The notes beneath the pieces were generated by a model. The model did no database searches. It was not told where the DNA came from and worked only from the letters and a program-made list of their open reading frames with translations. The position numbers and the translations under genes were made by a program. Positions 1 to 64,000 of a DNA stretch of 64,000 nt are shown one piece after another (position 1 is the first letter of the stretch; every line of letters starts with the position of its first letter). The DNA lies in contig NZ_QYBB01000012.1 in NCBI RefSeq assembly GCF_004137685.1, positions 1 to 64,000 on the forward strand. The letters run 5' to 3'. The stretch comes from Lichenibacterium minor. Its GTDB lineage: Bacteria > Pseudomonadota > Alphaproteobacteria > Rhizobiales > Beijerinckiaceae.

Positions 1-40
1 TCGCCGACACCAAGGCAGTGAGATCCATCACGACCCGCCA

Positions 41-232
41 ATGGGCGGTGTGTCAACAATTCTGACGTTTGGTATAATCGATGCCTTCGCGGTCACGGGC
101 GCCTCCGCGCTGGCCGGGACTGCCTTCGAGATCTACGCCCGCATGCTCACGGCCGCGGACAGCGGCGGGTGTGGAGGCGGCGGGGGAGGAGGAGGAGGAG
201 GTGGAGGCTGTGGGGGATGCGGAGGGAGCTGA
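41..232 (+). CDS. Possible small protein with Gly/Cys-rich tail
   Basis: A 63-residue frame with a hydrophobic stretch (about residues 5-28) followed by a tail made almost only of Gly with three Cys. Such tails occur on some small or TIGR04222-type membrane proteins. The frame is open back to the window edge, so this could also be the end of a longer gene that starts outside. No clear ribosome binding site precedes the ATG, and a GGC/GGA-rich tract can create such a frame by chance. No function is assigned. Confidence 0.25.
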   Translation: MGGVSTILTFGIIDAFAVTGASALAGTAFEIYARMLTAADSGGCGGGGGGGGGGGGCGGCGGS

Positions 233-256
233 CCCACCCGCCCGCACGACGTTCGA

Positions 257-640
257 TCATTTCGGAGCGGCTGGCGACGCATCCACAGGTGCACCAGCCG
301 GGACGGGAGCCGTCCGCGCTGCCTCGGCCAGCGCCTCGGCCTGCGCCCCCTTCGGGTCGCCGAGCATCACCGGCGCCTTGCCGCCGTCGACGAGCGCTGC
401 CCACACCCGGGCACCCCGCGGTGCCCACAGCACGTCGAGCCTGTCTGTGGCGCAGGACGCACCCACCTTGCACACGCGGTCGAGCCGGTAGGGCGTGCCG
501 GCGACGTCGACGGTCCGCATCGGTCCCGCCGCGCCGGCGCCCTGCACCGCGATAGCCTTGACCCAATCCGGGGCGGCCTTCGCCTTCACGAGGCGGGTGA
601 AGTTGCCTTTGTAGGGTTGAAGCGGCAGCAGGTCGAAGAG
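257..640 (-). pseudogene. Second Ivy domain, cut off by an in-frame TAA
   Basis: This stretch encodes a second copy of the domain in the gene just upstream, in the same reading frame. It begins directly after the TAA at 641-643 and continues with LFDLLPLQPYKGNF, then a CKVGASC loop and a WAPRGARVWAALV strand, the Ivy fold pattern. It has no credible start of its own: the only in-frame start is a GTG at 587-589, inside the domain and without a ribosome binding site. In the first copy the position of the TAA is a TAC tyrosine codon (DTYIFD against AP-stop-LFD). The simplest reading is that one protein with two Ivy domains was split by a nonsense change, unless it is a sequencing error or the stop is read through. 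Confidence 0.7.
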
Positions 641-1153
641 TTAGGGGGCCGGCTCGGCGACGCGCGCCGTGGCGGCCGGGGGTTGGAGCGACGTCGGCGG
701 CGCGACGGGGCTCGTCGCCGGGGTCGCGGGGGCGACCGCGGCCGTCGGCGGGACGGAGCCCGACACCGCCTGGAGTTCACGGGCCTGCGCGCCCTTAGGG
801 TCGCCGAGCAGGACGGGCGGCTTCCCGTCCTCGACCAGCGCCGCCCACACCTTCGCGCCGCGCGGCGCCCACAGCACGTCGAGCGTGTTGCCCGCGCAGG
901 CGCCGACCTTGCACACGCGGTCGAGCCGGTAGGCCGTGCCGCCGACGTCGACCGCCTTCGTCGGGCCGGCGGTGCCGGCACCCTGTGCCGCGATGGCCTT
1001 CACCCAGTCCGGCACGTCCTTCCCCTTCACGAGGCGGGCGAAGTTGCCCTTGTAGGGCTGCAGCGCCAGAGCGTCGAAGATGTAGGTGTCGGGCTCGGCG
1101 GCCTGCGCCGCGGAGGACAGGCCGACGATGAGCGCGAGCGCTGCGAATCGCAT
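641..1153 (-). CDS. Periplasmic Ivy-family lysozyme inhibitor
   Basis: A 170-residue protein with a signal peptide (MRFAALALIVGLSSAAQA, cleavage near residue 18). An Ivy domain follows with the family pattern YIFDALALQPYKGNF, PDWVKA, a short disulfide-type loop CKVGAC and VLWAPRGAKVWAALVE. Ivy proteins bind lysozymes through the loop and protect peptidoglycan in the periplasm. Here the loop lacks the histidine of the CKPHDC loop in E. coli Ivy, so potency is uncertain. The start at 1153 is chosen because it opens the signal peptide; a longer frame to 1447 has no such logic. The C-terminal Pro/Ala linker (about residues 135-170) leads straight into the second, untranslated Ivy domain, so this product looks like the N-terminal half of a former tandem protein. 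Confidence 0.85.
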   Translation of the reverse strand: MRFAALALIVGLSSAAQAAEPDTYIFDALALQPYKGNFARLVKGKDVPDWVKAIAAQGAGTAGPTKAVDVGGTAYRLDRVCKVGACAGNTLDVLWAPRGAKVWAALVEDGKPPVLLGDPKGAQARELQAVSGSVPPTAAVAPATPATSPVAPPTSLQPPAATARVAEPAP

Positions 1154-1295
1154 GGGGGACGGGTTCCGGGACGCGTGACGACCGCGCGAGTGTCGCCGCG
1201 CGGGCGTCGTGCGGCAAGCCCGGGCGGGAGAGCCGGCCTTGCGCGGCGGCGATGATGCGGGCAAACCTGCGCGCCGACGCGCCGGAGTGCCCCGA

Positions 1296-1931
1296 ATGTT
1301 CCGCCATCTGGTCCCGCTCGCCGTCGTCGGCGCCGCCCTGGGCTTCGCCTCGGCCGCGATGGCGGCGGACGCGCCGCTGCCGACCTTCGTCGCCGTGCCG
1401 CCCCCCTCGGCGCTGCTCCCCGCCGGCTCGGCTTCCGCGGCCGTCACCGCGCCTCTGGCCGAGCCGGCATCGCCCTGGCACGGCCTCTACGTCGGCACGG
1501 AAGTGTTCGGCGTCGGCGGCCGCGGGGTCAGGGGCGGCTTCGGCGGCGACGTCTACGGCGGCTACGAGCGCCTGCTCGAAAACGGGATGCTGGTCGGTGT
1601 CCAGGGCGCGACCGGTTACGCGCCGTCGATCCTCGGCCGACCGGGCCTGCGCGGCTTCGACTTCGGCGAAGCCAGCGCCCAGGTGGCCTACCCCATGGGC
1701 CGGCTCACGCCCTTCCTGTCAGCCGGTGTGGTCGTCGCCCGGCCCGTCACGGGCAACAACCTGGCCGGCACCAGCCGTGACGGCATCAACGAGCTGATGA
1801 ACGGGTCCGGCGACCTCTACGCCGCGCCGCGGGTCGGCGCCGGCGTCGCTTATGCGCTGACGCCCAACACTTCCGTGTCGCTCGGGGTGTCGGTGGGCCG
1901 GGGGGTGGCGTCGGGGGCCGGATTCCCCTGA
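1296..1931 (+). CDS. Outer-membrane beta-barrel protein (Omp25-like)
   Basis: A 211-residue protein with an N-terminal signal peptide (MFRHLVPLAVVGAALGFASAAMAA). A Pro/Ala-rich linker follows, then a barrel-like C-terminal part of alternating Gly/aromatic strands (WHGLYVGTEVFGVGG, GDVYGGYERLLENGMLVGVQ, APRVGAGVAYALTPNTSVSLG). The layout resembles the small Opa/Omp25-type outer-membrane proteins common in Rhizobiales. The usual C-terminal phenylalanine is replaced by an ending in GAGFP, which is slightly odd for a barrel. It is divergent from the Ivy gene, with about 140 bases between the starts, and convergent with thiL, 6 bases away. Confidence 0.72.
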   Translation: MFRHLVPLAVVGAALGFASAAMAADAPLPTFVAVPPPSALLPAGSASAAVTAPLAEPASPWHGLYVGTEVFGVGGRGVRGGFGGDVYGGYERLLENGMLVGVQGATGYAPSILGRPGLRGFDFGEASAQVAYPMGRLTPFLSAGVVVARPVTGNNLAGTSRDGINELMNGSGDLYAAPRVGAGVAYALTPNTSVSLGVSVGRGVASGAGFP

Positions 1932-1937
1932 GGCCGG

Positions 1938-2912
1938 TCAGAAATGGCTGAAGGCGCCGCGAGCGAAGTCGACCGCCCCGCCGTCGCGGCCCCGGAAGGC
2001 CACGCCCTCGCCCTCGCCGACCCGTCCGACCTCCGCGACGGGCACGCCGGCCGCCGCGGACGCGGCCTCGAAGGCCCGCGCCTCGGCGTCGGGAACGCTG
2101 GCCAGGATCTCGTAATCGTCGCCGCCCGTCACGGCGACCTCGAACCCCGACGCGTCGTCCCGGATGAAGCGGCGGGCAGCCTCCGACAGCGGCACCGCCC
2201 CGAGGTCGACCGTGGCGGCCACGCCCGACGCCCGCATCATCTTGCGCAGGTCGCCCACGAAGCCGTCCGACACGTCCATGGCGCCGGACGCGTGGCGGCG
2301 CAGGGCGGCGCGCAGGGCCAGGCGGGGCCGGGGGTGGAGGTAGCGGTCGAGCAGATGCGCCTGGCCTTCGGGCGCCCCCCGGCCGGCGAGGCGCAGCTTC
2401 AGCCCGAGCGCGGCGTCGCCGATCGTCCCCGACACGTAGAGCCGATCGCCCGGCCCCGCGCCCGTGCGCGGCACCATGCGCCCCGCCGGCACCGCGCCGA
2501 AAGCCGTGATGGACAGGGTGAGCGGGCCGCCCGCCCTGACGGTGTCGCCGCCGAGCAGCGGGCAGCCGTGGGCGGCGGCGGCTTCGCCGAGCCCGCGGGC
2601 GAAGCACCCCATCCAGTCCGCCGTCCACCCGGCGGGCAGCGCCAGCGCGAGGGTGAAGCCGAGCGGGTCGGCGCCCTTCGCGGCGAGGTCGGACAGGTTC
2701 ACCGCCAGCGCCTTCAGGGCGATGCCGGCCGGCGGGTCGTCGGCGAAGAAGTGGCCGCCCGCCACCAGCGCGTCCACCGTCACCACGAGGTCGTGTCCTG
2801 CCGGCGGCGCGATCACGGCGGCGTCGTCGCGCAGGCCGAGTCCGCCCGGCCCCGCGATGGGGGCGAAGAAGCGAGCGATGAGCCCGTCCTCGTCGAGCGG
2901 CGCCGCGGTCAC
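1938..2912 (-). CDS. thiL: Thiamine-monophosphate kinase
   Basis: A 324-residue ThiL, which phosphorylates thiamine monophosphate to thiamine diphosphate with ATP, the last step of cofactor synthesis. Visible are the N-terminal LGLRDDAAVI and VTVDALVAGGHF metal-binding motifs, KALAVNLSDLAAKGA, GGDTVRA, SGTIGDAALGL, DVSDGFVGDL and the terminal GGDDYEIL. Length fits the family. The GTG start at 2910-2912 overlaps the dnaE stop as GTGA, so the gene is probably translationally coupled to dnaE and carried on its transcript. There is no thi cluster here. Confidence 0.93.
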   Translation of the reverse strand: MTAAPLDEDGLIARFFAPIAGPGGLGLRDDAAVIAPPAGHDLVVTVDALVAGGHFFADDPPAGIALKALAVNLSDLAAKGADPLGFTLALALPAGWTADWMGCFARGLGEAAAAHGCPLLGGDTVRAGGPLTLSITAFGAVPAGRMVPRTGAGPGDRLYVSGTIGDAALGLKLRLAGRGAPEGQAHLLDRYLHPRPRLALRAALRRHASGAMDVSDGFVGDLRKMMRASGVAATVDLGAVPLSEAARRFIRDDASGFEVAVTGGDDYEILASVPDAEARAFEAASAAAGVPVAEVGRVGEGEGVAFRGRDGGAVDFARGAFSHF

Positions 2913-5900
2913 AGGTTCTCGACCTGCGTCACCCCGGCCAGCACGCGCAGCGCGTTGGCGACCTCGGGCGACACGGCGTAGCGGTCGCGCAGGCGCACCT
3001 CGACCTCGCGTTTGCCGCCGTCCGACGGCACCAGGAAGGACACTTCGCCGTCGCCGCGGCGCCCCAGCGCGCCGAGGATGCCCGGGATGGGCCCGGAATC
3101 GCGGAGGTGGATGCGCAGGCCCTTGCCGATCCGGCAGGCCGCCTGTTCCAGCCCCTCGGCCTTGACGATGCGGACACGCACCTCGTCGCCCTCCGCCGAC
3201 GCCTGCACGTCGAGCAGCACCGCGTTGCCCTTCTCGAACAGGTCGCGGTAGGTGTTCAGCGTTTCCTGGAACATAATGGCCTCGTACTGGCCCGTCGGGT
3301 CCGACAGGTTGACGATGCCGATCTTGTTGCCGGACTTGGTGCGCCGCTCCTGGCGGTCGAGCACGGTGGCGGCGAGCCGCGCGCCGCTCTTTCCCGCTTT
3401 CACGTCCCGGGCGAAGTTCGCCCACCGCTCCACCTTGAGGCGGTCGAGCACGCGGCCGTAATCGTCGAGCGGGTGCCCGGACAGGAAGAAGCCGATGGCG
3501 TCGAACTCGCGCTTCAGGCGCTGCGCCGCGGGCCAGGACTTCGTGCGGTCGAGCCGCAGAGACGGGGCCTCGTCGCCGCCGCCGAACAGCGCGCTCTGCC
3601 CGGCCTGCCGCTCGCCGTGGATGCGGTTGGCTTCCGCCATCATGGATTCGATGCCGCCGAACACCACCGCGCGGTCGGGTTCGAGCTCGTCGAAACCGCC
3701 GGCCGCAGCCAGGCTTTCCAGCACCTTCTTGTTGACCTCGCGCGGGTTGATGCGGGCTGCGAAGTCGCCCAGCGACGAGAAGGGCTTCGCCCCGCGCGCC
3801 CGCACGATCGCCGCCACCTGTCCCTCGCCCGCTCCCTTCACGGCGCTGAGCGCATAGCGGATGGTGCGCTTCTCTGCGTTCACCTCGAAGTCGACGCCCG
3901 ACAGGTTCACGGACGGCGGCTCGACGGTGATCTTCAGCCGCTGCGCTTCCTGGCGGAATTCGGAAAGCTTGTCCGTGTTGGCCTTGTCGAGCGTCATCGA
4001 CGCCGCCAGGAATTCGACCGGATAGTTCGCCTTAAGATAGGCGGTCTGGTAGGAGATCAGCGCGTAGGCGGCGGCGTGGCTCTTGTTGAAGCCGTAGTCG
4101 GCGAACTTGGCGAGCAGGTCGAAGATTTCGTCGGCCTTGGCGCGCGGGATGTCGTTGCTGACCGCGCCCTCGACGAAGCGCTCGCGCTGCGCGTCCATCT
4201 CGGACTTGATCTTCTTGCCCATGGCGCGGCGCAGCATGTCGGCCTCGCCCAGCGAGTAGCCCGACAGGGTTTGGGCAGCCTGCATCACCTGTTCCTGGTA
4301 GATGATGACGCCGAACGTCTCTTTCAGCACGGGTTCCAGCTTCGGGTGCGGGTATTCCGGCACCTCCTCGCCGAGCTTGCGGGCGCAGTAGACCGGGATG
4401 TTGGCCATGGGGCCGGGCCGGTACAGCGCCACCAGGGCGATGATGTCCTCCAGCCGGTCGCATTTCATCTCGGCCAGCGCCTTGCGCATGCCCACCGATT
4501 CCACCTGGAACACGCCCACCGTTTCGCCCCGGCCCAGCATGGCGTAGGATGGGCCGTCGTCGAGCGGGATGGACGAGATGTCGACCGCGATGCCGCGCTG
4601 CTTCATCAGCTTCAGGCAGGTGTCGATCACCGTGAGGGTCTTCAGGCCGAGGAAGTCGAACTTCACCAGGCCCGCGGGCTCGACCCATTTCATGTTGAAC
4701 TGGGTCGCCGGCATGTCGGACTTGGGGTCCTTGTAGAGCGGCACCAGCTCGTGCAGCGGGCGGTCACCGATGACGATGCCGGCGGCGTGGGTCGAGGCGT
4801 TGGAATACAGCCCCTCGAGCTTGCGCGAGATGCCCAGCAGCTTCTCGACCTTCTCGTCCTCGGCGGCGGCCTCCTGCAAGCGCGGCTCGCCCTCGATCGC
4901 CTGGTCGAGCGTCACGGGGTTGGCCGGGTTCTGCGGCACCAGCTTGGCCAGCTTGTCGACCTGGCCGAGCGGCATCTCCAGCACGCGGCCGACGTTGCGC
5001 AGCACGCCGCGGGCCAGGAACGAGCCGAAGGTGACGATCTGCGCCACGCGGTCGACCCCGTAGCGGTGGCGCACGTATTGGATCACCTCTTCGCGCCGCG
5101 TTTGGCAGAAGTCGACGTCGAAGTCGGGCATCGAGATGCGTTCAGGGTTGAGGAACCGCTCGAACAGCAGCGCGAACCGCATCGGGTCGATGTCGGTGAT
5201 GGTCAGCGCGTAGGCGACCAGCGAGCCCGCGCCCGAGCCGCGGCCCGGCCCGACCGGGATGTCGTGGGCCTTCGCCCATTTGATGAAGTCCGACACGATC
5301 AGGAAGTAGCCGGGGAACTTCATGCGCGAGATGATGTCGAGTTCGAAGGCCAGGCGCTTCTCGTAGTCCTCGTCCGAGAAACCGGGCGCGGGGCCGTGGG
5401 CCGCGAGCCGCGCCGCGAGGCCGACGATCGACTGTTCGCGCAGCGCCGTTTCGGCGTCGAGCACCGTGCCGTCCTGGCTCGTGTAGTTGGGCAGGATGGG
5501 CTTGCGGGTGCGCGGGCGATAGGAGCAGCGGCGCGCGATCTCCACCGTGTTGGCGGTGGCCTCCGGCAGGTCTGCGAACAGCTTCAGCATCTCGGCGCGC
5601 GTGCGGAACCGGTGCTCGGGCGACAGCTGGCGCCGGTCCGGCGTGCCGAGCACCTGCCCTTCGGCGATGCAGATCAGCGCGTCGTGGGCCTCGTGGTCGG
5701 CGACGGCGGCGAAGAAGGGCTCGTTGGTGGCGACGAGGCGCAGGCCCTTGTCGTAGGCGAGCGCGACGAGGTGGGATTCGAGGCGCCGCTCCTCGGGCAG
5801 CCCGTGGCGCTGCAGCTCGACATACACGTTCGACGGCCCGAACGCGGCCACCAGCCGGTCGACCCGCGCCGCCGCGGCCTCGGGCTTGTTGGCCGCCAGC

Positions 5901-6358
5901 ACGCGGTCCACCGCCCCGTTGGGTCCGCCGGTGAGCAGCAGGAGCCCTTCGGTGCCGCCGAGCAGGCGGTCGAAGGCGATGTGGGGCTCGTCGCCGGGCT
6001 CGGGCCGGGTGAAGGCCTCGGACGCGAGGCGCATGATGTTGGTGTAGCCCGCCTCCGTGCAGGCCAGGATCACCACCGAGCCGCGGGCATTGCGGGCGAC
6101 GTCGCGGCCGAACAGGGCGCCGTCGCCGAAGTCCACCGTCAACTGGATCCCGGTGATGGGCTGCACGCCCTCCTTGGACAGCTTTTCCGAGAATTCGAGG
6201 GCGCCGAACAGGTTGTTCGTGTCGGTGATGGCGAGCGCCGGCATCTCGTCGGCCACCGCCAGCTTGGTCAGCTTGGCGATCGTCAGCGCGCCTTCGCGCA
6301 GGGAGAACGAGGTGTGGACGTGGAGGTGGACGAAGCCGGGCCCGGGGGTCGTCGTCAT
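2909..6358 (-). CDS. dnaE: Replicative DNA polymerase III alpha subunit
   Basis: A 1149-residue DnaE1-type polymerase, the catalytic subunit of the replicative holoenzyme. An N-terminal PHP domain begins with HLHVHTSFS (residues 11-19). The polymerase palm contains PVGPGRGSGAGSL and the catalytic PDFDVDF at 411-417. The fingers and helix-hairpin region follow (GFNKSHAAAYALISYQTAYL), and the C-terminal OB fold has NKIGIVNLSDPTGQYEA. Length is typical. It differs from the DnaE2 at 43862, which has an altered PHP start and lies in the mutasome cassette. It is followed by thiL with a 4-base overlap. Upstream, 114 bases away on the same strand, is a LexA-controlled small ORF, so part of its transcription could come from that promoter. 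Confidence 0.97.
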   Translation of the reverse strand: MTTTPGPGFVHLHVHTSFSLREGALTIAKLTKLAVADEMPALAITDTNNLFGALEFSEKLSKEGVQPITGIQLTVDFGDGALFGRDVARNARGSVVILACTEAGYTNIMRLASEAFTRPEPGDEPHIAFDRLLGGTEGLLLLTGGPNGAVDRVLAANKPEAAAARVDRLVAAFGPSNVYVELQRHGLPEERRLESHLVALAYDKGLRLVATNEPFFAAVADHEAHDALICIAEGQVLGTPDRRQLSPEHRFRTRAEMLKLFADLPEATANTVEIARRCSYRPRTRKPILPNYTSQDGTVLDAETALREQSIVGLAARLAAHGPAPGFSDEDYEKRLAFELDIISRMKFPGYFLIVSDFIKWAKAHDIPVGPGRGSGAGSLVAYALTITDIDPMRFALLFERFLNPERISMPDFDVDFCQTRREEVIQYVRHRYGVDRVAQIVTFGSFLARGVLRNVGRVLEMPLGQVDKLAKLVPQNPANPVTLDQAIEGEPRLQEAAAEDEKVEKLLGISRKLEGLYSNASTHAAGIVIGDRPLHELVPLYKDPKSDMPATQFNMKWVEPAGLVKFDFLGLKTLTVIDTCLKLMKQRGIAVDISSIPLDDGPSYAMLGRGETVGVFQVESVGMRKALAEMKCDRLEDIIALVALYRPGPMANIPVYCARKLGEEVPEYPHPKLEPVLKETFGVIIYQEQVMQAAQTLSGYSLGEADMLRRAMGKKIKSEMDAQRERFVEGAVSNDIPRAKADEIFDLLAKFADYGFNKSHAAAYALISYQTAYLKANYPVEFLAASMTLDKANTDKLSEFRQEAQRLKITVEPPSVNLSGVDFEVNAEKRTIRYALSAVKGAGEGQVAAIVRARGAKPFSSLGDFAARINPREVNKKVLESLAAAGGFDELEPDRAVVFGGIESMMAEANRIHGERQAGQSALFGGGDEAPSLRLDRTKSWPAAQRLKREFDAIGFFLSGHPLDDYGRVLDRLKVERWANFARDVKAGKSGARLAATVLDRQERRTKSGNKIGIVNLSDPTGQYEAIMFQETLNTYRDLFEKGNAVLLDVQASAEGDEVRVRIVKAEGLEQAACRIGKGLRIHLRDSGPIPGILGALGRRGDGEVSFLVPSDGGKREVEVRLRDRYAVSPEVANALRVLAGVTQVENL

Positions 6359-6472
6359 GGTCCAGGCTCCTCGTCGGTCGGGGGCGATCCATGACTCCGC
6401 CCGGCACCGGAGTCGAGTCGTCCCGGTTCGGCCGAAGCCGCGGGGCTCGGCCGGTCGGCGCCGGGGGCGGGC

Positions 6473-6559
6473 TCACCAGCGCGCCATCAGGGCGACGAAG
6501 CCCAGGAAGGCGGCGAGAAACGCGAGTTCGATCGCGTCGGCGGCCAAGCGTCGCAACAT
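6473..6559 (-). CDS. SOS-controlled 28-residue membrane peptide (SidA-like idea)
   Basis: A 28-codon ORF not in standard length cut-offs. It starts MLRRLAADAIE and then has one hydrophobic helix (about residues 10-25, LAFLAAFLGFVALMA) ending ARW-stop. The basic N-terminus predicts an inner-membrane peptide with the N-terminus inside. A strong Shine-Dalgarno AGGAGG lies 7-8 bases before the ATG, which argues for a real gene. Upstream sits a perfect GTTC-N7-GTTC LexA box between candidate -35 and -10 elements. The size, topology and SOS control recall SidA, the 29-residue SOS division inhibitor of Caulobacter. I do not claim sequence homology. Role: unknown, possibly a damage checkpoint peptide. 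Confidence 0.7.
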   Translation of the reverse strand: MLRRLAADAIELAFLAAFLGFVALMARW

Positions 6560-6591
6560 GGATGGTCCCTCCTGCCGAGATCGGCGGAGGC

Positions 6592-6620
6592 AGTTTCGTT
6601 CCTGTTTTGTTCCAGGTCAA
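6592..6620 (-). promoter_or_regulatory. Candidate promoter of the 28-residue peptide
   Basis: On the minus strand TTGACC (6615-6620) and GAAACT (6592-6597) are spaced by exactly 17 bases. The -35 is good and the -10 is weak. The LexA box fills the spacer, which is the classic geometry for repression by occlusion. Confidence 0.5.
6598..6612 (-). promoter_or_regulatory. LexA box (alphaproteobacterial SOS operator)
   Basis: GTTCCTGTTTTGTTC, a perfect match to the alphaproteobacterial direct-repeat operator GTTC-N7-GTTC. The same 15 bases occur, reverse-complemented, in front of imuA at 41400-41414. It sits 39 bases upstream of the ATG of the 28-residue peptide. Matching all seven spacer bases as well makes chance very unlikely. 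Confidence 0.87.
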
Positions 6621-6711
6621 ATGCCCTATGGACGGCGGGGTGGCCGTCGTCCGACAGGGTTAACGGGACCTTGCGGGGCCCGGCGGAAACGCTCCGCCGG
6701 GCGGGCGGCCG

Positions 6712-6984
6712 TCAGCGGCAGACGCGGTGCGGCAGCGGCAGCAGCACGGTGCGGCAGATCACCGGGCGGCGCACGAAGGGCCGAACGAACGGCCGCCCGA
6801 CGAAGCGGTTCGGGCGGCAGCCGAGGAACGGGCCGCGGTGGAAGCCGGGGCCGCAGCCGCCGGCCACGAGGGTCATGCCGGCGTCGGCCGAGGCCGCGGG
6901 GGCGATCGGCATGGCTTCCGCGCCGAGCGGCAGGGCCGCGAACAGGGCCGCGGCGGCGGCGGCCAGCTTGATGGTCTTGCTCAT
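6712..6984 (-). CDS. Secreted GCG_CRPN-type small protein
   Basis: A 90-residue protein with a signal peptide (MSKTIKLAAAAAALFAALPLGAEA), then the signature VAGGCGPGFHRGPFLGCRPN at about residues 40-60. The rest is basic and Arg/Pro/Val-rich with two further Cys. This matches the GCG_CRPN prefix-to-repeats domain found in small exported proteins of Methylobacterium-like bacteria; no function is known. The start is set by the signal peptide and a preceding GAGGGTGA. Here the repeats after the prefix are short (GRPF-V-RPFVRRPV) instead of the usual long His/Gly tail. Confidence 0.75.
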   Translation of the reverse strand: MSKTIKLAAAAAALFAALPLGAEAMPIAPAASADAGMTLVAGGCGPGFHRGPFLGCRPNRFVGRPFVRPFVRRPVICRTVLLPLPHRVCR

Positions 6985-7298
6985 GGGGTCACCCTCTTCC
7001 ACGTCGTGGGCCGGCGCGGCAGGGGGCCGCGCGGTCCGGCGTTCGTAGCGCGGAAAATCTGCACGCCGAATGAACGATCCCCGCCGCACTGCCGCCCGAT
7101 CGCCGCCACGGACGGTCGTCGTTTCGTCGCAGGCTGCGTATTTTCGAGGCGACATCCCGGCAAAGGCCCGCCGAAACCGGGTCGCCGCCTGGACTCGCCG
7201 CCTCGATTCGGGCAGGCAAAGCTTGAACGATGACCGGCATGCGACGCGCCGCCGGCCGCTGGACGAGCCGCCCCCGGCGGATGGAAGAAGGGTCGATC
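6985..7298. other. Divergent intergenic region, 314 bases
   Basis: Lies between two divergently transcribed starts. It must hold promoters for the GCG_CRPN protein and the glycosyltransferase, but I see no clear -35/-10 pair, operator or small ORF. It is slightly less GC-rich around 7060-7150. Confidence 0.5.
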
Positions 7299-8432
7299 AT
7301 GACGGTAGCCGAATGTGCGGCGGGCTTCTCCGTCCTGATGACGGGCGCGCAGCTTTTCAGCACCGGCGTCGCGGCCGTCCGATGCCGCAAGATTCCGCAG
7401 CCCTTCCCGGTCCCCGACCCGGCTCCCCCCGTCAGCCTGATGCGCCCGGTGCGCGGCATGGACAATTTCGAGGAGGAAACGCTGCGCTCCTCCTTCCTCC
7501 TCGACTACCCCGACTACGAGCTCATCTTCTGCTGCGAGGAAGCCGATGATCCCGTCCTGCCGCTGATCCGCCGCTTGATCGCCGCCCACCCCGGCGTGCC
7601 CAGCCGCGTCCTCATCGGCCGCGACGACATCAGCGCCAATCCCAAGCTCAACAACTGCGTCAAGGGCTGGCACGGCGCGGCCCACGACTGGATCATCATG
7701 GCGGATTCCAACGTCCTGATGCCGCACGACTACATCCAGCGCCTGCTGAAGCGCTACACCAAGGACACCGGCCTCGTGTGCTCGACGCCGATCGGCTCGC
7801 GCCCGCAGAGCTTCTGGGCCGAGGTGGAATGCGGCTTCCTCAACACGCTGCAGGCCCGCTGGCAGTATGCCGCGGAAGCCATCGGCTTCGGCTTCGCGCA
7901 GGGCAAGTCGATGCTGTGGCACAAGCCCGTGCTGGAGGGCCACGGCTCCATCGAGGCGCTCGGGCTCGAGATCGCCGAGGACGCCGCCGCCACCAAGCTC
8001 GTCCGGCGCCAGGGGCTGCGGGTCGGCCTGGCCGACAACCCGTTCGAGCAGCCGCTGGGCGTGAGGAGCTTCGCGGAGGTTTGGGGGCGGCAGTTGCGCT
8101 GGGCGCGCCTGCGGCGGGTGACGTTCCTGCCCTTCTTCCTGCTGGAAGTCTTCACCGGCTGCGTGTTCCCGTCGCTCGCCGCCGCCTTCGCGGCTTCGGT
8201 CTACGGCTACGATGCCGCGCCGGTCGGCGTGCTGGTGGCGGCGCTGTGGATGGCGGCTGAGGCCGTGCTGGCCTGGTCGGCCGGCTGGCGCATGACCTGG
8301 GCGTCGCCCTTCGTGTGGCTGTTCCGCGACTGCATGCTGCCCGTCCTGTTCACAACGGCGCTGCTCACCGACGACTTCGTGTGGCGCGGCAACGCCATGA
8401 CGGTCAAGGAAGAGCCCGCCAAGGTCGGCTGA
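7299..8432 (+). CDS. GT21-type ceramide glucosyltransferase-like enzyme
   Basis: A 377-residue family 2/21 glycosyltransferase. An N-terminal membrane anchor (residues 1-25) is followed by the catalytic part with VSLMRPVRGMDN, FLLDYPDYELIFC, the ADSN motif (metal-binding site), the later EDAA acidic residue and QLRWARLRR, the (Q/R)xxRW signature of ceramide glucosyltransferases. The C-terminus has several membrane helices. Homologues move glucose, galactose or glucuronate onto ceramide at the inner membrane; HpnI of hopanoid synthesis belongs to the same family and is the alternative. The ATG at 7299 is preferred over 7230 because AGAAGG precedes it and the membrane helix follows. It ends 5 bases before a cupin gene. 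Substrate is unknown. Confidence 0.72.
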   Translation: MTVAECAAGFSVLMTGAQLFSTGVAAVRCRKIPQPFPVPDPAPPVSLMRPVRGMDNFEEETLRSSFLLDYPDYELIFCCEEADDPVLPLIRRLIAAHPGVPSRVLIGRDDISANPKLNNCVKGWHGAAHDWIIMADSNVLMPHDYIQRLLKRYTKDTGLVCSTPIGSRPQSFWAEVECGFLNTLQARWQYAAEAIGFGFAQGKSMLWHKPVLEGHGSIEALGLEIAEDAAATKLVRRQGLRVGLADNPFEQPLGVRSFAEVWGRQLRWARLRRVTFLPFFLLEVFTGCVFPSLAAAFAASVYGYDAAPVGVLVAALWMAAEAVLAWSAGWRMTWASPFVWLFRDCMLPVLFTTALLTDDFVWRGNAMTVKEEPAKVG

Positions 8433-8437
8433 CCGCC

Positions 8438-8941
8438 GTGGCGGACGCGCTGCATTTCGCGCCCTCGGGCCGCGTCCCCAACAGCGCTCTGCCGGTCCTC
8501 GTCCATCGCGGCGCGCTGGCGCCCGACGCCCCTGCGCAAGCACACGAAGCGTTGTTCATGCGGCACGGCTGGACCGGCGCGTGGCGAAACGGCGTCTACC
8601 CCTTCCACCACTTCCATGCGACCGCGCACGAGGTGCTCGGGATCTGCGGCGGGCGCGCCACGCTGCGCCTCGGCGGCGAAGGCGGGCGGGACGTCGCGGT
8701 CGCGGCGGGCGACGTGCTGGTGCTGCCGGCCGGAACGGGGCACCGGCGCGTCGGCGCCAGCGAGGGCTTCGGCGTGGTCGGCGCCTATCCGGACGGCTGC
8801 GCCTGGGACCTGATCCGCGCCGACGGGGCGACCGAGGACGACCTGCGACGGGCCGTGGCCGCCATCGCGGCGGTGCCCGTGCCCGCCCGCGATCCTGTCA
8901 CGGGCGACCCGATGGCCGGGATCTGGCGCCGCCCGTCGTGA
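8438..8941 (+). CDS. Cupin-domain protein (YjlB-like)
   Basis: A 167-residue single-domain cupin. HHFHATAHEVLGICGGRATLRLGG and VLVLPAGTGHRRV give the two cupin motifs with His/His/Glu and a second His able to bind a metal. The GTG start is 5 bases after the glycosyltransferase stop, so the two form an operon. Similar YjlB-type cupins have no established reaction. A link to glycolipid formation is only suggested by the gene order. Confidence 0.7.
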   Translation: MADALHFAPSGRVPNSALPVLVHRGALAPDAPAQAHEALFMRHGWTGAWRNGVYPFHHFHATAHEVLGICGGRATLRLGGEGGRDVAVAAGDVLVLPAGTGHRRVGASEGFGVVGAYPDGCAWDLIRADGATEDDLRRAVAAIAAVPVPARDPVTGDPMAGIWRRPS

Positions 8942-8987
8942 CGGCAGGACCGTTCCGACGGGCGGGCTGAGCCGACGCCCCCCGGGC

Positions 8988-10409
8988 TCATTCGGCGGCG
9001 TCGGCCCGGGACAGCATGGTCCGCCCCTGGCGGCCGGCCTTCAGCAGTTCCGCCACCAGGAAGGCCACCTCGATCGACTGCTCGGCGTTGAGCCGCGGGT
9101 CGCAGTAGGTGTGATAGCGGTCGTGCAGGTCGGTGTCGGTGATGGCGCGCGCGCCGCCGGTGCATTCCGTGACGTTCTTGCCGGTCATCTCGAGGTGGAC
9201 GCCCCCGGGATGGGTCCCTTCGGCGGCGTGGACGGCGAAGAAGGTGCGGATCTCGCCCATGATGCGGTCGAACGGCCGGGTCTTGTAGCCGCTCGACGCC
9301 TTCACGGTGTTGCCGTGCATGGGATCGCAGGACCACACGACCGTGCGGCCCTCGCGCTCCACCGCGCGGATCAGGGCCGGCAGGTGGTCGCCCGCCTTGT
9401 CGGCGCCGAAGCGGCAGATCAGCGTCAGGCGGCCGGCCTCGTCGGCGGGGTTGAGCAGATCTATCAGCTTGAGGAGGCCGTCGCCCGTCATGGTCGGCCC
9501 GCACTTCAGGCCGATCGGGTTCTTGACGCCGCGGAAGAACTCGACGTGGGCGCCGTCCGGCTGGCGCGTCCGGTCGCCGATCCAGATCATGTGGCCCGAG
9601 GTGGCGTAATGGTCGCCGCTCGTCGAATCGACGCGGGTCATCGCCTGCTCGTAGCCGAGCAGCAGCGCCTCATGCGAGGTGTAGAAATCCGTTTGGCGCA
9701 GCTCCGGATGGTGTTCGGCGTCGAGGCCGATGGCGCGCATGAACTCCAGGCTTTCGGTCATCCTGTCCGCCACCGCGCCGTAGCGCGACGAGGCCGGGCT
9801 GTCGGCGACGAAGCCGAGCATCCAGCGATGCGCGTTCTCGAGGTTGGCGTAGCCGCCGCCCGCGAAGGCGCGCAGCAGGTTCAGCGTCGCGGCGGACTGG
9901 CGGTAGGCGTCGAGCTGGCGCTGCGGGTCGGGCACGCGGGACGCGGCATCGAAGGCGATGCCGTTGATGATGTCGCCGCGGTAGCTCGGCAGCTCGACGC
10001 CGTCGACCGTTTCGGTCGGGGCCGAGCGGGGCTTGGCGAACTGGCCCGCGATGCGGCCGACCTTCACCACCGGCACCGCGCCGGCGAAGGTCAGCACGAG
10101 GGCCATCTGGAGGAACACGCGGAACGAGTCGCGGATCGTGTCGGCGGCGTGCTCGGCGAAGGCTTCGGCGCAGTCCCCGCCCTGCAACAGGAAGGCCTCG
10201 CCCCGGGCGACCTGGCCCAGCGTGCGCTTCAGCTTGCGGGCTTCCCCGGCGAAGACCAGCGGCGGGAAGCCGGCGATCTGCCGCTCCACGGCCTCGAGGC
10301 TCGCCGCATCCGGGTAGACGGGGGACTGCTCGACCGGCTTCGACCGCCAGCTCGACGGCGTCCAGTTCGCGCGGGCCGCGCCTTCGAACAGCTTGCGATC
10401 CTGTGCCAT
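8988..10409 (-). CDS. Class II DAHP synthase
   Basis: A 473-residue 3-deoxy-D-arabino-heptulosonate 7-phosphate synthase of the plant-like class II type. It joins phosphoenolpyruvate and erythrose 4-phosphate to open the shikimate pathway. Visible are [25 protein letters not shown] (metal-binding Cys), [23 protein letters not shown]-type [20 protein letters not shown] and [14 protein letters not shown]. Length fits the family. The ATG at 10409 ([10 protein letters not shown]) is chosen because the longer upstream frame is low-complexity and unlike the family. aroE- and aroC-type genes lie in the window but are not adjacent. Confidence 0.94.
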
Positions 10410-10666
10410 GCTTCCACTCCCCGCGGCGCCGTTCCTTCGCGCCGACGGCCCTTCATGCGCTCGTGAGGTCGCGCTTATACACCGGCGCGGGCCGGGGTCC
10501 ACAGCCGGGCTGCCGCCGCGCCCGCGCCTCGAAAGCAACACGGCCCCACGGATCGCGGCCGGATGTCGGAATTTGCACCCGGCAACACGTTTCCGCCGCC
10601 TTGAAGCGCGCAGGACATCGTCGCCCCGCCGGCCCCCGGCCGCGCCCTCCCTGCCCCGCAAGGCCG

Positions 10667-11863
10667 ATGCCCGCCGCCGTCTCGTCCATCACCGCCCTCC
10701 TGTCCTCCGTGCTGGTGCTGATCGCCGGCAACGGGCTGATCAACACGCTCGTGCCGCTGCGCGCCAAGCTGGAAGGCTTTCCGGACCTCGCCATCGGCCT
10801 GCTGGGGTCCGGCTACTTCGCCGGCATGCTGGCGGGGACGCTGGCGGCGCCGGCCCTCATCGCCCGCGCGGGCTACATCCGCGCCTTCTCGGCCTTCGTG
10901 GCCGGCGCCGTCGTGGTGTCGCTGGTGTACCCGATGGCGGTCCAGCCCGCCGTCTGGGTCGGGCTGCGCTACGCCATCGGCTTCCTGTTCTCCGGTTTCT
11001 ACGCCGTGATCGAGGCGTGGTTGAGCGACAAGTCGAGCGACGCCGACCGCGGGCGCGTCTACGCGCTCTACCAGGTCGTCAGTTACGGCGCGACGGCCGC
11101 CGGCCAGGAGATCCTGGCCTTCGTGGACCCGCGCTCCGCCGCGCTGTTCTCCGTCACGGCCGGGCTCTTCGCCCTCGCCATGCTGCCCATGGCCTTCACC
11201 CAGGCCGAGCCGCCTCCCAAGCCGCGGACGGTCAGCCTGCGCCTGCCCTGGCTCTGGGCCACGGCCCCGGTGGCGGCCGTCGCGTCCTTCGCGATCGGCT
11301 GCGCCAACGGCTCGTTCTGGGCGCTGGTGCCGGTCTACGGGCTGAGCCTCGGCCTGGACGCCGGGCGCGTCGCGGGCTTCATCACCGCCGTCATCGTCGG
11401 CACCGCGCTGGCGCTGTACCCCGTGGGCCGCCTGTCGGACCGCGCCGACCGGCGCATCGTGCTGATCGGCTTCGCGGGGGTCGGCGCGCTGGCCGAGGTG
11501 GCGCTGGCGCTAGGATCCGCCCTGCCCTACGGCATGGTGTGCGCGCTGGGCTTCGCGGTCGGCACCACCACCATGGTGCTCTACACGCTGGCGGTCAGCC
11601 ACGCCAACGACCGCGCCGGGCCCCTGCACGCCGTCACGGTGTCGTCGGGCATGCTCTTCCTGTATTGCGCCGGCGCCATCCTGGCGCCCGTGCTGGCCTC
11701 GGTCCTGATGGCCCGCTTCGGCTCCACGGCGCTGTTCTGGCAGAACGGCGCCACCCACGCCGCCCTGGCGGTCTTCGCGCTGTGGCGCGTCGGCGTGCGT
11801 CGCCGGGGCACGGCGCTGCGGCGCACGCCGACGCTGGGCGAGATCGAACCCGGGCGCGGCTGA
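10667..11863 (+). CDS. MFS transporter
   Basis: A 398-residue major facilitator with 12 predicted helices. Family motifs include [11 protein letters not shown] in helix 2, [17 protein letters not shown] after helix 4 and [13 protein letters not shown] between helices 8 and 9. It resembles the YcaD-like permeases, whose substrates are mostly unknown. The ATG at 10667 opens directly into helix 1; the longer frame to 10403 runs antisense into the DAHP synthase start. It is a single gene followed by a hairpin. Direction of transport cannot be told from the sequence. Confidence 0.85.
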
Positions 11864-11871
11864 GAGGCTTC

Positions 11872-11890
11872 GCCCGGCGGGCCGCCGGGC
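11872..11890. terminator. Hairpin between convergent genes
   Basis: GCCCGGCG and CGCCGGGC form a perfect 8-bp stem around a 3-base loop, placed between the MFS stop (11863) and the amidotransferase stop (11893). There is no long T tract. It probably serves both directions. Confidence 0.55.
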
Positions 11891-11892
11891 CT

Positions 11893-12591
11893 TCAGCCCC
11901 GCGCGATGAAGCGCCGGATCCAGCCGCCCACGCGGTCGGCGTCGCTCGGGGCGCCGAGGCTCGCCAGCATGCGGTCGGCCTCCGCGGGGTCGGGCAGGCC
12001 CGGCCGGCGCAGTTCCACCAGCGCTTCCGCCATGCCGCGCTCGAACTCCGGGTGGAACTGGAACGACACGGCATCGCCGCCCGCGTAGAGCAACGCCGCA
12101 TGGGGCGTGAAGGGGCTCGACGCCAGCACGGTCGCGCCCGGCGGCGCGTCGACGACCTGGTCCTGGTGCGAAGCCGCGACCGCGATGGCCGCCGCCCCGT
12201 CCATCCAGGGCTCCGACCGATGCACCTCGTAGCGGTGGAGCCCGAGGCCCCAGCCCTTCTCGCTCTTCTCGACGCGGCCGCCGAGCGCGTCCGCCATCGC
12301 TTGATGGCCGAAGCACAGGCCCACCAGGCGCGCGCGCCCATGGGCGGCGCGGATGAAGTCCCGCAGCGGAGGGATCCAGGGCAGGTCGTCGTAGACCCCG
12401 GCCGAGGAGCCGGTGATCACGTAGGCGGCATGGGCGTCGGGCGCGGCCGGCAGTTCCCCGTCGCGGACCGCGTAGGTGCGGCAAGCGAAGCCGTCGCCCA
12501 GCATGCGCCTCACCATGGCGTCGTAGCGGCCGAACCGCGCCGCGAGGTCGGTCGGCGGGACGCCGGTTTCGAGGATGCCGACGGTCGTCAT
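11893..12591 (-). CDS. Class I glutamine amidotransferase (GuaA-N-like)
   Basis: A 232-residue stand-alone type 1 amidotransferase. The nucleophile elbow GLCFGHQ (Cys near residue 92) and the catalytic HPEFE pair (near 178) are present, as is the oxyanion strand YVITGSSAGVYDD. Such proteins hydrolyse glutamine or cleave gamma-glutamyl bonds, as in gamma-glutamyl-GABA or peptide breakdown. The synthetase half of GMP synthase is absent, so this is not GuaA. It starts 4 bases after the dehydrogenase stop, so the two are co-transcribed. Substrate is unknown. Confidence 0.85.
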   Translation of the reverse strand: MTTVGILETGVPPTDLAARFGRYDAMVRRMLGDGFACRTYAVRDGELPAAPDAHAAYVITGSSAGVYDDLPWIPPLRDFIRAAHGRARLVGLCFGHQAMADALGGRVEKSEKGWGLGLHRYEVHRSEPWMDGAAAIAVAASHQDQVVDAPPGATVLASSPFTPHAALLYAGGDAVSFQFHPEFERGMAEALVELRRPGLPDPAEADRMLASLGAPSDADRVGGWIRRFIARG

Positions 12592-12595
12592 GCCG

Positions 12596-13462
12596 TCACG
12601 CCGCGTCCATGGAGCGGAACTGCGCCACCATGCGGTCCACGTTGGGCTCTCGCCCGGCGAACAGGCGGAACGCCGCCACGGCCTGGAACACCGCCATGCC
12701 GCCGCCGTCGATCGTGCGGCAGCCGAGCGCGCGGGCGCGGCGCAGCAACTCCGTTTCCAGCGGGAAATAGATCACCTCGGCGACCCACAAGTCGGGGCGC
12801 AGCAGCGCGGCGTCGAGCGGCAGGCCCGGATGGGCCTCCATGCCGATGGGGGTGGCGTTGATGAGGCCGGTCGCGTCCGCCATGGCGGACGCGCGGTCCG
12901 TGCCGGCGACGGCGCGTCCGGGGCCGAAATGCGCCGCGAGGTTGGCCGCGACGCTGTCCGCGCGGGCGGGGTCGATGTCGAAGATGGTCAGGCGCCCGGC
13001 GCCGAGCGTCAGGGCCGCGTGGGCCACGGCCGCCCCGGCCCCGCCGGCGCCGAGCTGCACCACCCGGTCGAGGCGCGCGCCCGCCATCCCGGCACGGAAC
13101 GGCTCGGCGAAGCCGGACCAGTCGGTATTGTGCCCGATGCGGCGCCCGTCGCGGAACAGCACCGTGTTGACGGCGCCGAGCGCGCGCGCGTCGTCGGACA
13201 GGGCGTGGAGGTGGGGGATCACCGCCTGCTTGCACGGATGGGTGACGTTGATCCCGTCGAAGCCGAGGCGCTCGCAGGAGGACAGGATGTCGGGCAGCGC
13301 GTCCACGCCGAGACCGAGCGCGGCGAGGTCGATCAGCCGGTACACGCAGCGGAGGCCCTGCGCTTCCGCTTCGCGCATCTGCATCTCGGGGGTGCGGGAG
13401 CTCCCGATGTCCTGCCCCACGAGGCCGAGGAGGACCGAGGGCACGCGGCCATATCTGCTCAT
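12596..13462 (-). CDS. aroE: Quinate/shikimate dehydrogenase (QsuD-like AroE family)
   Basis: A 288-residue AroE-fold oxidoreductase that interconverts shikimate (or quinate) and the 3-dehydro form. Present are GSSRTPEMQ for substrate binding, NVTHPCKQAV with the catalytic Lys, HNTDWSGF with the Asp partner, and the Rossmann loop QLGAGGAGAAVA. The end of the second beta strand reads FDIDPARA; an Asp here usually means NAD preference. Combined with the wording of the other motifs, it looks closer to the catabolic quinate/shikimate dehydrogenases of actinobacteria (QsuD) than to biosynthetic E. coli AroE. Start at 13462 opens the domain. It is upstream of the amidotransferase gene and downstream of a tandem repeat. 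Confidence 0.85.
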   Translation of the reverse strand: MSRYGRVPSVLLGLVGQDIGSSRTPEMQMREAEAQGLRCVYRLIDLAALGLGVDALPDILSSCERLGFDGINVTHPCKQAVIPHLHALSDDARALGAVNTVLFRDGRRIGHNTDWSGFAEPFRAGMAGARLDRVVQLGAGGAGAAVAHAALTLGAGRLTIFDIDPARADSVAANLAAHFGPGRAVAGTDRASAMADATGLINATPIGMEAHPGLPLDAALLRPDLWVAEVIYFPLETELLRRARALGCRTIDGGGMAVFQAVAAFRLFAGREPNVDRMVAQFRSMDAA

Positions 13463-13498
13463 CGGGTCCGGTCCTCCTGTCGCCCCGGGTCGCACCAC

Positions 13499-13606
13499 GG
13501 GACGGCCGCTGCCGTCAAGGACCTCGGGACGGCCGCTGCCGTCAAGGACTTCGGGACGGCCGCCGCCGTCAAGGCCCCTGGGACGGCCGCCACCGTCAAG
13601 GACCGA
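13499..13606. repeat. Four tandem 27-bp hairpin repeats
   Basis: Four consecutive 27-base units (13499-13525, 13526-13552, 13553-13579, 13580-13606). Each contains GACGGCC and GCCGTCAAGG, differing at only a few positions. On the minus strand each unit can fold GACGGC/GCCGTC around a 4-base loop. The last unit overlaps the stop codon of the GNAT-like gene, whose CCTTGA is itself part of the repeat. Units are contiguous, without spacers, so this is not a CRISPR array. Confidence 0.9.
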
Positions 13607-14453
13607 AGATCGCCAGCTCGGTGTAGCTGAGGTCGCCGATCCGGGGCGGGTGGGGGCCGCGGGCGTATCGGCGCCCGCGCCGGATCCACGGCCCGCCCAC
13701 GAGCCCGCCCGGCACCCCCCCGTCGACCAGGAGCCCGACGGCGCCGCGGCGGGTCATCCACCGGCCGATCGCGCCGGCGTAGCGCGACACGTCGGCGATG
13801 TCGCGGCAGAACACGACCTGCAACACCGGCAGGGGGTAGCGGCCGGCCCGCACCCGCACCGGCGCCAGCACGAGCGGGCACGGCGGGCCCTCCGCCTCGA
13901 CCGTCAGGCAGGTGCAGCCGTATCCGCGGTGGTCGTCGAGCAGCGTCGCTTCGGGCAGGCCGCGCCACGACGCGGGGTCGGCGGACACCCGCGCGCGCTC
14001 GCCGGCCGGGCCCAGCAGCGGCAGGACGAGGCTTCGCCGCTCGGAATAGGCCCGGAACCCCTGCGCCTCGATGGTGGGCCAGGTGTGCGGCGCCGCCGAA
14101 ATGTTGGTGAAGGTCACCTCCGGACGCTTCAGCGCGGAGGCGACGAGGAACGGCGCCTGGGCGCGGAACGCGGGGTCTACGGTCCAGCTCGACAGGTTGC
14201 ACCGGACGTGGCCCGCGCCGTCGCGGCCGAACAGCATCAGGGCGACGCCGACCGGCCGGCTCCCGTCGTCGAGCAGGAACCCGTAGCGCGGGCAGCCGTC
14301 CACGGCCGGGCGCTCGCCCATCCGGCGCAGCCCCCGCTCCCAGAAGGCGCGCGGGCGGTGGGAGAAGCCGCGGCGGAGCAGCTCCGTCACGCCCGCGAGG
14401 TCCGCGTCGCGGATCTCGCGGCGGCGAACGCCCGGTCGAAACCCGTTCACCAC
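13596..14453 (-). CDS. GNAT-like acyltransferase of the carrier-protein cluster
   Basis: A 285-residue protein that opens with a GNAT-type N-terminus (REIRDADLAGVTELLRRGF, VGVALMLFG) and continues with CNLSSWTVDPAFR, a strand and pocket typical of GCN5-related N-acyltransferases. The C-terminal half is not recognised. It is divergent from the carrier protein at 14527, with 73 bases between, so they may share regulation. A natural role would be moving an acyl group from coenzyme A or a carrier protein to an amine, but this is inferred from fold and neighbours. The stop lies inside the tandem repeat. Confidence 0.55.
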   Translation of the reverse strand: MVNGFRPGVRRREIRDADLAGVTELLRRGFSHRPRAFWERGLRRMGERPAVDGCPRYGFLLDDGSRPVGVALMLFGRDGAGHVRCNLSSWTVDPAFRAQAPFLVASALKRPEVTFTNISAAPHTWPTIEAQGFRAYSERRSLVLPLLGPAGERARVSADPASWRGLPEATLLDDHRGYGCTCLTVEAEGPPCPLVLAPVRVRAGRYPLPVLQVVFCRDIADVSRYAGAIGRWMTRRGAVGLLVDGGVPGGLVGGPWIRRGRRYARGPHPPRIGDLSYTELAIFGP

Positions 14454-14526
14454 GCCGCCATCTTCACGTTGTCCCCGCAGGTCGGCATGGTAGCGTTCTC
14501 CCAGGTTGTGGAGGGGGTCTTATCCG

Positions 14527-14799
14527 ATGGACATGAGGGCGGTCATCATCTCGACGATCGAGGCGGTCGCGTCGGAACAGGGCAAGGCGTTGAAGCCGCT
14601 CACGGACGACCTCGTCCTGCTGGACTCCGGCCTGGACTCGCTGTGCTTCGCCGTTCTGGTCACCCGGCTGGAGGACGAGGTCGGATGCGACCCCTTCACC
14701 CTGTCGGACGACGTGTATTTCCCCGTCACGCTCGGCGACTTCATCCGGTTCTACGACGATGCCGCACGCCAGCAAGCCGCTCCGACGCTGGCTGCTTGA
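14527..14799 (+). CDS. Acyl carrier protein 1
   Basis: A 90-residue acidic carrier protein. The phosphopantetheine attachment motif is LDSGLDSLCFAVL, with the Ser at residue 38. A GGAGGGGG ribosome site precedes the ATG by about 10 bases; the ATG at 14533 is the alternative. Its 3' end overlaps the ligase gene by 41 bases, so the ligase that probably loads it is translationally coupled. It is distinct from the housekeeping AcpP (motif DSLD) and from the second carrier protein at 19585. Confidence 0.85.
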   Translation: MDMRAVIISTIEAVASEQGKALKPLTDDLVLLDSGLDSLCFAVLVTRLEDEVGCDPFTLSDDVYFPVTLGDFIRFYDDAARQQAAPTLAA

Positions 14800-16141
14800 G
14801 GCCGGGTCCCGGCCGGGGCGGGCGATCCACGCCCCCGGCCGGAGCCTGTCCCTCGACACGCTCGCCACAACCACGACGATCGCCCCGCTGCGGGCCGCGC
14901 TGGCGGGGCGCTCCGTGCTGGTCGCCGCGGGCGATCAGCTTTCGGCCGGCCTGGCGCTGGTCGAGCTCGACGGGCTCGCGCGCCGCATCGTGCTGGCGCC
15001 CCCGGACCTGAAGCCGTCGGACCTGCCCGCCGTCCTGGCGGGAGCGGCGATCGATGCCGTGTTCCTCGACGGCGACCACCCGAGCTGGCCCGCCGACCTC
15101 CTCGTCGCCGTGGCGGGTCCCCCCATGCCGCTGCCGCCCGACGGCGGAGAGGCGCGGGACACCGAATGGGTGATGCTGACGTCGGGGACGACCGGCACGC
15201 CCAAGATGGTGGTGCACAGCCGGGCCGGGCTCGTGGGGGCGATCGACCCCGCGGCTTCGGCGCCGGTGTGGGGCACCTTCTACGATATCCGCCGCTACGG
15301 CGGCCTGCAGATCTTCCTCCGCGCCGTTCTGGGCGGCGGCTCGCTGGTGCTGTCGCAGGCGGGCGAACCCGTGGCGGACCACCTCGCCCGGCTGGCCCGC
15401 CACGGCGTCACGCACCTGTCCGGCACGCCGTCGCACTGGCGCCGCGCCCTGATGGCGCCCGAAGCGGCGCTGATCGCGCCGCGCGCCGTGCGGCTGTCGG
15501 GCGAGATCGCCGACCAGGCGGTGCTGGACGCGCTGGCCCGCGCCTATCCCGGGGCCACGCTCGGCCACGCCTACGCGTCGACCGAGGCCGGCGTGGGGTT
15601 CGAGGTGACGGACGGGCGCGAGGGCTTCCCGGCCGCCTTTCTCCATCCGGACCGAGCCGTGGCCATGAAGGTCGAGGACGGGTCGCTGCGCATCCGCTCG
15701 ACCCGCACGGCGAGCCGCTACATCGGCGGCGGCGCGGCGGCGCTGGCCGACGCCGACGGCTACGTCGACACGGACGACCTCGTCGAGCGCCGGGGCGACC
15801 GGATGCATTTCGTCGGCCGCCGTTCCGGGATCATCAACGTCGGCGGGCTGAAGGTCCACCCCGAGGAAGTCGAGGCCGTGATCAACCGCCATGCCGGGGT
15901 CCGCATGTCGCTCGTCAAGGCGCGCGCGAATCCGATCACCGGCGCCATCGTGGTGGCCGACGTGGTGGCGGACGAGCCCTTCCCGGACGGGACCGGCGGT
16001 GACCGGCAGACCGCGATGAAGGCCGAAATCCTGGAGCTGTGCCGGGCGACGCTCCCCGCCCACAAGGTGCCGGTGCTGCTGCGCTTCGCCGCCGCGCTCG
16101 CCATGACCCCCGCGGGAAAGTTGCAGCGGCGCGATGCGTAA
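14759..16141 (+). CDS. Acyl-activating (AMP-forming) ligase
   Basis: A 460-residue class I adenylate-forming enzyme. Visible are the P-loop MLTSGTTGTPKMV (about 139-151), the A5 motif HAYASTEAG, TDDLVERRG for ribose binding, the hinge RSGIINVGGLKVHPEEVE and the catalytic Lys in TPAGKLQRRD near the end. It is somewhat short at the N-terminus, like many acyl-ACP ligases. It would activate a carboxylic acid with ATP and pass it to carrier protein 1, in whose 3' end it starts. The next gene, an SDR, overlaps its end by 8 bases. The acid cannot be predicted; a CoA ligase is the alternative. Confidence 0.82.
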   Translation: MPHASKPLRRWLLEAGSRPGRAIHAPGRSLSLDTLATTTTIAPLRAALAGRSVLVAAGDQLSAGLALVELDGLARRIVLAPPDLKPSDLPAVLAGAAIDAVFLDGDHPSWPADLLVAVAGPPMPLPPDGGEARDTEWVMLTSGTTGTPKMVVHSRAGLVGAIDPAASAPVWGTFYDIRRYGGLQIFLRAVLGGGSLVLSQAGEPVADHLARLARHGVTHLSGTPSHWRRALMAPEAALIAPRAVRLSGEIADQAVLDALARAYPGATLGHAYASTEAGVGFEVTDGREGFPAAFLHPDRAVAMKVEDGSLRIRSTRTASRYIGGGAAALADADGYVDTDDLVERRGDRMHFVGRRSGIINVGGLKVHPEEVEAVINRHAGVRMSLVKARANPITGAIVVADVVADEPFPDGTGGDRQTAMKAEILELCRATLPAHKVPVLLRFAAALAMTPAGKLQRRDA

Positions 16142-16868
16142 CGTCCTCGTCACCGGCGGCAGCCGAGGCCTCGGCCTGGGCATCGTCCGCGACCTCGCCG
16201 CCAGCGGCCACCGCGTCCTGGCCGTGGCGCGGCGTTCGAGCGATGCGCTCGACGCGGCCGCCGAAGCCGCGGCGCGGGAGGGAACGGGCGAGATCCGCTT
16301 CGTCGCGCTCGACCTCGCCGACATCGACGCCATCCCGGCCATGGTGCAGGAGCAGCGCCGCCTGCACGGGCCGCTCTTCGGGCTCGTCAACAACGCCGGA
16401 ATCGGCACCGAGGGCCTGCTGGCCACGATGCACAACGCCCAGATCGAGGCGCTGATCCGCATCAACACCCTGTCGCCGATCGTGCTCAGCAAATACGCGG
16501 TGCGGGGCATGATGGCCGAGGGCCGGGGTCGCGTGGTCAACATGGCCTCGATCATCGGCTCCACGGGCTACAACGGCCTGTCGGTCTACGGCGCCACCAA
16601 GGCGTCGCTGGTGGGCTTCACCAAGTCTCTGGCGCGCGAGGTCGGGCGGGTCGGCATCACCGTCAACGCGGTGGCGCCGGGCTTCGTCGAAACGGAGCTG
16701 ACGGGCGGCCTCGGGGATCAGCAGCGCGAGCAGATCGCCAAGCGCAGCGCGCTCAAGCGCCTGGCCGAGGTCGAGGACGTCGCCAAGGCGGTCGGCTTCC
16801 TGATGAGTGACGCGGCGCGCAACATCACCGGCACGGTGCTGACGGTGGACGCCGGCAACACGGCGTGA
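16134..16868 (+). CDS. SDR, 3-oxoacyl-ACP reductase-like
   Basis: A 244-residue short-chain dehydrogenase/reductase similar to FabG. It shows the cofactor loop TGGSRGLGLGI, NNAG, the catalytic Ser in NMASIIGS, YGATK with Tyr and Lys, and VNAVAPGFVETEL. R residues near the second strand (VARRSS) suggest NADPH. It overlaps the ligase end by 8 bases, making a carrier protein-ligase-SDR operon, so the substrate is probably a beta-keto or carbonyl group on carrier protein 1. A hairpin follows the stop. Confidence 0.85.
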   Translation: MRNVLVTGGSRGLGLGIVRDLAASGHRVLAVARRSSDALDAAAEAAAREGTGEIRFVALDLADIDAIPAMVQEQRRLHGPLFGLVNNAGIGTEGLLATMHNAQIEALIRINTLSPIVLSKYAVRGMMAEGRGRVVNMASIIGSTGYNGLSVYGATKASLVGFTKSLAREVGRVGITVNAVAPGFVETELTGGLGDQQREQIAKRSALKRLAEVEDVAKAVGFLMSDAARNITGTVLTVDAGNTA

Positions 16869-16869
16869 C

Positions 16870-16886
16870 GCGCGGCGCCGCCGCGC
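16870..16886 (+). terminator. Hairpin after the SDR gene
   Basis: GCGCGGC and GCCGCGC form a perfect 7-bp stem around GCC, 2 bases after the SDR stop. No T tract follows, so termination is plausible but unproven. Confidence 0.45.
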
Positions 16887-17081
16887 CATAAACTCCACTG
16901 CGTTCGATGATGCCGCGCGGCGGACCTCCGCCCACACGGCGTGCGCGGGCCGCAGGGTCGGACGGGATGCGACGCCGCTGCCGGCGACATCCGGCCGGAC
17001 GTCCCCGCGGCCTGTCAGATGGTCCGACCGCGATCCCGGGCCGGCGGTGCACGCCGGCCGGGGTGCACCGCCGGGGTGCCT

Positions 17082-18014
17082 TCAGAACCGCAGCGCGTCG
17101 CGCACCGCCGCCGGCCATCCTGCCGGATCCGTCCCGTGCGTGGCGAACATCGCCACCGCGAGCCGGTCCATGCCGAAGGCCACGCAGCCCGTGTGGGCGA
17201 TGCCGCCCTCGGCGTCGCGGATACCCCACACGTCGCCGAAATGGTCCTTGTGGTTGTTGAAGCTCATGCAGGCCGTCGGCTTCTCGGCGGACCGCACGGG
17301 GACGACCAGCTCGAACTTCAGGGCGTCCTGGCGCTGCATGGCGGCCATCATCAGCCCGACCTTGCCGAAGAAGGGGTCGTTGGCCTGCTCCAGCGCGTAG
17401 GGCAGGCCGAGCCGGCCGGCCATGCCCTGCGCGGTGTCGATCCACCGCTCGCGGAAGGCCGCCACGTCGGCGGGCGAGCCGATGCACACGTATTCGCGCA
17501 TGCGGAAGGATTGGAACCGGTCGGCGTGGGGCGACGGCTCGCGGCGGAAGCAGTCGCTGGCGACGTCGAAGCGCAGCCCCCCCTCGGGCAGCGGGCCGCG
17601 GCGCGCCGCGATCGGGTAGACCGGGTAGCAGGCCGCGGGCGTCAGCACGAGGTCGCCGGCTTCGAGCCCCTCCGTCCAGTCGCCTCCGGCTTCGAAGGTC
17701 GCCACGGCGGCGCGGATGTCGCGCTCCGTGCCGCCGAGCGCGCACATGCAGCCGAGCAGGTTGGGGAAGCTCTTCAGATAGCCCGAGCGCTCCAGCGTCC
17801 GCCGGCTCATCACGGGCGGGAACCGCATCACCTCCGTGCCGTCCTCGCGGTGGGCGGACACGAAGGCGGCGAGGCGCTCGACCACGTCCTCGTAGACGCC
17901 CCGGCGCCCGTACACGCCCGCCACCCCGGTGGGATGGAACAGGGCCTCCATCAGGCCGACGAGGCGGTCGTCGACCTCGTCGAAGGAAGCGTCGAGGCGC
18001 AGGGGCGCGGTCAT
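17082..18014 (-). CDS. Amino acid:[carrier protein] ligase
   Basis: A 310-residue homologue of the catalytic core of class II seryl-tRNA synthetase without a tRNA-binding arm. This matches the amino acid:[carrier protein] ligases first described in Bradyrhizobium (Bll0957), which activate glycine or alanine with ATP and load it on the phosphopantetheine of a small carrier protein. Class II motif 2 (CFRREPS...FRMREYV) and motif 3 (FGMDRLAVAMF) are visible. Cys129, Glu174 and Cys277 fit the zinc site known in that family (131, 176, 279) with a constant offset. It lies 34 bases downstream of the dehydrogenase gene, in one operon. Its partner should be the carrier protein at 19585. Amino acid specificity is inferred. 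Confidence 0.9.
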   Translation of the reverse strand: MTAPLRLDASFDEVDDRLVGLMEALFHPTGVAGVYGRRGVYEDVVERLAAFVSAHREDGTEVMRFPPVMSRRTLERSGYLKSFPNLLGCMCALGGTERDIRAAVATFEAGGDWTEGLEAGDLVLTPAACYPVYPIAARRGPLPEGGLRFDVASDCFRREPSPHADRFQSFRMREYVCIGSPADVAAFRERWIDTAQGMAGRLGLPYALEQANDPFFGKVGLMMAAMQRQDALKFELVVPVRSAEKPTACMSFNNHKDHFGDVWGIRDAEGGIAHTGCVAFGMDRLAVAMFATHGTDPAGWPAAVRDALRF

Positions 18015-18048
18015 GGCGGTGGAACTCCGAAGATCGTGGGCCGGGCCG

Positions 18049-19278
18049 TCAGTCGGCGAGGCCGGCCGGCACCGGCGCCATCAGGGCGGGGCTGGCGAGG
18101 CTCGACAGGATGCGGTCGTTGTTGATCATCAGCGGCGCGGACAGCACGTCGCGCAGCTGCCGCCCGATGCTGCTGTCGCCGTCGTTGCGGTAGCCCGACA
18201 GGCCGCAGGCGCGCAGCGCGCTCGTCACCGCCGCGACGGCCGTGTCCGAGGCCTCGACCTTCAGCAGGTTCATCGCCACGGCGAACTCGAAGCCGTTGAA
18301 ATGCGCCTCGTCGGCGAACGCCGCCTCGCAGCGCTCCACGCCGTCGCGCACCATCAGGCGCAGGCCGCGCAGCGACGACTGGGCGCGCGTGTAATGCGCG
18401 GCGCCCGGCGGCATCTGCCCCTTGGCCCGGCGCGCCGCGGCGCGCAGGAACGCTTGCGCCCGTTCGACGGCCGCCGCCGCGATGCCGCTCCACACGGCCC
18501 CCCACAGCACATGCGCCACCGGCGTTATGGTGCGGGCGTGGATCACGTCGTAGCCGACCGGCAGCACCTGCCCGGCGGCGGCGCGGGCGTGGAGCTTGAA
18601 GCCGCGGCTGCAGGTGCCCCGCATGCCCAGCGTGTCCCAGGCCTGGCCGGGGTCGAGCCGGTAATGCTCGCGCAGCAGCACGACCAGCACCTGGTCGGAG
18701 CCGGCGGCCTCGGCGGAACGCCGCGCCGTGGTGACGATGGCGTCGGCCTGCGCGCCGTAGGAGATCACGGTGGAATCGCGGTCGAGCGACACGGTGCCGT
18801 CCTCGGCGGCCTCGATGGCGGCGGCGCTGCTGCGCACGTTTCCGCCGCTGAGCCCTTCGGTCGTCGAGGACGCGAGCAGCCACTGGTGCGCGGCGACGCT
18901 CCGCAGCACGCCCTCGTGGAAAGGCGCGCCGCCGGCATGGCGCACCACGCAGGCCAGCTTGATCTGGTGCATGGCGAAGATCAGCGCCGTGGACGAACAC
19001 CGGCGGCCGAGCCTGAAGCAGACGTCCGCCACCTCGCCCAGCGAAGCGCCGTCGCCGCCGAACGCGCGGGGAACCGCCATCCCCAGCAACCGCTGCGCCT
19101 TCAGGGCGGCGAGGGCCTCGGCCGGGAAGCGACCCTCGCGGTCCACCGCGACGGCATGTTCGCCCGCCACGGCGGCGGCGGCCTCGGCCCGCTGCACCAC
19201 CGGCCGGGTCCCGGCGCCGTGGAGCCCGCAGGCCGAGAGCTCGATGCCCCGTGCATCCTCGACCCTCTCGTCCAACAT
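18049..19278 (-). CDS. Acyl-CoA-dehydrogenase-like flavoprotein
   Basis: A 409-residue member of the acyl-CoA dehydrogenase fold. It shows the N-terminal helical part (FPAEALAALKAQRLLGMAVPRAFGG), a middle part (WLLASSTTEGLSGGNVRSS) and a C-terminal helical bundle with GLSGYRNDGDSSIGRQLRDVL, where flavin contacts lie. It probably oxidises an acyl or aminoacyl group held on a carrier protein, because the next gene is the aminoacyl:carrier protein ligase. The ATG at 19278 has GGAGCGG in front and is preferred over the GTG at 19314. I cannot point to the catalytic Glu with confidence. Confidence 0.72.
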   Translation of the reverse strand: MLDERVEDARGIELSACGLHGAGTRPVVQRAEAAAAVAGEHAVAVDREGRFPAEALAALKAQRLLGMAVPRAFGGDGASLGEVADVCFRLGRRCSSTALIFAMHQIKLACVVRHAGGAPFHEGVLRSVAAHQWLLASSTTEGLSGGNVRSSAAAIEAAEDGTVSLDRDSTVISYGAQADAIVTTARRSAEAAGSDQVLVVLLREHYRLDPGQAWDTLGMRGTCSRGFKLHARAAAGQVLPVGYDVIHARTITPVAHVLWGAVWSGIAAAAVERAQAFLRAAARRAKGQMPPGAAHYTRAQSSLRGLRLMVRDGVERCEAAFADEAHFNGFEFAVAMNLLKVEASDTAVAAVTSALRACGLSGYRNDGDSSIGRQLRDVLSAPLMINNDRILSSLASPALMAPVPAGLAD

Positions 19279-19584
19279 GGCTGCCGCTCCGATGCCGATC
19301 GCGCCGCCTGCCACGGCACGTTGTATCGCCTATCCTGAACCGGCCTGCAGCGCACGACATAGCGTCGATCATTGTTAAGGGCGCGACAACAGCGTCATGG
19401 TAAACAGATGATGAAGATGACGATATGACATGGATCGACGCGTGTCCCCGCGCAGAAACCATCATTCTTGTTTCGTGACCAGTTGATTCAACTTACATTG
19501 ACAAGGGCGAGGCGTGAAACCAGTGTCCGCGGCAGAGATACGGCGAGATGCCCGGAGCGGTCCGGGGCGCCTGGAGGTGCTGCG
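19279..19584. other. AT-richer divergent promoter region of the aminoacyl-carrier genes
   Basis: A 306-base gap between the dehydrogenase start (minus) and carrier protein 2 (plus). It is clearly less GC-rich than its surroundings, especially 19320-19510, as expected for a control region. A TTGACA at 19498-19503 is a -35 candidate for the carrier protein but has no good -10. I see no palindromic operator of note. Confidence 0.55.
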
Positions 19585-19851
19585 ATGTTGGACCATGTGA
19601 AGTCTTCCCCCGCGCGCCGGATCGGCAACCTCGTCGAAGACATCCTGTCCCGCCGCGGCGTGGACGGACCCGTCGCGCCGGATGCGGAACTGGCCCGCTT
19701 CGGCATGACGTCGATCGACATGGTCGAGGTGATGCTCGGCGTCGAGGCGGAGTTCGACGTCGCGATCCCGCCGGTCGAGATCACCATGGACAACTTTCGC
19801 TCGGTGGCCGCCATGGTGCGCCTGGTGTCCCGGCTGAGCCCGGCCGCCTGA
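19585..19851 (+). CDS. Carrier protein 2 (probable aminoacyl carrier)
   Basis: An 88-residue carrier protein with the attachment site FGMTSIDMVEVMLGVE, Ser at residue 43. A good GGAGG ribosome site lies 7 bases before the ATG. Its position, divergent from the amino acid:[carrier protein] ligase operon, matches the known pairing of such ligases with their own small carrier proteins, so it is the probable aminoacyl acceptor. It differs from carrier protein 1, which has GLDS at the site. The large helicase-nuclease gene follows in the same direction after 21 bases. Confidence 0.85.
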   Translation: MLDHVKSSPARRIGNLVEDILSRRGVDGPVAPDAELARFGMTSIDMVEVMLGVEAEFDVAIPPVEITMDNFRSVAAMVRLVSRLSPAA

Positions 19852-19872
19852 TCGGCGGGCGGCGGGGCCCGC

Positions 19873-22800
19873 TTGCCTTGGCGGGCTCATCCGCGCTTTG
19901 GTGCGGACCATGAGACAGCCGAGGGGCGCACCCTGAACGCACACGACACAGGCGGGGACCACGCGGCGCCCGGGACGGCGGCCGCCCGGCTGGTGGACCT
20001 TCTCGACTACATCGAACAGGTCGTGCGCCTGGACGAGCGCGTGGCGTTCCGCCTCGCCGACTACCGCATGCCCGACGGCACCGCGCTGGCGCTGCGCTCC
20101 GCCGAGGTCGCGGGCCTGCCGGGCGTCGCCACCGACCTCCGGGACGGGGAAGCCCCGGCCTGGCTCGCGGTGGAGCGCCTCGCCCGGACCCGCCCTCCCG
20201 CGCCGGCGGACGCGCTCCGGCCCTGGCTGCCCGAGGTCGCCGATCCAGCGGTTCCGCCCGCGGCCGCGCCCGAGATCCTCCGCACCGTGTCGGCCGCCGA
20301 GCGCGCGGCGCTGATCGCCGCCGACTGCGCCGCCGAGGAGGACTTCGCCCCCGTGCCGGCCCGCGACGGCGCCGACGGGCATGGCGGCTTCGACCTTCGC
20401 CTCCGCTTCGCCGAGCAGCCCGGGCTCGCGGACGCTTTGGCGGCCTATCGCGCCGGGCCCTGGGCCGATTGGTCGGCCGAGGAAGCCCTGCGCCGCCGCA
20501 CGATCGCGCTCTACGGCCAGCTTTACCGCCTCCAGCAGCTGTTGGAGCTCGGCGGCGGCGAGGGCGCCGTCGAGGCGGTGTGGGGCATCGGCACGGTGCG
20601 CTGGCGCCGCGGCGGCCGGACGGTCGATCGTCCGCTGCTGGAATGCCCCGTCGAACTCGACCTCGCGCCCGACGGCCGCCTGTCCGTTCGGCCGACCGGC
20701 GCGGCGCCGCGCTTCGACCTCAAGCCCTACGAGGAGTTGGCGTGCGACGGCATGCCGGCGCTCGACGCCGCCCTGCGCGCGGAGCTCGCCGTCGCCGAAG
20801 CGGACGACGGCGTGTCCCCGTTCCGCCCCGCCTCCTTCGCGTCGGCGCTGCGCGTCGCCGCCACGCGCCTGTCCGCTGGCGGGACCTACGCGGATGCCCC
20901 CGGCCACCCGGGCGATGCCGCTCCCGACGAGCCGGCCGTCGCGGGGGATTGGGTGCTCTACGCGCGGCCGCGTTCCCAGCACGTGGTGCTCGACGACATC
21001 GCCCGCTTCCGCGCCGCGGCGCGGGCCGGCCTGCCGGTGAGCGGCCTGGCCGAGCGCCTCGTCACGCCGCCGTCGGACGCCGCCGGCGAAGCCTGGGCCC
21101 CGCTCGGCGACCGCTTCGGCGCGGAGGACCGGGACCCGCCCGCCGCCGCGGGCGAGCCCGCCTTCGGCGAGGTGTTCTTTCCGAAGCCCTTCAACGACGA
21201 CCAGGTCGCCATCGTGCGGCATCTGGCGGGGGCCGACGGCCTCGTCGTGCAGGGGCCGCCGGGCACCGGCAAGACGCATACGATCGCCAACATCATCTGC
21301 CACGCCATGGCGCTGGGCCAGCGCGTCCTGGTGGTGTCGCGCGGCGAAGCGGCCCTCAGCGTGTTGCGCGAGCAACTGCCCGAGAAGGTGCGGCCGCTCA
21401 CCATCGCGATCCTGTCGTCCGAACGGCAGGGCCTGCGGCAGGTCGAGGGCGCGATCCGCGAGATCCAGGCGGTGGTGGAGGAAAGCCGGCCCGAGATCCG
21501 CCTGTCCGCCATCCGCCGCTGCGAAGCCGAGATCGTCAAGATCCGCGCCCGCATCGCCGCCGTCGACGCCGAGATGGACGGGTTGGCGGCGCAGCAGTCC
21601 CTGCCGCTCGGCCCCGACGGCGAACTGCCGGCCGTGCTGGCCCGCCGCGTCGCCGGCGACCGCGGCGCGCGCCCCTGGTTCGACGATGCGCCGGAGGTCT
21701 ATGCCGCCGAGGCCGGGCTCGGCGACGACGTCCTGGAACGGCTGCGCCGCGCGCGCGCAGCGGCGGCCCAGTTCCTCGACCACTGCGACGCCGACCTGCC
21801 CCGCGCCGACGCCCTGCCGACGCCCGCCGGGCTGGCGGCCTGGCACGAGGACCTGCTCGACGGGGAGCGCCTCGCCACCGCGGCCGCGGCCGGCCCGGTG
21901 CCGACCCTGCACCTGCCGGCGGAGCTGGCCGACGCCGCGACCCGCACCGGCACGGCGCTGCGCGACATGGCGACGGCGGCGGAAGCCGCCATGGCACGGC
22001 CCGGGTTGTTTCCGCTCGCCGTCGCGGCCCTGCGCGGCGACGGTTCGGCCGGGGCGGCGGCGCTGCGGTCCTGCTGCCAGGCTTGGCGCGACATCGAGGC
22101 GGAACGCACCCGCCTGGCCGCCGCGGCGGTGGACCTGCCGCCGGGCATCGCGGACGACGCGGAAGCGCGCGACGCGGTGGCGCGAGCCCGGCGCGGCGAG
22201 CGCCTGTGGCCGATGGTGTCGTTCGGCCACGGCGGCTCCAAGGACCGCCTCGCGGCGGTTCGGGTGCGCGGCCGCCCGCCGGGCCGGGCGGGCGACGATT
22301 GGGCGGCGATCGACGACGCGCTGGCGCTCGTCGACGCCCGCGTGGCGCTGGCGGCACGCTGGCGCCAGTTCGCCACCGATGCGGGCGCGCCGGCCGGAGC
22401 CGATGCCGGCGACCCCGCCGACGCGGCCCGCCTCCTCGGGCTCGCGGCCGCCCTCGCGACATCGTTCGACGGGCTCGGCCCGGCGGCCCGGCGGTTTCCC
22501 GCGCCGGACGCCCTCGCCCGCGATCCCGCCCTCGCCCGCGCGCTGGCGGCGCAGGTCGAGGCTTCGGCGGCGTCGGCCCGCCTCGTCGGCGTGGCGGAAG
22601 GCATCGCCGCGGCGGTCGCCCGCTTCGCCGGGCAGGACCGCACGTCGGTGATGGCGCGGCAGATCCTCGAATCGCTCGTCGGCCGCGCCGACCTCCCGGC
22701 CGACAAGGTTTCCGGGCTGTGGCGGGCCCTGCTGGCGCGCCTCGGCGACATCGCGGGGCGGGAGCCCGACCTCGCGGTGGTGCGGCGGACGGCGGACGGG

Positions 22801-24753
22801 ATCGCCGCCGCGGGCGCCCCCCGATGGGCCGCGCGCCTCCGCTCGGACCCGTCGCCCGAAGCCCTGCCGGACGATTGGCGCCTCGCGTGGGACGCCGCAG
22901 CGGCGAAGCGCAAGCTGGCCCGCACCGATGGGCGGGAGCCCCTGCTCGCCCTGGCGCGCGAGCGCGACGCGCTCGACCGGCGCGGCCGGAAGCTCTTCGT
23001 CGAGCTCGTGCGCGAGCGCGCCTTCTACGAGCTCGAGCGGCGCCTGTCGCCGCGGGTGAAATCGGCGCTGGTCGAATACGTCCGGGCGCTGGGGCGGCTC
23101 GGGAAGGGGACCGGAAAGGGGGCGGGCCGCCACCGCCGCGTGGCCCGGGACGCCATGGCGCGCTGCTACGACGCCGTGCCCTGCTGGATCATGCCGACGT
23201 GGCGGGTCGCCGAGCAGCTGCCCTCCGACATGGCGGCCTTCGACCTCGTGGTCCTGGACGAGGCGTCGCAGTCCGACGTGACGGAGCTGCCCGCCCTGCT
23301 GCGCGGCCGCAAGATCCTCGCCGTCGGCGACGACCGGCAGGTGAGCCCGACCCCGCCCTTCGTGAGCCAGGGCCAGGTGGCGCAGCTCCGCCACCGCCAC
23401 CTGCGGCACCTGCCCTATGCGGCACTGCTGGAACCCGGCGAAAGCCTCTACGACCTGATGCGGGCGGTGTTCCCCGACAGCCGGCTGATGCTGAAGGAGC
23501 ATTTCCGCTGCGTCGAGCCCATCATCCGCTTCTCGATGGGCTTCTACCCTGAAACGCTGGTCCCGCTGCGCGTGCCGGCAGCGTCCGAGCGGCTCGACCC
23601 GCCGCTCGTCGACATCTTCGTGCCGCACGGCGCCCGCGACGGCGCCCGCAAGATCAACCGCGCCGAAGCGGAGGTGATCGTCGAGGAGGTCGCGCGGCTG
23701 ATCGCGTCGCCCGAAGGCGCGAGCCGCTCGGTCGGGGTGATCTCCCTCATCGGCTCCGAGCAGGCCGAGCTGGTGCGCGTACTGCTGGCCGAGCGGATCG
23801 GCGAGGAAGCGATGCAGCGCCACCGCGTGCTCTGCGCCAACAGCGCCGGCTTCCAAGGGAACGAGCGCGACGTCGTGTTTCTGTCCATGGTGGCGGACCG
23901 GCGCCGGCGCACGACACTGACCGCCCTGCCCTACGAGCAGCGGTTCAACGTGGCGGCCTCGCGCGCCCGCGACCGCCTGGTGCTGGTGCGCTCCGTCGGT
24001 CTCGACGACCTCGCGGCGGCCGATCTCAAGCACCGGCTCATCTCCCATTTCGAGCGCCCGATGCCCGTCGGCTCCGCACCGGCGCGGGACCTCACGGAGC
24101 GCTGCGAATCGGGCTTCGAGCGCGACGTGCTCGCCCGCCTGCTCGCGCTCGGCTACCGCGTCGAGCCGCAGGTCGGGTCGGAGGGATTCCGCATCGACCT
24201 CGTGGTCGAGGACTTCGAAGGCCGGCGCCTCGCGGTCGAATGCGACGGCGACAGCTTCCACGGGCCCGAGCGCTGGCGCGACGACATGCGCCGCCAGCGC
24301 ATCCTGGAGCGCGTCGGCTGGCGCTTCTGGCGCTGCTTCGCGTCGAGCTTCTACCGCGATCCCGACGGCGTCATGGCCGACCTCGTGGCGACGCTGGAGC
24401 GCGACGGCATCGCGCCGGTCGGCGGCGCGGCCGGGCCGGCCGCGGTGGCGCGCGTCGTCGAGCACCGCGTGGCGCCGGCGCCCGCTGGTCCGGACGCGTC
24501 GCCGCCGGAGGATGGGAGGGCCGCGGAGCGCATCGCGGTCGGCGACCGCGTCGCGCTGCTGTTCCCCGACCGCCGTCGCCTGACGCTGCGGCTGACCGAC
24601 GGCGCCGACGATCGCGAGGGCGGCCTCCTGTCCGTCGCGACGGCGCTCGGCGCCGCCGTGGCGCGGGCCGACGAAGGGGACGAGGTCGAGGTGGCGGAGG
24701 GCGGGTCCGAGCCGGTCCGGGTGCTGGTTGAAGCGGTGGTGCGGGCGGCCTAG
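19873..24753 (+). CDS. SF1 helicase with C-terminal endonuclease-like domain
   Basis: A 1626-residue protein. Residues 1-430 are an uncharacterised N-terminal part. Walker A GPPGTGKTHT lies near 461, Walker B VVLDEASQSD near 1126 and motif VI NVAASRARDRL near 1358, all of the UvrD/Upf1-like superfamily I. The C-terminal part (about 1420-1510) has CESGFERDV, GFRIDLVVED, LAVECDGDSFHG and GWRFWRCF, the pattern of the MTES_1575-type restriction endonuclease fold (Asp...Glu-x-Asp). Such helicase-nuclease fusions occur in defence islands, so a role against foreign DNA or RNA is plausible but inferred. The start is uncertain: TTG at 19873, or a CTG at 19933 that has GAGGGG ahead of it. No methylase or toxin is adjacent. 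Confidence 0.8.
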   Translation: MPWRAHPRFGADHETAEGRTLNAHDTGGDHAAPGTAAARLVDLLDYIEQVVRLDERVAFRLADYRMPDGTALALRSAEVAGLPGVATDLRDGEAPAWLAVERLARTRPPAPADALRPWLPEVADPAVPPAAAPEILRTVSAAERAALIAADCAAEEDFAPVPARDGADGHGGFDLRLRFAEQPGLADALAAYRAGPWADWSAEEALRRRTIALYGQLYRLQQLLELGGGEGAVEAVWGIGTVRWRRGGRTVDRPLLECPVELDLAPDGRLSVRPTGAAPRFDLKPYEELACDGMPALDAALRAELAVAEADDGVSPFRPASFASALRVAATRLSAGGTYADAPGHPGDAAPDEPAVAGDWVLYARPRSQHVVLDDIARFRAAARAGLPVSGLAERLVTPPSDAAGEAWAPLGDRFGAEDRDPPAAAGEPAFGEVFFPKPFNDDQVAIVRHLAGADGLVVQGPPGTGKTHTIANIICHAMALGQRVLVVSRGEAALSVLREQLPEKVRPLTIAILSSERQGLRQVEGAIREIQAVVEESRPEIRLSAIRRCEAEIVKIRARIAAVDAEMDGLAAQQSLPLGPDGELPAVLARRVAGDRGARPWFDDAPEVYAAEAGLGDDVLERLRRARAAAAQFLDHCDADLPRADALPTPAGLAAWHEDLLDGERLATAAAAGPVPTLHLPAELADAATRTGTALRDMATAAEAAMARPGLFPLAVAALRGDGSAGAAALRSCCQAWRDIEAERTRLAAAAVDLPPGIADDAEARDAVARARRGERLWPMVSFGHGGSKDRLAAVRVRGRPPGRAGDDWAAIDDALALVDARVALAARWRQFATDAGAPAGADAGDPADAARLLGLAAALATSFDGLGPAARRFPAPDALARDPALARALAAQVEASAASARLVGVAEGIAAAVARFAGQDRTSVMARQILESLVGRADLPADKVSGLWRALLARLGDIAGREPDLAVVRRTADGIAAAGAPRWAARLRSDPSPEALPDDWRLAWDAAAAKRKLARTDGREPLLALARERDALDRRGRKLFVELVRERAFYELERRLSPRVKSALVEYVRALGRLGKGTGKGAGRHRRVARDAMARCYDAVPCWIMPTWRVAEQLPSDMAAFDLVVLDEASQSDVTELPALLRGRKILAVGDDRQVSPTPPFVSQGQVAQLRHRHLRHLPYAALLEPGESLYDLMRAVFPDSRLMLKEHFRCVEPIIRFSMGFYPETLVPLRVPAASERLDPPLVDIFVPHGARDGARKINRAEAEVIVEEVARLIASPEGASRSVGVISLIGSEQAELVRVLLAERIGEEAMQRHRVLCANSAGFQGNERDVVFLSMVADRRRRTTLTALPYEQRFNVAASRARDRLVLVRSVGLDDLAAADLKHRLISHFERPMPVGSAPARDLTERCESGFERDVLARLLALGYRVEPQVGSEGFRIDLVVEDFEGRRLAVECDGDSFHGPERWRDDMRRQRILERVGWRFWRCFASSFYRDPDGVMADLVATLERDGIAPVGGAAGPAAVARVVEHRVAPAPAGPDASPPEDGRAAERIAVGDRVALLFPDRRRLTLRLTDGADDREGGLLSVATALGAAVARADEGDEVEVAEGGSEPVRVLVEAVVRAA

Positions 24754-24867
24754 AGGCTGCCATGCGGCCGGGCTCGCGCGGTCGGCGCCCGGCGCGCCCG
24801 GAACAGAAGGACGGCGCGGGGCCGCTTCGCCGGGTGTCGGTGCGGGCGTCGGGCTTGGGAGATCGCG

Positions 24868-26748
24868 TTGAGCTTCGTCTTCGCCCAGTTCCTCACCGGC
24901 CTCGCCGGCGCGTCGTCGCTGTTCCTGGTGGCGTCGGGCCTGTCGATCGTCTTCGGCGTCAGCCGCATCGTCAATTTCGCCCACGGCGCCTTCGCCATGC
25001 TGGGCGCCTACATGGCCTACAGCCTGACGGAGCGCTTCGCGGGCCCGTTCGGCTTCTGGGGCTCGATCGTCCTGGCCTCACTCGGCACCGCGGCGGCGGG
25101 CGCCCTCGTCGAGATGACGCTGCTGCGCCGCCTGTATCGCGCCCCGGAGCTGTTCCAGCTCCTCGCCACCTTCGGGCTGACGCTGGTCGTCGAGGACCTC
25201 GTCGTCGTCGTGTGGGGGCCCGACGACCTCCTCGGGCCCCGCGCGCCCGGCCTCGCCGGCGCCGTCCGGGTCTTCGGCGAGGCCGTGCCGAGCTACGACC
25301 TGCTGCTGATCGCCTTCGGGCCGATCGCCTTCGGGCTGCTGTGGCTGCTGTTCCACCGCACGCGTTTCGGCACCCTGGTCCGGGCCGCCACGCAGGACCG
25401 CGAGATGGTGGCGGCGCTCGGCGTCGATCAGCGCTGGCTGTTCACCGCCGTCTTCGCGCTCGGCGCCTTCATGGCGGGGTTCGGGGGCGCGGTGCAGATC
25501 CCGCGCGATGCCGTCAACCACGGCATCGACCTGCGGCTCATCGTCGACGTCTTCGTGGTCGTGGTGATCGGCGGCCTCGGCAGCGTCGGCGGCGCCTTCC
25601 TGGCCTCGATCCTCGTGGCGGAGCTCGACGCCTTCGGGATCCTGGTGCTGCCCGGCGTGTCGCTCGTCCTGGTCTTCGTCGTCATGGCGGTCGTGCTGGT
25701 GGTGCGCCCCTTCGGCCTGCTCGGCCGGCCGCAGGCCCAGGCCCGCGCCGTGCCCGAGCCGGACCGGCGGCCCTGGGCCCCCCTGCCGCCGCCCGCCCGC
25801 TTCGCCGTGGCGATCCTCGTCGCGACTGCGGCCACGCTGCCGTCGTGGGCCGGGGACTACCTCGTCACGGTGGCGTCCGAGATCCTGATCGTCGCCCTCT
25901 TCGCCGCCAGCCTGCAGTTCCTGATGTCGGCCGGCGCCATGGTGAGCTTCGGCCACGCCGCCTATTTCGGCCTCGGCGCCTACGGGGCCGCCCTGGCGGC
26001 GAAGCACCTCGGCCTGCCGATGCTGCCGGCGCTCGGCTGCGGCATGGCCCTCGCCATCGCCGGCGCGGCCCTGTTCGGCTGGTTCTGCGTGCGGCTGTCC
26101 GGGGTCTATTTCGCCATGCTGACGTTGGCCTTCGCCCAGATCGCCTGGTCGGTGGCGTTCCAATGGACGGCGGTCACGGGGGGCGACAACGGCCTGCTCG
26201 GCGTGTGGCCGGACGGCTGGGCGGCGACCCCGCGCGCCTTCTTCTGGGTCTGCCTCGCTTCCACGGCGGCGGGCGTCGGGCTTCTCCGCGCCGCGGTGTT
26301 CTCGCCCTTCGGCGCGGGCCTGCGCGCCGTTCGCGATTCGGCGCCGCGGGCGGAAGCGCTGGGCCTCGGCCGCGCTCCGGTGCAATGGGCCGCCTTCGCG
26401 CTCGCGGGTGGCGTCGCCGGATGGGCCGGCGGGCTGTTCGCCTTCCTCAAAGGCAGCGTCTTCCCGGACAGCCTCGGCATCGGCACTTCGGTCGACGGGC
26501 TCGTCATGGTGCTGCTCGGCGGCATCGGCACCGTGTCGGGCGGCGTCGCGGGGGCGGCGGTCTACAAGGCGCTGTCGGTCTGGCTCGTGTCGCAGACCGA
26601 CGAGTCCAAGCTGGCGCTGGGCCTCGCCATCATCGGCCTCGTGCTCCTCCTCCCCACCGGCCTCGGCGGCGCTGCCGGGCGCTTCCGCGGGGGCCTGCGT
26701 TCCCGGGCGGCCCCGCCTCCCGCTCCAGCGGCGGGGCCGGCACGATGA
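24868..26748 (+). CDS. Fused LivH-LivM branched-chain amino acid permease
   Basis: A 626-residue membrane protein in which the two permease subunits of a hydrophobic amino acid ABC importer are joined. LivH-like residues (1-290) include GLSIVFGVSRIVNFAHGAFAM and VVIGGLGSVGGAFLA. LivM-like residues (about 310-610) include SFGHAAYFGLGAYGAA and LLGGIGTVSGG. The TTG start has GGGAGA 6-7 bases before it. It overlaps livG as ATGA. Separate LivH and LivM are usual; fusions occur in several alphaproteobacteria. Substrate may be branched-chain amino acids, urea or another small solute. Confidence 0.88.
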   Translation: MSFVFAQFLTGLAGASSLFLVASGLSIVFGVSRIVNFAHGAFAMLGAYMAYSLTERFAGPFGFWGSIVLASLGTAAAGALVEMTLLRRLYRAPELFQLLATFGLTLVVEDLVVVVWGPDDLLGPRAPGLAGAVRVFGEAVPSYDLLLIAFGPIAFGLLWLLFHRTRFGTLVRAATQDREMVAALGVDQRWLFTAVFALGAFMAGFGGAVQIPRDAVNHGIDLRLIVDVFVVVVIGGLGSVGGAFLASILVAELDAFGILVLPGVSLVLVFVVMAVVLVVRPFGLLGRPQAQARAVPEPDRRPWAPLPPPARFAVAILVATAATLPSWAGDYLVTVASEILIVALFAASLQFLMSAGAMVSFGHAAYFGLGAYGAALAAKHLGLPMLPALGCGMALAIAGAALFGWFCVRLSGVYFAMLTLAFAQIAWSVAFQWTAVTGGDNGLLGVWPDGWAATPRAFFWVCLASTAAGVGLLRAAVFSPFGAGLRAVRDSAPRAEALGLGRAPVQWAAFALAGGVAGWAGGLFAFLKGSVFPDSLGIGTSVDGLVMVLLGGIGTVSGGVAGAAVYKALSVWLVSQTDESKLALGLAIIGLVLLLPTGLGGAAGRFRGGLRSRAAPPPAPAAGPAR

Positions 26749-27524
26749 CTCTGCTCGACGTGGCCGGGCTTTCGAAATCCTACGGCGGCGTGGCGGCGGT
26801 GCGGGGCATCGGCTTCGCGCTGCGGGCTGGCGAGGTGGTGGCGTTGATCGGGCCCAACGGCGCCGGCAAGAGCACGTGCTTCGACATGTTGAACGGGCAG
26901 ATCCGCCCCGACGCCGGCACGATCCGGCTCGACGGCGTCGACGTCACCGGCGCGAAGCCCCGCCGCATGGCGGCGCGCGGGGTCGCCCGCACGTTCCAGG
27001 TCGCCGCCACCTTCGCGTCCATGACGGTGCGCGAGAACGTGCAGGCCGCCTGCCTGATCCACGCCGGCGCCATGGCCTGGCCGTTCGGCCGGGCCGACCG
27101 CCGCTTCGTCGCGGAAGCGGAGCGCCTGCTCGACCCCGTCGGGCTCCTGGCCCAGGCCGGCCGGCCGGCGGCCGAACTGGCCTACGGCGACGTGAAGCGG
27201 CTCGAACTCGCCATGGCGCTGGCGGGCGAACCCAGGCTGCTCCTCATGGACGAGCCCACCGCCGGCATGGCGCCGGCGGAACGCCACGCGCTGATGGGCG
27301 TGGCGGTCGAGCGTGCGCGCCGCGCCGCCATCGGCCTCCTGTTCACCGAGCACGACATGGACATCGTTTTCGGCCACGCCGACCGCGTGATGGTGCTGAG
27401 CCGGGGCGAGCTGATCGCGCGCGGTTCGGCCGACGAGGTCCGTCGCGACCCCAGGGTGCGCGCCACCTACCTGGGCGGCGGCTCGACCTTCTCGGCGGCG
27501 GCCGGCGGGGACGCGCCGGCATGA
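26745..27524 (+). CDS. livG: ABC transporter ATPase LivG-like
   Basis: A 259-residue ATPase with Walker A GPNGAGKST, a family-typical ARTFQVAATFASMTVRENV Q-loop region, ELAYGDVKRLELAMAL as signature, Walker B LLLMDEPTAGM and the switch His in FTEHDMD. It energises the fused permease. ATGA overlaps link it to the permease gene and to livF, so all three are one operon. No periplasmic binding protein gene is found nearby. Confidence 0.9.
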   Translation: MTLLDVAGLSKSYGGVAAVRGIGFALRAGEVVALIGPNGAGKSTCFDMLNGQIRPDAGTIRLDGVDVTGAKPRRMAARGVARTFQVAATFASMTVRENVQAACLIHAGAMAWPFGRADRRFVAEAERLLDPVGLLAQAGRPAAELAYGDVKRLELAMALAGEPRLLLMDEPTAGMAPAERHALMGVAVERARRAAIGLLFTEHDMDIVFGHADRVMVLSRGELIARGSADEVRRDPRVRATYLGGGSTFSAAAGGDAPA

Positions 27525-28231
27525 CGGCGCTGCTCGAGGTCGAGGGACTGAACGGCTGGTACGGCCGCGCCCAAGCGCTGTTCGGCGTCGGACTGTCGAT
27601 CGCCGAAGGGGAGGTCGTGGCGCTGCTCGGCCGCAACGGCGCCGGCAAGTCGACGACGTTCAAGGGCATCGCGGGCCTGCTCGACCGGCGCGACGGCCGC
27701 ATCGCCTTCGACGGGATGGACGTGTCGGGCCTGCCGACCCCCGCGCTGGTCCGGCGCGGCCTCGCCTACGTGCCGGAAGACCGGCGCATCTTCGCCGACC
27801 TGACCGTCGAGGAGAACCTGGAAGTCGGCCGGCGGCCGCCGCGCCCCGGCACCACGCCCTGGACGCCGGAGCGCCTGTTCGCGCTGTTTCCCAACCTCGC
27901 CGAGATGCGCCGCCGCCGCGGGGGCGCCATGAGCGGGGGCGAGCAGCAGATGCTGTCCATCGCGCGCGCCCTGATGGGCAATCCGCGCCTCGTGCTGCTG
28001 GACGAGCCGTCGGAAGGGCTGGCGCCCAAGATCGTGGAGGACATGGCGCTGGCCATCCTGGCCCTGAAGCGGGACGGCCTGAGCATCCTGTTGTCCGAGC
28101 AGAATCTCCACTTCGCGCGCCTCATCTCAGACCGCGCCGTGGTGATCGACCGCGGCCACATCAGGCTCGCCGGCACGATCGCCGAGATCGCGGCCGACCC
28201 GGAAGCCTGCGCCGCCTACCTTTCGGTGTGA
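27521..28231 (+). CDS. livF: ABC transporter ATPase LivF-like
   Basis: A 236-residue ATPase with Walker A GRNGAGKST, AYVPEDRRIF, signature MSGGEQQMLSIARAL, Walker B LVLLDEPSEGLAP and LLSEQN with Gln in place of the switch His, as is normal for LivF. It is the second ATPase of the importer and the last gene of the operon (ATGA overlap with livG). It is convergent with groEL across about 230 bases. Confidence 0.9.
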   Translation: MTALLEVEGLNGWYGRAQALFGVGLSIAEGEVVALLGRNGAGKSTTFKGIAGLLDRRDGRIAFDGMDVSGLPTPALVRRGLAYVPEDRRIFADLTVEENLEVGRRPPRPGTTPWTPERLFALFPNLAEMRRRRGGAMSGGEQQMLSIARALMGNPRLVLLDEPSEGLAPKIVEDMALAILALKRDGLSILLSEQNLHFARLISDRAVVIDRGHIRLAGTIAEIAADPEACAAYLSV

Positions 28232-28402
28232 CACGAAATCCGGCCGAAGAGGCCGGGGCCGTACCGCAAGCCCGCGCGGCGCTCGAGCGAAGCCGGCATC
28301 CGCGCCGCGAAGCGGTCTCGCGGACGCCGTATGACGTCCGGCCCGCGCCGGCCGTGGCGATCCCCCGAGCCGAGCCGAGCATCGACGGGGCGCAAACGAA
28401 GA

Positions 28403-28426
28403 CACCCCCGGATCGCTCCGGGGGTG
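28403..28426 (-). terminator. Rho-independent-type terminator of groESL
   Basis: CACCCCCGGA and TCCGGGGGTG make a perfect 10-bp stem around a 4-base loop. On the minus strand, coming from groEL, it is followed by a T-rich TCTTCGTTT. It may also stop livF read-through. Confidence 0.85.
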
Positions 28427-28462
28427 CCCTTCATGTCGGTGGCGATGGCCGGTGGCCGGACC

Positions 28463-30127
<1,665 letters not shown>

Positions 30128-30186
30128 TCAGCGTGGGGGGCGAGCTTGCGCGGTCCGGCGTCCGCCGGTCCGCGCCGAAGGATGGC

Positions 30187-30474
30187 TCAGCCGACCACGC
30201 CCATGATGTCGCTCTCCTTCATGATGAGGAGATCCTGGCCGTCGATCTTGACCTCGGTGCCGGACCACTTGCCGAACAGCACCTTGTCGCCCGCCTTGAC
30301 GTCGAGCGGGGTGAGCTTGCCGCTCTCGTCCCGGCCGCCGGGGCCCACGGCGACGATCTCGCCTTCCTGGGGCTTCTCCTTGGCGGTGTCCGGGATGATG
30401 ATGCCGCCCTTGGTCTTCTCTTCGCCTTCGAGACGCTTGACGACCACGCGGTCGTGCAGGGGACGGAAATTCAT
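30187..30474 (-). CDS. groES: Co-chaperonin GroES
   Basis: A 95-residue GroES with [12 protein letters not shown], the mobile loop [16 protein letters not shown] that contacts GroEL, and [18 protein letters not shown]. The ATG at 30474 has GGTCTCC/AGGAAGG-type context just upstream and matches the family N-terminus; a longer frame to 30558 would run through the CIRCE leader. Confidence 0.97.
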
Positions 30475-30551
30475 GGAGACCTTCCTGTTCGTGAGGCGGG
30501 GCGGCCGTGCTATACGGCCCGCCGTCCGCAGAACTTGATCCGGTGCGGCTG

Positions 30552-30578
30552 CTAGCACTCATCCGAGGAGAGTGCCAA
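30552..30578 (-). promoter_or_regulatory. CIRCE operator (HrcA site)
   Basis: On the minus strand TTGGCACTC-N9-GAGTGCTAG, a near-perfect copy of the CIRCE inverted repeat TTAGCACTC-N9-GAGTGCTAA. It lies about 78 bases before the groES ATG and right after the predicted transcription start. Known biology: HrcA binds here and represses groESL at normal temperature. Confidence 0.96.
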
Positions 30579-30590
30579 AGCGCAGGGCAT

Positions 30591-30620
30591 GAGGTAGGCC
30601 CCGCCCATGGCGCTGTCAAG
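30591..30620 (-). promoter_or_regulatory. groESL promoter
   Basis: On the minus strand CTTGACA (30614-30620) and CCTACCTC (core TACCTC 30591-30596) are separated by 17 bases. The CTTGA and CCTAC parts also suit the alphaproteobacterial heat-shock sigma factor RpoH. Transcription would begin a few bases before CIRCE. Confidence 0.65.
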
Positions 30621-30761
30621 GCGGCCGCGCCGCCGCCCCTGTGGAGAGGGCTCGGCGGCCCGTGTTGGGCGCCCCGGCGAAAGCTGGTATGGGACGGCCC
30701 CGATGCGGACCGGGAGCCCCCGCGTGAACCACCTTTCCCCGCCCCGCGACCTGGGCGGGCC

Positions 30762-32543
30762 ATGCTGACATCCGCCGGTCGCCGACCCCGGCTCCGCTGG
30801 CCGCGCTCGTCCGTCAGCCGGATCACGCTGGCGCTGGGCGCCTGCGGGCTGGTCTTCATCCTCGGCACGGCCGCCTTCATCGCCGGTCGCGAGCGCCAGA
30901 TCGCCTTTCGCGAAGCGCGCGCGTCCGCCGGGGGGGCCGTCTTCTCGCTGGCCGACCACGCGTCCCGCCTGTTCGAGGTCGCCGACCTCGCGCTGCGCGC
31001 CGCCACCCTGTCCCTCGGCGACCGCTCGTGGGAGGACGCCCAGGCGTCGCTCCCGCTCCACGACGAGCTGCAGGCGACGGCCGTCGCCCTGCCCTACGTG
31101 CGCGACCTGCTGCTCGCCGACGCCGCCGGCCGGCTGCGCCTCGCCAGCCTGGCTTTTCCGGCGCCGGACGTGTCCATGGCGGACCGGGCCGCCTTCGCGG
31201 CGGCGCGCGACGGGGCGACGGGGCTGGTGATCGGCGAGCCGCTGCTCGGCAAGGTGTCGGGCAAGCCGTCCTTCCTCATCGCGCGGCGCCTCGCCGATGC
31301 CGACGGCCGCTTCCGCGGCCTCGTGTCGGCGACGGCGGACCTCGACTATTTCGTCGGCTATTGGCGTCGCATGGACCTGCCGAACGACGCCCACGTGGCG
31401 CTGGTGCGGGCCGGCGAAGGCCAGGTTCTGGTCCGCCTGCCCGAAACGCCGGCCATCTCCGCCACGTCGCTTCCCGCCTTGAAGGCCGCGACGGCGGAGG
31501 CCCCGCTGTCCGGCCGCTACGTCCCCGCCCCCGACCGGCTCGGCTTCTACCAGCGGGTCGGGGACCTGCCGGTGTACCTCACGGTCAGCTACAGCGAAGC
31601 CGCGGTGGACGCCGGCTGGCGGGCTTGGCTCTGGACCTTCCTGCTGTTCCCGGCGGCCGCCATCCTGGCGCTCCTGGTCCTGCTCGCCCTGGCGCGGCGG
31701 CAGACCCGGGTGGAAGCGCGGGCCAACCTCGAGGTGACGCGCGCGCGCGCCGCCCTGGCCACCGCCAACACCCGCCTCGAGCAGCGCGTCGCCGAGCGCA
31801 CCGCGGACCTCCAGGAAAGCAACGCGGAAGTGCAGCGCTTCGCCTACATCGTCAGCCACGACCTGCGGGCGCCGCTCGTCAACATCATGGGCTTCACCTC
31901 CGAACTGCAGCGGCTGCGCGGCGACATCTTCCCCGACGCGCCCGCCGCGGACCCGACGCTGCGCGAGGACTTCGACGAGGCGATCGGCTTCATCCAATCC
32001 TCGATCGACAAGATGGACCGGCTCATCAAGGCGATCCTGATGCTGGCGCGCCAGGGCTCCCGGGTGTTCCAGCCCGAGCCCGTCGACATGGCGGCGTTGA
32101 TGCGCTCGATCGTCGACGGCGTGGCGCACCGGGCGCTGTCGGCCGAAGCCACCATCACGGTCGGGCCGATGCCGGACCTGGTGATCGACCGGATCGCCGT
32201 CGAGCAGGTGTTCTCCAACCTCGTCGACAACGCCGTGAAATACCTGCGCCCCGGCGTGCCCGGCCGGGTGTCGGTGTCGGCCGACGCCGAGAACGGCCGG
32301 GCCCGGTTTCGCGTCGCCGACGACGGGCGCGGCATCGACCCGGGCGACCACGGCCGCGTGTTCGAGCTGTTCCGGCGCTCCGGCGCGCAGGACAGGCCGG
32401 GTGACGGCATCGGCCTCGCCCACGTCAAGACGCTTGTGCGTCAGCTCGGCGGGACCATCTCGCTGGAATCGGCCCCCGGCCGGGGCAGCACCTTCACGGT
32501 GGTGCTTCCGGTGAAACCCCAGGACGGGCACCCGGCGCGCTGA
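30762..32543 (+). CDS. Membrane sensor histidine kinase with extracytoplasmic sensor
   Basis: A 593-residue kinase. One N-terminal helix (about 21-42), a 250-residue periplasmic part resembling a double-Cache sensor, a second helix (about 288-310), a coiled coil with VAERTADLQESNAEV, then HisKA with SHDLRAPL (phospho-His 366) and HATPase_c with NLVDNAVKYL, DDGRGI and GDGIGLAHVKTLV. It resembles bacteriophytochrome-type kinases that pair with small Rcp1-like receivers, and such a receiver follows. The ATG at 30762 is chosen since the first helix starts soon after. It is divergent from groESL. Confidence 0.88.
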   Translation: MLTSAGRRPRLRWPRSSVSRITLALGACGLVFILGTAAFIAGRERQIAFREARASAGGAVFSLADHASRLFEVADLALRAATLSLGDRSWEDAQASLPLHDELQATAVALPYVRDLLLADAAGRLRLASLAFPAPDVSMADRAAFAAARDGATGLVIGEPLLGKVSGKPSFLIARRLADADGRFRGLVSATADLDYFVGYWRRMDLPNDAHVALVRAGEGQVLVRLPETPAISATSLPALKAATAEAPLSGRYVPAPDRLGFYQRVGDLPVYLTVSYSEAAVDAGWRAWLWTFLLFPAAAILALLVLLALARRQTRVEARANLEVTRARAALATANTRLEQRVAERTADLQESNAEVQRFAYIVSHDLRAPLVNIMGFTSELQRLRGDIFPDAPAADPTLREDFDEAIGFIQSSIDKMDRLIKAILMLARQGSRVFQPEPVDMAALMRSIVDGVAHRALSAEATITVGPMPDLVIDRIAVEQVFSNLVDNAVKYLRPGVPGRVSVSADAENGRARFRVADDGRGIDPGDHGRVFELFRRSGAQDRPGDGIGLAHVKTLVRQLGGTISLESAPGRGSTFTVVLPVKPQDGHPAR

Positions 32544-32607
32544 CGGACGCACGGCTGCAAACCTCGCAGGCCACGCCGGCACGGCGCCGAAACACAGGAG
32601 TTCGCCC

Positions 32608-33051
32608 ATGATGGCGCTGACGCAGGCGGTGACGATCCTGATGATCGAGGACGACGAGGGGCATGCGCGCCTGATCGAGAAGAACATCCGGCGCGCCGGC
32701 GTGTCGAACGAGATCGTCCACCTCCGGGACGGCACGGTCGCGGTCGAGTTCCTGTTCGGCTCGGACGAGGGCGCGCGCGGCGACCACGGACCCTTCATGA
32801 TCCTGCTCGACCTCAACCTGCCCGACATGAGCGGCGTCGACATCCTGAAGCGCGTCAAAGCCGACGAGCGGTTCCGGCGCGCGCCCGTGATCGTGCTGAC
32901 CACCACCGACGACAGGGCCGAGATCGACCGCTGCTACGACCTCGGATGCAACGTTTACATCACGAAACCGCTCATCTATCAAAGCTTCGCGGAAGCGATT
33001 CGGCAGCTGGGGATGTTCCTGTCCGTGATCCAGATCCCCGAACAGGTTTGA
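32608..33051 (+). CDS. Single-domain response regulator (Rcp1-like)
   Basis: A 147-residue CheY-like receiver without an output domain. The acidic pocket is MIEDDE, the phospho-acceptor is Asp68 in LLDLNLPDMSG, and TTTDD plus the Lys in ITKPL complete the site. The wording (HARLIEKNIRRAG, FLF) is that of the Rcp1 group found next to phytochrome-like kinases. It lies between two kinases and likely relays phosphate from the first to the second or receives from both. Confidence 0.9.
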   Translation: MMALTQAVTILMIEDDEGHARLIEKNIRRAGVSNEIVHLRDGTVAVEFLFGSDEGARGDHGPFMILLDLNLPDMSGVDILKRVKADERFRRAPVIVLTTTDDRAEIDRCYDLGCNVYITKPLIYQSFAEAIRQLGMFLSVIQIPEQV

Positions 33052-33053
33052 GC

Positions 33054-34148
33054 GTGCCGAGCCACAGGCTCCTCTACATCGACGACGACCCGGCGTTGAG
33101 CCGCTTCGTGCAGCGCCAGCTCGGCCGGCTCGGCCACACCGTCGAGACCGCCGCCGACGGCGACAGCGGCCTCGCGCGCTTGGCGGAGGGCGGCTTCGAC
33201 GCCGTGGCGCTGGACCATTACATGCCGGGTCGGGACGGGCTGGACGTCCTCGACGCCATCCGGGCCCTGCCCGACGCCCCCCCGGTGATCTTCGTGACGG
33301 GCACGAGCGAGAGCCGCATCGCCGTTTCGGCGCTGAAGGCGGGCGCGACCGATTACGTGGTCAAGGACGTGGGCGGCGAGTTCGTGGAGCTCCTCGAGGC
33401 GGCCGTGCGGTCAGCGGTGGCCGGCGTGGTGCTGCGACGGGACAAGGAAGCGGCGGACCGCGCCATCGTGGAAGCCCGGGACCGCTTCGAAGCGCTGGCG
33501 GCCGAGCGCCAGGTGCTGATGCGCGAGGTGAACCACCGCGTCGGCAACTCGCTCCAGCTCGTCGCGGCGTTCCTGCACCTGCAGGCCAACGGTTCGGCGT
33601 CGGCCGAGACCAAGGACGCGCTGAACGAGGCCAACCGGCGCGTGCTCGCCATCGCCCAGGTGCACCGGCGCCTCTACACCTCGGACGACGTCAAGGCCGT
33701 GGCGCTCGACAGCTACCTGTCGGCTCTGGTCGGGGACCTGCGAGAATCGAGCGACGCTTCGGACGCGGTGGACCAGCTGTCGCTCGACGCCGTGCCGGTG
33801 ATGATCGACGCCGACAGTGCGGTGACGATCGGCGTGATCGTGACCGAACTCGTCATCAACGCGCTGAAATACGCCTACCCGGGCGGAAGCGGGCCCGTGC
33901 GCGTCAGGTTGGAGGCCGGGGAGGACGACCGGCACTACCGGCTCGTCGTCGAGGACGACGGCGTGGGCAAATCGGGCGGCGACAAGCGGGGCGGGCCGGC
34001 GTCGAGCGGGATCGGGCGCACGATCATCAAGGCGATGGCGTCCAAGCTCGACACGACCGTGGCCTACGACGACGCCGAAACGGGCACCCGCGCCGTCATG
34101 GCCTTCGCGATGACGGACCCGAAGCTGGCCCGCCCGCCCGGGCATTGA
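33054..34148 (+). CDS. Receiver-HisKA_2 hybrid histidine kinase
   Basis: A 364-residue soluble protein. An N-terminal receiver (IDDDPALS, phospho-Asp 54 in LDHYMPG, KAGATDYVVKD) is joined to a HisKA_2-type kinase with the phospho-His 161 in REVNHRVGNSLQL and a HATPase_c domain with ELVINALKYAYP. Kinases of this class are frequent in alphaproteobacterial stress signalling. The GTG start lies 2 bases after the preceding receiver gene, so the three signalling genes form an operon. The receiver at its front can accept a signal from the first kinase. Confidence 0.88.
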   Translation: MPSHRLLYIDDDPALSRFVQRQLGRLGHTVETAADGDSGLARLAEGGFDAVALDHYMPGRDGLDVLDAIRALPDAPPVIFVTGTSESRIAVSALKAGATDYVVKDVGGEFVELLEAAVRSAVAGVVLRRDKEAADRAIVEARDRFEALAAERQVLMREVNHRVGNSLQLVAAFLHLQANGSASAETKDALNEANRRVLAIAQVHRRLYTSDDVKAVALDSYLSALVGDLRESSDASDAVDQLSLDAVPVMIDADSAVTIGVIVTELVINALKYAYPGGSGPVRVRLEAGEDDRHYRLVVEDDGVGKSGGDKRGGPASSGIGRTIIKAMASKLDTTVAYDDAETGTRAVMAFAMTDPKLARPPGH

Positions 34149-34346
34149 TTCGGGGCGCGGCGCAATGAGCCTGGGCCGCGCGGCGAGACCGACGCTCGCA
34201 TCACGAGATCGCCTGACCGGCGCCCCCGGACGACCGACCGGCGCGGCCGTCCGGACGACACCCGGCTCCCATCCCGCCCCGGAAGACCAGGACGCTGGCT
34301 TGCCGGAAGGGCGAGCACCGGAATCGGCGCCCGCCCCGCTTGGGGA

Positions 34347-35072
34347 TCAGGGCTGCTGGCGCCCCGTGCCCATGGCGTTGGCGGGAACGCCGCCCTCGTT
34401 GGCGCCCGGGTAGGGCTCGCCGGGGCGCTGCTGGCCCTGCCCGCCCGGCCGGCGCTGACCGCCCTGCCCCTGGCCTTGACCCTGCCCTTGTCCCTGCCCC
34501 TGGCCTTGTCCCTGGGCGCGCTGTCCTTGTCCCTGCTGGCCTTGCCCCTGCTGACCCTCGGGACGCTGGCGCTGGCCTTCGGCCTGGCCCTGCCCTTGGC
34601 GCTGTCCCTGGCCCTGCTGGCCTTCCTGCGGCCGCTGCCGCTGTCCCTCGCCCTGGCGCTGGCCTTCGCCCTGTCCCTGGCGCTGGCCCTCACCACCCTG
34701 GCCTTGGCGCTGGCCTTCGCCGCCGGGACGGCCCTGCGCCTCGCCGGGCCGGCCTTCCCCGAAGCCGGGGCCGCGGCCGCCGGGTCCGAAACCCGGGCCG
34801 CCGGGACCGGGACCGAAGCCGGGGCCGCCCGGGAAGGGCCGGCCCCCGTAGAGGCGGCGCAGGCGCTCGCGGCGCAGCAGTTCCAGGCGACGCTCGCGGC
34901 GCAGTTCGGGCCCGACGAGCACGCCGCCGATGATGCCGCCCACCACGGCGCCGGCCGCGGCCTCGCCGGGGTCGCGGTACTGGGCGAAGCTGCCGCCCGA
35001 GGTGGAAAGAAGTGCCGAAATGGCCACGGCCGAGATGATGAAGCGCTTCACGCGAGGGTCCCCCTTGTCCAT
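34347..35072 (-). CDS. Exported Gly/Gln-rich repeat protein
   Basis: A 241-residue protein with a signal peptide (VKRFIISAVAISALLSTSGGSFAQ). A glycine-zipper-like stretch (AAAGAVVGGIIGGVLVG) and a basic Arg-rich helix follow, then about 150 residues of low-complexity GQGQ, EGQRQ and PGG repeats. Similar proteins are called glycine-zipper or inner-membrane anchored repeat proteins without known function. Start is ambiguous: ATG at 35072 with TAGGA ahead, or GTG at 35051 with AAGGGGGA ahead. The repeat tract (about 34430-34700) is prone to length change. Confidence 0.7.
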   Translation of the reverse strand: MDKGDPRVKRFIISAVAISALLSTSGGSFAQYRDPGEAAAGAVVGGIIGGVLVGPELRRERRLELLRRERLRRLYGGRPFPGGPGFGPGPGGPGFGPGGRGPGFGEGRPGEAQGRPGGEGQRQGQGGEGQRQGQGEGQRQGEGQRQRPQEGQQGQGQRQGQGQAEGQRQRPEGQQGQGQQGQGQRAQGQGQGQGQGQGQGQGQGGQRRPGGQGQQRPGEPYPGANEGGVPANAMGTGRQQP

Positions 35073-35316
35073 CGTTTCCTAATGGACGGGACGCAAGGTG
35101 GTTGCCTGTCCCTGCACCGGACGTGAACGGTTTCCGGGCAGGCGGGGCCGCCGGACGATGCCGCAACCTGAGGCAGCAGAGCCACTGTCAATCACGAAGC
35201 TCGCCTTCCGTCACATTTCGGCCTAGCATGGCGATCACGTCAAACGCCGCCTCGCGGCGTCCTGCTTCGGCCTTCCCAGCGGTCGGCGCGTATCTCAGCT
35301 GTCCCGGAAAATCACC

Positions 35317-36015
35317 ATGCCGGCCATCGCCCTCGTCGACGACGACAGAAACATCCTCACATCCGTGTCGCTCACGCTCGAAGCCGAAGGCTACCGCGTG
35401 CAGACCTACACGGACGGCGCAGCTGCGCTCGACGGGCTGAAGACCAACCCGCCCGACCTCGCCATCTTCGACATCAAGATGCCCCGCATGGACGGCATGG
35501 AGCTGTTGCGCCGGCTTCGTCAGAAGTCGGACCTGCCCGTCATCTTCCTGACCTCGAAGGACGAGGAGATCGACGAGCTGTTCGGCCTCAAGATGGGCGC
35601 CGACGATTTCATCCGGAAGCCGTTCTCGCAGCGCCTGCTGGTGGAGCGCGTCAAGGCCATCCTGCGCCGCGCCAACCCCAAGGAGGCCGCCGCCCAGAAG
35701 GAGTCCGAGGCCAAGCTGCTGGAGCGCGGCAACCTCAAGATGGACCCCGAGCGCCACACCTGCACCTGGAAGAACGAGCAGGTGGTGCTCACCGTGACGG
35801 AGTTCCTGATCCTGCAGGCGCTGGCGACCCGGCCCGGCGTCGTCAAGAGCCGCAATGCCCTGATGGACGCCGCCTACGACGACCAGGTCTACGTCGACGA
35901 CCGCACGATCGACAGCCACATCAAGCGGCTGCGCAAGAAGTTCAAGGTCGTGGACGACGACTTCGAGATGATCGAGACGCTGTACGGCGTCGGCTACCGC
36001 TTCAAGGAAGCGTGA
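35317..36015 (+). CDS. chvI: Response regulator ChvI
   Basis: A 232-residue OmpR-type regulator: receiver with DDDRNIL, phospho-Asp 52 in [10 protein letters not shown] and [10 protein letters not shown], then a winged helix with [18 protein letters not shown] and YGVGYRFKE. Together with ChvG it controls envelope, acid and virulence/symbiosis genes in Rhizobiales. It starts the order chvI-chvG-hprK-EIIA-HPr that is conserved in this group, 31 bases before chvG. Confidence 0.95.
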
Positions 36016-36046
36016 GCGGCGGTCCAGCGATGGCGGGGCAGCCCCG

Positions 36047-37867
36047 ATGACCGCTTCGCCGCTGCGCGGCGCCGGCGCCCGCCTCGCCGGCCGCCCGCCG
36101 GGCCGCTCGCGTCCCCGGCGCCTGCGCCGCTCGATCGGCCTGCGCCTGCGCATGGCGCTGCGGTCCGTGACGATGCGCCTGTCATCGTCGCTGACGCGGC
36201 GCATCGTGGTGCTGAACCTCGGGGGCCTCGTCGCCCTCCTGGTGCTGTTCCTCTACATCAACCAGTTCCGCGAAGGGCTGATCGACGCCCGCGTGCAGAG
36301 CCTGCAGACGCAGGGCGAGATCATCGCGGCTGCGATCGCCGCCTCGGCCAGCGTCGACGACGCCAACATCACCATCGACCCCGAGAAGCTCCTGCAGGCG
36401 ACGCCGGGGCAGCCGCCGGCCGCGGACGAGGATGCCGCGGCGTTCGAGTTCTCGATCAACCCCGATCGCGTGGGCCCCGTGCTGCGCCGCCTCGTGACGC
36501 CCACGGGCACGCGGGCGCGCATCTACGACAGCGCGGGCGTGCGCGTGGTCGACACCCGCGCCATGGCGCTGCCGGGCGCGCGGCCCCGCGCGGCGCCGGC
36601 GGCCGACCTGCCGGCCTGGGAACGCGGCTGGCTCGACGTCAAGCGGCGCTTCGCCAAGCCCGAAGCCGCTGCCGTCGACGAGGGCCGGAACGGCGACGGC
36701 GAACTGCCCGAGGTCGCCGAAGCCCTCAAAGGGCGGACGCGCTGGATCGTGCGGGTCAACGCCCGGGGCCAGACCATCGTGTCGATGGCGGTGCCGATCC
36801 TCAACGCCGCCAAGGTCCAGGGCGCGCTGCTGTTGTCCACGCAGCCCGGCGACATCGACAAGATCATCGCGTCCGACCGCTGGGCGCTGTTCCGGGTCTT
36901 CCTCGTCGCCGCCGTGGTGATGTTCGTGCTGTCGCTGTTCCTCGCCAACACCATCGCGGGGCCGATCCGCCGCCTCGCCGAAGCGGCCGAGCGGGTGCGG
37001 CGGGGCGTCGACTCGCGCGAGGAGATCCCCGACTTCACGGCCCGCGCCGACGAGATCGGCCACCTGTCCCGCGCGCTGCGCGACATGACGAAGGCGCTGT
37101 ATTCGCGGATGGAGGCCACCGAAAGCTTCGCCGCCGACGTCGCGCACGAGCTGAAGAACCCGCTGACCTCGCTGCGCAGCGCCGTCGAAACGCTGCCCCG
37201 CATCAAGGCGGAAGAATCGCGCGGGCGCCTCACCGCCATCATCCAGCACGACATCCGCCGCCTCGACCGGCTGATCAGCGACATTTCCGACGCATCCCGG
37301 CTCGACGCGGAGCTCGCCCGCAACCGCACGGCGGGGCTCGACATGGCGATGCTGGTGCGAACCGTCGTGACGGTCGCCAACGAGGTGGAGCGCGACGACG
37401 GCGTGCGGTTCGCCCTCACGGTCGCCCTGCCGCCGCCGGGCCAGGAAGGGCCGGGCTACCGGGTCATGGGCCACGATTCGCGGCTCGGGCAGGTGGTCAA
37501 CAACCTGCTCGACAACGCCCGTTCCTTTTCGGAGGAGGACGGCACCGTGCGGGTGTCGGTGCGGCCGGCGCGGCTCGACGACCAGGGGCGCGCCGGCGTC
37601 GAGGTGGTGGTCGACGACGACGGGCCCGGCATCCCGGCCCACGCCTTCGAACGCATCTTCGAGCGGTTCTACACCGACCGGCCCGACCAGGGGTTCGGGC
37701 AGAATTCGGGGCTCGGACTGTCGATCTCGCGCCAGATCATCGAGGCCCACGGGGGGCGCATCTGGGCCGGCAACCGCACCGCGCCGGCGCCGGACGACGA
37801 CGACCCGCCGCGGGTGCTCGGCGCCCGCTTCACGGTGTGGCTGCCGGCCGTGGGCGCGCGGGGGTGA
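36047..37867 (+). CDS. chvG: Sensor histidine kinase ChvG (ExoS)
   Basis: A 606-residue kinase: a basic N-terminus, a first helix (about 55-72), a periplasmic sensor of about 200 residues, a second helix (about 280-302), HAMP, HisKA with FAADVAHELKNPLTSL (phospho-His 367) and HATPase_c with NNLLDNARSF, DDDGPGI and GLGLSISRQI. In rhizobia its periplasmic part is inhibited by ExoR; I see no exoR here. Its stop overlaps hprK as GTGA. The N-terminus could begin at a later ATG (36152 or nearby), as the first 35 residues are low-complexity. Confidence 0.94.
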   Translation: MTASPLRGAGARLAGRPPGRSRPRRLRRSIGLRLRMALRSVTMRLSSSLTRRIVVLNLGGLVALLVLFLYINQFREGLIDARVQSLQTQGEIIAAAIAASASVDDANITIDPEKLLQATPGQPPAADEDAAAFEFSINPDRVGPVLRRLVTPTGTRARIYDSAGVRVVDTRAMALPGARPRAAPAADLPAWERGWLDVKRRFAKPEAAAVDEGRNGDGELPEVAEALKGRTRWIVRVNARGQTIVSMAVPILNAAKVQGALLLSTQPGDIDKIIASDRWALFRVFLVAAVVMFVLSLFLANTIAGPIRRLAEAAERVRRGVDSREEIPDFTARADEIGHLSRALRDMTKALYSRMEATESFAADVAHELKNPLTSLRSAVETLPRIKAEESRGRLTAIIQHDIRRLDRLISDISDASRLDAELARNRTAGLDMAMLVRTVVTVANEVERDDGVRFALTVALPPPGQEGPGYRVMGHDSRLGQVVNNLLDNARSFSEEDGTVRVSVRPARLDDQGRAGVEVVVDDDGPGIPAHAFERIFERFYTDRPDQGFGQNSGLGLSISRQIIEAHGGRIWAGNRTAPAPDDDDPPRVLGARFTVWLPAVGARG

Positions 37868-38349
37868 GCATCCTCGCGGAGGGGGACGGCCCGCCGCTCC
37901 ACCTCCACGCGTCCGCGGCCGTGCTCGGCGAGCGGGGCGTGCTGATCCGCGGGGCTTCCGGCGCCGGCAAGACCTCCCTCGCGCTCGCGCTGGTGGAACA
38001 CGCGCGGACGCGCGGCGCCTTCGCCCGCATCGTCGCCGACGATCGCACGCTCGTGACGCGCCACGGCGACCGGCTCGTCGCCAGGCCGCACCCGGCGGTG
38101 GCGGGGCGCGTCGAGCGGCGCGGGATCGGGATCGGGATCGTCCCGGTCGATCACGAGCCCGCCTGCGTGGTGGCCCTGGTGGTCGACCTCGTCGCGGGCC
38201 GGCCGGAGCGGATGCCCGAGCCCGGGGCATTGCAGTGCGAGGTCGGCGGCATCGTCCTTCCCCGCATCGCGGTCGCGGCGGGATCCCCGACCCTCGACAT
38301 CGTGGCGCTGGTCGCCACGGCGTCGACGATGTCCGGGATGCCGCCGTGA
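37864..38349 (+). CDS. hprK: HPr kinase/phosphorylase, short alphaproteobacterial form
   Basis: A 161-residue protein corresponding to the C-terminal kinase half of HprK, which is normal for alphaproteobacteria. Walker A is GASGAGKTSLA and IVADDRTLV holds the catalytic Asp. It phosphorylates a serine of HPr with ATP, linking the PTS phosphorelay to ChvGI. The GTG start overlaps the chvG stop by 4 bases. Confidence 0.9.
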   Translation: MSILAEGDGPPLHLHASAAVLGERGVLIRGASGAGKTSLALALVEHARTRGAFARIVADDRTLVTRHGDRLVARPHPAVAGRVERRGIGIGIVPVDHEPACVVALVVDLVAGRPERMPEPGALQCEVGGIVLPRIAVAAGSPTLDIVALVATASTMSGMPP

Positions 38350-38560
38350 AGGCGCCCCTATTTCGCTTGCCAAGCTCGCCGCGATGCACAAGATTGCGCC
38401 TGAAGAGGCCTTGCGTGGCTGGAGCCACGGTCGATGTCGCTTGTCCAGGGCGAAATCAACGCTGCTCGATCCCGGACGTACGAGCAGGTTCGGGAGAACC
38501 TGCCCTGCCGAACGGTCGAGCGGGCAGTCTTCCCGGCAAAGGCATGAGCGGTAGCTTGCA

Positions 38561-38962
38561 ATGATCGGTATGGTGCTCGTGACCCACGGCCACCTTGCGA
38601 CGGAGTTCCGCGCCGCGCTCGAGCACGTCGTGGGCCCGCAGAGGGGGATCGAGACCATCACCATCGGTCCCGAGGACGACATGGAGCAGCGGCGCCAGGA
38701 CATCGTGTCCGCCGTGGCCAGCGTCGATACCGGACAGGGCGTCGTTCTGTTGACGGACATGTTCGGCGGCACGCCGTCCAACCTCGCCATCTCGGTCATG
38801 GACCGAACCCGGGTCGAGGTCGTGGCGGGCATCAACCTGCCCATGCTGATCAAGCTCGCCTCGGTGCGCGAGGTGGCGTCGCTCGAAGTGGCGGTCACCC
38901 AGGCCCAGGAGGCGGGGCGCAAATACATCAACATCGCCAGCCGCGTGCTGAACGGGAAATAG
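38561..38962 (+). CDS. PTS EIIA component, mannose family
   Basis: A 133-residue EIIA-Man-type protein with the phospho-His 9 in LVTHGHLA, LTDMFGGTPSNLA and GINLPMLIKL. With no membrane IIC component around, it belongs to the regulatory PTS of alphaproteobacteria and accepts phosphate from HPr. It lies 211 bases after hprK, and HPr follows after 3 bases. Confidence 0.92.
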   Translation: MIGMVLVTHGHLATEFRAALEHVVGPQRGIETITIGPEDDMEQRRQDIVSAVASVDTGQGVVLLTDMFGGTPSNLAISVMDRTRVEVVAGINLPMLIKLASVREVASLEVAVTQAQEAGRKYINIASRVLNGK

Positions 38963-38965
38963 CCC

Positions 38966-39271
38966 ATGGGGGACAGCGCCGAGACGGCGGATGGGATGGC
39001 GGCCGCGACGCGCGAGCTGCCCATCGTCAACCGCAAGGGGTTGCATGCGCGTGCCACAGCCAAGTTCGTCCAATGCGTGGAGAACTTCCAGGCCGAGGTG
39101 ACGGTGACGCGGTCCGGCGAAACCGTGGGCGGCCAGTCGATCATGGGGATCCTGACGCTCGGCGCCGGCCGCGGCACCACCATCACGGTATCGGCCACGG
39201 GCCCGGACGCGCAGGCCGCCGTGGACGCGCTGGCGGCGCTGGTGGCCAACCGCTTCGGCGAGGACGAGTGA
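38966..39271 (+). CDS. ptsH: Phosphocarrier protein HPr
   Basis: A 101-residue HPr with the histidine site NRKGLHARA (His27) and the regulatory serine in VGGQSIMGILTLGA (Ser58), the target of the HprK two genes upstream. It carries phosphate from enzyme I (not in the window) to EIIA. The first 15 residues are an extra tail; the ATG at 38966 fits spacing to the preceding gene. Confidence 0.94.
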   Translation: MGDSAETADGMAAATRELPIVNRKGLHARATAKFVQCVENFQAEVTVTRSGETVGGQSIMGILTLGAGRGTTITVSATGPDAQAAVDALAALVANRFGEDE

Positions 39272-39279
39272 CCCACGAA

Positions 39280-39297
39280 CCCGGCCGAGGGGCCGGG
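39280..39297 (+). terminator. Hairpin after ptsH
   Basis: CCCGGCC and GGCCGGG form a 7-bp stem around GAGG, 8 bases after the HPr stop, followed by CTGCTTTCG. It is a likely end of the chvI-ptsH transcript. Confidence 0.55.
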
Positions 39298-39419
39298 CTG
39301 CTTTCGCGCGGGCCGGCGGCCCGTTCCGGTTTTCACCGCGGACCGGGGCGGGACGCGGGGCTTGCGGCGAAGCGTGGGCGGGGCCATGTCGGCTCCGATT
39401 CCAGCAGAGGACCGACGCC

Positions 39420-39677
39420 ATGCCCCAGACCCGCGGCCGCATCTTCGACGACTTCGCCAGCCTCATGACCAATGCAGCGGGGGTCGCCAACGGCGTCAAG
39501 CGCGAAGCCGAGACGGCCGTGCGCTCCCAGGTCGAGCGCATCCTGGCCGGCATGAACGTGGTCACCCGCGAAGAATTCGAAGCCGTGCGCGACATGGCGG
39601 CCCTGGCCCGCGAGGAGAACGACGAGTTGCGCCGCCGCATCGTCGCGCTGGAAGCCGGAACCGCCGCCGGCCACTGA
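39420..39677 (+). CDS. ubiK: UbiK family accessory factor
   Basis: An 85-residue protein with an N-terminal amphipathic helix (RIFDDFASLMTNAAGVANGV) and a C-terminal coiled coil (VTREEFEAVRDMAALAREEN). This is the pattern of the BMFP/YqiC family, in which UbiK binds UbiJ and lipids to support aerobic ubiquinone synthesis. It stands alone between the PTS genes and an MFS gene. The ubiquinone role is by family. Confidence 0.82.
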   Translation: MPQTRGRIFDDFASLMTNAAGVANGVKREAETAVRSQVERILAGMNVVTREEFEAVRDMAALAREENDELRRRIVALEAGTAAGH

Positions 39678-39743
39678 TACCGGCGGTCAAAGAACCCCGG
39701 CCGCCGGCAAGCGCGAACGCGCGCCGCCGCCCAGGCGGCGCGA
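39677..39743 (+). repeat. Dispersed intergenic repeat, copy 1
   Basis: About 67 bases starting ATACCGGCGG right after ubiK. It contains AAGCGCGAA and GCGCGCCGCCG and is similar to a copy at 60220-60285 on the other strand. The inner 28 bases match at 25 positions. Confidence 0.6.
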
Positions 39744-39796
39744 CGCGGAGGCGCGACAAGGCGGCCTTTCCCGCCGCCCGGTAGGGTCCGAACCGC

Positions 39797-39820
39797 GGCC
39801 GGGTCCCGAAAGGCCCGGCC
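39797..39820. terminator. Hairpin between ubiK and the MFS gene
   Basis: GGCCGGG and CCCGGCC form a 7-bp stem with a 10-base loop (TCCCGAAAGG), placed between convergent genes and followed by CTTCG. Weak tail, so moderate support. Confidence 0.45.
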
Positions 39821-39850
39821 CTTCGCTGAATGCGGTGAACTCGCTCGTCG

Positions 39851-41065
39851 TCAGGCCTGGGGACGGCGGCGGTCCAGCAGTGCCGACACGCCGAAGACGG
39901 CGAGGCCCAGCACCGGCAGGCCGGCCGCCACCCATCCGGTCGAGGCCCAGCCGTAGCCGGCCGCGATGGCCACGCCGCCGAGCCAGGCGCCGAGCGCGTT
40001 GGCGACGTTGAAGGCCGAATGGTTCAGCGCCGCCGCCAGCGTTTGGGCGTCGGCGGCGACGTCCATCAGCCGCGTCTGCAGGGCCGGCATGATGGCGAAG
40101 CCGCAGCCGACCAGGAACATCGCCGCCGCGGCCGTCCAGCCGTCATGCGCGGCGAAGACGTAGACGACGCCGATCGCCACGTCCCACAGCAGCACGCCGG
40201 CGATGGCCGGCATCAGCGCGACGTCGGCCAGCTTCGACCCCACCACGTTGCCGGCCGTCATGCCGAGCCCGAACCCGGCCAGCACCAGCGGCACGGTGGC
40301 GAGCGGAAGGCCCGACACGTGGGTCAGCGTCGAGCTGACGTAGGTGTAGATGGCGAAGACGCCGCCCGACCCCACGGCCGCGACGGCGAGCGTGAGCCAC
40401 ACCTGCGGGCGGCGCAGCGCCCCGAGCTCGACGAGCGGGCTCGACGCGGTGGCCGAGGTGGCGGGCACGGCGAGCCAGATGAGCAGCACGGTGAGGAGCC
40501 CGACGGCTCCCACGCCCGCGAAGGCGAGGCGCCAGCCGAGCGACTGACCGAACCAGGTGACGAGCGGCGTGCCCACCACGGTGGCGATGGTGAGCCCCAT
40601 CATGATGCGGCCGACCGCCCGGGCCCGCCCGCCGGGCGGCGACAGGGAGGCCGCCACCAGCGACGCCACGCCGAAATAGGCGCCGTGCGGCATGCCGGTG
40701 AGGAAGCGCAGGCCGATGAGGGCGTGGTACCCCGGCGCCAGGGCGCTGGCGAGGTTGCCGAGCGCGAAGACCGCCATCAGCCCGAGCAGCAGGGTGCGGC
40801 GCGGCAGCTTGGCGGCCAGCACGGCGATGATCGGCGACCCCACCACGACCCCGAGCGCGTAGGCGCTGATGACGTGGCCGGCGGTGGGCTCGGTGACGCC
40901 GAGCGTTCCGGCGAGGTCGGGCAGGAAGCCCATGGTGGCGAACTCGCCGGTGCCGATGGCGAAGCCGCCGACCGCGAGGGCGAACTCGATCATCGCCGTG
41001 CGGCGCTTGTCGTCCCGGATGTCGGTCAGCGACGAGGCGGCGCGGGGAAGCGCGGCGTCGGTCAT
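39851..41065 (-). CDS. MFS efflux permease (AraJ/DHA1-like)
   Basis: A 404-residue, 12-helix major facilitator of the DHA1 drug or sugar efflux group. Marks are AIGTGEFATMGFLPDLA in helix 1, GSPIIAVLAAKLPRRTLLLGLM (motif A) and ATVVGTPLVTWFGQSLGWRLAF (motif C). Its ATG at 41065 is preceded by AGGGGAGAT. It lies next to the SOS cassette but on the opposite strand. Substrate unknown. Confidence 0.87.
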   Translation of the reverse strand: MTDAALPRAASSLTDIRDDKRRTAMIEFALAVGGFAIGTGEFATMGFLPDLAGTLGVTEPTAGHVISAYALGVVVGSPIIAVLAAKLPRRTLLLGLMAVFALGNLASALAPGYHALIGLRFLTGMPHGAYFGVASLVAASLSPPGGRARAVGRIMMGLTIATVVGTPLVTWFGQSLGWRLAFAGVGAVGLLTVLLIWLAVPATSATASSPLVELGALRRPQVWLTLAVAAVGSGGVFAIYTYVSSTLTHVSGLPLATVPLVLAGFGLGMTAGNVVGSKLADVALMPAIAGVLLWDVAIGVVYVFAAHDGWTAAAAMFLVGCGFAIMPALQTRLMDVAADAQTLAAALNHSAFNVANALGAWLGGVAIAAGYGWASTGWVAAGLPVLGLAVFGVSALLDRRRPQA

Positions 41066-41501
41066 GGGGATCTCCCCTGTGTGAGGTGGCGCCGGTCGAC
41101 GGGCGCGGACACGGCCTCGGCGGACCGGCGTGCTGCAACGCACTCGCGCCGCATCTTGCGCTGCGGCTGGCGTGCCGGGCACCCCGGCACCCGCATGGCT
41201 GCGTCCCGGTCCGGCCCGACGGGAGGAACGGGCCGCCGGGCACGCCTTCCCGTGACGCCCCCCGGAAGCTTCCGCTGTGGATAAGTCCCACGATCTTGCA
41301 ACCCGACGGGCCCCGAGCGCCCGCCCAGCCCGGCCCTGCACTCAACTCACGATGATTCGACCCGCCTTGACTCTCCGATGCCCAGCCGTGATCCATGGAG
41401 AACAAAACAGGAACGCACGGTGGGCCGTCCCGGTTGTCGGCAGCGCCCCTCCGATGGGTCCCGTCGTCGCATTCGGTGTGTCGCGTTCACGAGGTCGAGC
41501 G
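41066..41501. other. Divergent control region with SOS operator, 436 bases
   Basis: Contains the upstream region of the MFS gene and the imuA promoter region. A TTGACT at 41367-41372 lies 27 bases before the LexA box and could be the -35. The -10 is poor. Between 41090 and 41340 I see nothing definite. Confidence 0.55.
41400..41414 (+). promoter_or_regulatory. LexA box upstream of imuA
   Basis: GAACAAAACAGGAAC, the reverse complement of a perfect GTTC-N7-GTTC operator and identical in all 15 bases to the box at 6598-6612. It lies 88 bases before the imuA start and would place imuA-imuB-dnaE2 under SOS control, as known in other alphaproteobacteria. Confidence 0.93.
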
Positions 41502-42374
41502 GTGCCGCAGGACCATCCATCCCCCGACGTCGCCGCCCTGCGGGGCGTCGTCGCCCGCATCGAGGCGGGCCGGAGCGGCCCACCGCGCCGGACCGGCCCC
41601 GCCGGACCGGCCACCGTTTCTCTCGGCGACGGCGCCCTGCCGCTCGATGCCGCCTTGGGGGGCGGGCTCAGGCGCGGCGCGCTGCACGAGGTCGTGGCGG
41701 AGAACGCGCGGGACGCCGCGGCGGCGGCCGGCTTCGCTCTCGCCGCCGCCGGGCGCTGCTCCGGCGCGGCGCCGCTCGTGTGGATCGTGGAAGACCCTGC
41801 CGCGGCCGAAACCGGCGCGCCCTACCGCCCGGGGCTCGCCGCCCACGGCATCGACCCGGACCGGCTGATCCTGGTCCGCACCGCGGACGGGCAGGCGACG
41901 CTGTGGGCGCTGGAAGAAGCGCTGAGGCTCGGCGCGCCGGCCGTGCTGGCGGAACTGTGGGGCGCGAAACATTACGGGCTCGCGCCGTCACGCCGCCTGC
42001 TCCTCGCCGCACAGGGCGGCCGCGGCGCCGCCCTGCTGCTCCACGCGGGCCTCGCTGGACGGGGCGCGGGCCTGTCGAGCGCGGCCGAAACGCGGCTCGT
42101 CGTGGCGGCCTGCCCGAGCCCGCACCTCGCCTCGGCGGGAACCCGCCTGCCCATCCCCGGCCCCGCCGCCGTGGCGGTGCGCGTCCTGAAGCTCCGCCTC
42201 GGCGGCGACGCCGGCCTCGACCGCGACCGCCGCCATCCCATCGTTTGGAACCAGCACCGGAGGTGCTTCGATGCCCACCCGCTACCTGTCGGCGTTCCTG
42301 CCCCTGCTGCCGACCGACCGGGTGCGCCGCGCCGCGCCGCGGCCGTCGTCGCCTTTGGAAACCGGGCCGGATGA
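41502..42374 (+). CDS. imuA: Mutasome protein ImuA
   Basis: A 290-residue RecA/SulA-like accessory factor of the translesion mutasome. Visible are a short coiled helix (ALRGVVARIEAG), LPLDAALGGGLRRGALHEVVAE with a degenerate nucleotide loop, LVWIVED and RLLLAAQGGRGAALLLHAG. The GTG at 41502 is chosen because GAGG lies 7 bases before it and the ATGs upstream have no ribosome site. The end overlaps imuB by 104 bases, which is large. In Caulobacter the ImuA-ImuB-DnaE2 set carries out error-prone synthesis after DNA damage. Confidence 0.87.
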   Translation: MPQDHPSPDVAALRGVVARIEAGRSGPPRRTGPAGPATVSLGDGALPLDAALGGGLRRGALHEVVAENARDAAAAAGFALAAAGRCSGAAPLVWIVEDPAAAETGAPYRPGLAAHGIDPDRLILVRTADGQATLWALEEALRLGAPAVLAELWGAKHYGLAPSRRLLLAAQGGRGAALLLHAGLAGRGAGLSSAAETRLVVAACPSPHLASAGTRLPIPGPAAVAVRVLKLRLGGDAGLDRDRRHPIVWNQHRRCFDAHPLPVGVPAPAADRPGAPRRAAAVVAFGNRAG

Positions 42375-43824
42375 CGGGCTGGTCGCGGTCGCGGCGGTCA
42401 AGGGCGCGCAGCGGCTGACGGCGGCCTGCGCGGTGGCGGCGGCGCGCGGGCTCCGGCCCGGCCTGGCGCTCGCCGACGCCCGCGCCCTGTGCCCCGCCGT
42501 CCGGGTCGTCGAGGCCGACCCCGACGCCGATGCCGCGCTGATGGCGGCCGTGGTGGACTGGTGCCGCCGCTTCACGCCGCTGTCGGCGCCCGACGGGCCG
42601 GACGGCGCGGTGCTGGACATCGGCGGGGCGGCCCACCTGTTCGGCGGCGAAGCGGGGCTCGTCGAAGCCGTCGAGGCGGGCCTGCGCCGGCAGGGCCTCG
42701 CCTGCCGGGCCGCGGTGGCGTCGACGCCCGAGGCCGCCTGGGCGCTGGCCCGGTTCGGGACGGATAAGATCGCCCCGACGCCGGTCGAGCCCGGCTTCGA
42801 GCCGCTGATCTCCGCCCTGCCCCTGGCGGCGCTGCGCCTCGACGGCGACACGGTGGCGGGGCTGGCCCGGGCCGGCCTCGCCCGCGTCGGCGACCTCCTG
42901 AGCCGGCCGCGCGCCCCGATCGCGGCGCGCTTCGGCGCGCCGGTGCTGGCGCGCCTCGACGGGCTGATGGGGCGCGGCTCGTCGCCCATCGGCCCGCGCT
43001 TCCCGGCACCCCGCTGCGTGGCGGAGCGCCGCTTCTCGGGGGGGCTCGCCCGGATCGAGCAGATCGAGGCGGCGCTGCTGCCGCTGTGCCGGCACCTGTG
43101 CGCCTCGCTGGCCCGGCGCGGGGAAGGTGCGCGGCGGGTCGCGGCGAGCTTCTTCCGCGTCGACGGGGCCTTGAAGCACCTCCAGATCGGCACGAGCCGC
43201 CCGACGCGCGACCCGGAAGCGCTGTTCGGGCTGTTCCGCGAAAGGCTCGCCGCCCTCGGCGAGGACGGGCTCGACACCGGCTACGGCTTCGACCTGATCC
43301 GCCTCGCCGTGACGGACAGCGAGCCGCTCGACGCCCGCCAGGACGGGCTCGACCCGGAGGACGCGCCCGCCGGAAGCGATGCTGCTACCGACCTCGCCGA
43401 CCGGCTCGGGGCGCGGCTCGGGCTGCGGCGCGTGCTGCGGCTCGCCGCCCGCGACAGCCACGTTCCCGAATGCGCCGTGGTGGCGCTGCCGGCCGTTTCC
43501 CGCGATCCCGCGTCCGGCCGGGACGACGCGGACCTGTGCCGGCCGATCCGCCTGTTCGACCGGCCGGAGCCGATCGAAACCATCGCGACGGTGCCCGACG
43601 GGCCGCCGGTGCGGTTCCGCTGGCGCCGCGCCTTCCACGACATCGCCGCCATCGAGGGGCCGGAGCGGATCGCGCCCGAATGGTGGACGGGTGGCGCCGA
43701 GCTGACGCGCGACTATTTCCGCGCCGAGGACCGGGACGGCCGGCGGTTCTGGCTTTACCGCGAAGGGCTGGTCGGGCCGGAAACCGACGGACCGCGCTGG
43801 TTCGTGCACGGGCTGTTCGCGTGA
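42271..43824 (+). CDS. imuB: Mutasome protein ImuB (inactive Y-family polymerase)
   Basis: A 517-residue DinB-like protein. The polymerase fold is kept (GLALADARALCPAVRVVEADP, GAVLDIGGAAHLFGGE, ACRAAVASTPEAAWALAR), but the catalytic acid cluster is lost, as in ImuB in general. It acts as the hub that joins ImuA, DnaE2 and the beta clamp. The strong GGAGG before the ATG at 42271 supports the start inside imuA. Confidence 0.92.
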   Translation: MPTRYLSAFLPLLPTDRVRRAAPRPSSPLETGPDDGLVAVAAVKGAQRLTAACAVAAARGLRPGLALADARALCPAVRVVEADPDADAALMAAVVDWCRRFTPLSAPDGPDGAVLDIGGAAHLFGGEAGLVEAVEAGLRRQGLACRAAVASTPEAAWALARFGTDKIAPTPVEPGFEPLISALPLAALRLDGDTVAGLARAGLARVGDLLSRPRAPIAARFGAPVLARLDGLMGRGSSPIGPRFPAPRCVAERRFSGGLARIEQIEAALLPLCRHLCASLARRGEGARRVAASFFRVDGALKHLQIGTSRPTRDPEALFGLFRERLAALGEDGLDTGYGFDLIRLAVTDSEPLDARQDGLDPEDAPAGSDAATDLADRLGARLGLRRVLRLAARDSHVPECAVVALPAVSRDPASGRDDADLCRPIRLFDRPEPIETIATVPDGPPVRFRWRRAFHDIAAIEGPERIAPEWWTGGAELTRDYFRAEDRDGRRFWLYREGLVGPETDGPRWFVHGLFA

Positions 43825-43861
43825 CGGCCCCCCGCCTGCGCCGGGACGGTCGCCGGGCGCC

Positions 43862-46800
43862 ATGACGCGCTTCGCCGACCTCGCCGTCATCACCAACTTC
43901 TCGTTCCTGCGCGGCGCGTCGCACCCCGAGGAGCTGGTCGGGCAGGCCCATGCGATCGGCCATGCCGGCATCGGCATCGCCGACCGCAACTCGCTGGCCG
44001 GGGTCGTGCGCGCCTATTCCTTCGTCAAGGAGCGCGTCCCCGCCGAGGCCGGCTTCCGCCTGGGCGTGGGGACGCGGCTCGTCTTCGCCGATGGCACCCC
44101 GGACGTCCTCGCCTATCCGCGGGACCGCACCGCCTACGGCCGGCTGGCGCGCCTCCTCACGCTCGGCAACCGCCGCACCGGCAAGGGGAAGTGCGAGCTC
44201 GGGCTGGCGGACCTCCTCGACCACGCCGACGGCTTGCAGATGATCCTGACGGATCGCTCGACGGCCGACGCCGCCCCGGCGGCTTCGCCCGACTGGCCCG
44301 CGCTGGTGAGGCTCCTGCGCGACGCCGGCCCCGGCCCGCTGTGGCTCGCGACCCCGCACCTTTACGGCCCCGGCATGCGGGAGCGTCTGGCGGAACGCGC
44401 CGCCCTGGCGCGGGCGACGGGCGCGCGGCTGCTCGCCACCAACGACGTCACCATGCACCACCCGGACCGCCGCGCGCTGGGCGACGTGCTCGCCTGCATC
44501 CGCCTCCACACGACGCTCGACGCCGCGGGCCGCCGCCTCGCCGCCAACGCCGAGCGCCACCTGAAGCCCGCCGACGAGATGGCGCGCATCTTCGCCGAGG
44601 TGCCGGACGCCGTGCCGGAATCGATGCGCTTCATCGATGGGCTGTCGTTCTGCCTGTCTCAGCTGAAATACGATTACCCCTACGAGCTGCGCGGCGGCTT
44701 CGCGACCGAACAGGAAGCGCTGGCATCGCTCGCCGCGGCCGGCCTCGCGGACCGTTACCCGCTCGGCGCCGAGCCGCGGATCGAGGGGATGCTGAACGAC
44801 GAACTCGCCCTGGTGGGTCGGCTCGGCTACGCGGCCTATTTCCTCACCGTTCACGACATCGTGCGATTCGCCCGGGGCGAGAAGATCCTGTGCCAGGGCC
44901 GCGGCTCCGCGGCGAATTCCGTGCTCTGCTTCGCGCTCGGCATCACCGAGGTCGACCCCGCGAAACACGACCTCCTGTTCGAGCGCTTCATCTCGGAGGA
45001 CCGCAACGAGCCGCCCGACATCGACGTCGACTTCGAACACGACCGGCGCGAGGAGGTGATGCAGCACATCTACGCGCGCTACGGGCGCGAGCGCGCCGGC
45101 CTCGCCGCGACCGTGGTCACCTACCGCACCCGCTCGGCCATCCGCGAGGTCGGCCGCGCCTTCGGCCTGTCGGACGACACCGTGTCGGCGTTGAACGGCA
45201 CGGTATGGGGCTACTGGTCGAACGGCGTCGACCCCGCCGAAACGCGGCGCATCGGGCTCGACCCGTCCGAGCGGCGGCTGGCCCTCGTGCTGCGCCTCGC
45301 CGAGGAGCTGGCGGGCTTCCCCCGCCACCTGTCCCAGCACACCGGCGGCTTCGTCATCACGCGCTCGCGGCTCGACGAGGTGGTGCCGGTCGGCAACGCC
45401 GCCATGGCGGACCGCACCACCGTCGAATGGGACAAGGACGACCTCGACGCCCTGGGCATCCTCAAGATCGACGTGCTGGGGCTCGGCATGCTGTCGGCGC
45501 TGCGCGGCGGCTTCGACCTCCTGGAACGCCACTACGGCGAGCGCTACACGCTGGCGTCGATCCCGCCCGAGGAGCCCGCCGTCTACGACATGATCTGCCG
45601 CGCCGACACGATCGGGGTGTTCCAGATCGAGAGCCGGGCGCAGATGTCCATGCTGCCGCGGCTCAAGCCCCGGGCCTTCTACGACCTCGTGGTCGAGGTC
45701 GCGATCGTGCGGCCCGGCCCCATCCAGGGCGACATGGTCCACCCCTACCTGCGCCGCCGCGAGGGTTCGGAGCCGGTGGTGTACCCGTCGGCCGAGCTCG
45801 AAGCGGTGCTCGGCAAGACGCTGGGCGTGCCGCTGTTCCAGGAGCAGGCGATGAGGATCGCCATCGTGGCGGGCGGCTTCACCCCCACCGAGGCCGACAA
45901 GCTGCGCCGCGCCATGGCGACCTTCAAGCGCGTCGGCACGATCGGCACGCTGCACGACAAGATGGTCGAGGGCATGGTCGAGCGCGGCTACGACCGCGCC
46001 TTCGCGGAGCGCTGCTTCGGGCAGATCGAGGGCTTCGGCACCTACGGCTTCCCCGAAAGCCACGCCGCTTCCTTCGCGCTGCTGGTCTACGCTTCGGCCT
46101 GGATGAAGTGCCGCTACCCGGACGTCTTCGCCTGCGCCATGCTCAACGCCCAGCCGATGGGCTTCTACGCGCCGGCGCAGCTCGTGCGCGACGCGCGCGA
46201 CCACGGCGTGGCGGTGCACGAGGTGGACGTGAACTTCTCCGCCTGGGACCACGACCTCGTGCCGCTCGGCTCGGGCGAGGACGGCACGGGGACGCGGCTG
46301 CACCGGCGCCACGGCTCCATGCGCGACGACATCCTCGGCGACCGGGCGATCCGGCTCGGCCTCAGGCAGGTGAAGGGGCTCCGGCAGGGCGACATGGAGC
46401 GGCTCGTGGCGCGGCGAGGCGGCGGCTACGATTCGGTGCGCGACCTGTGGCTGCGCGCGGAGCTGTCGCCCGCCGTCCTGGAAGTGCTGGCCGAGGCCGA
46501 CGCTTTCCGCTCGATCGGGCTCGAGCGGCGCGACGCGCTCTGGGCCGTGCGCGGGCTCGACCGCGTGGGCGACAAGGACGCCCTGCCGCTGTTCGCCCGC
46601 GAAGGCGCGCCGGACCGCGAGCCCGATGCCGACCTGCCGCCGCTGCGGCTCGGCGAGCACGTGGTGGAGGATTACCGCCGCCTGACGCTGTCCTTGAAGG
46701 CGCATCCGGTGCTGTTTCTGCGCGCCGGCCTGGCGCGGCGGCGAATCCTCAGCGCGGCGGAGCTGGACGGGGTCGGGGACGGGCGCCGCGCCGCGGTGGC

Positions 46801-47275
46801 GGGGCTGGTGCTGGTGCGGCAGCGGCCGGGCTCGGCGCACGGCACGGTGTTCCTGACGCTGGAGGACGAGACGGGCTCGGCCAACGTCATCGTGTGGCCG
46901 AAGGTGTTCGAGGCCAACCGCTCGGCCGTGATCGCGTCCCGGCTGCTCGGCGTGCGGGGCGTGGTGCAGCGGGCGGCCGGGGTGATCCACCTCGTGGCGG
47001 ATCGCCTGGAGGACCTTTCGGCGGACCTGAACGCGCTGGGCGAGGGGGGGCCCGCCCTGACCGACCTCGCGCGGGCCGACGAGGTGAAGCGCCCGCAGAC
47101 CTATGCGGCGGCGGCGCGGGGCAAGGGCGCCGAGCTGGGAAGCGTGTTGGGGGCGAAGGCCGGGTTCCCGATGGCGGAGGACGCGCGCCGCAAGGCCGAG
47201 CCCGCGCAGGAGCCGCTGCCGCTCGCCGTCGGCGACGTGCGCCGCGCCATGCCGAAGGGGCGCAACTTCCATTGA
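43862..47275 (+). CDS. dnaE2: Error-prone DNA polymerase DnaE2 (ImuC)
   Basis: A 1137-residue DnaE2. The PHP region begins NFSFLRGASHPEEL, where residues needed for metal binding differ from DnaE1. The polymerase core has LCQGRGSAANSV, PPDIDVDFEHDRREEV with the catalytic Asp residues, FPESHAASFALLVYAS and a C-terminal OB fold (SANVIVWPKVFE). It is the translesion polymerase of the SOS mutasome, and the last gene after imuA and imuB; 37 bases separate it from imuB. Confidence 0.96.
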   Translation: MTRFADLAVITNFSFLRGASHPEELVGQAHAIGHAGIGIADRNSLAGVVRAYSFVKERVPAEAGFRLGVGTRLVFADGTPDVLAYPRDRTAYGRLARLLTLGNRRTGKGKCELGLADLLDHADGLQMILTDRSTADAAPAASPDWPALVRLLRDAGPGPLWLATPHLYGPGMRERLAERAALARATGARLLATNDVTMHHPDRRALGDVLACIRLHTTLDAAGRRLAANAERHLKPADEMARIFAEVPDAVPESMRFIDGLSFCLSQLKYDYPYELRGGFATEQEALASLAAAGLADRYPLGAEPRIEGMLNDELALVGRLGYAAYFLTVHDIVRFARGEKILCQGRGSAANSVLCFALGITEVDPAKHDLLFERFISEDRNEPPDIDVDFEHDRREEVMQHIYARYGRERAGLAATVVTYRTRSAIREVGRAFGLSDDTVSALNGTVWGYWSNGVDPAETRRIGLDPSERRLALVLRLAEELAGFPRHLSQHTGGFVITRSRLDEVVPVGNAAMADRTTVEWDKDDLDALGILKIDVLGLGMLSALRGGFDLLERHYGERYTLASIPPEEPAVYDMICRADTIGVFQIESRAQMSMLPRLKPRAFYDLVVEVAIVRPGPIQGDMVHPYLRRREGSEPVVYPSAELEAVLGKTLGVPLFQEQAMRIAIVAGGFTPTEADKLRRAMATFKRVGTIGTLHDKMVEGMVERGYDRAFAERCFGQIEGFGTYGFPESHAASFALLVYASAWMKCRYPDVFACAMLNAQPMGFYAPAQLVRDARDHGVAVHEVDVNFSAWDHDLVPLGSGEDGTGTRLHRRHGSMRDDILGDRAIRLGLRQVKGLRQGDMERLVARRGGGYDSVRDLWLRAELSPAVLEVLAEADAFRSIGLERRDALWAVRGLDRVGDKDALPLFAREGAPDREPDADLPPLRLGEHVVEDYRRLTLSLKAHPVLFLRAGLARRRILSAAELDGVGDGRRAAVAGLVLVRQRPGSAHGTVFLTLEDETGSANVIVWPKVFEANRSAVIASRLLGVRGVVQRAAGVIHLVADRLEDLSADLNALGEGGPALTDLARADEVKRPQTYAAAARGKGAELGSVLGAKAGFPMAEDARRKAEPAQEPLPLAVGDVRRAMPKGRNFH

Positions 47276-47354
47276 CGGGAAGACGGCCCCGAGCCATCCG
47301 GGCCGCGGGAGGACCGAGGCCCGGCTCCACCGCTGGCCGGATCAGCCTTCCCGA

Positions 47355-47374
47355 GCGTCGGTCTGAACCGACGC
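47355..47374. terminator. Bidirectional hairpin between dnaE2 and bioY
   Basis: GCGTCGGT and ACCGACGC form a perfect 8-bp stem with a CTGA loop between two convergent genes. There is no long T tract on either side. Confidence 0.6.
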
Positions 47375-47390
47375 CCACGGTCGTCCGCGT

Positions 47391-47999
47391 TCAGCGACGG
47401 CCGACGAGGCCCCACACGGACGGCACCAGCAGGGCGCCGAGCAGGGTCTTCACGACCGTGCCGACGACGAAGGGCAGCACGCCCGCCGTCCAGGCCGCTT
47501 CCGCGCCGACGAGATGCGCCAGCCAGGCGTAGCCGGCGGCGAACAGGACGATGTGGCCCAGCGTCATGGCGCCGAGGAGCTGCGGCACGGAGCGGTCGGC
47601 ACCCCGTTCGGCCAGGAAGCCGACCGCGAAGGCGGCCGGGACGTAGCCCAGGAGGTACCCGCCCGTGGACCCCATCATGTACGGGAGGCCGATGCCGTGG
47701 GCCGGGGTGCCGGCGAAGACCGGCAGGCCCAGCGCGCCCTCGACGAGGTAGAGCGCCATGGTGGCGGCGCCGAGCCGCGACCCGAAAGCGGCGGCGATCA
47801 GCAGCACCGCCAGGCTCTGCATCGTGACCGGGACGGGGAAGAAGGGCACCGACAGCTTGGCCGACAGCGCCATGACGGCGCTGCCCACCAGCGCCAGCAG
47901 CGATGCGCGGGCGACGCGCAGGCCGAGCGAAGCCTGCTCGGGCCAGACGGCGCCGGCGAGGGTCGGGTGGGCCGGCAGGCGGATGCGGATGTCTGTCAT
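47391..47999 (-). CDS. bioY: Biotin transporter BioY
   Basis: A 202-residue membrane S component for biotin uptake with about six helices. Typical parts are AKLSVPFFPVPVTMQSLAVLL, YLVEGALGLPVFAG and GSTGGYLLGYVPAAFAVGFLAERG. No bioM or bioN is adjacent; BioY may act alone or with ECF subunits elsewhere. I looked for a BioR site (TTATMKATAA) in the 250 bases upstream and saw none. Confidence 0.93.
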   Translation of the reverse strand: MTDIRIRLPAHPTLAGAVWPEQASLGLRVARASLLALVGSAVMALSAKLSVPFFPVPVTMQSLAVLLIAAAFGSRLGAATMALYLVEGALGLPVFAGTPAHGIGLPYMMGSTGGYLLGYVPAAFAVGFLAERGADRSVPQLLGAMTLGHIVLFAAGYAWLAHLVGAEAAWTAGVLPFVVGTVVKTLLGALLVPSVWGLVGRR

Positions 48000-48251
48000 G
48001 GAAGGCTGTCCCTGGACGCGTGGCGGGCTCGGCGCGATGCGCCGGCGCGCCCGGCCCCCGCTCGACCGGCGGCCCCGATCTCCGGCCCTCCCCGGGAGGG
48101 GTGCCGGACATCGGGAGAAGCCGCCATGGCGGTGGGGACCCTTGCTTTCCGAAGCGCGCAGCCGCAGGCTGAACCATCTCTTAAGTTGGCGTTACGATCC
48201 CGGCAAGCGGCGCCGCGCCCCGGCGGCGGACGCCGCGGGACCCCTCGCCCG

Positions 48252-49166
48252 ATGACCTCCGCCCCCGACGACATCCCCTTCGACCGAACCATGGCGGCCA
48301 AACCCGGCGAGCCCCAGCAGGTGTCGCCGCTGGTGCGCCGGCTCGTCGCCAACAACGGCGGCCCCTTCACCTTCACGGGCACCTGCACCTACGTCGTCGG
48401 CCGCGGCGACGTCGCCGTGATCGACCCCGGCCCCGCCGACGCCAGCCACGTGGCCGCCATCATGGCCGCGGTGGCGGGCGAAACCGTGCGCCACATCCTC
48501 GTCACCCACACCCATCGCGACCACGCGCCTGCGGCGGCGCTGCTCAAGGCCGCCACCGGCGCCGAGGTGATCGGCTGCCCGAAGCGCGCGGCGCGCGCCG
48601 CCGACCCGAGCCTGCCGGCGATCGACGCCGCCTTCGACCTCCGCTACTGCCCCGACCGGGTGCTGGCCGAGGGCGACGCTGTCGAGGGGACCGGCTGGCG
48701 CCTCGTCGCCGTCGAAACGCCCGGCCACACCTCCGACCACCTCGCCTTCGCGCTGCCGGCGGAGGCCGCCCTGTTCTCGGGCGACCACGTCATGGCCTGG
48801 TCGACCACCGTGGTGGCCCCGCCCGACGGCTCCATGCGGGCCTACATGGCGTCGCTGCGCAAGCTCCAGGGACGCGGCGAGACGGTGTTCTGGCCGGGCC
48901 ACGGCGGGCCGGTGCGCAACCCGCGCGCCTTCGTCAAGGCGCTGGTGCTGCACCGCCAGATGCGCGAGGCCGCCATCCTGCGCCGGGTCGCGGCGGGCGA
49001 CGGCACCGTGCCGGCGCTGGTGGCGAGCCTTTACCGCGACCTCGCCCCCTCGCTGCGCGCCGCCGCCGGCCTGTCGGTGCTGGCGCATCTCGTGGACCTC
49101 GCCGCCGACGGCCAGGTCGCCGCCGACGGACCCGCGACGCTGCGGGCCACCTACGCGCGCACCTGA
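48252..49166 (+). CDS. Metallo-beta-lactamase-fold hydrolase (LACTB2-like)
   Basis: A 304-residue protein with the zinc motif THTHRDHAPA, the later ligands in ETPGHTSDH and SGDHVMAW, and FWPGHGGPV. The C-terminal winged-helix-like part (QMREAAILRRVAAG, YRDLAPSLRAAA) is that of the LACTB2/RNase-like group. The exact substrate is not known. Divergent from bioY, with 250 bases between, in which I see no clear operator. Confidence 0.85.
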   Translation: MTSAPDDIPFDRTMAAKPGEPQQVSPLVRRLVANNGGPFTFTGTCTYVVGRGDVAVIDPGPADASHVAAIMAAVAGETVRHILVTHTHRDHAPAAALLKAATGAEVIGCPKRAARAADPSLPAIDAAFDLRYCPDRVLAEGDAVEGTGWRLVAVETPGHTSDHLAFALPAEAALFSGDHVMAWSTTVVAPPDGSMRAYMASLRKLQGRGETVFWPGHGGPVRNPRAFVKALVLHRQMREAAILRRVAAGDGTVPALVASLYRDLAPSLRAAAGLSVLAHLVDLAADGQVAADGPATLRATYART

Positions 49167-49269
49167 CACCGGACGACGGACCCGCCGACGGCCTCCGTCG
49201 CACCGCACGAGCGGCGGGGTGCGTTCGCGCCCCCTGGCAGCGGGGACCTCCGGCCGCTGGGAGGAGCCT

Positions 49270-50043
49270 TCACGAGGCCGCATCCCCGATCTCGTCCGAC
49301 AGGGACTGGATGCGCGCGGCGTTTTCGCCGGAATCGGCGCGGAAGAAGCGCGACGCCGACCGGATGTCCACCCGCGCTTGCCCCGAAGCGGGGCGGATGC
49401 GGATCGCGACGTCGTCGGGCAGCGCCAGGACGCGGGTCGGCGCCACGGCGTCGATGTGGCCGGCGCCGAACTTCCCCTGGGGCGGCGCCGCCTCGATCAC
49501 GCGCCAGCCGCGGCCCTGCACGGCCTTCAGGGCGATGTCGAAGGCCTCGTCGACCGACACGTCGAGCATCACGGGCCCGAGGTTCGGATAGGCGCGGCGC
49601 TCGGCTTCGCGCGCGTCGGGCGGGGGATCGTCGTGGGCGGCGCCGCCCCGCGCCGCGACGGCCGCGGGCGCGGAAGAGAAGGCCGGCGGGGCGGCGGGGT
49701 CGGTCGAAGCGTCGGCGACGGTGGAGCGCGTCGCCGTGCGTTCGGCCAGGTAGGCGGGATAGGCCAGCACGGCCGCGGCGATCACCAGGGCCGACAGGGC
49801 GCGACCGGTGCCGCGCCGCCCCGTCCGCCAGACCACCCCGGCCGACCAGACCGCCAGCGCGACGCCGGCCAGCGCGAACAGCAGCGCGAAGCCCAGCACC
49901 GCCAGCGTTCCCCGCGGGTCGACGCCGCCGCTGCGGCCCATCAGCACCGCGAACACGGCCAGCACGCCGCCGAAGAGCGCGCAGGAACGGGCGCCCGTCG
50001 CCGACGCCGCGAAGGGTTCGGGCGCCAGCCGACGCCTCAGCAC
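49270..50043 (-). CDS. DUF1499 membrane protein
   Basis: A 257-residue protein with three or so N-terminal membrane helices (CALFGGVLAVFAVLMG, TLAVLGFALLFALAGVALAVW, ALSALVIAAAVLAYPAYLA). A soluble DUF1499-type domain follows, with MLDVSVDEAFDIALKAVQGRGWRVIEA and FGAGHIDAVAPTRVLALPDDVAIRIRP. Function unknown. The start is uncertain: no ATG with a ribosome site lies near the first helix, so I take GTG 50043; the frame stays open to an ATG at 50289 through a region of low-complexity Arg/Pro code. Confidence 0.7.
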   Translation of the reverse strand: MLRRRLAPEPFAASATGARSCALFGGVLAVFAVLMGRSGGVDPRGTLAVLGFALLFALAGVALAVWSAGVVWRTGRRGTGRALSALVIAAAVLAYPAYLAERTATRSTVADASTDPAAPPAFSSAPAAVAARGGAAHDDPPPDAREAERRAYPNLGPVMLDVSVDEAFDIALKAVQGRGWRVIEAAPPQGKFGAGHIDAVAPTRVLALPDDVAIRIRPASGQARVDIRSASRFFRADSGENAARIQSLSDEIGDAAS

Positions 50044-50351
50044 GGGGTGGACGCGCGGCGCGCGGGCATGTCGACGGATGGGGGCATGGGCGTCGTGACG
50101 AGGGGCGAGGGCGGGCGGAGCGACCCTATGCGAGACGCCGCCGCCGCGGTAGCCCGGTCGGCGTCGCGGCGGCGCTGGCCCCCGAACCCCCACCCGCGCG
50201 GCTGTGCCGGGGCCCTGCCCTGAGCTGGCACGCCCCGCCGCGGCCCCGCTTAGCGCTTTCGCAAGGACGATCCGCCAGGGTTTCCGCATCGTTCACGACG
50301 TCGCCGCTTTCGCCCCGACCGTGGCTGACGCGACCAGGATGCACCTGTCCC
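50044..50351. other. Unassigned 308-base stretch
   Basis: Either upstream region of the DUF1499 gene or an N-terminal extension of it; the frame is open on the minus strand but the code has no recognisable features. No operator, terminator or RNA structure is evident. Confidence 0.4.
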
Positions 50352-50543
50352 ATGACGCACGACACCGCCCCCCGCCGCGAGGACGCACGCGACCTGCAGG
50401 CCAAGCTGTACCGCGAGATCGGCATCTCCGCCGTGGCCGCCGCCCTGCGCTTCACCACCCAGCCCGACCCGGCGCCCCAGGCCCAGGCCGGCCTGGACAG
50501 GACGGCAGCGACGTCCCCGGTGGTCAAGGCGCGGGCCGCCTGA
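50352..50543 (+). CDS. Small hypothetical protein, 63 residues
   Basis: A 63-residue protein with an acidic/basic start, a helix DLQAKLYREIGISAVAAALRF and a Pro/Ala-rich end. I do not recognise a family. It is supported by a weak AGGAT before the ATG and by its amphipathic helix, which does not read like random GC-rich code. It lies upstream of a phosphoesterase gene on the same strand. Confidence 0.45.
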   Translation: MTHDTAPRREDARDLQAKLYREIGISAVAAALRFTTQPDPAPQAQAGLDRTAATSPVVKARAA

Positions 50544-50676
50544 TAACAGCCGTCACGGACGGCGGCTGGCCGTCGACGGGTCACGCCGCGCCAACGGCGG
50601 CGCCGTTCCGCGCTGGCCGGCGGTCGACAGCCCAGACCGCCCGTACGGGTCCCGCCTTCGGCCGCAGGAGCGTCCC

Positions 50677-51579
50677 CTGACCATCACCCGCAGGCGCGTC
50701 CTGACCGGCGCCGGAGCCTTGGCGCTCGGTTCGGCGGGATTCGCCGGATATGCCGTCGGGGTCGAACCCGCCCTCGTGCCGGCGGTGCGCCGCTACGCGG
50801 TGTCGCCGCCGCGCTGGCCCGCGGGCCTGGAGGTGAGGATCGGGGTCATCGCCGACATCCACGCCTGCGAGCCCTGGATGTCGGCCGAGCGCGTCCGCGG
50901 CATCGCCGAACAATGCAACGCGCTCCAGCCCGACCTCGTGCTGCTGCTTGGCGATTTCAACGCCGGGCACCGGTTCGTGACGGGCCCGGTGATGCCCGCG
51001 GCCTGGGCGGACGCCCTGTCGGTGCTGCGCGCGCCACTCGGCACCTACGCGATCCTCGGCAACCACGATTGGTGGCACGGCCCGGTGCCGGGCATGAAGG
51101 GTGGCCCCGAGGAGGTCAGGCAGGCGCTGCGCGCGATCGGCGTGCGCGTGCTGGAGAACGAGGCGACGCTGGTCGACCGCGGTGGCAAGCGCTTCTGGCT
51201 CGCCGGCCTCGCCGACCAGCTCGCGCATCCCACGGCACCGCCCGGGCACAAGGGCGCCGACGACATCCCGGGCACGCTGCGCCAGGTGCGCGACGAGGCG
51301 CCAGTGATCATGCTGGCGCACGAACCCTACGCCTTCGCCCGCATGCCGGAGCGCGTGGCGTTGACCCTGTCGGGGCACACCCACGGCGGTCAGATCGTGG
51401 TGCCGGGCGTCGGGCCGCTCGTGACGCCGTCGCGCCGCTACAATTACGGCCATTACGTCGAGAACGGCCGCAACCTCGTCGTGTCGGGCGGCTTGGGCGA
51501 GTCCGGCCTGCCGGCGCGGTTCGGCGTGCCGCCGGAGATCCTCGAGATCACCGTCGGCAGCCCGGGGGCGACGGCCTGA
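50677..51579 (+). CDS. Exported metallophosphoesterase (Tat substrate)
   Basis: A 300-residue phosphoesterase of the YaeI-like group. Metal ligands are in IADIHAC, LGDFNAG, LGNHDWW and SGHTHGGQ. The N-terminus ITRRRVLTGAGALALGSAGFAGYAV is a twin-arginine signal peptide (T-R-R-R-V-L). The start is taken as CTG at 50677: AGGAG lies 6 bases before it, no ATG or GTG is available upstream in frame, and the alternative TTG at 50719 would delete the two arginines. Substrates in the family include lipid A-like intermediates and cyclic nucleotides; not decided here. Confidence 0.82.
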   Translation: MTITRRRVLTGAGALALGSAGFAGYAVGVEPALVPAVRRYAVSPPRWPAGLEVRIGVIADIHACEPWMSAERVRGIAEQCNALQPDLVLLLGDFNAGHRFVTGPVMPAAWADALSVLRAPLGTYAILGNHDWWHGPVPGMKGGPEEVRQALRAIGVRVLENEATLVDRGGKRFWLAGLADQLAHPTAPPGHKGADDIPGTLRQVRDEAPVIMLAHEPYAFARMPERVALTLSGHTHGGQIVVPGVGPLVTPSRRYNYGHYVENGRNLVVSGGLGESGLPARFGVPPEILEITVGSPGATA

Positions 51580-51586
51580 CGGGCCG

Positions 51587-52198
51587 TCACATCACGACGA
51601 CCCGGGTCCCCACCTTGGCGCGGCCATAAAGGTCGATGATGTCGATGTCGCGCATGCGGATGCAGCCCGACGAGGCGTCGTGGCCGATCTCGGTCGGCTC
51701 GTTGGTGCCGTGGATGCGGTACAGCGTGTCGTGGCCGCTCGCGTCGTAGAGGTAGAGGGCGCGCGCGCCGAGGGGGTTTTCGGGGCCGCCCGGCATGCCG
51801 CCCTCCGCCACCACGGGTTTCAGGTGCGGCCAGCGCTTGACCATGTCGGCCGGCGGCATCCAGCGCGGCCATTCCGCCATGCGCTTGATCGTGGCGGTGC
51901 CGTGCCAGCCGTAGGCTTCGGCACCCGTCGCCACGCCGTACCGCACGGCCTTGCCGCCCCCGAGCACGTAGTAGAGCAGCTTCTGCTTCGGATCGACCAC
52001 GATGGTGCCGGGGGGCTGGCCCGTCGGGTCCTCGACCTGGTACCGCTCGAAGACGCGGCCCATGTCGGCCTTGGGAACCCGGGCGATGAACTCCTTGTCG
52101 CGCGCCGACAGCGCGGGATCGGGCAAGGCCTTGTATTCGCATCCCGACAGCGCGACGGCTGCCGCCATCGCCCCTGCCGCTCGCCACCCCGTCCGCAT
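51587..52198 (-). CDS. L,D-transpeptidase (YkuD) lipoprotein
   Basis: A 203-residue lipoprotein with lipobox LSGC (Cys20) and a YkuD catalytic domain: HGTNEP and SSGCIRMRD with the catalytic Cys. It cross-links peptidoglycan or ties outer-membrane proteins to it; Rhizobiales rely on such 3-3 links. Ends 7 bases from the convergent phosphoesterase gene. Length and motifs are normal. Confidence 0.93.
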   Translation of the reverse strand: MRTGWRAAGAMAAAVALSGCEYKALPDPALSARDKEFIARVPKADMGRVFERYQVEDPTGQPPGTIVVDPKQKLLYYVLGGGKAVRYGVATGAEAYGWHGTATIKRMAEWPRWMPPADMVKRWPHLKPVVAEGGMPGGPENPLGARALYLYDASGHDTLYRIHGTNEPTEIGHDASSGCIRMRDIDIIDLYGRAKVGTRVVVM

Positions 52199-52337
52199 TG
52201 AACCCGCCCTCGGCCGCCCCAGATCATCACATTACCACGGTGGGTCGGCGTGGGACGAGCCCCTGCGGCCGAGATGCCGTCCCCGTGTCCCCCGCACCAC
52301 GCCGCCGGCATCCGGGCGGACGGAGACCGACGCACCC

Positions 52338-53261
<924 letters not shown>

Positions 53262-53319
53262 AGGCCGTGCCGGCGGTCGGGCGTCCCCACCGCCGGCGGC
53301 GCGCCCCCACGCCTCGGCG

Positions 53320-54621
53320 TCAGCCGCCTAGCGCTTCCGTCGAGGCGATCTCGATGCCGAATCCGGACAGGCCCACGTAGGTCCGCTCGCTCGACGCCAG
53401 CAGCTTGATCGACGCGATGCCGAGGTCGCGCAGGATCTGGGCGCCGACGCCGATCTCCCGCCACTGGCTGACGCGCTTCGCGTCCGACCCTTCCTCCGAC
53501 ACGGACGAGATCGGCACGCCGGCGGTGCCGTCGCGGAGGTAGACCAGCACGCCGCGACCTTCCGCGGCGAAGCGCTCCAGCGTGCGGTTGACGATGTGGT
53601 TGCCGCCCAGCACGTCCTTGACGATATCGGCGCGATGCAGCCTCACCGGGACGCCGCGGCCATCGCCGATGCGGCCGTGCACGAAGGCGAAGTGCTGAAC
53701 CTCGTCGAAGGGCGTCGTGAAGGTGTAGCCGGTGAGCTCGCCGATGGCGGTCTTCACCGGAAATGTGGCGACGCGCTCGACGAGCTTCTCGCGCGACTGG
53801 CGGTAGGCGATCAGGTCGGCGACCGAGATGCGCTTCAAGGCGTGCTTGCCGGCGAAGTCCTCGATCTGCGGGCCGACCATGACGGTGCCGTCGTCGTTGG
53901 CGAGTTCGCAGATGACCGCGACCGGCGGCAGGCCGGCCAGGCGGCACAGGTCGACGGCGGCCTCGGTGTGGCCGGAGCGCGTCAGCACGCCGCCGTCGCG
54001 CGCGATCAGCGGGAAGACGTGGCCCGGGCGGACGAAGTCCGACGCGCCCATGTTGCCGTTCGACAGGGCCCGCACCGTGTTGGCGCGCTGCTCGGCCGAG
54101 ATGCCCGTCGTCAGGCCGTGCTTCACGTCGACCGTCACCGTGAAGGCGGTGCCGAGAGGCGCGTCGTTGGCCGCCACCATGGGGGCGAGGTTGAGGCGCC
54201 GCGCTTCGGCGCCGGTCATCGGCGTGCAAACGATGCCGCAGCAGTTCCGGATGATGAAGGCCATCTTCTCCGTGGTGCAGTGCTGCGCCGCGACGACGAG
54301 GTCGCCCTCGTTCTCGCGGTCCCCGTCGTCGGTCACGACGATGATCTCGCCCCGCGCGATCGCCTCGATGGCTTCCATCACGGCATTCTGGTCGCTCATC
54401 GTCTTGGCTCCATCGGGGGCTCGCGGGGGGAACAGGCCGGACAGGAAGTCGTTCGGCGTCACGCCGCCGGCCGTTTCGCGCAGGATCAGCTCGGCCGTGT
54501 CGCGCGACACCCAGGCGCCGGGGCCGCACATCTGCGTGACGGCCCCGGGCGTGACGCCGATGCGCCGCGCGAAGGCGGAGCGCGTGACGGCATGCGCGGT
54601 GAGCCACTGGGCGAGCTTCAT
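53320..54621 (-). CDS. ribB: HTH-RibB fusion (3,4-dihydroxy-2-butanone 4-phosphate synthase)
   Basis: A single 433-residue frame. Residues 1-65 are a Cro/CI-type helix-turn-helix (MKLAQWLTAHAVTRSAFARR, IGVTPGAVTQM). After a short linker comes RibB (DDGDRENEGDLV, RPGHVFPL, RSGHTEAAVDL), which makes the four-carbon unit of riboflavin from ribulose 5-phosphate. The C-terminal RibA-like part lacks the three zinc cysteines, so only RibB should be active. RibB alone could also be made from the ATG at 54399, which has GGAGCC before it. The start at 54621 lacks a ribosome site; ATG 54675 is an alternative. A palindrome just upstream suggests self-control. Confidence 0.8.
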   Translation of the reverse strand: MKLAQWLTAHAVTRSAFARRIGVTPGAVTQMCGPGAWVSRDTAELILRETAGGVTPNDFLSGLFPPRAPDGAKTMSDQNAVMEAIEAIARGEIIVVTDDGDRENEGDLVVAAQHCTTEKMAFIIRNCCGIVCTPMTGAEARRLNLAPMVAANDAPLGTAFTVTVDVKHGLTTGISAEQRANTVRALSNGNMGASDFVRPGHVFPLIARDGGVLTRSGHTEAAVDLCRLAGLPPVAVICELANDDGTVMVGPQIEDFAGKHALKRISVADLIAYRQSREKLVERVATFPVKTAIGELTGYTFTTPFDEVQHFAFVHGRIGDGRGVPVRLHRADIVKDVLGGNHIVNRTLERFAAEGRGVLVYLRDGTAGVPISSVSEEGSDAKRVSQWREIGVGAQILRDLGIASIKLLASSERTYVGLSGFGIEIASTEALGG

Positions 54622-54647
54622 GCCGGCACGATAGGTCGATGGCGATG

Positions 54648-54690
54648 TTGAGTGAAGCTGAATATCGTCCATCATTTGAGTTTCACTCAA
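54648..54690 (-). promoter_or_regulatory. Probable operator of the HTH-RibB gene
   Basis: A perfect inverted repeat TTGAGTGAAACTCAA (54676-54690, minus strand) plus a further half site TTCACTCAA (54648-54656), in a locally AT-rich stretch just before the HTH start. The repeated half sites next to an HTH gene point to autoregulation. Confidence 0.6.
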
Positions 54691-54742
54691 TGATGGCTGC
54701 CGCACGAGACCGGGGGCTGCGGGGCGGAGCCGGGCCGAAGCG

Positions 54743-55858
54743 TCACGCCGGCCCGAACGACGCGGTCGCGCGCTCCCCCACCTGCCCGCGATGGCGCAGG
54801 AAGGCGTCGGCGAGCACGCAGGCCATCATGGCCTCGCCGACCGGCACGGCGCGGATGCCCACGCAGGGGTCGTGCCGCCCCTTGGTGAGGATCTCGGTTT
54901 CGGCGCCGCTGCGGTCGATGGTTTCGCGCGTCGTCAGGATGGACGAGGTCGGCTTCACGGCGAAGCGCGCCACGATCGGCTGGCCGGTCGACAGGCCGCC
55001 GAGCAGCCCCCCGGCGTGGTTGGAGCGGAACATCGGCCGGCCGTCGGGGCCCCGGCGGATCTCGTCGGCGTTCTCCTCGCCGGTGAGTTCGGCCGCCGCG
55101 AAGCCGTCGCCGATCTCGACGCCCTTCACGGCGTTGATGCTCATCAGGGCCGCGGCGATCTCGCCGTCGAGCTTGGCGTAGATGGGCGCGCCCCACCCGG
55201 CCGGCACGCCCTCGGCGACCACCTCGACCACGGCGCCGACCGAGGAGCCCGCCTTGCGGACGCCGTCGAGGTAGGCTTCCCAGAGCTGAGCCGCGACCGG
55301 GTCCGGGCAGAAGAACGGGTTGCGGGCGACCTCGTCCCAGTCCCATCGCGCGCGGTCGACGCGGTGTGGCCCGATCTGCACCAGGGCGCCGCGCACCGTC
55401 ACCCCCGGGACCACGAGCCGCGCCACGGCGCCCGCGGCGACGCGGGCCGCGGTTTCGCGCGCCGAGGAGCGGCCGCCGCCCCGGTAGTCGCGCAGGCCGT
55501 ATTTGGCGTCGTAGGTGAAGTCCGCGTGGCCGGGGCGGTACTTGTCCCTGATGTCCCCGTAGTCCTTGGAACGCTGGTCGGTGTTCTCGATCAGCAGGGC
55601 GATCGGCGTGCCGGTGGTCCTCGCGGGGGCGTCGCCCTCGGCGAAGGTGCCGGACAGGATGCGGACCTGGTCGGGCTCCCGGCGCTGCGTGGTGAAGCGC
55701 GATTGGCCGGGACGGCGCCGGTCGAGGTCTGCCTGGATCACCTGTTCCGAGATGTCCAGGCCGGGCGGGCAACCGTCGACGACGCAGCCGAGCGCCGGGC
55801 CGTGGCTTTCGCCGAAGGTGGTCACGCGGAAAAGATGGCCGAAGGTGTTGTGGGACAT
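54743..55858 (-). CDS. aroC: Chorismate synthase
   Basis: A 371-residue AroC, which makes chorismate from EPSP using reduced FMN. Hallmarks: [41 protein letters not shown], the C-terminal [18 protein letters not shown]. It is next to a riboflavin-pathway gene on the same strand, 121 bases upstream of it; AroC needs FMN, which may explain the pairing. The ATG at 55858 fits the family start MSHNTFG. Confidence 0.96.
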
Positions 55859-56005
55859 GACTCGGGGCGCCGGGCAGCTGGAACGTCGCACCCGGCCTCC
55901 CGCTCCACCCTGCCGCGCGGCGTCCTCGCCCCCCGGGGAGCGGGACCGCGCGGAGCCGCGGTGGAGAGGCCGGCCGGACGCAGTCGGCTCAGTCTATAGG
56001 ACGGT

Positions 56006-60067
<4,062 letters not shown>

Positions 60068-60416
60068 GGTTCTCTGCGCCCGTCTTCACCGACGGGGCGG
60101 CCGGAGGGCCGATCCCGCGGACAATGGATCCCAGGGTCGCCGATGTGGAACCGGCGATCGCGGGAGGCCGAGGTGGTCTCGATACCGGCCGGCACCGGCG
60201 ATGCGCCGCCGATGCCGGGTTGCGCCGCACGCGCGGCGGCGCGCCTTCGCGCTCGCCGGTGGTCCGGACGTCCGGCCGCCGGTATAAGGGGTTTCGGGAC
60301 GCGGCGGAACCCTGCATCGCCCCGGGGCCGGACGCGACGGCGCGTCGACCAGCGGCCTACCGCCGGGCTCCTGAACGCCGCGTGACGCGCCGCGGGCCTT
60401 CTCCGCCGCGGGGACG
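60068..60416. other. Intergenic region, 349 bases, with dispersed repeat copy
   Basis: Between the NRPS start and the phosphatase stop. The repeat copy at 60220-60285 is the only recognisable feature. The NRPS promoter must lie at 60070-60200, but I cannot place it. Confidence 0.5.
60220..60285 (-). repeat. Dispersed intergenic repeat, copy 2
   Basis: About 66 bases, minus strand, starting ATACCGGCGG and containing GAGCGCGAA and GGCGCGCCGCCGC. Similar to 39677-39743 in order and spacing with one base indel. It may be a REP-like element of this genome. Confidence 0.6.
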
Positions 60417-61022
60417 CTACACCCAGTGCGCGGCTCCGCCGTCGAACACGAGCACGCGGCCCTGATGCACCTCCTCGACCGTGGCGCGGCCCGTGGCGAC
60501 ACCGGCGACCCGGTGCATCAGCACCCGGGCGACGCCGCCGTGCGCCACCACGACCGCGTCCTCGGCGAGGTCGGACAGCCAGGGCGACAAGCGATCGAGC
60601 AGCATGGCGTAGCTTTCGCCGTCCGGCGGCACGAAGCCCCAGGTGTCGCGCCGACGCGACGCGACGGCGGCCGCTTCGCGACGCTTCAGGTCCTCCCAGG
60701 TCCGTCCCTGCCACGCGCCGAAGGACAGCTCCTTCAAGCGGTCGTCGAAGGCGACGCCGGGCAGGCCCGCGCCCAGCGCGGCGCGCACGAGGTCCATCGT
60801 GTCGCGCGTGCGCGCCAGCGGCGAGGCCCAGAACGGGAGGTCGGCCGGATCGAGGCCGCGCTCGCCGAGCAGGCGCGCCAGGGTGCCCCCGGCGGCCTCG
60901 GCCTGCTGCCGGCCGAGGGGGTTCAGCTGGGTGTCGTGCTGTCCCTGCAGGCGCCCTTCGCGGTTCCAGCTCGTTTCGCCGTGGCGGACGAAGAAGAAGC
61001 GCCGCGGGCCGGCGGCGCTCAG
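60417..61022 (-). CDS. Histidine phosphatase (phosphoglycerate mutase-like)
   Basis: A 201-residue protein of the histidine phosphatase superfamily with FFFVRHGETSWN (catalytic His), SPLARTRDTM, LKELSFGAWQGRTWEDL and VVAHGGVARVLM (second His). It is similar to CobC/GpmB-type phosphatases. No ATG/GTG fits; a CTG at 61020-61022 overlaps the fabI stop as CTGA and has AAGGAGG 8 bases before it, so a CTG start is most likely. Co-transcribed with fabI. With cobT 2.5 kb away a CobC-like role is possible but not indicated by motif. Confidence 0.82.
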   Translation of the reverse strand: MSAAGPRRFFFVRHGETSWNREGRLQGQHDTQLNPLGRQQAEAAGGTLARLLGERGLDPADLPFWASPLARTRDTMDLVRAALGAGLPGVAFDDRLKELSFGAWQGRTWEDLKRREAAAVASRRRDTWGFVPPDGESYAMLLDRLSPWLSDLAEDAVVVAHGGVARVLMHRVAGVATGRATVEEVHQGRVLVFDGGAAHWV

Positions 61023-61864
61023 TGGCCGCCCTCCTTGACGGCGATGTCGGGCGCGGCCGGGTTCTTCATGCCCACGACGTGGTAGCCCGCATCGACGTGC
61101 AGGATCTCGCCCGTGACGCCGCGCGACATGGGCGACAGCAGGAAGGCGGCGCTTTCGCCCACCTCCTCGATCGTCACGGTGCGGCGCAGGGGGGCGTTCA
61201 GCTCGTTCCAGCGCAGGATGTAGCGGAAGTCGCCGATGCCGGACGCCGCCAGCGTCTTGATGGGGCCGGCCGAGATGGCGTTGACGCGGATGTTCTTCTC
61301 GCCGAGGTCCGCCGCGAGGTACCGCACCGAGGCTTCCAGCGCCGCCTTGGCGACGCCCATGACGTTGTAATGCGGCATCCATTTCTCGGCGCCGTAATAG
61401 GTCAGCGTCAGCATGGACCCGCCGTCCGTCATCAGCTTCTCGGCGCGCTGCGCGACCGCCGTGAAGGAATAACAGGAGATCGCCAGGGAGCGGGTAAAGT
61501 TGTCCTCGGTGGTGTCGATGTAGCGGCCCGTCAGCTCGTCCTTGTCCGAGAAGGCGATGCAGTGGACCACGAAGTCGAGCTTGCCCCAGGCGCGCTCGAC
61601 TTCGCCGAACACCGCGTCGATCGAGGCCCGATCGGTCACGTCGCAGTGGCCGACCACCAGGCCGTCGAGCTCCTTGGCGAGGGGGCGCACGCGCTTCTCC
61701 AGCGCTTCGCCCTGGTAGGTGAAGGCGAGCTCGGCGCCGGCGGCGCGAGCCGCCTTGGCGATCCCCCAGGCGATGGAGCGGTTGTTGGCCAAGCCCATGA
61801 TGAGGCCGCGCCGGCCGGCGAGGATGGAACTCGGGGCGGCGGCTGTGCTGGGCGTCTCTGACAT
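61019..61864 (-). CDS. fabI: Enoyl-ACP reductase
   Basis: A 281-residue NADH-dependent enoyl-ACP reductase, last step of fatty acid elongation. Seen: GLIMGLANNRSIAWGIAKA, HCIAFSDKDEL, LTYYGAEKWMPHYNVMGVAKAALE (Tyr-x6-Lys pair) and RVNAISAGPIKTLA. The ATG at 61864 matches the family; a longer frame to 62008 is unlikely. The stop overlaps the phosphatase gene. Confidence 0.96.
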   Translation of the reverse strand: MSETPSTAAAPSSILAGRRGLIMGLANNRSIAWGIAKAARAAGAELAFTYQGEALEKRVRPLAKELDGLVVGHCDVTDRASIDAVFGEVERAWGKLDFVVHCIAFSDKDELTGRYIDTTEDNFTRSLAISCYSFTAVAQRAEKLMTDGGSMLTLTYYGAEKWMPHYNVMGVAKAALEASVRYLAADLGEKNIRVNAISAGPIKTLAASGIGDFRYILRWNELNAPLRRTVTIEEVGESAAFLLSPMSRGVTGEILHVDAGYHVVGMKNPAAPDIAVKEGGH

Positions 61865-62131
61865 CGAGGGTTCCAAGGCGTGTGCGGGCCCCGGCCGGCG
61901 GCGCGACGTGCTCGCCGGCGCGAGGGGCGCTGTTTCCCCACCCTTATCCCATCGTCGGCGCGGGTGGAAAGGCCGCGCCGCGGGCACGCATGGACCCGGC
62001 CTGGCCACGCCGCCGCCACGCTTGCGTTAAAATTCGTCCGAGTCCGCGGCCCCGGCATGGGCTTCCGCGTCGGGATCCGCTACGTTCCTTAACGGATCTT
62101 AAACCCTTCGAACGACGCGGATCAGGGCAGC

Positions 62132-62653
62132 ATGCCGGGCTTTGCAGACGACCTCGGGAGGCTCACGCCCCACCTCCGGCGATTCGCCCGCGCCCTGGTG
62201 CGGGGCCACTCGGCCTGCGCGGCGGACGACCTCGTGCAGGAAACCATCGTGCTCGCGTCGCGCTCCGACCTGCCGAAGCGCGGGCCGACGCTGGCGGTGT
62301 GGTGCTTCGCGGCACTGGTGGGGCTGAACCGGGCGCGCAACCGCGCCCCGATCGCGCCCGCGGGCGTCGAAGGCGGCGGGGCGCCCCTGCCCTTCATGCC
62401 GAAGGACATCCTGCGCCTCGACGCGCTGCCGCTGGAGTTCCGCGAAGTGCTCCTGCTGACCGCGCTGGCTGGCCTGGCCTACGGGCAGGTGGCCGACGTG
62501 CTCGACATCGACGTGTCCATCGTGTTCTCGCGGCTCACGCGGGCGCGGGACCTGCTCGTGAAATCGGATCACGCGGCGGTGGGCCGCGACGCGCGGGTCG
62601 GCGAGCGCATCCGCGCGGGCGGCGGCCCGTCGCACCTCCGCGTCGTCAAGTAG
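62132..62653 (+). CDS. ECF-type RNA polymerase sigma factor
   Basis: A 173-residue short sigma factor. Region 2 is represented by LRRFARALVRG and ADDLVQETIVLA; region 4 by LPLEFREVLLLTALAGLAYGQVADVLDIDVSIVFSRLTRARD. Region 2 is somewhat reduced. The gene is followed after 10 bases by a membrane anti-sigma factor, the usual pairing. Upstream (62070-62110) is an AT-richer stretch; no promoter motif is assigned. Confidence 0.82.
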   Translation: MPGFADDLGRLTPHLRRFARALVRGHSACAADDLVQETIVLASRSDLPKRGPTLAVWCFAALVGLNRARNRAPIAPAGVEGGGAPLPFMPKDILRLDALPLEFREVLLLTALAGLAYGQVADVLDIDVSIVFSRLTRARDLLVKSDHAAVGRDARVGERIRAGGGPSHLRVVK

Positions 62654-62663
62654 GCGCAGGCGC

Positions 62664-63545
62664 ATGCACACCGACATGGCGTTCGACGACGCCGACCTCA
62701 ACGGCCTCGTGGACGGGCGGATCGAGCCCGCCCGCGCTTCGGCCCTGGCCGAATCGCTCGCCTCCGATCCCGAATCGGCGGCCCGCATCGACGCGTGGCG
62801 GCGGCAGAACGACAGCCTGAGGACGATGTTCGCGTCCGTGCTGGCCGAACCCGTGCCGGTGCGACTGCTGCCCGTGGCGATGCCGCCGCGCGAAGCCGCC
62901 AAGGCCGCCGCCCCCGGCGAGGCCACGCCCGGCCGGCGGCTCGCCGGGATCGTGGCGACGACGTCGGTCGGCATGGTCCTGATCGGGTTCGCGCTCGGCG
63001 CCCTGGCGAGCGTCGGGACCGACGGGTTCGGCCTCATGCCGCCCGCCGCCCGCGCCCCGGACGTGGCGCCCGCGGACGCACGGGACCTCGCGTCCCGGGC
63101 CGCCGAAGCGCACCGCACCTACCTCACCGACGCGTCACGCCCCGTCGAGATCGCGGGCGTCGAGGAGCCGAAGCTGGCGCGCTGGTTCGGGCGCCGCCTC
63201 GGCGGCGAGGTGCGGATCCCCGACCTGTCGCGCCACGGCTGGACGCTTCTGGGCGGCCGCATCGTGCCGGGGCGCCACGGCGCGGCCGGCTTCCTGGCCT
63301 ACGGGAACGGCGCCGACCGCCTCGGCCTCACCGTGTCCCGCTGGGCGATGCCCGACGACGGGCGCGTGACCGCTTCGGACGACGACGTGCCGCCGCTCGG
63401 CGTGGCGACCTGGGCCGACGGGGCGTTCGGCTACGCCCTCACCTCCGACCGCGGGCCGGACTGGCTGCGACGCAACCTCGCGCCGCTGCGCGACAGCGTG
63501 AGGGCGCAGGCCCGCGCGACCGACGCGGACGCGGCTTCGCCCTGA
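62664..63545 (+). CDS. Membrane anti-sigma factor
   Basis: A 293-residue protein: an N-terminal anti-sigma region (DDADLNGLVDGRI, SDPESAARIDAWRRQND), one membrane helix (about 93-118, IVATTSVGMVLIGFALGALA) and a periplasmic domain of about 170 residues. It lacks the HxxxCxxC zinc motif. It should hold the ECF sigma factor at the membrane until an envelope signal. Ten bases from the sigma gene. Confidence 0.8.
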   Translation: MHTDMAFDDADLNGLVDGRIEPARASALAESLASDPESAARIDAWRRQNDSLRTMFASVLAEPVPVRLLPVAMPPREAAKAAAPGEATPGRRLAGIVATTSVGMVLIGFALGALASVGTDGFGLMPPAARAPDVAPADARDLASRAAEAHRTYLTDASRPVEIAGVEEPKLARWFGRRLGGEVRIPDLSRHGWTLLGGRIVPGRHGAAGFLAYGNGADRLGLTVSRWAMPDDGRVTASDDDVPPLGVATWADGAFGYALTSDRGPDWLRRNLAPLRDSVRAQARATDADAASP

Positions 63546-63579
63546 GGCCGGCCCCCGCGCGGCGTCGCCGGCGCGGCAT

Positions 63580-64000
63580 TCAGCCCCTGTCTTCCACCCC
63601 CGCCTGCGAAAAGGTCGCCATGCCGGTGTGGCAGGCCAGCGCCGAGCGGACGATGCCGGCCGCCAGCGCGGCGCCGGACCCTTCGCCGAGCCGCATCCCG
63701 AGGTCGAGCAGGGGTTTCTTCCCGAGGCGTTCGAGGACGTCGCCGTGGGCGCCTTCGGCGGAACGGTGGCCGGCCACGCAATGGTCCAGCGCGTCCGGGT
63801 CCAGCGCGTGCAGCACCGCCGCGGCGGCGCAGACCACGTAGCCGTCGAGGATCACCGGGACACGCTCGATGCGCGCCGCCAGGATCGCGCCCACCATGGC
63901 GGCGATCTCGCGGCCCCCGAGGCGCCGCAGCACCTCCAGGGGATCGCCGAGGTGGTCGCGGTTGAGCGCCAGCGCGTCCTCGACGGCTGCCACCTTGCGG
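63580..64000 (-). CDS. cobT: CobT, 3' part (cut by the window edge)
   Basis: The last 140 residues of nicotinate-nucleotide:dimethylbenzimidazole phosphoribosyltransferase, which builds the lower ligand of cobalamin. It shows [69 protein letters not shown] (as two pieces) and [13 protein letters not shown]. Start lies beyond 64000. Convergent with the anti-sigma factor gene. Confidence 0.92.

What the first reader, a model, noticed from the sequence alone, without database searches (positions are those of the whole stretch)
13499..19851. Cluster with two carrier proteins and an amino acid:[carrier protein] ligase, product unknown
In 6.3 kb lie two distinct small carrier proteins (Ser38 in GLDS; Ser43 in MTSID), two different activating enzymes (an AMP-forming acyl ligase and a seryl-tRNA-synthetase-like aminoacyl:carrier protein ligase with Cys129/Glu174/Cys277 at the family zinc positions), an SDR, an acyl-CoA-dehydrogenase homologue and a GNAT-like protein. 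The parts would allow one arm to load and reduce an acyl chain and the other to load and oxidise glycine or alanine, with the GNAT joining them. The ligase family is known but its final product is not, and the pairing with an acyl arm in one locus is the new element. The joined product is inference.
Basis: partly seen in the sequence, partly recalled or inferred. Interest (0 to 1): 0.85.

Follow-up and report, generated by a model that had tools for sequence, protein, structure and literature searches.

The report
Two-carrier-protein glycyl/acyl biosynthesis cluster
Seven neighbouring genes form a real, conserved biosynthetic set in which one small carrier protein is probably charged with an amino acid by a tRNA-synthetase-like enzyme and a second with another acid, perhaps to be joined into a still unknown small molecule.

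Summary
The aminoacyl:carrier-protein ligase passes the PRK07080 cut-off and is close to the solved Bll0957. The "GNAT" has no Pfam or NCBIfam match but is predicted to be a tandem GNAT. The pairing of the two arms is not peculiar to this genome. The ligases fall into two clades. One (type B) sits with DUF1839 and a glycosidase, a context apparently noted in 2010. The other (type A, this window) goes with the acyl arm: among 149 family genomes all 26 with a type A ligase also hold the acyl ligase and the GNAT, also where unlinked, and in all nine genera where presence varies. In six loci of one other genus the GNAT sits in the aminoacyl arm, so it may bridge the arms. The "acyl-CoA dehydrogenase" lacks both usual base positions and resembles flavin monooxygenases about as well as dehydrogenases, but its best sequence match is a dehydrogenase that also lacks one of them. 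Against: six genomes have the acyl ligase without a type A ligase. Substrates, joining step and product are inferred. Verdict: a new variant of a known kind; product unknown.

The parts
13596..14453 (-). Tandem GNAT-fold protein (285 aa), proposed acyl/aminoacyl transferase joining the two arms
   Evidence: No Pfam/NCBIfam match; model pLDDT 87, Foldseek 7q3a, 3ddd, Eis; VIA-align 3ddd Z 13.8, rmsd 5.1 over 244 residues; in 31 of 32 genomes with the acyl ligase
14454..14526 (.). Short divergent intergenic stretch between GNAT (-) and CP1 (+); same divergent layout in relatives
   Evidence: coordinates; GNAT divergent from CP1 in all 13 of the 18 linked loci where GNAT was found by tblastn
14527..14799 (+). 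CP1, acyl-arm carrier protein (90 aa), Ser38 in GLDSL
   Evidence: PF00550 21.6 bits, cut-off 20.8; D37-S38-L39 invariant in 18 of 18
14759..16141 (+). LIG, AMP-forming acyl ligase (460 aa); from this first ATG the frame overlaps CP1, and its end overlaps SDR
   Evidence: PF00501, PF13193; alignment A1 of 18 loci, Lys454 and Glu276 invariant
16134..16868 (+). SDR / FabG-like reductase (244 aa)
   Evidence: PF13561 E 5.5e-53; present in 79 of 80 named LIG loci
17082..18014 (-). AACP, amino acid:[carrier protein] ligase, type A clade; zinc positions Cys129/Glu174/Cys277
   Evidence: NF005479 454 bits over cut-off 357; 3mey Bll0957 471 bits; clade
18049..19314 (-). ACAD-fold flavoenzyme (421 aa; an ATG at codon 13 is an alternative start), proposed flavin monooxygenase or dehydrogenase acting on aminoacyl-CP2
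   Evidence: PF02771, PF00441; model matches DszC/TdsC/KijD3 and dehydrogenases; usual base positions lost
19315..19584 (.). Divergent intergenic stretch between ACAD (-) and CP2 (+)
   Evidence: coordinates; CP2 and ACAD divergent in 15 of the 16 linked loci that have both, L046 being the exception
19585..19851 (+). CP2, aminoacyl-arm carrier protein (88 aa), Ser43 in MTSID
   Evidence: PF00550 36.3 bits; Ser43 invariant in 25 of 25 including 4 type B

Best explanation
The locus is a two-armed, carrier-protein-dependent biosynthetic cassette. Aminoacyl arm: the seryl-tRNA-synthetase-like ligase activates a small amino acid (glycine, by analogy with Bll0957; recalled) and loads it on CP2; the ACAD-fold flavoenzyme then oxidises the CP2-bound aminoacyl group, somewhat more likely by monooxygenation than by classical alpha,beta-dehydrogenation. 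Acyl arm: LIG loads a carboxylic acid of unknown identity on CP1 and the SDR reduces it. The tandem GNAT moves one tethered group onto the other and so makes the joined product. Shown: family membership, conserved active residues, co-inheritance of the arms with the GNAT. Inferred: every substrate, the kind of oxidation, and the joining step.
For: Family calls and residues. Arms linked in 18 of 60 fetched ligase loci (window included), in several orders and orientations; 0 of 60 have both LIG and DUF1839. Type A and type B ligases separate on a quick tree, SH-aLRT 100. All 26 type A genomes of 149 have LIG and GNAT, also where unlinked; in the 9 genera with both kinds of genome, 21 of 21 type A genomes have LIG and GNAT, against 2 of 24 (LIG) and 4 of 24 (GNAT) without type A. 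Order sample: 25 of 28 LIG genomes have the ligase family, base rate 95 of 397. Of 7 fetched g78 loci 6 lack LIG, and in all 6 GNAT stands beside AACP; it is divergent from CP1 in 13 of 13 linked loci where tblastn found it. L037's PVAHLVW (PVAHVLW in the window) aligns with PIAQLIF of DszC, where a butyryl-CoA dehydrogenase has LDGGR. Flavin reductase genes in 5 of the 171 partly overlapping stretches scanned (L045, L046, L155, L172, L231).
Against: Six genomes have LIG without a type A ligase: G007, G016, G048, G113 (type B or a fragment) and G089, G102 (none); G089 is listed 100% complete. GNAT is not beside CP1 in L132, L134, L141 or L228. ACAD and CP2 were found in 16 of 18 linked loci. 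The cluster is often larger, and the window genome has no class IV aminotransferase of the kind seen there (E 1e-70). VIA-align ties monooxygenases with dehydrogenases (Z 38-41), and the best sequence match, the dehydrogenase 7p98, also has Thr where other ACADs have the catalytic Glu. Fisher values ignore relatedness; only the best few candidates per genome were scored (11, 4 and 16). No substrate was tested.
Confidence: 0.5

Rival explanations
1. The flavoenzyme is a dehydrogenase of the tethered aminoacyl thioester, as prolyl-carrier-protein dehydrogenase or ColB1 are, and makes an imino or dehydro group; the rest is as in the best explanation.
For: ACAD domains; VIA-align Z 40.7 to an ACAD and 39.5 to ColB1 7xp7, which dehydrogenates cysteine on an assembly line; prolyl-ACP dehydrogenase 4irn in the profile search; best sequence match 7p98 is a dehydrogenase that also lacks Glu in the YEGT stretch (IYTGT), so that loss alone does not exclude dehydrogenation.
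Against: The YEGT Glu position is Ile and the alternative LDxER-type position Ala/Ser/Thr, each in 23 of 23 (the second position is recalled); Foldseek's ten best rows are DszC, TdsC and KijD3, though the eleventh, a dehydrogenase, is close in E-value.
Confidence: 0.3
2. Two separate pathways that are only co-located: the aminoacyl arm makes one product, the acyl arm (with GNAT and usually a long-chain acyl-CoA synthetase) another.
For: In most named Bradyrhizobium loci the arms are apart; acyl arm without any ligase in G089; type B ligases have other partners.
Against: 26 of 26 co-occurrence even when unlinked, in all nine variable genera; GNAT in the aminoacyl locus in six loci.
Confidence: 0.2
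3. GNAT works in the other direction: it transfers the (oxidised) aminoacyl group from CP2 to an acceptor, as Fem-type and aminoacyl-phosphatidylglycerol synthases do from aminoacyl-tRNA; the acyl arm supplies the acceptor.
For: FemX 7z6a (E 9e-6, TMq 0.32) and A-PGS 4v35 (E 2e-5, TMq 0.26) are among the GNAT model's matches, with low TM-scores; in six g78 loci GNAT sits with the aminoacyl arm.
Against: The best matches are acetyltransferases and other GNATs; in 13 of 13 linked loci where it was found GNAT is divergent from CP1.
Confidence: 0.3

Closest known systems
Amino acid:[carrier protein] ligases (Bll0957 and relatives; Mocibob et al. 2010, not held, recalled; NF005479)
   Same: Same ligase family, zinc residues, a carrier protein close by
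   Different: What I know of that work stops at carrier-protein loading; here a second carrier protein, its own ligase, a reductase and a GNAT go with it
Type B neighbourhood: ligase + ACP + redox enzyme + conserved uncharacterised protein + glycosidase (Iyer et al. 2010, note added in proof, PMC2922099, passages; that the uncharacterised protein is DUF1839 is my inference)
   Same: Ligase, carrier protein and ACAD-fold enzyme shared
   Different: No DUF1839 or GH2 gene in the 18 linked type A loci; GNAT and acyl arm instead; separate ligase clade
Class D flavin monooxygenases (DszC, MsuC, nitrososynthases) and aminoacyl-carrier dehydrogenases (prolyl-ACP DH, ColB1)
   Same: Fold of the flavoenzyme
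   Different: About 20% identity; substrate would be a carrier-bound amino acid; reaction unknown
GNAT-class N-acyltransferases (tandem GNATs such as MAB_4324, Eis)
   Same: Tandem GNAT fold
   Different: No sequence-family match; the loop that I read as the RxxGxG/A motif has Ala100 in 12 of 12, so a carrier-bound donor is possible

Membership tests
Amino acid:[carrier protein] ligase (NF005479/PRK07080) | Score over curated cut-off | tested here: met
   454 bits, cut-off 357
   C129, E174, C277 in the window and in 23 of 23 aligned
Amino acid:[carrier protein] ligase (NF005479/PRK07080) | Loads glycine or alanine on the adjacent carrier protein | not testable with these tools
   needs enzyme assay
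Type B (DUF1839) aminoacyl transfer system | DUF1839 and GH2 genes beside the ligase | tested here: not met
   none found in the window locus (L094) or in the other 17 LIG-bearing loci at my tblastn thresholds
Type B (DUF1839) aminoacyl transfer system | Ligase in the type B clade | tested here: not met
   window ligase in the other clade, SH-aLRT 100 in a quick tree
Acyl-CoA dehydrogenase | ACAD fold and Pfam domains | tested here: met
Acyl-CoA dehydrogenase | Catalytic Glu at either usual position (positions recalled) | tested here: not met
   Ile397 in 23 of 23 and Ala/Ser/Thr267 in 23 of 23, positions read from HMMER alignments; the dehydrogenase 7p98 also lacks the first
Class D flavin monooxygenase | Fold match | tested here: met
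   3x0y E 1.3e-17; VIA Z 39.7, rmsd 2.9 over 374 residues, tied with dehydrogenases
Class D flavin monooxygenase | Partner flavin reductase | tested here: inconclusive
   gene nearby in 5 of 171 scanned stretches, not in L094; the rest of the window genome was not searched for it
GNAT | GNAT fold | tested here: met
GNAT | Q/RxxGxG/A pyrophosphate loop (recalled; placed by eye) | tested here: not met
   R-x-x-A in 11 of 12 and Q-x-x-A in 1, then L/F/M/V/P two places on
Carrier protein (PF00550) | Phosphopantetheine serine and Pfam cut-off | tested here: met
   CP1 21.6 bits and CP2 36.3 bits, cut-off 20.8; Ser38, Ser43

The most novel reading that the evidence does not exclude
Hydroxamate-like assembly on two carrier proteins: the flavoenzyme N-hydroxylates glycyl-CP2 and the GNAT acylates the nitrogen with the reduced acyl group of CP1, giving an N-acyl-N-hydroxyglycine-type small molecule (a chelator or antimetabolite) by a tRNA-synthetase-derived route with no NRPS, present in Hyphomicrobiales such as Lichenibacterium relatives and Bradyrhizobium.
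Probability: 0.12. Interest if true: 0.85.

Novelty: new variant of a known kind. Interest (0 to 1): 0.62.

Why it matters
Carrier-protein ligases derived from aminoacyl-tRNA synthetases have solved structures (Bll0957, eleven PDB entries), but my searches found no paper that gives them a product. This work splits the family into two genomic kinds and gives the Bll0957-like kind a defined set of partners that travel together. That turns 'product unknown' into a concrete experiment: two ligases, two carriers, a flavoenzyme, a reductase, a transferase and a deletion strain in a workable genus.

Tried and rejected
Chance neighbourhood: rejected by recurrence in other genera and by co-occurrence when unlinked. 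DUF1839-type system: rejected for the window. ThDP enzyme and class IV aminotransferase as obligate partners: rejected, since both families are common in this bacterial family (105 and 85 of 149 genomes over cut-off), the window genome has no match to that aminotransferase family (E 1e-70), and its ThDP enzyme lies on another contig. Structure as judge between monooxygenase and dehydrogenase: inconclusive (ties them although ranks monooxygenases first). Shikimate dehydrogenase 12596-13498 as part of the system: at the threshold found only in the window's own locus (1 of 60); a weak match in L060. Literature: searches showed no paper on this pairing; the library holds open-licence papers only, one search listed 40 of 121 papers and one search listed 20 of 108, and the founding PNAS paper is not held. 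Rows dropped: of 62 ligase matches, 60 were fetched (a 44-residue fragment in G132 and a weak hit in G061 were not); from the tree the fragment L061, the distant L062 and L063, L143 (same place as L036) and short matches such as L207 were left out. Long branches were flagged in that tree (L172 and others). Thresholds are mine and can miss diverged genes: GNAT was missed by tblastn in 5 of 18 linked loci, while the profile found it somewhere in all 26 type A genomes.
Full report
Observation. Every checked item of the finding holds. CP1 (14527-14799, +) has its GLDS serine at residue 38 and CP2 (19585-19851, +) its MTSID serine at residue 43; the ligase (17082-18014, -) has Cys129, Glu174 and Cys277. 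Pfam and NCBIfam name the AMP-forming ligase, the SDR, the acyl-CoA-dehydrogenase homologue, both carrier proteins (Pfam; CP1 only just over cut-off) and the amino acid--[acyl-carrier-protein] ligase, the last with 454 bits against a cut-off of 357. The 285-residue 'GNAT-like' protein matches no family there, but its AlphaFold2 model (12 sequences, pLDDT 87) matches tandem GNAT proteins (7q3a, 3ddd, Eis; VIA-align 3ddd Z 13.8, rmsd 5.1 over 244 residues). The layout is GNAT (-), CP1-LIG-SDR (+; overlapping frames if LIG starts at its first ATG), AACP and ACAD (-), CP2 (+).

Organism.

Are the arms a unit? I fetched 60 of the 62 matches to the ligase family from 149 genomes of the same family, the window's included. 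LIG lies within the fetched stretch in 18 of 60, DUF1839 in 31 of 60, both in 0 of 60, neither in 11 of 60. The 18 linked loci show several orders and orientations; CP1, LIG and SDR are together in 18 of 18, ACAD and CP2 with the ligase in 16 of 18, and the gap between ligase and LIG runs from 0.7 to 7.2 kb. The order CP2, ACAD, AACP, SDR, LIG, CP1, GNAT or its mirror is the commonest, 9 of 18; the window has the mirror.

Two ligase clades. A quick tree of 76 ligases separates the DUF1839-linked ligases from the LIG-linked ones (SH-aLRT 100 on the dividing branches; one truncated locus without DUF1839, L074, lies in the DUF1839 clade; several long branches are flagged). The eight loci of this family in the LIG clade that lack LIG nearby come from genomes that hold LIG elsewhere. 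So all 26 genomes with a type A ligase hold LIG, and all 26 hold the GNAT. LIG occurs in 32 of 149 (E 1e-40) and GNAT in 36 of 149 (E 1e-10). For the whole ligase family, types A and B together, 30 of 32 LIG genomes have it against 58 of 149 overall. The Fisher values for type A (1e-23 with LIG, 3e-21 with GNAT) ignore relatedness. A contrast less open to that objection: nine genera contain genomes with and without the type A ligase; in them 21 of 21 with it have LIG and GNAT, against 2 of 24 (LIG) and 4 of 24 (GNAT) without it (genus codes). In a wider order sample of 397 genomes LIG is in 28, and 25 of these have the ligase family, against 95 of 397 overall. In these searches only the best few candidates per genome were scored (11, 4, 16), so single absences are less sure than presences.

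Against. LIG without a type A ligase occurs in six genomes: G007, G016, G048 and G113 have a type B ligase or a fragment, G089 and G102 none; G089 is listed as 100% complete. GNAT without LIG occurs in five, four of them weak matches. In the order sample the ten LIG genomes of genus code g78 all have the ligase family; g78 is probably Bradyrhizobium by its gene order and genome size (inference).

The bridge. Of seven fetched ligase loci of g78 genomes, six lack LIG (L223-L227, L233), and in all six the GNAT stands directly beside AACP, with ACAD and CP2; in the seventh (L228) both arms and GNAT lie together, GNAT some way from each. In the linked loci of the window's family GNAT is divergent from CP1 in 13 of the 13 where tblastn found it; in L132, L134 and L141 it is near the acyl arm but not beside CP1. 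A gene found with one arm or the other when the arms separate is what a joining enzyme would look like. That is an inference from location, not a demonstration.

The flavoenzyme. The profile finds dehydrogenases, nitrososynthases, DszC, methanesulfinate monooxygenase and prolyl-ACP dehydrogenase. Foldseek's ten best rows are three monooxygenase-type proteins, DszC, TdsC and KijD3, but dehydrogenases follow at once with similar E-values; VIA-align ties the two groups at Z 38 to 41. In HMMER alignments the Glu of the YEGT stretch falls on Ile397 and the alternative LDxER-type position (recalled) on residue 267; these are Ile in 23 of 23 and Ala/Ser/Thr in 23 of 23. The best sequence match, the dehydrogenase 7p98, has IYTGT and so lacks the first Glu too, which speaks against reading that loss as proof. 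His268 is invariant, and PVAHLVW of L037 (PVAHVLW in the window) aligns with PIAQLIF of DszC. Flavin reductase genes lie close by in five of the 171 partly overlapping stretches scanned (L045, L046, L155, L172, L231). I lean to monooxygenation; Iyer et al. 2010 guessed the same for the enzyme beside the relatives they examined (PMC2922099, passages). Dehydrogenation is not excluded.

Larger cluster. Among the 18 linked loci the esterase is in 10, class IV aminotransferase in 9, long-chain acyl-CoA synthetase in 8, MetY-like, MetA-like and ThDP enzyme in 7 each (names). The ThDP and aminotransferase families are common in this bacterial family (105 and 85 of 149 genomes). The window genome has two FadD6-like synthetases and one ThDP enzyme on other contigs and no match to that aminotransferase family; I did not search it for MetY or MetA. 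These genes may complete the pathway or be neighbours of convenience.

Which carrier for which ligase. CP2-type proteins sit with the ligase and flavoenzyme in both clades, CP1 only with LIG. Solved Bll0957 has 471 bits to the window ligase and 330 to a type B ligase; a variant entry of Bll0957 (4h2w) scores higher than the wild type with the type B ligase and lower with the window one, the visible differences lying in one loop. I recall that this loop touches the carrier protein. Substrate glycine is recalled for Bll0957 and not tested here.

Print. Ligases that add Ala, Gly or Ser to a carrier protein are tabulated in a 2022 review (PMC9437257, passages). DUF1839 is a papain-like family (PMC10318531, passages). 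I found no paper on the type A pairing (search listings, two of them capped), which cover open-licence papers only.

Judgement. As a conserved unit: strong. As a mechanism: a plausible chain with inferred substrates. As novelty: a new genomic variant of a known enzyme family that gives a concrete route to its missing product.

Noticed in passing
window 19873-24750 (+): Directly after CP2 lies a 1626-aa helicase-nuclease (AAA_11/AAA_12 with an MTES_1575 nuclease domain) that resembles anti-phage proteins ProA and Hhe far below their cut-offs; a relative follows CP2 in L035 too.
   Followed up: no
window 56006-60067 (-): A large protein read by eye as adenylation plus carrier domain with membrane and hexapeptide-repeat-like stretches (PF00550 hit at 58232-58420; frame), possibly of the poly-amino-acid synthetase kind; a third carrier domain in the window, about 38 kb away.
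   Followed up: no
G000:C122:379360-380235 and G000:C122:294550-296205: The window genome has a second GNAT of this family (336 bits), on the same contig, about 83 kb from its only close ThDP enzyme.
   Followed up: no
L057, L058, L060: In small genomes of one genus (code g2) ligase and flavoenzyme sit between MetY/MetA-like genes and what look like sulfate assimilation genes (by eye), with no CP2 found at the thresholds used; LIG and GNAT are elsewhere.
   Followed up: partly
L172 (Gemmatimonas MAG), L191 (Caulobacter MAG): Named MAGs outside Hyphomicrobiales carry both arms; the Gemmatimonas ligase branches deepest in the type A clade on a long branch, whose place is unsure.
   Followed up: partly
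window 14759-16141, LIG residues 178-179: Two arginines, invariant in 18 of 18, follow the conserved FYDI stretch, perhaps near the acid pocket; they might bind a second acidic group of the substrate (inference).
   Followed up: no
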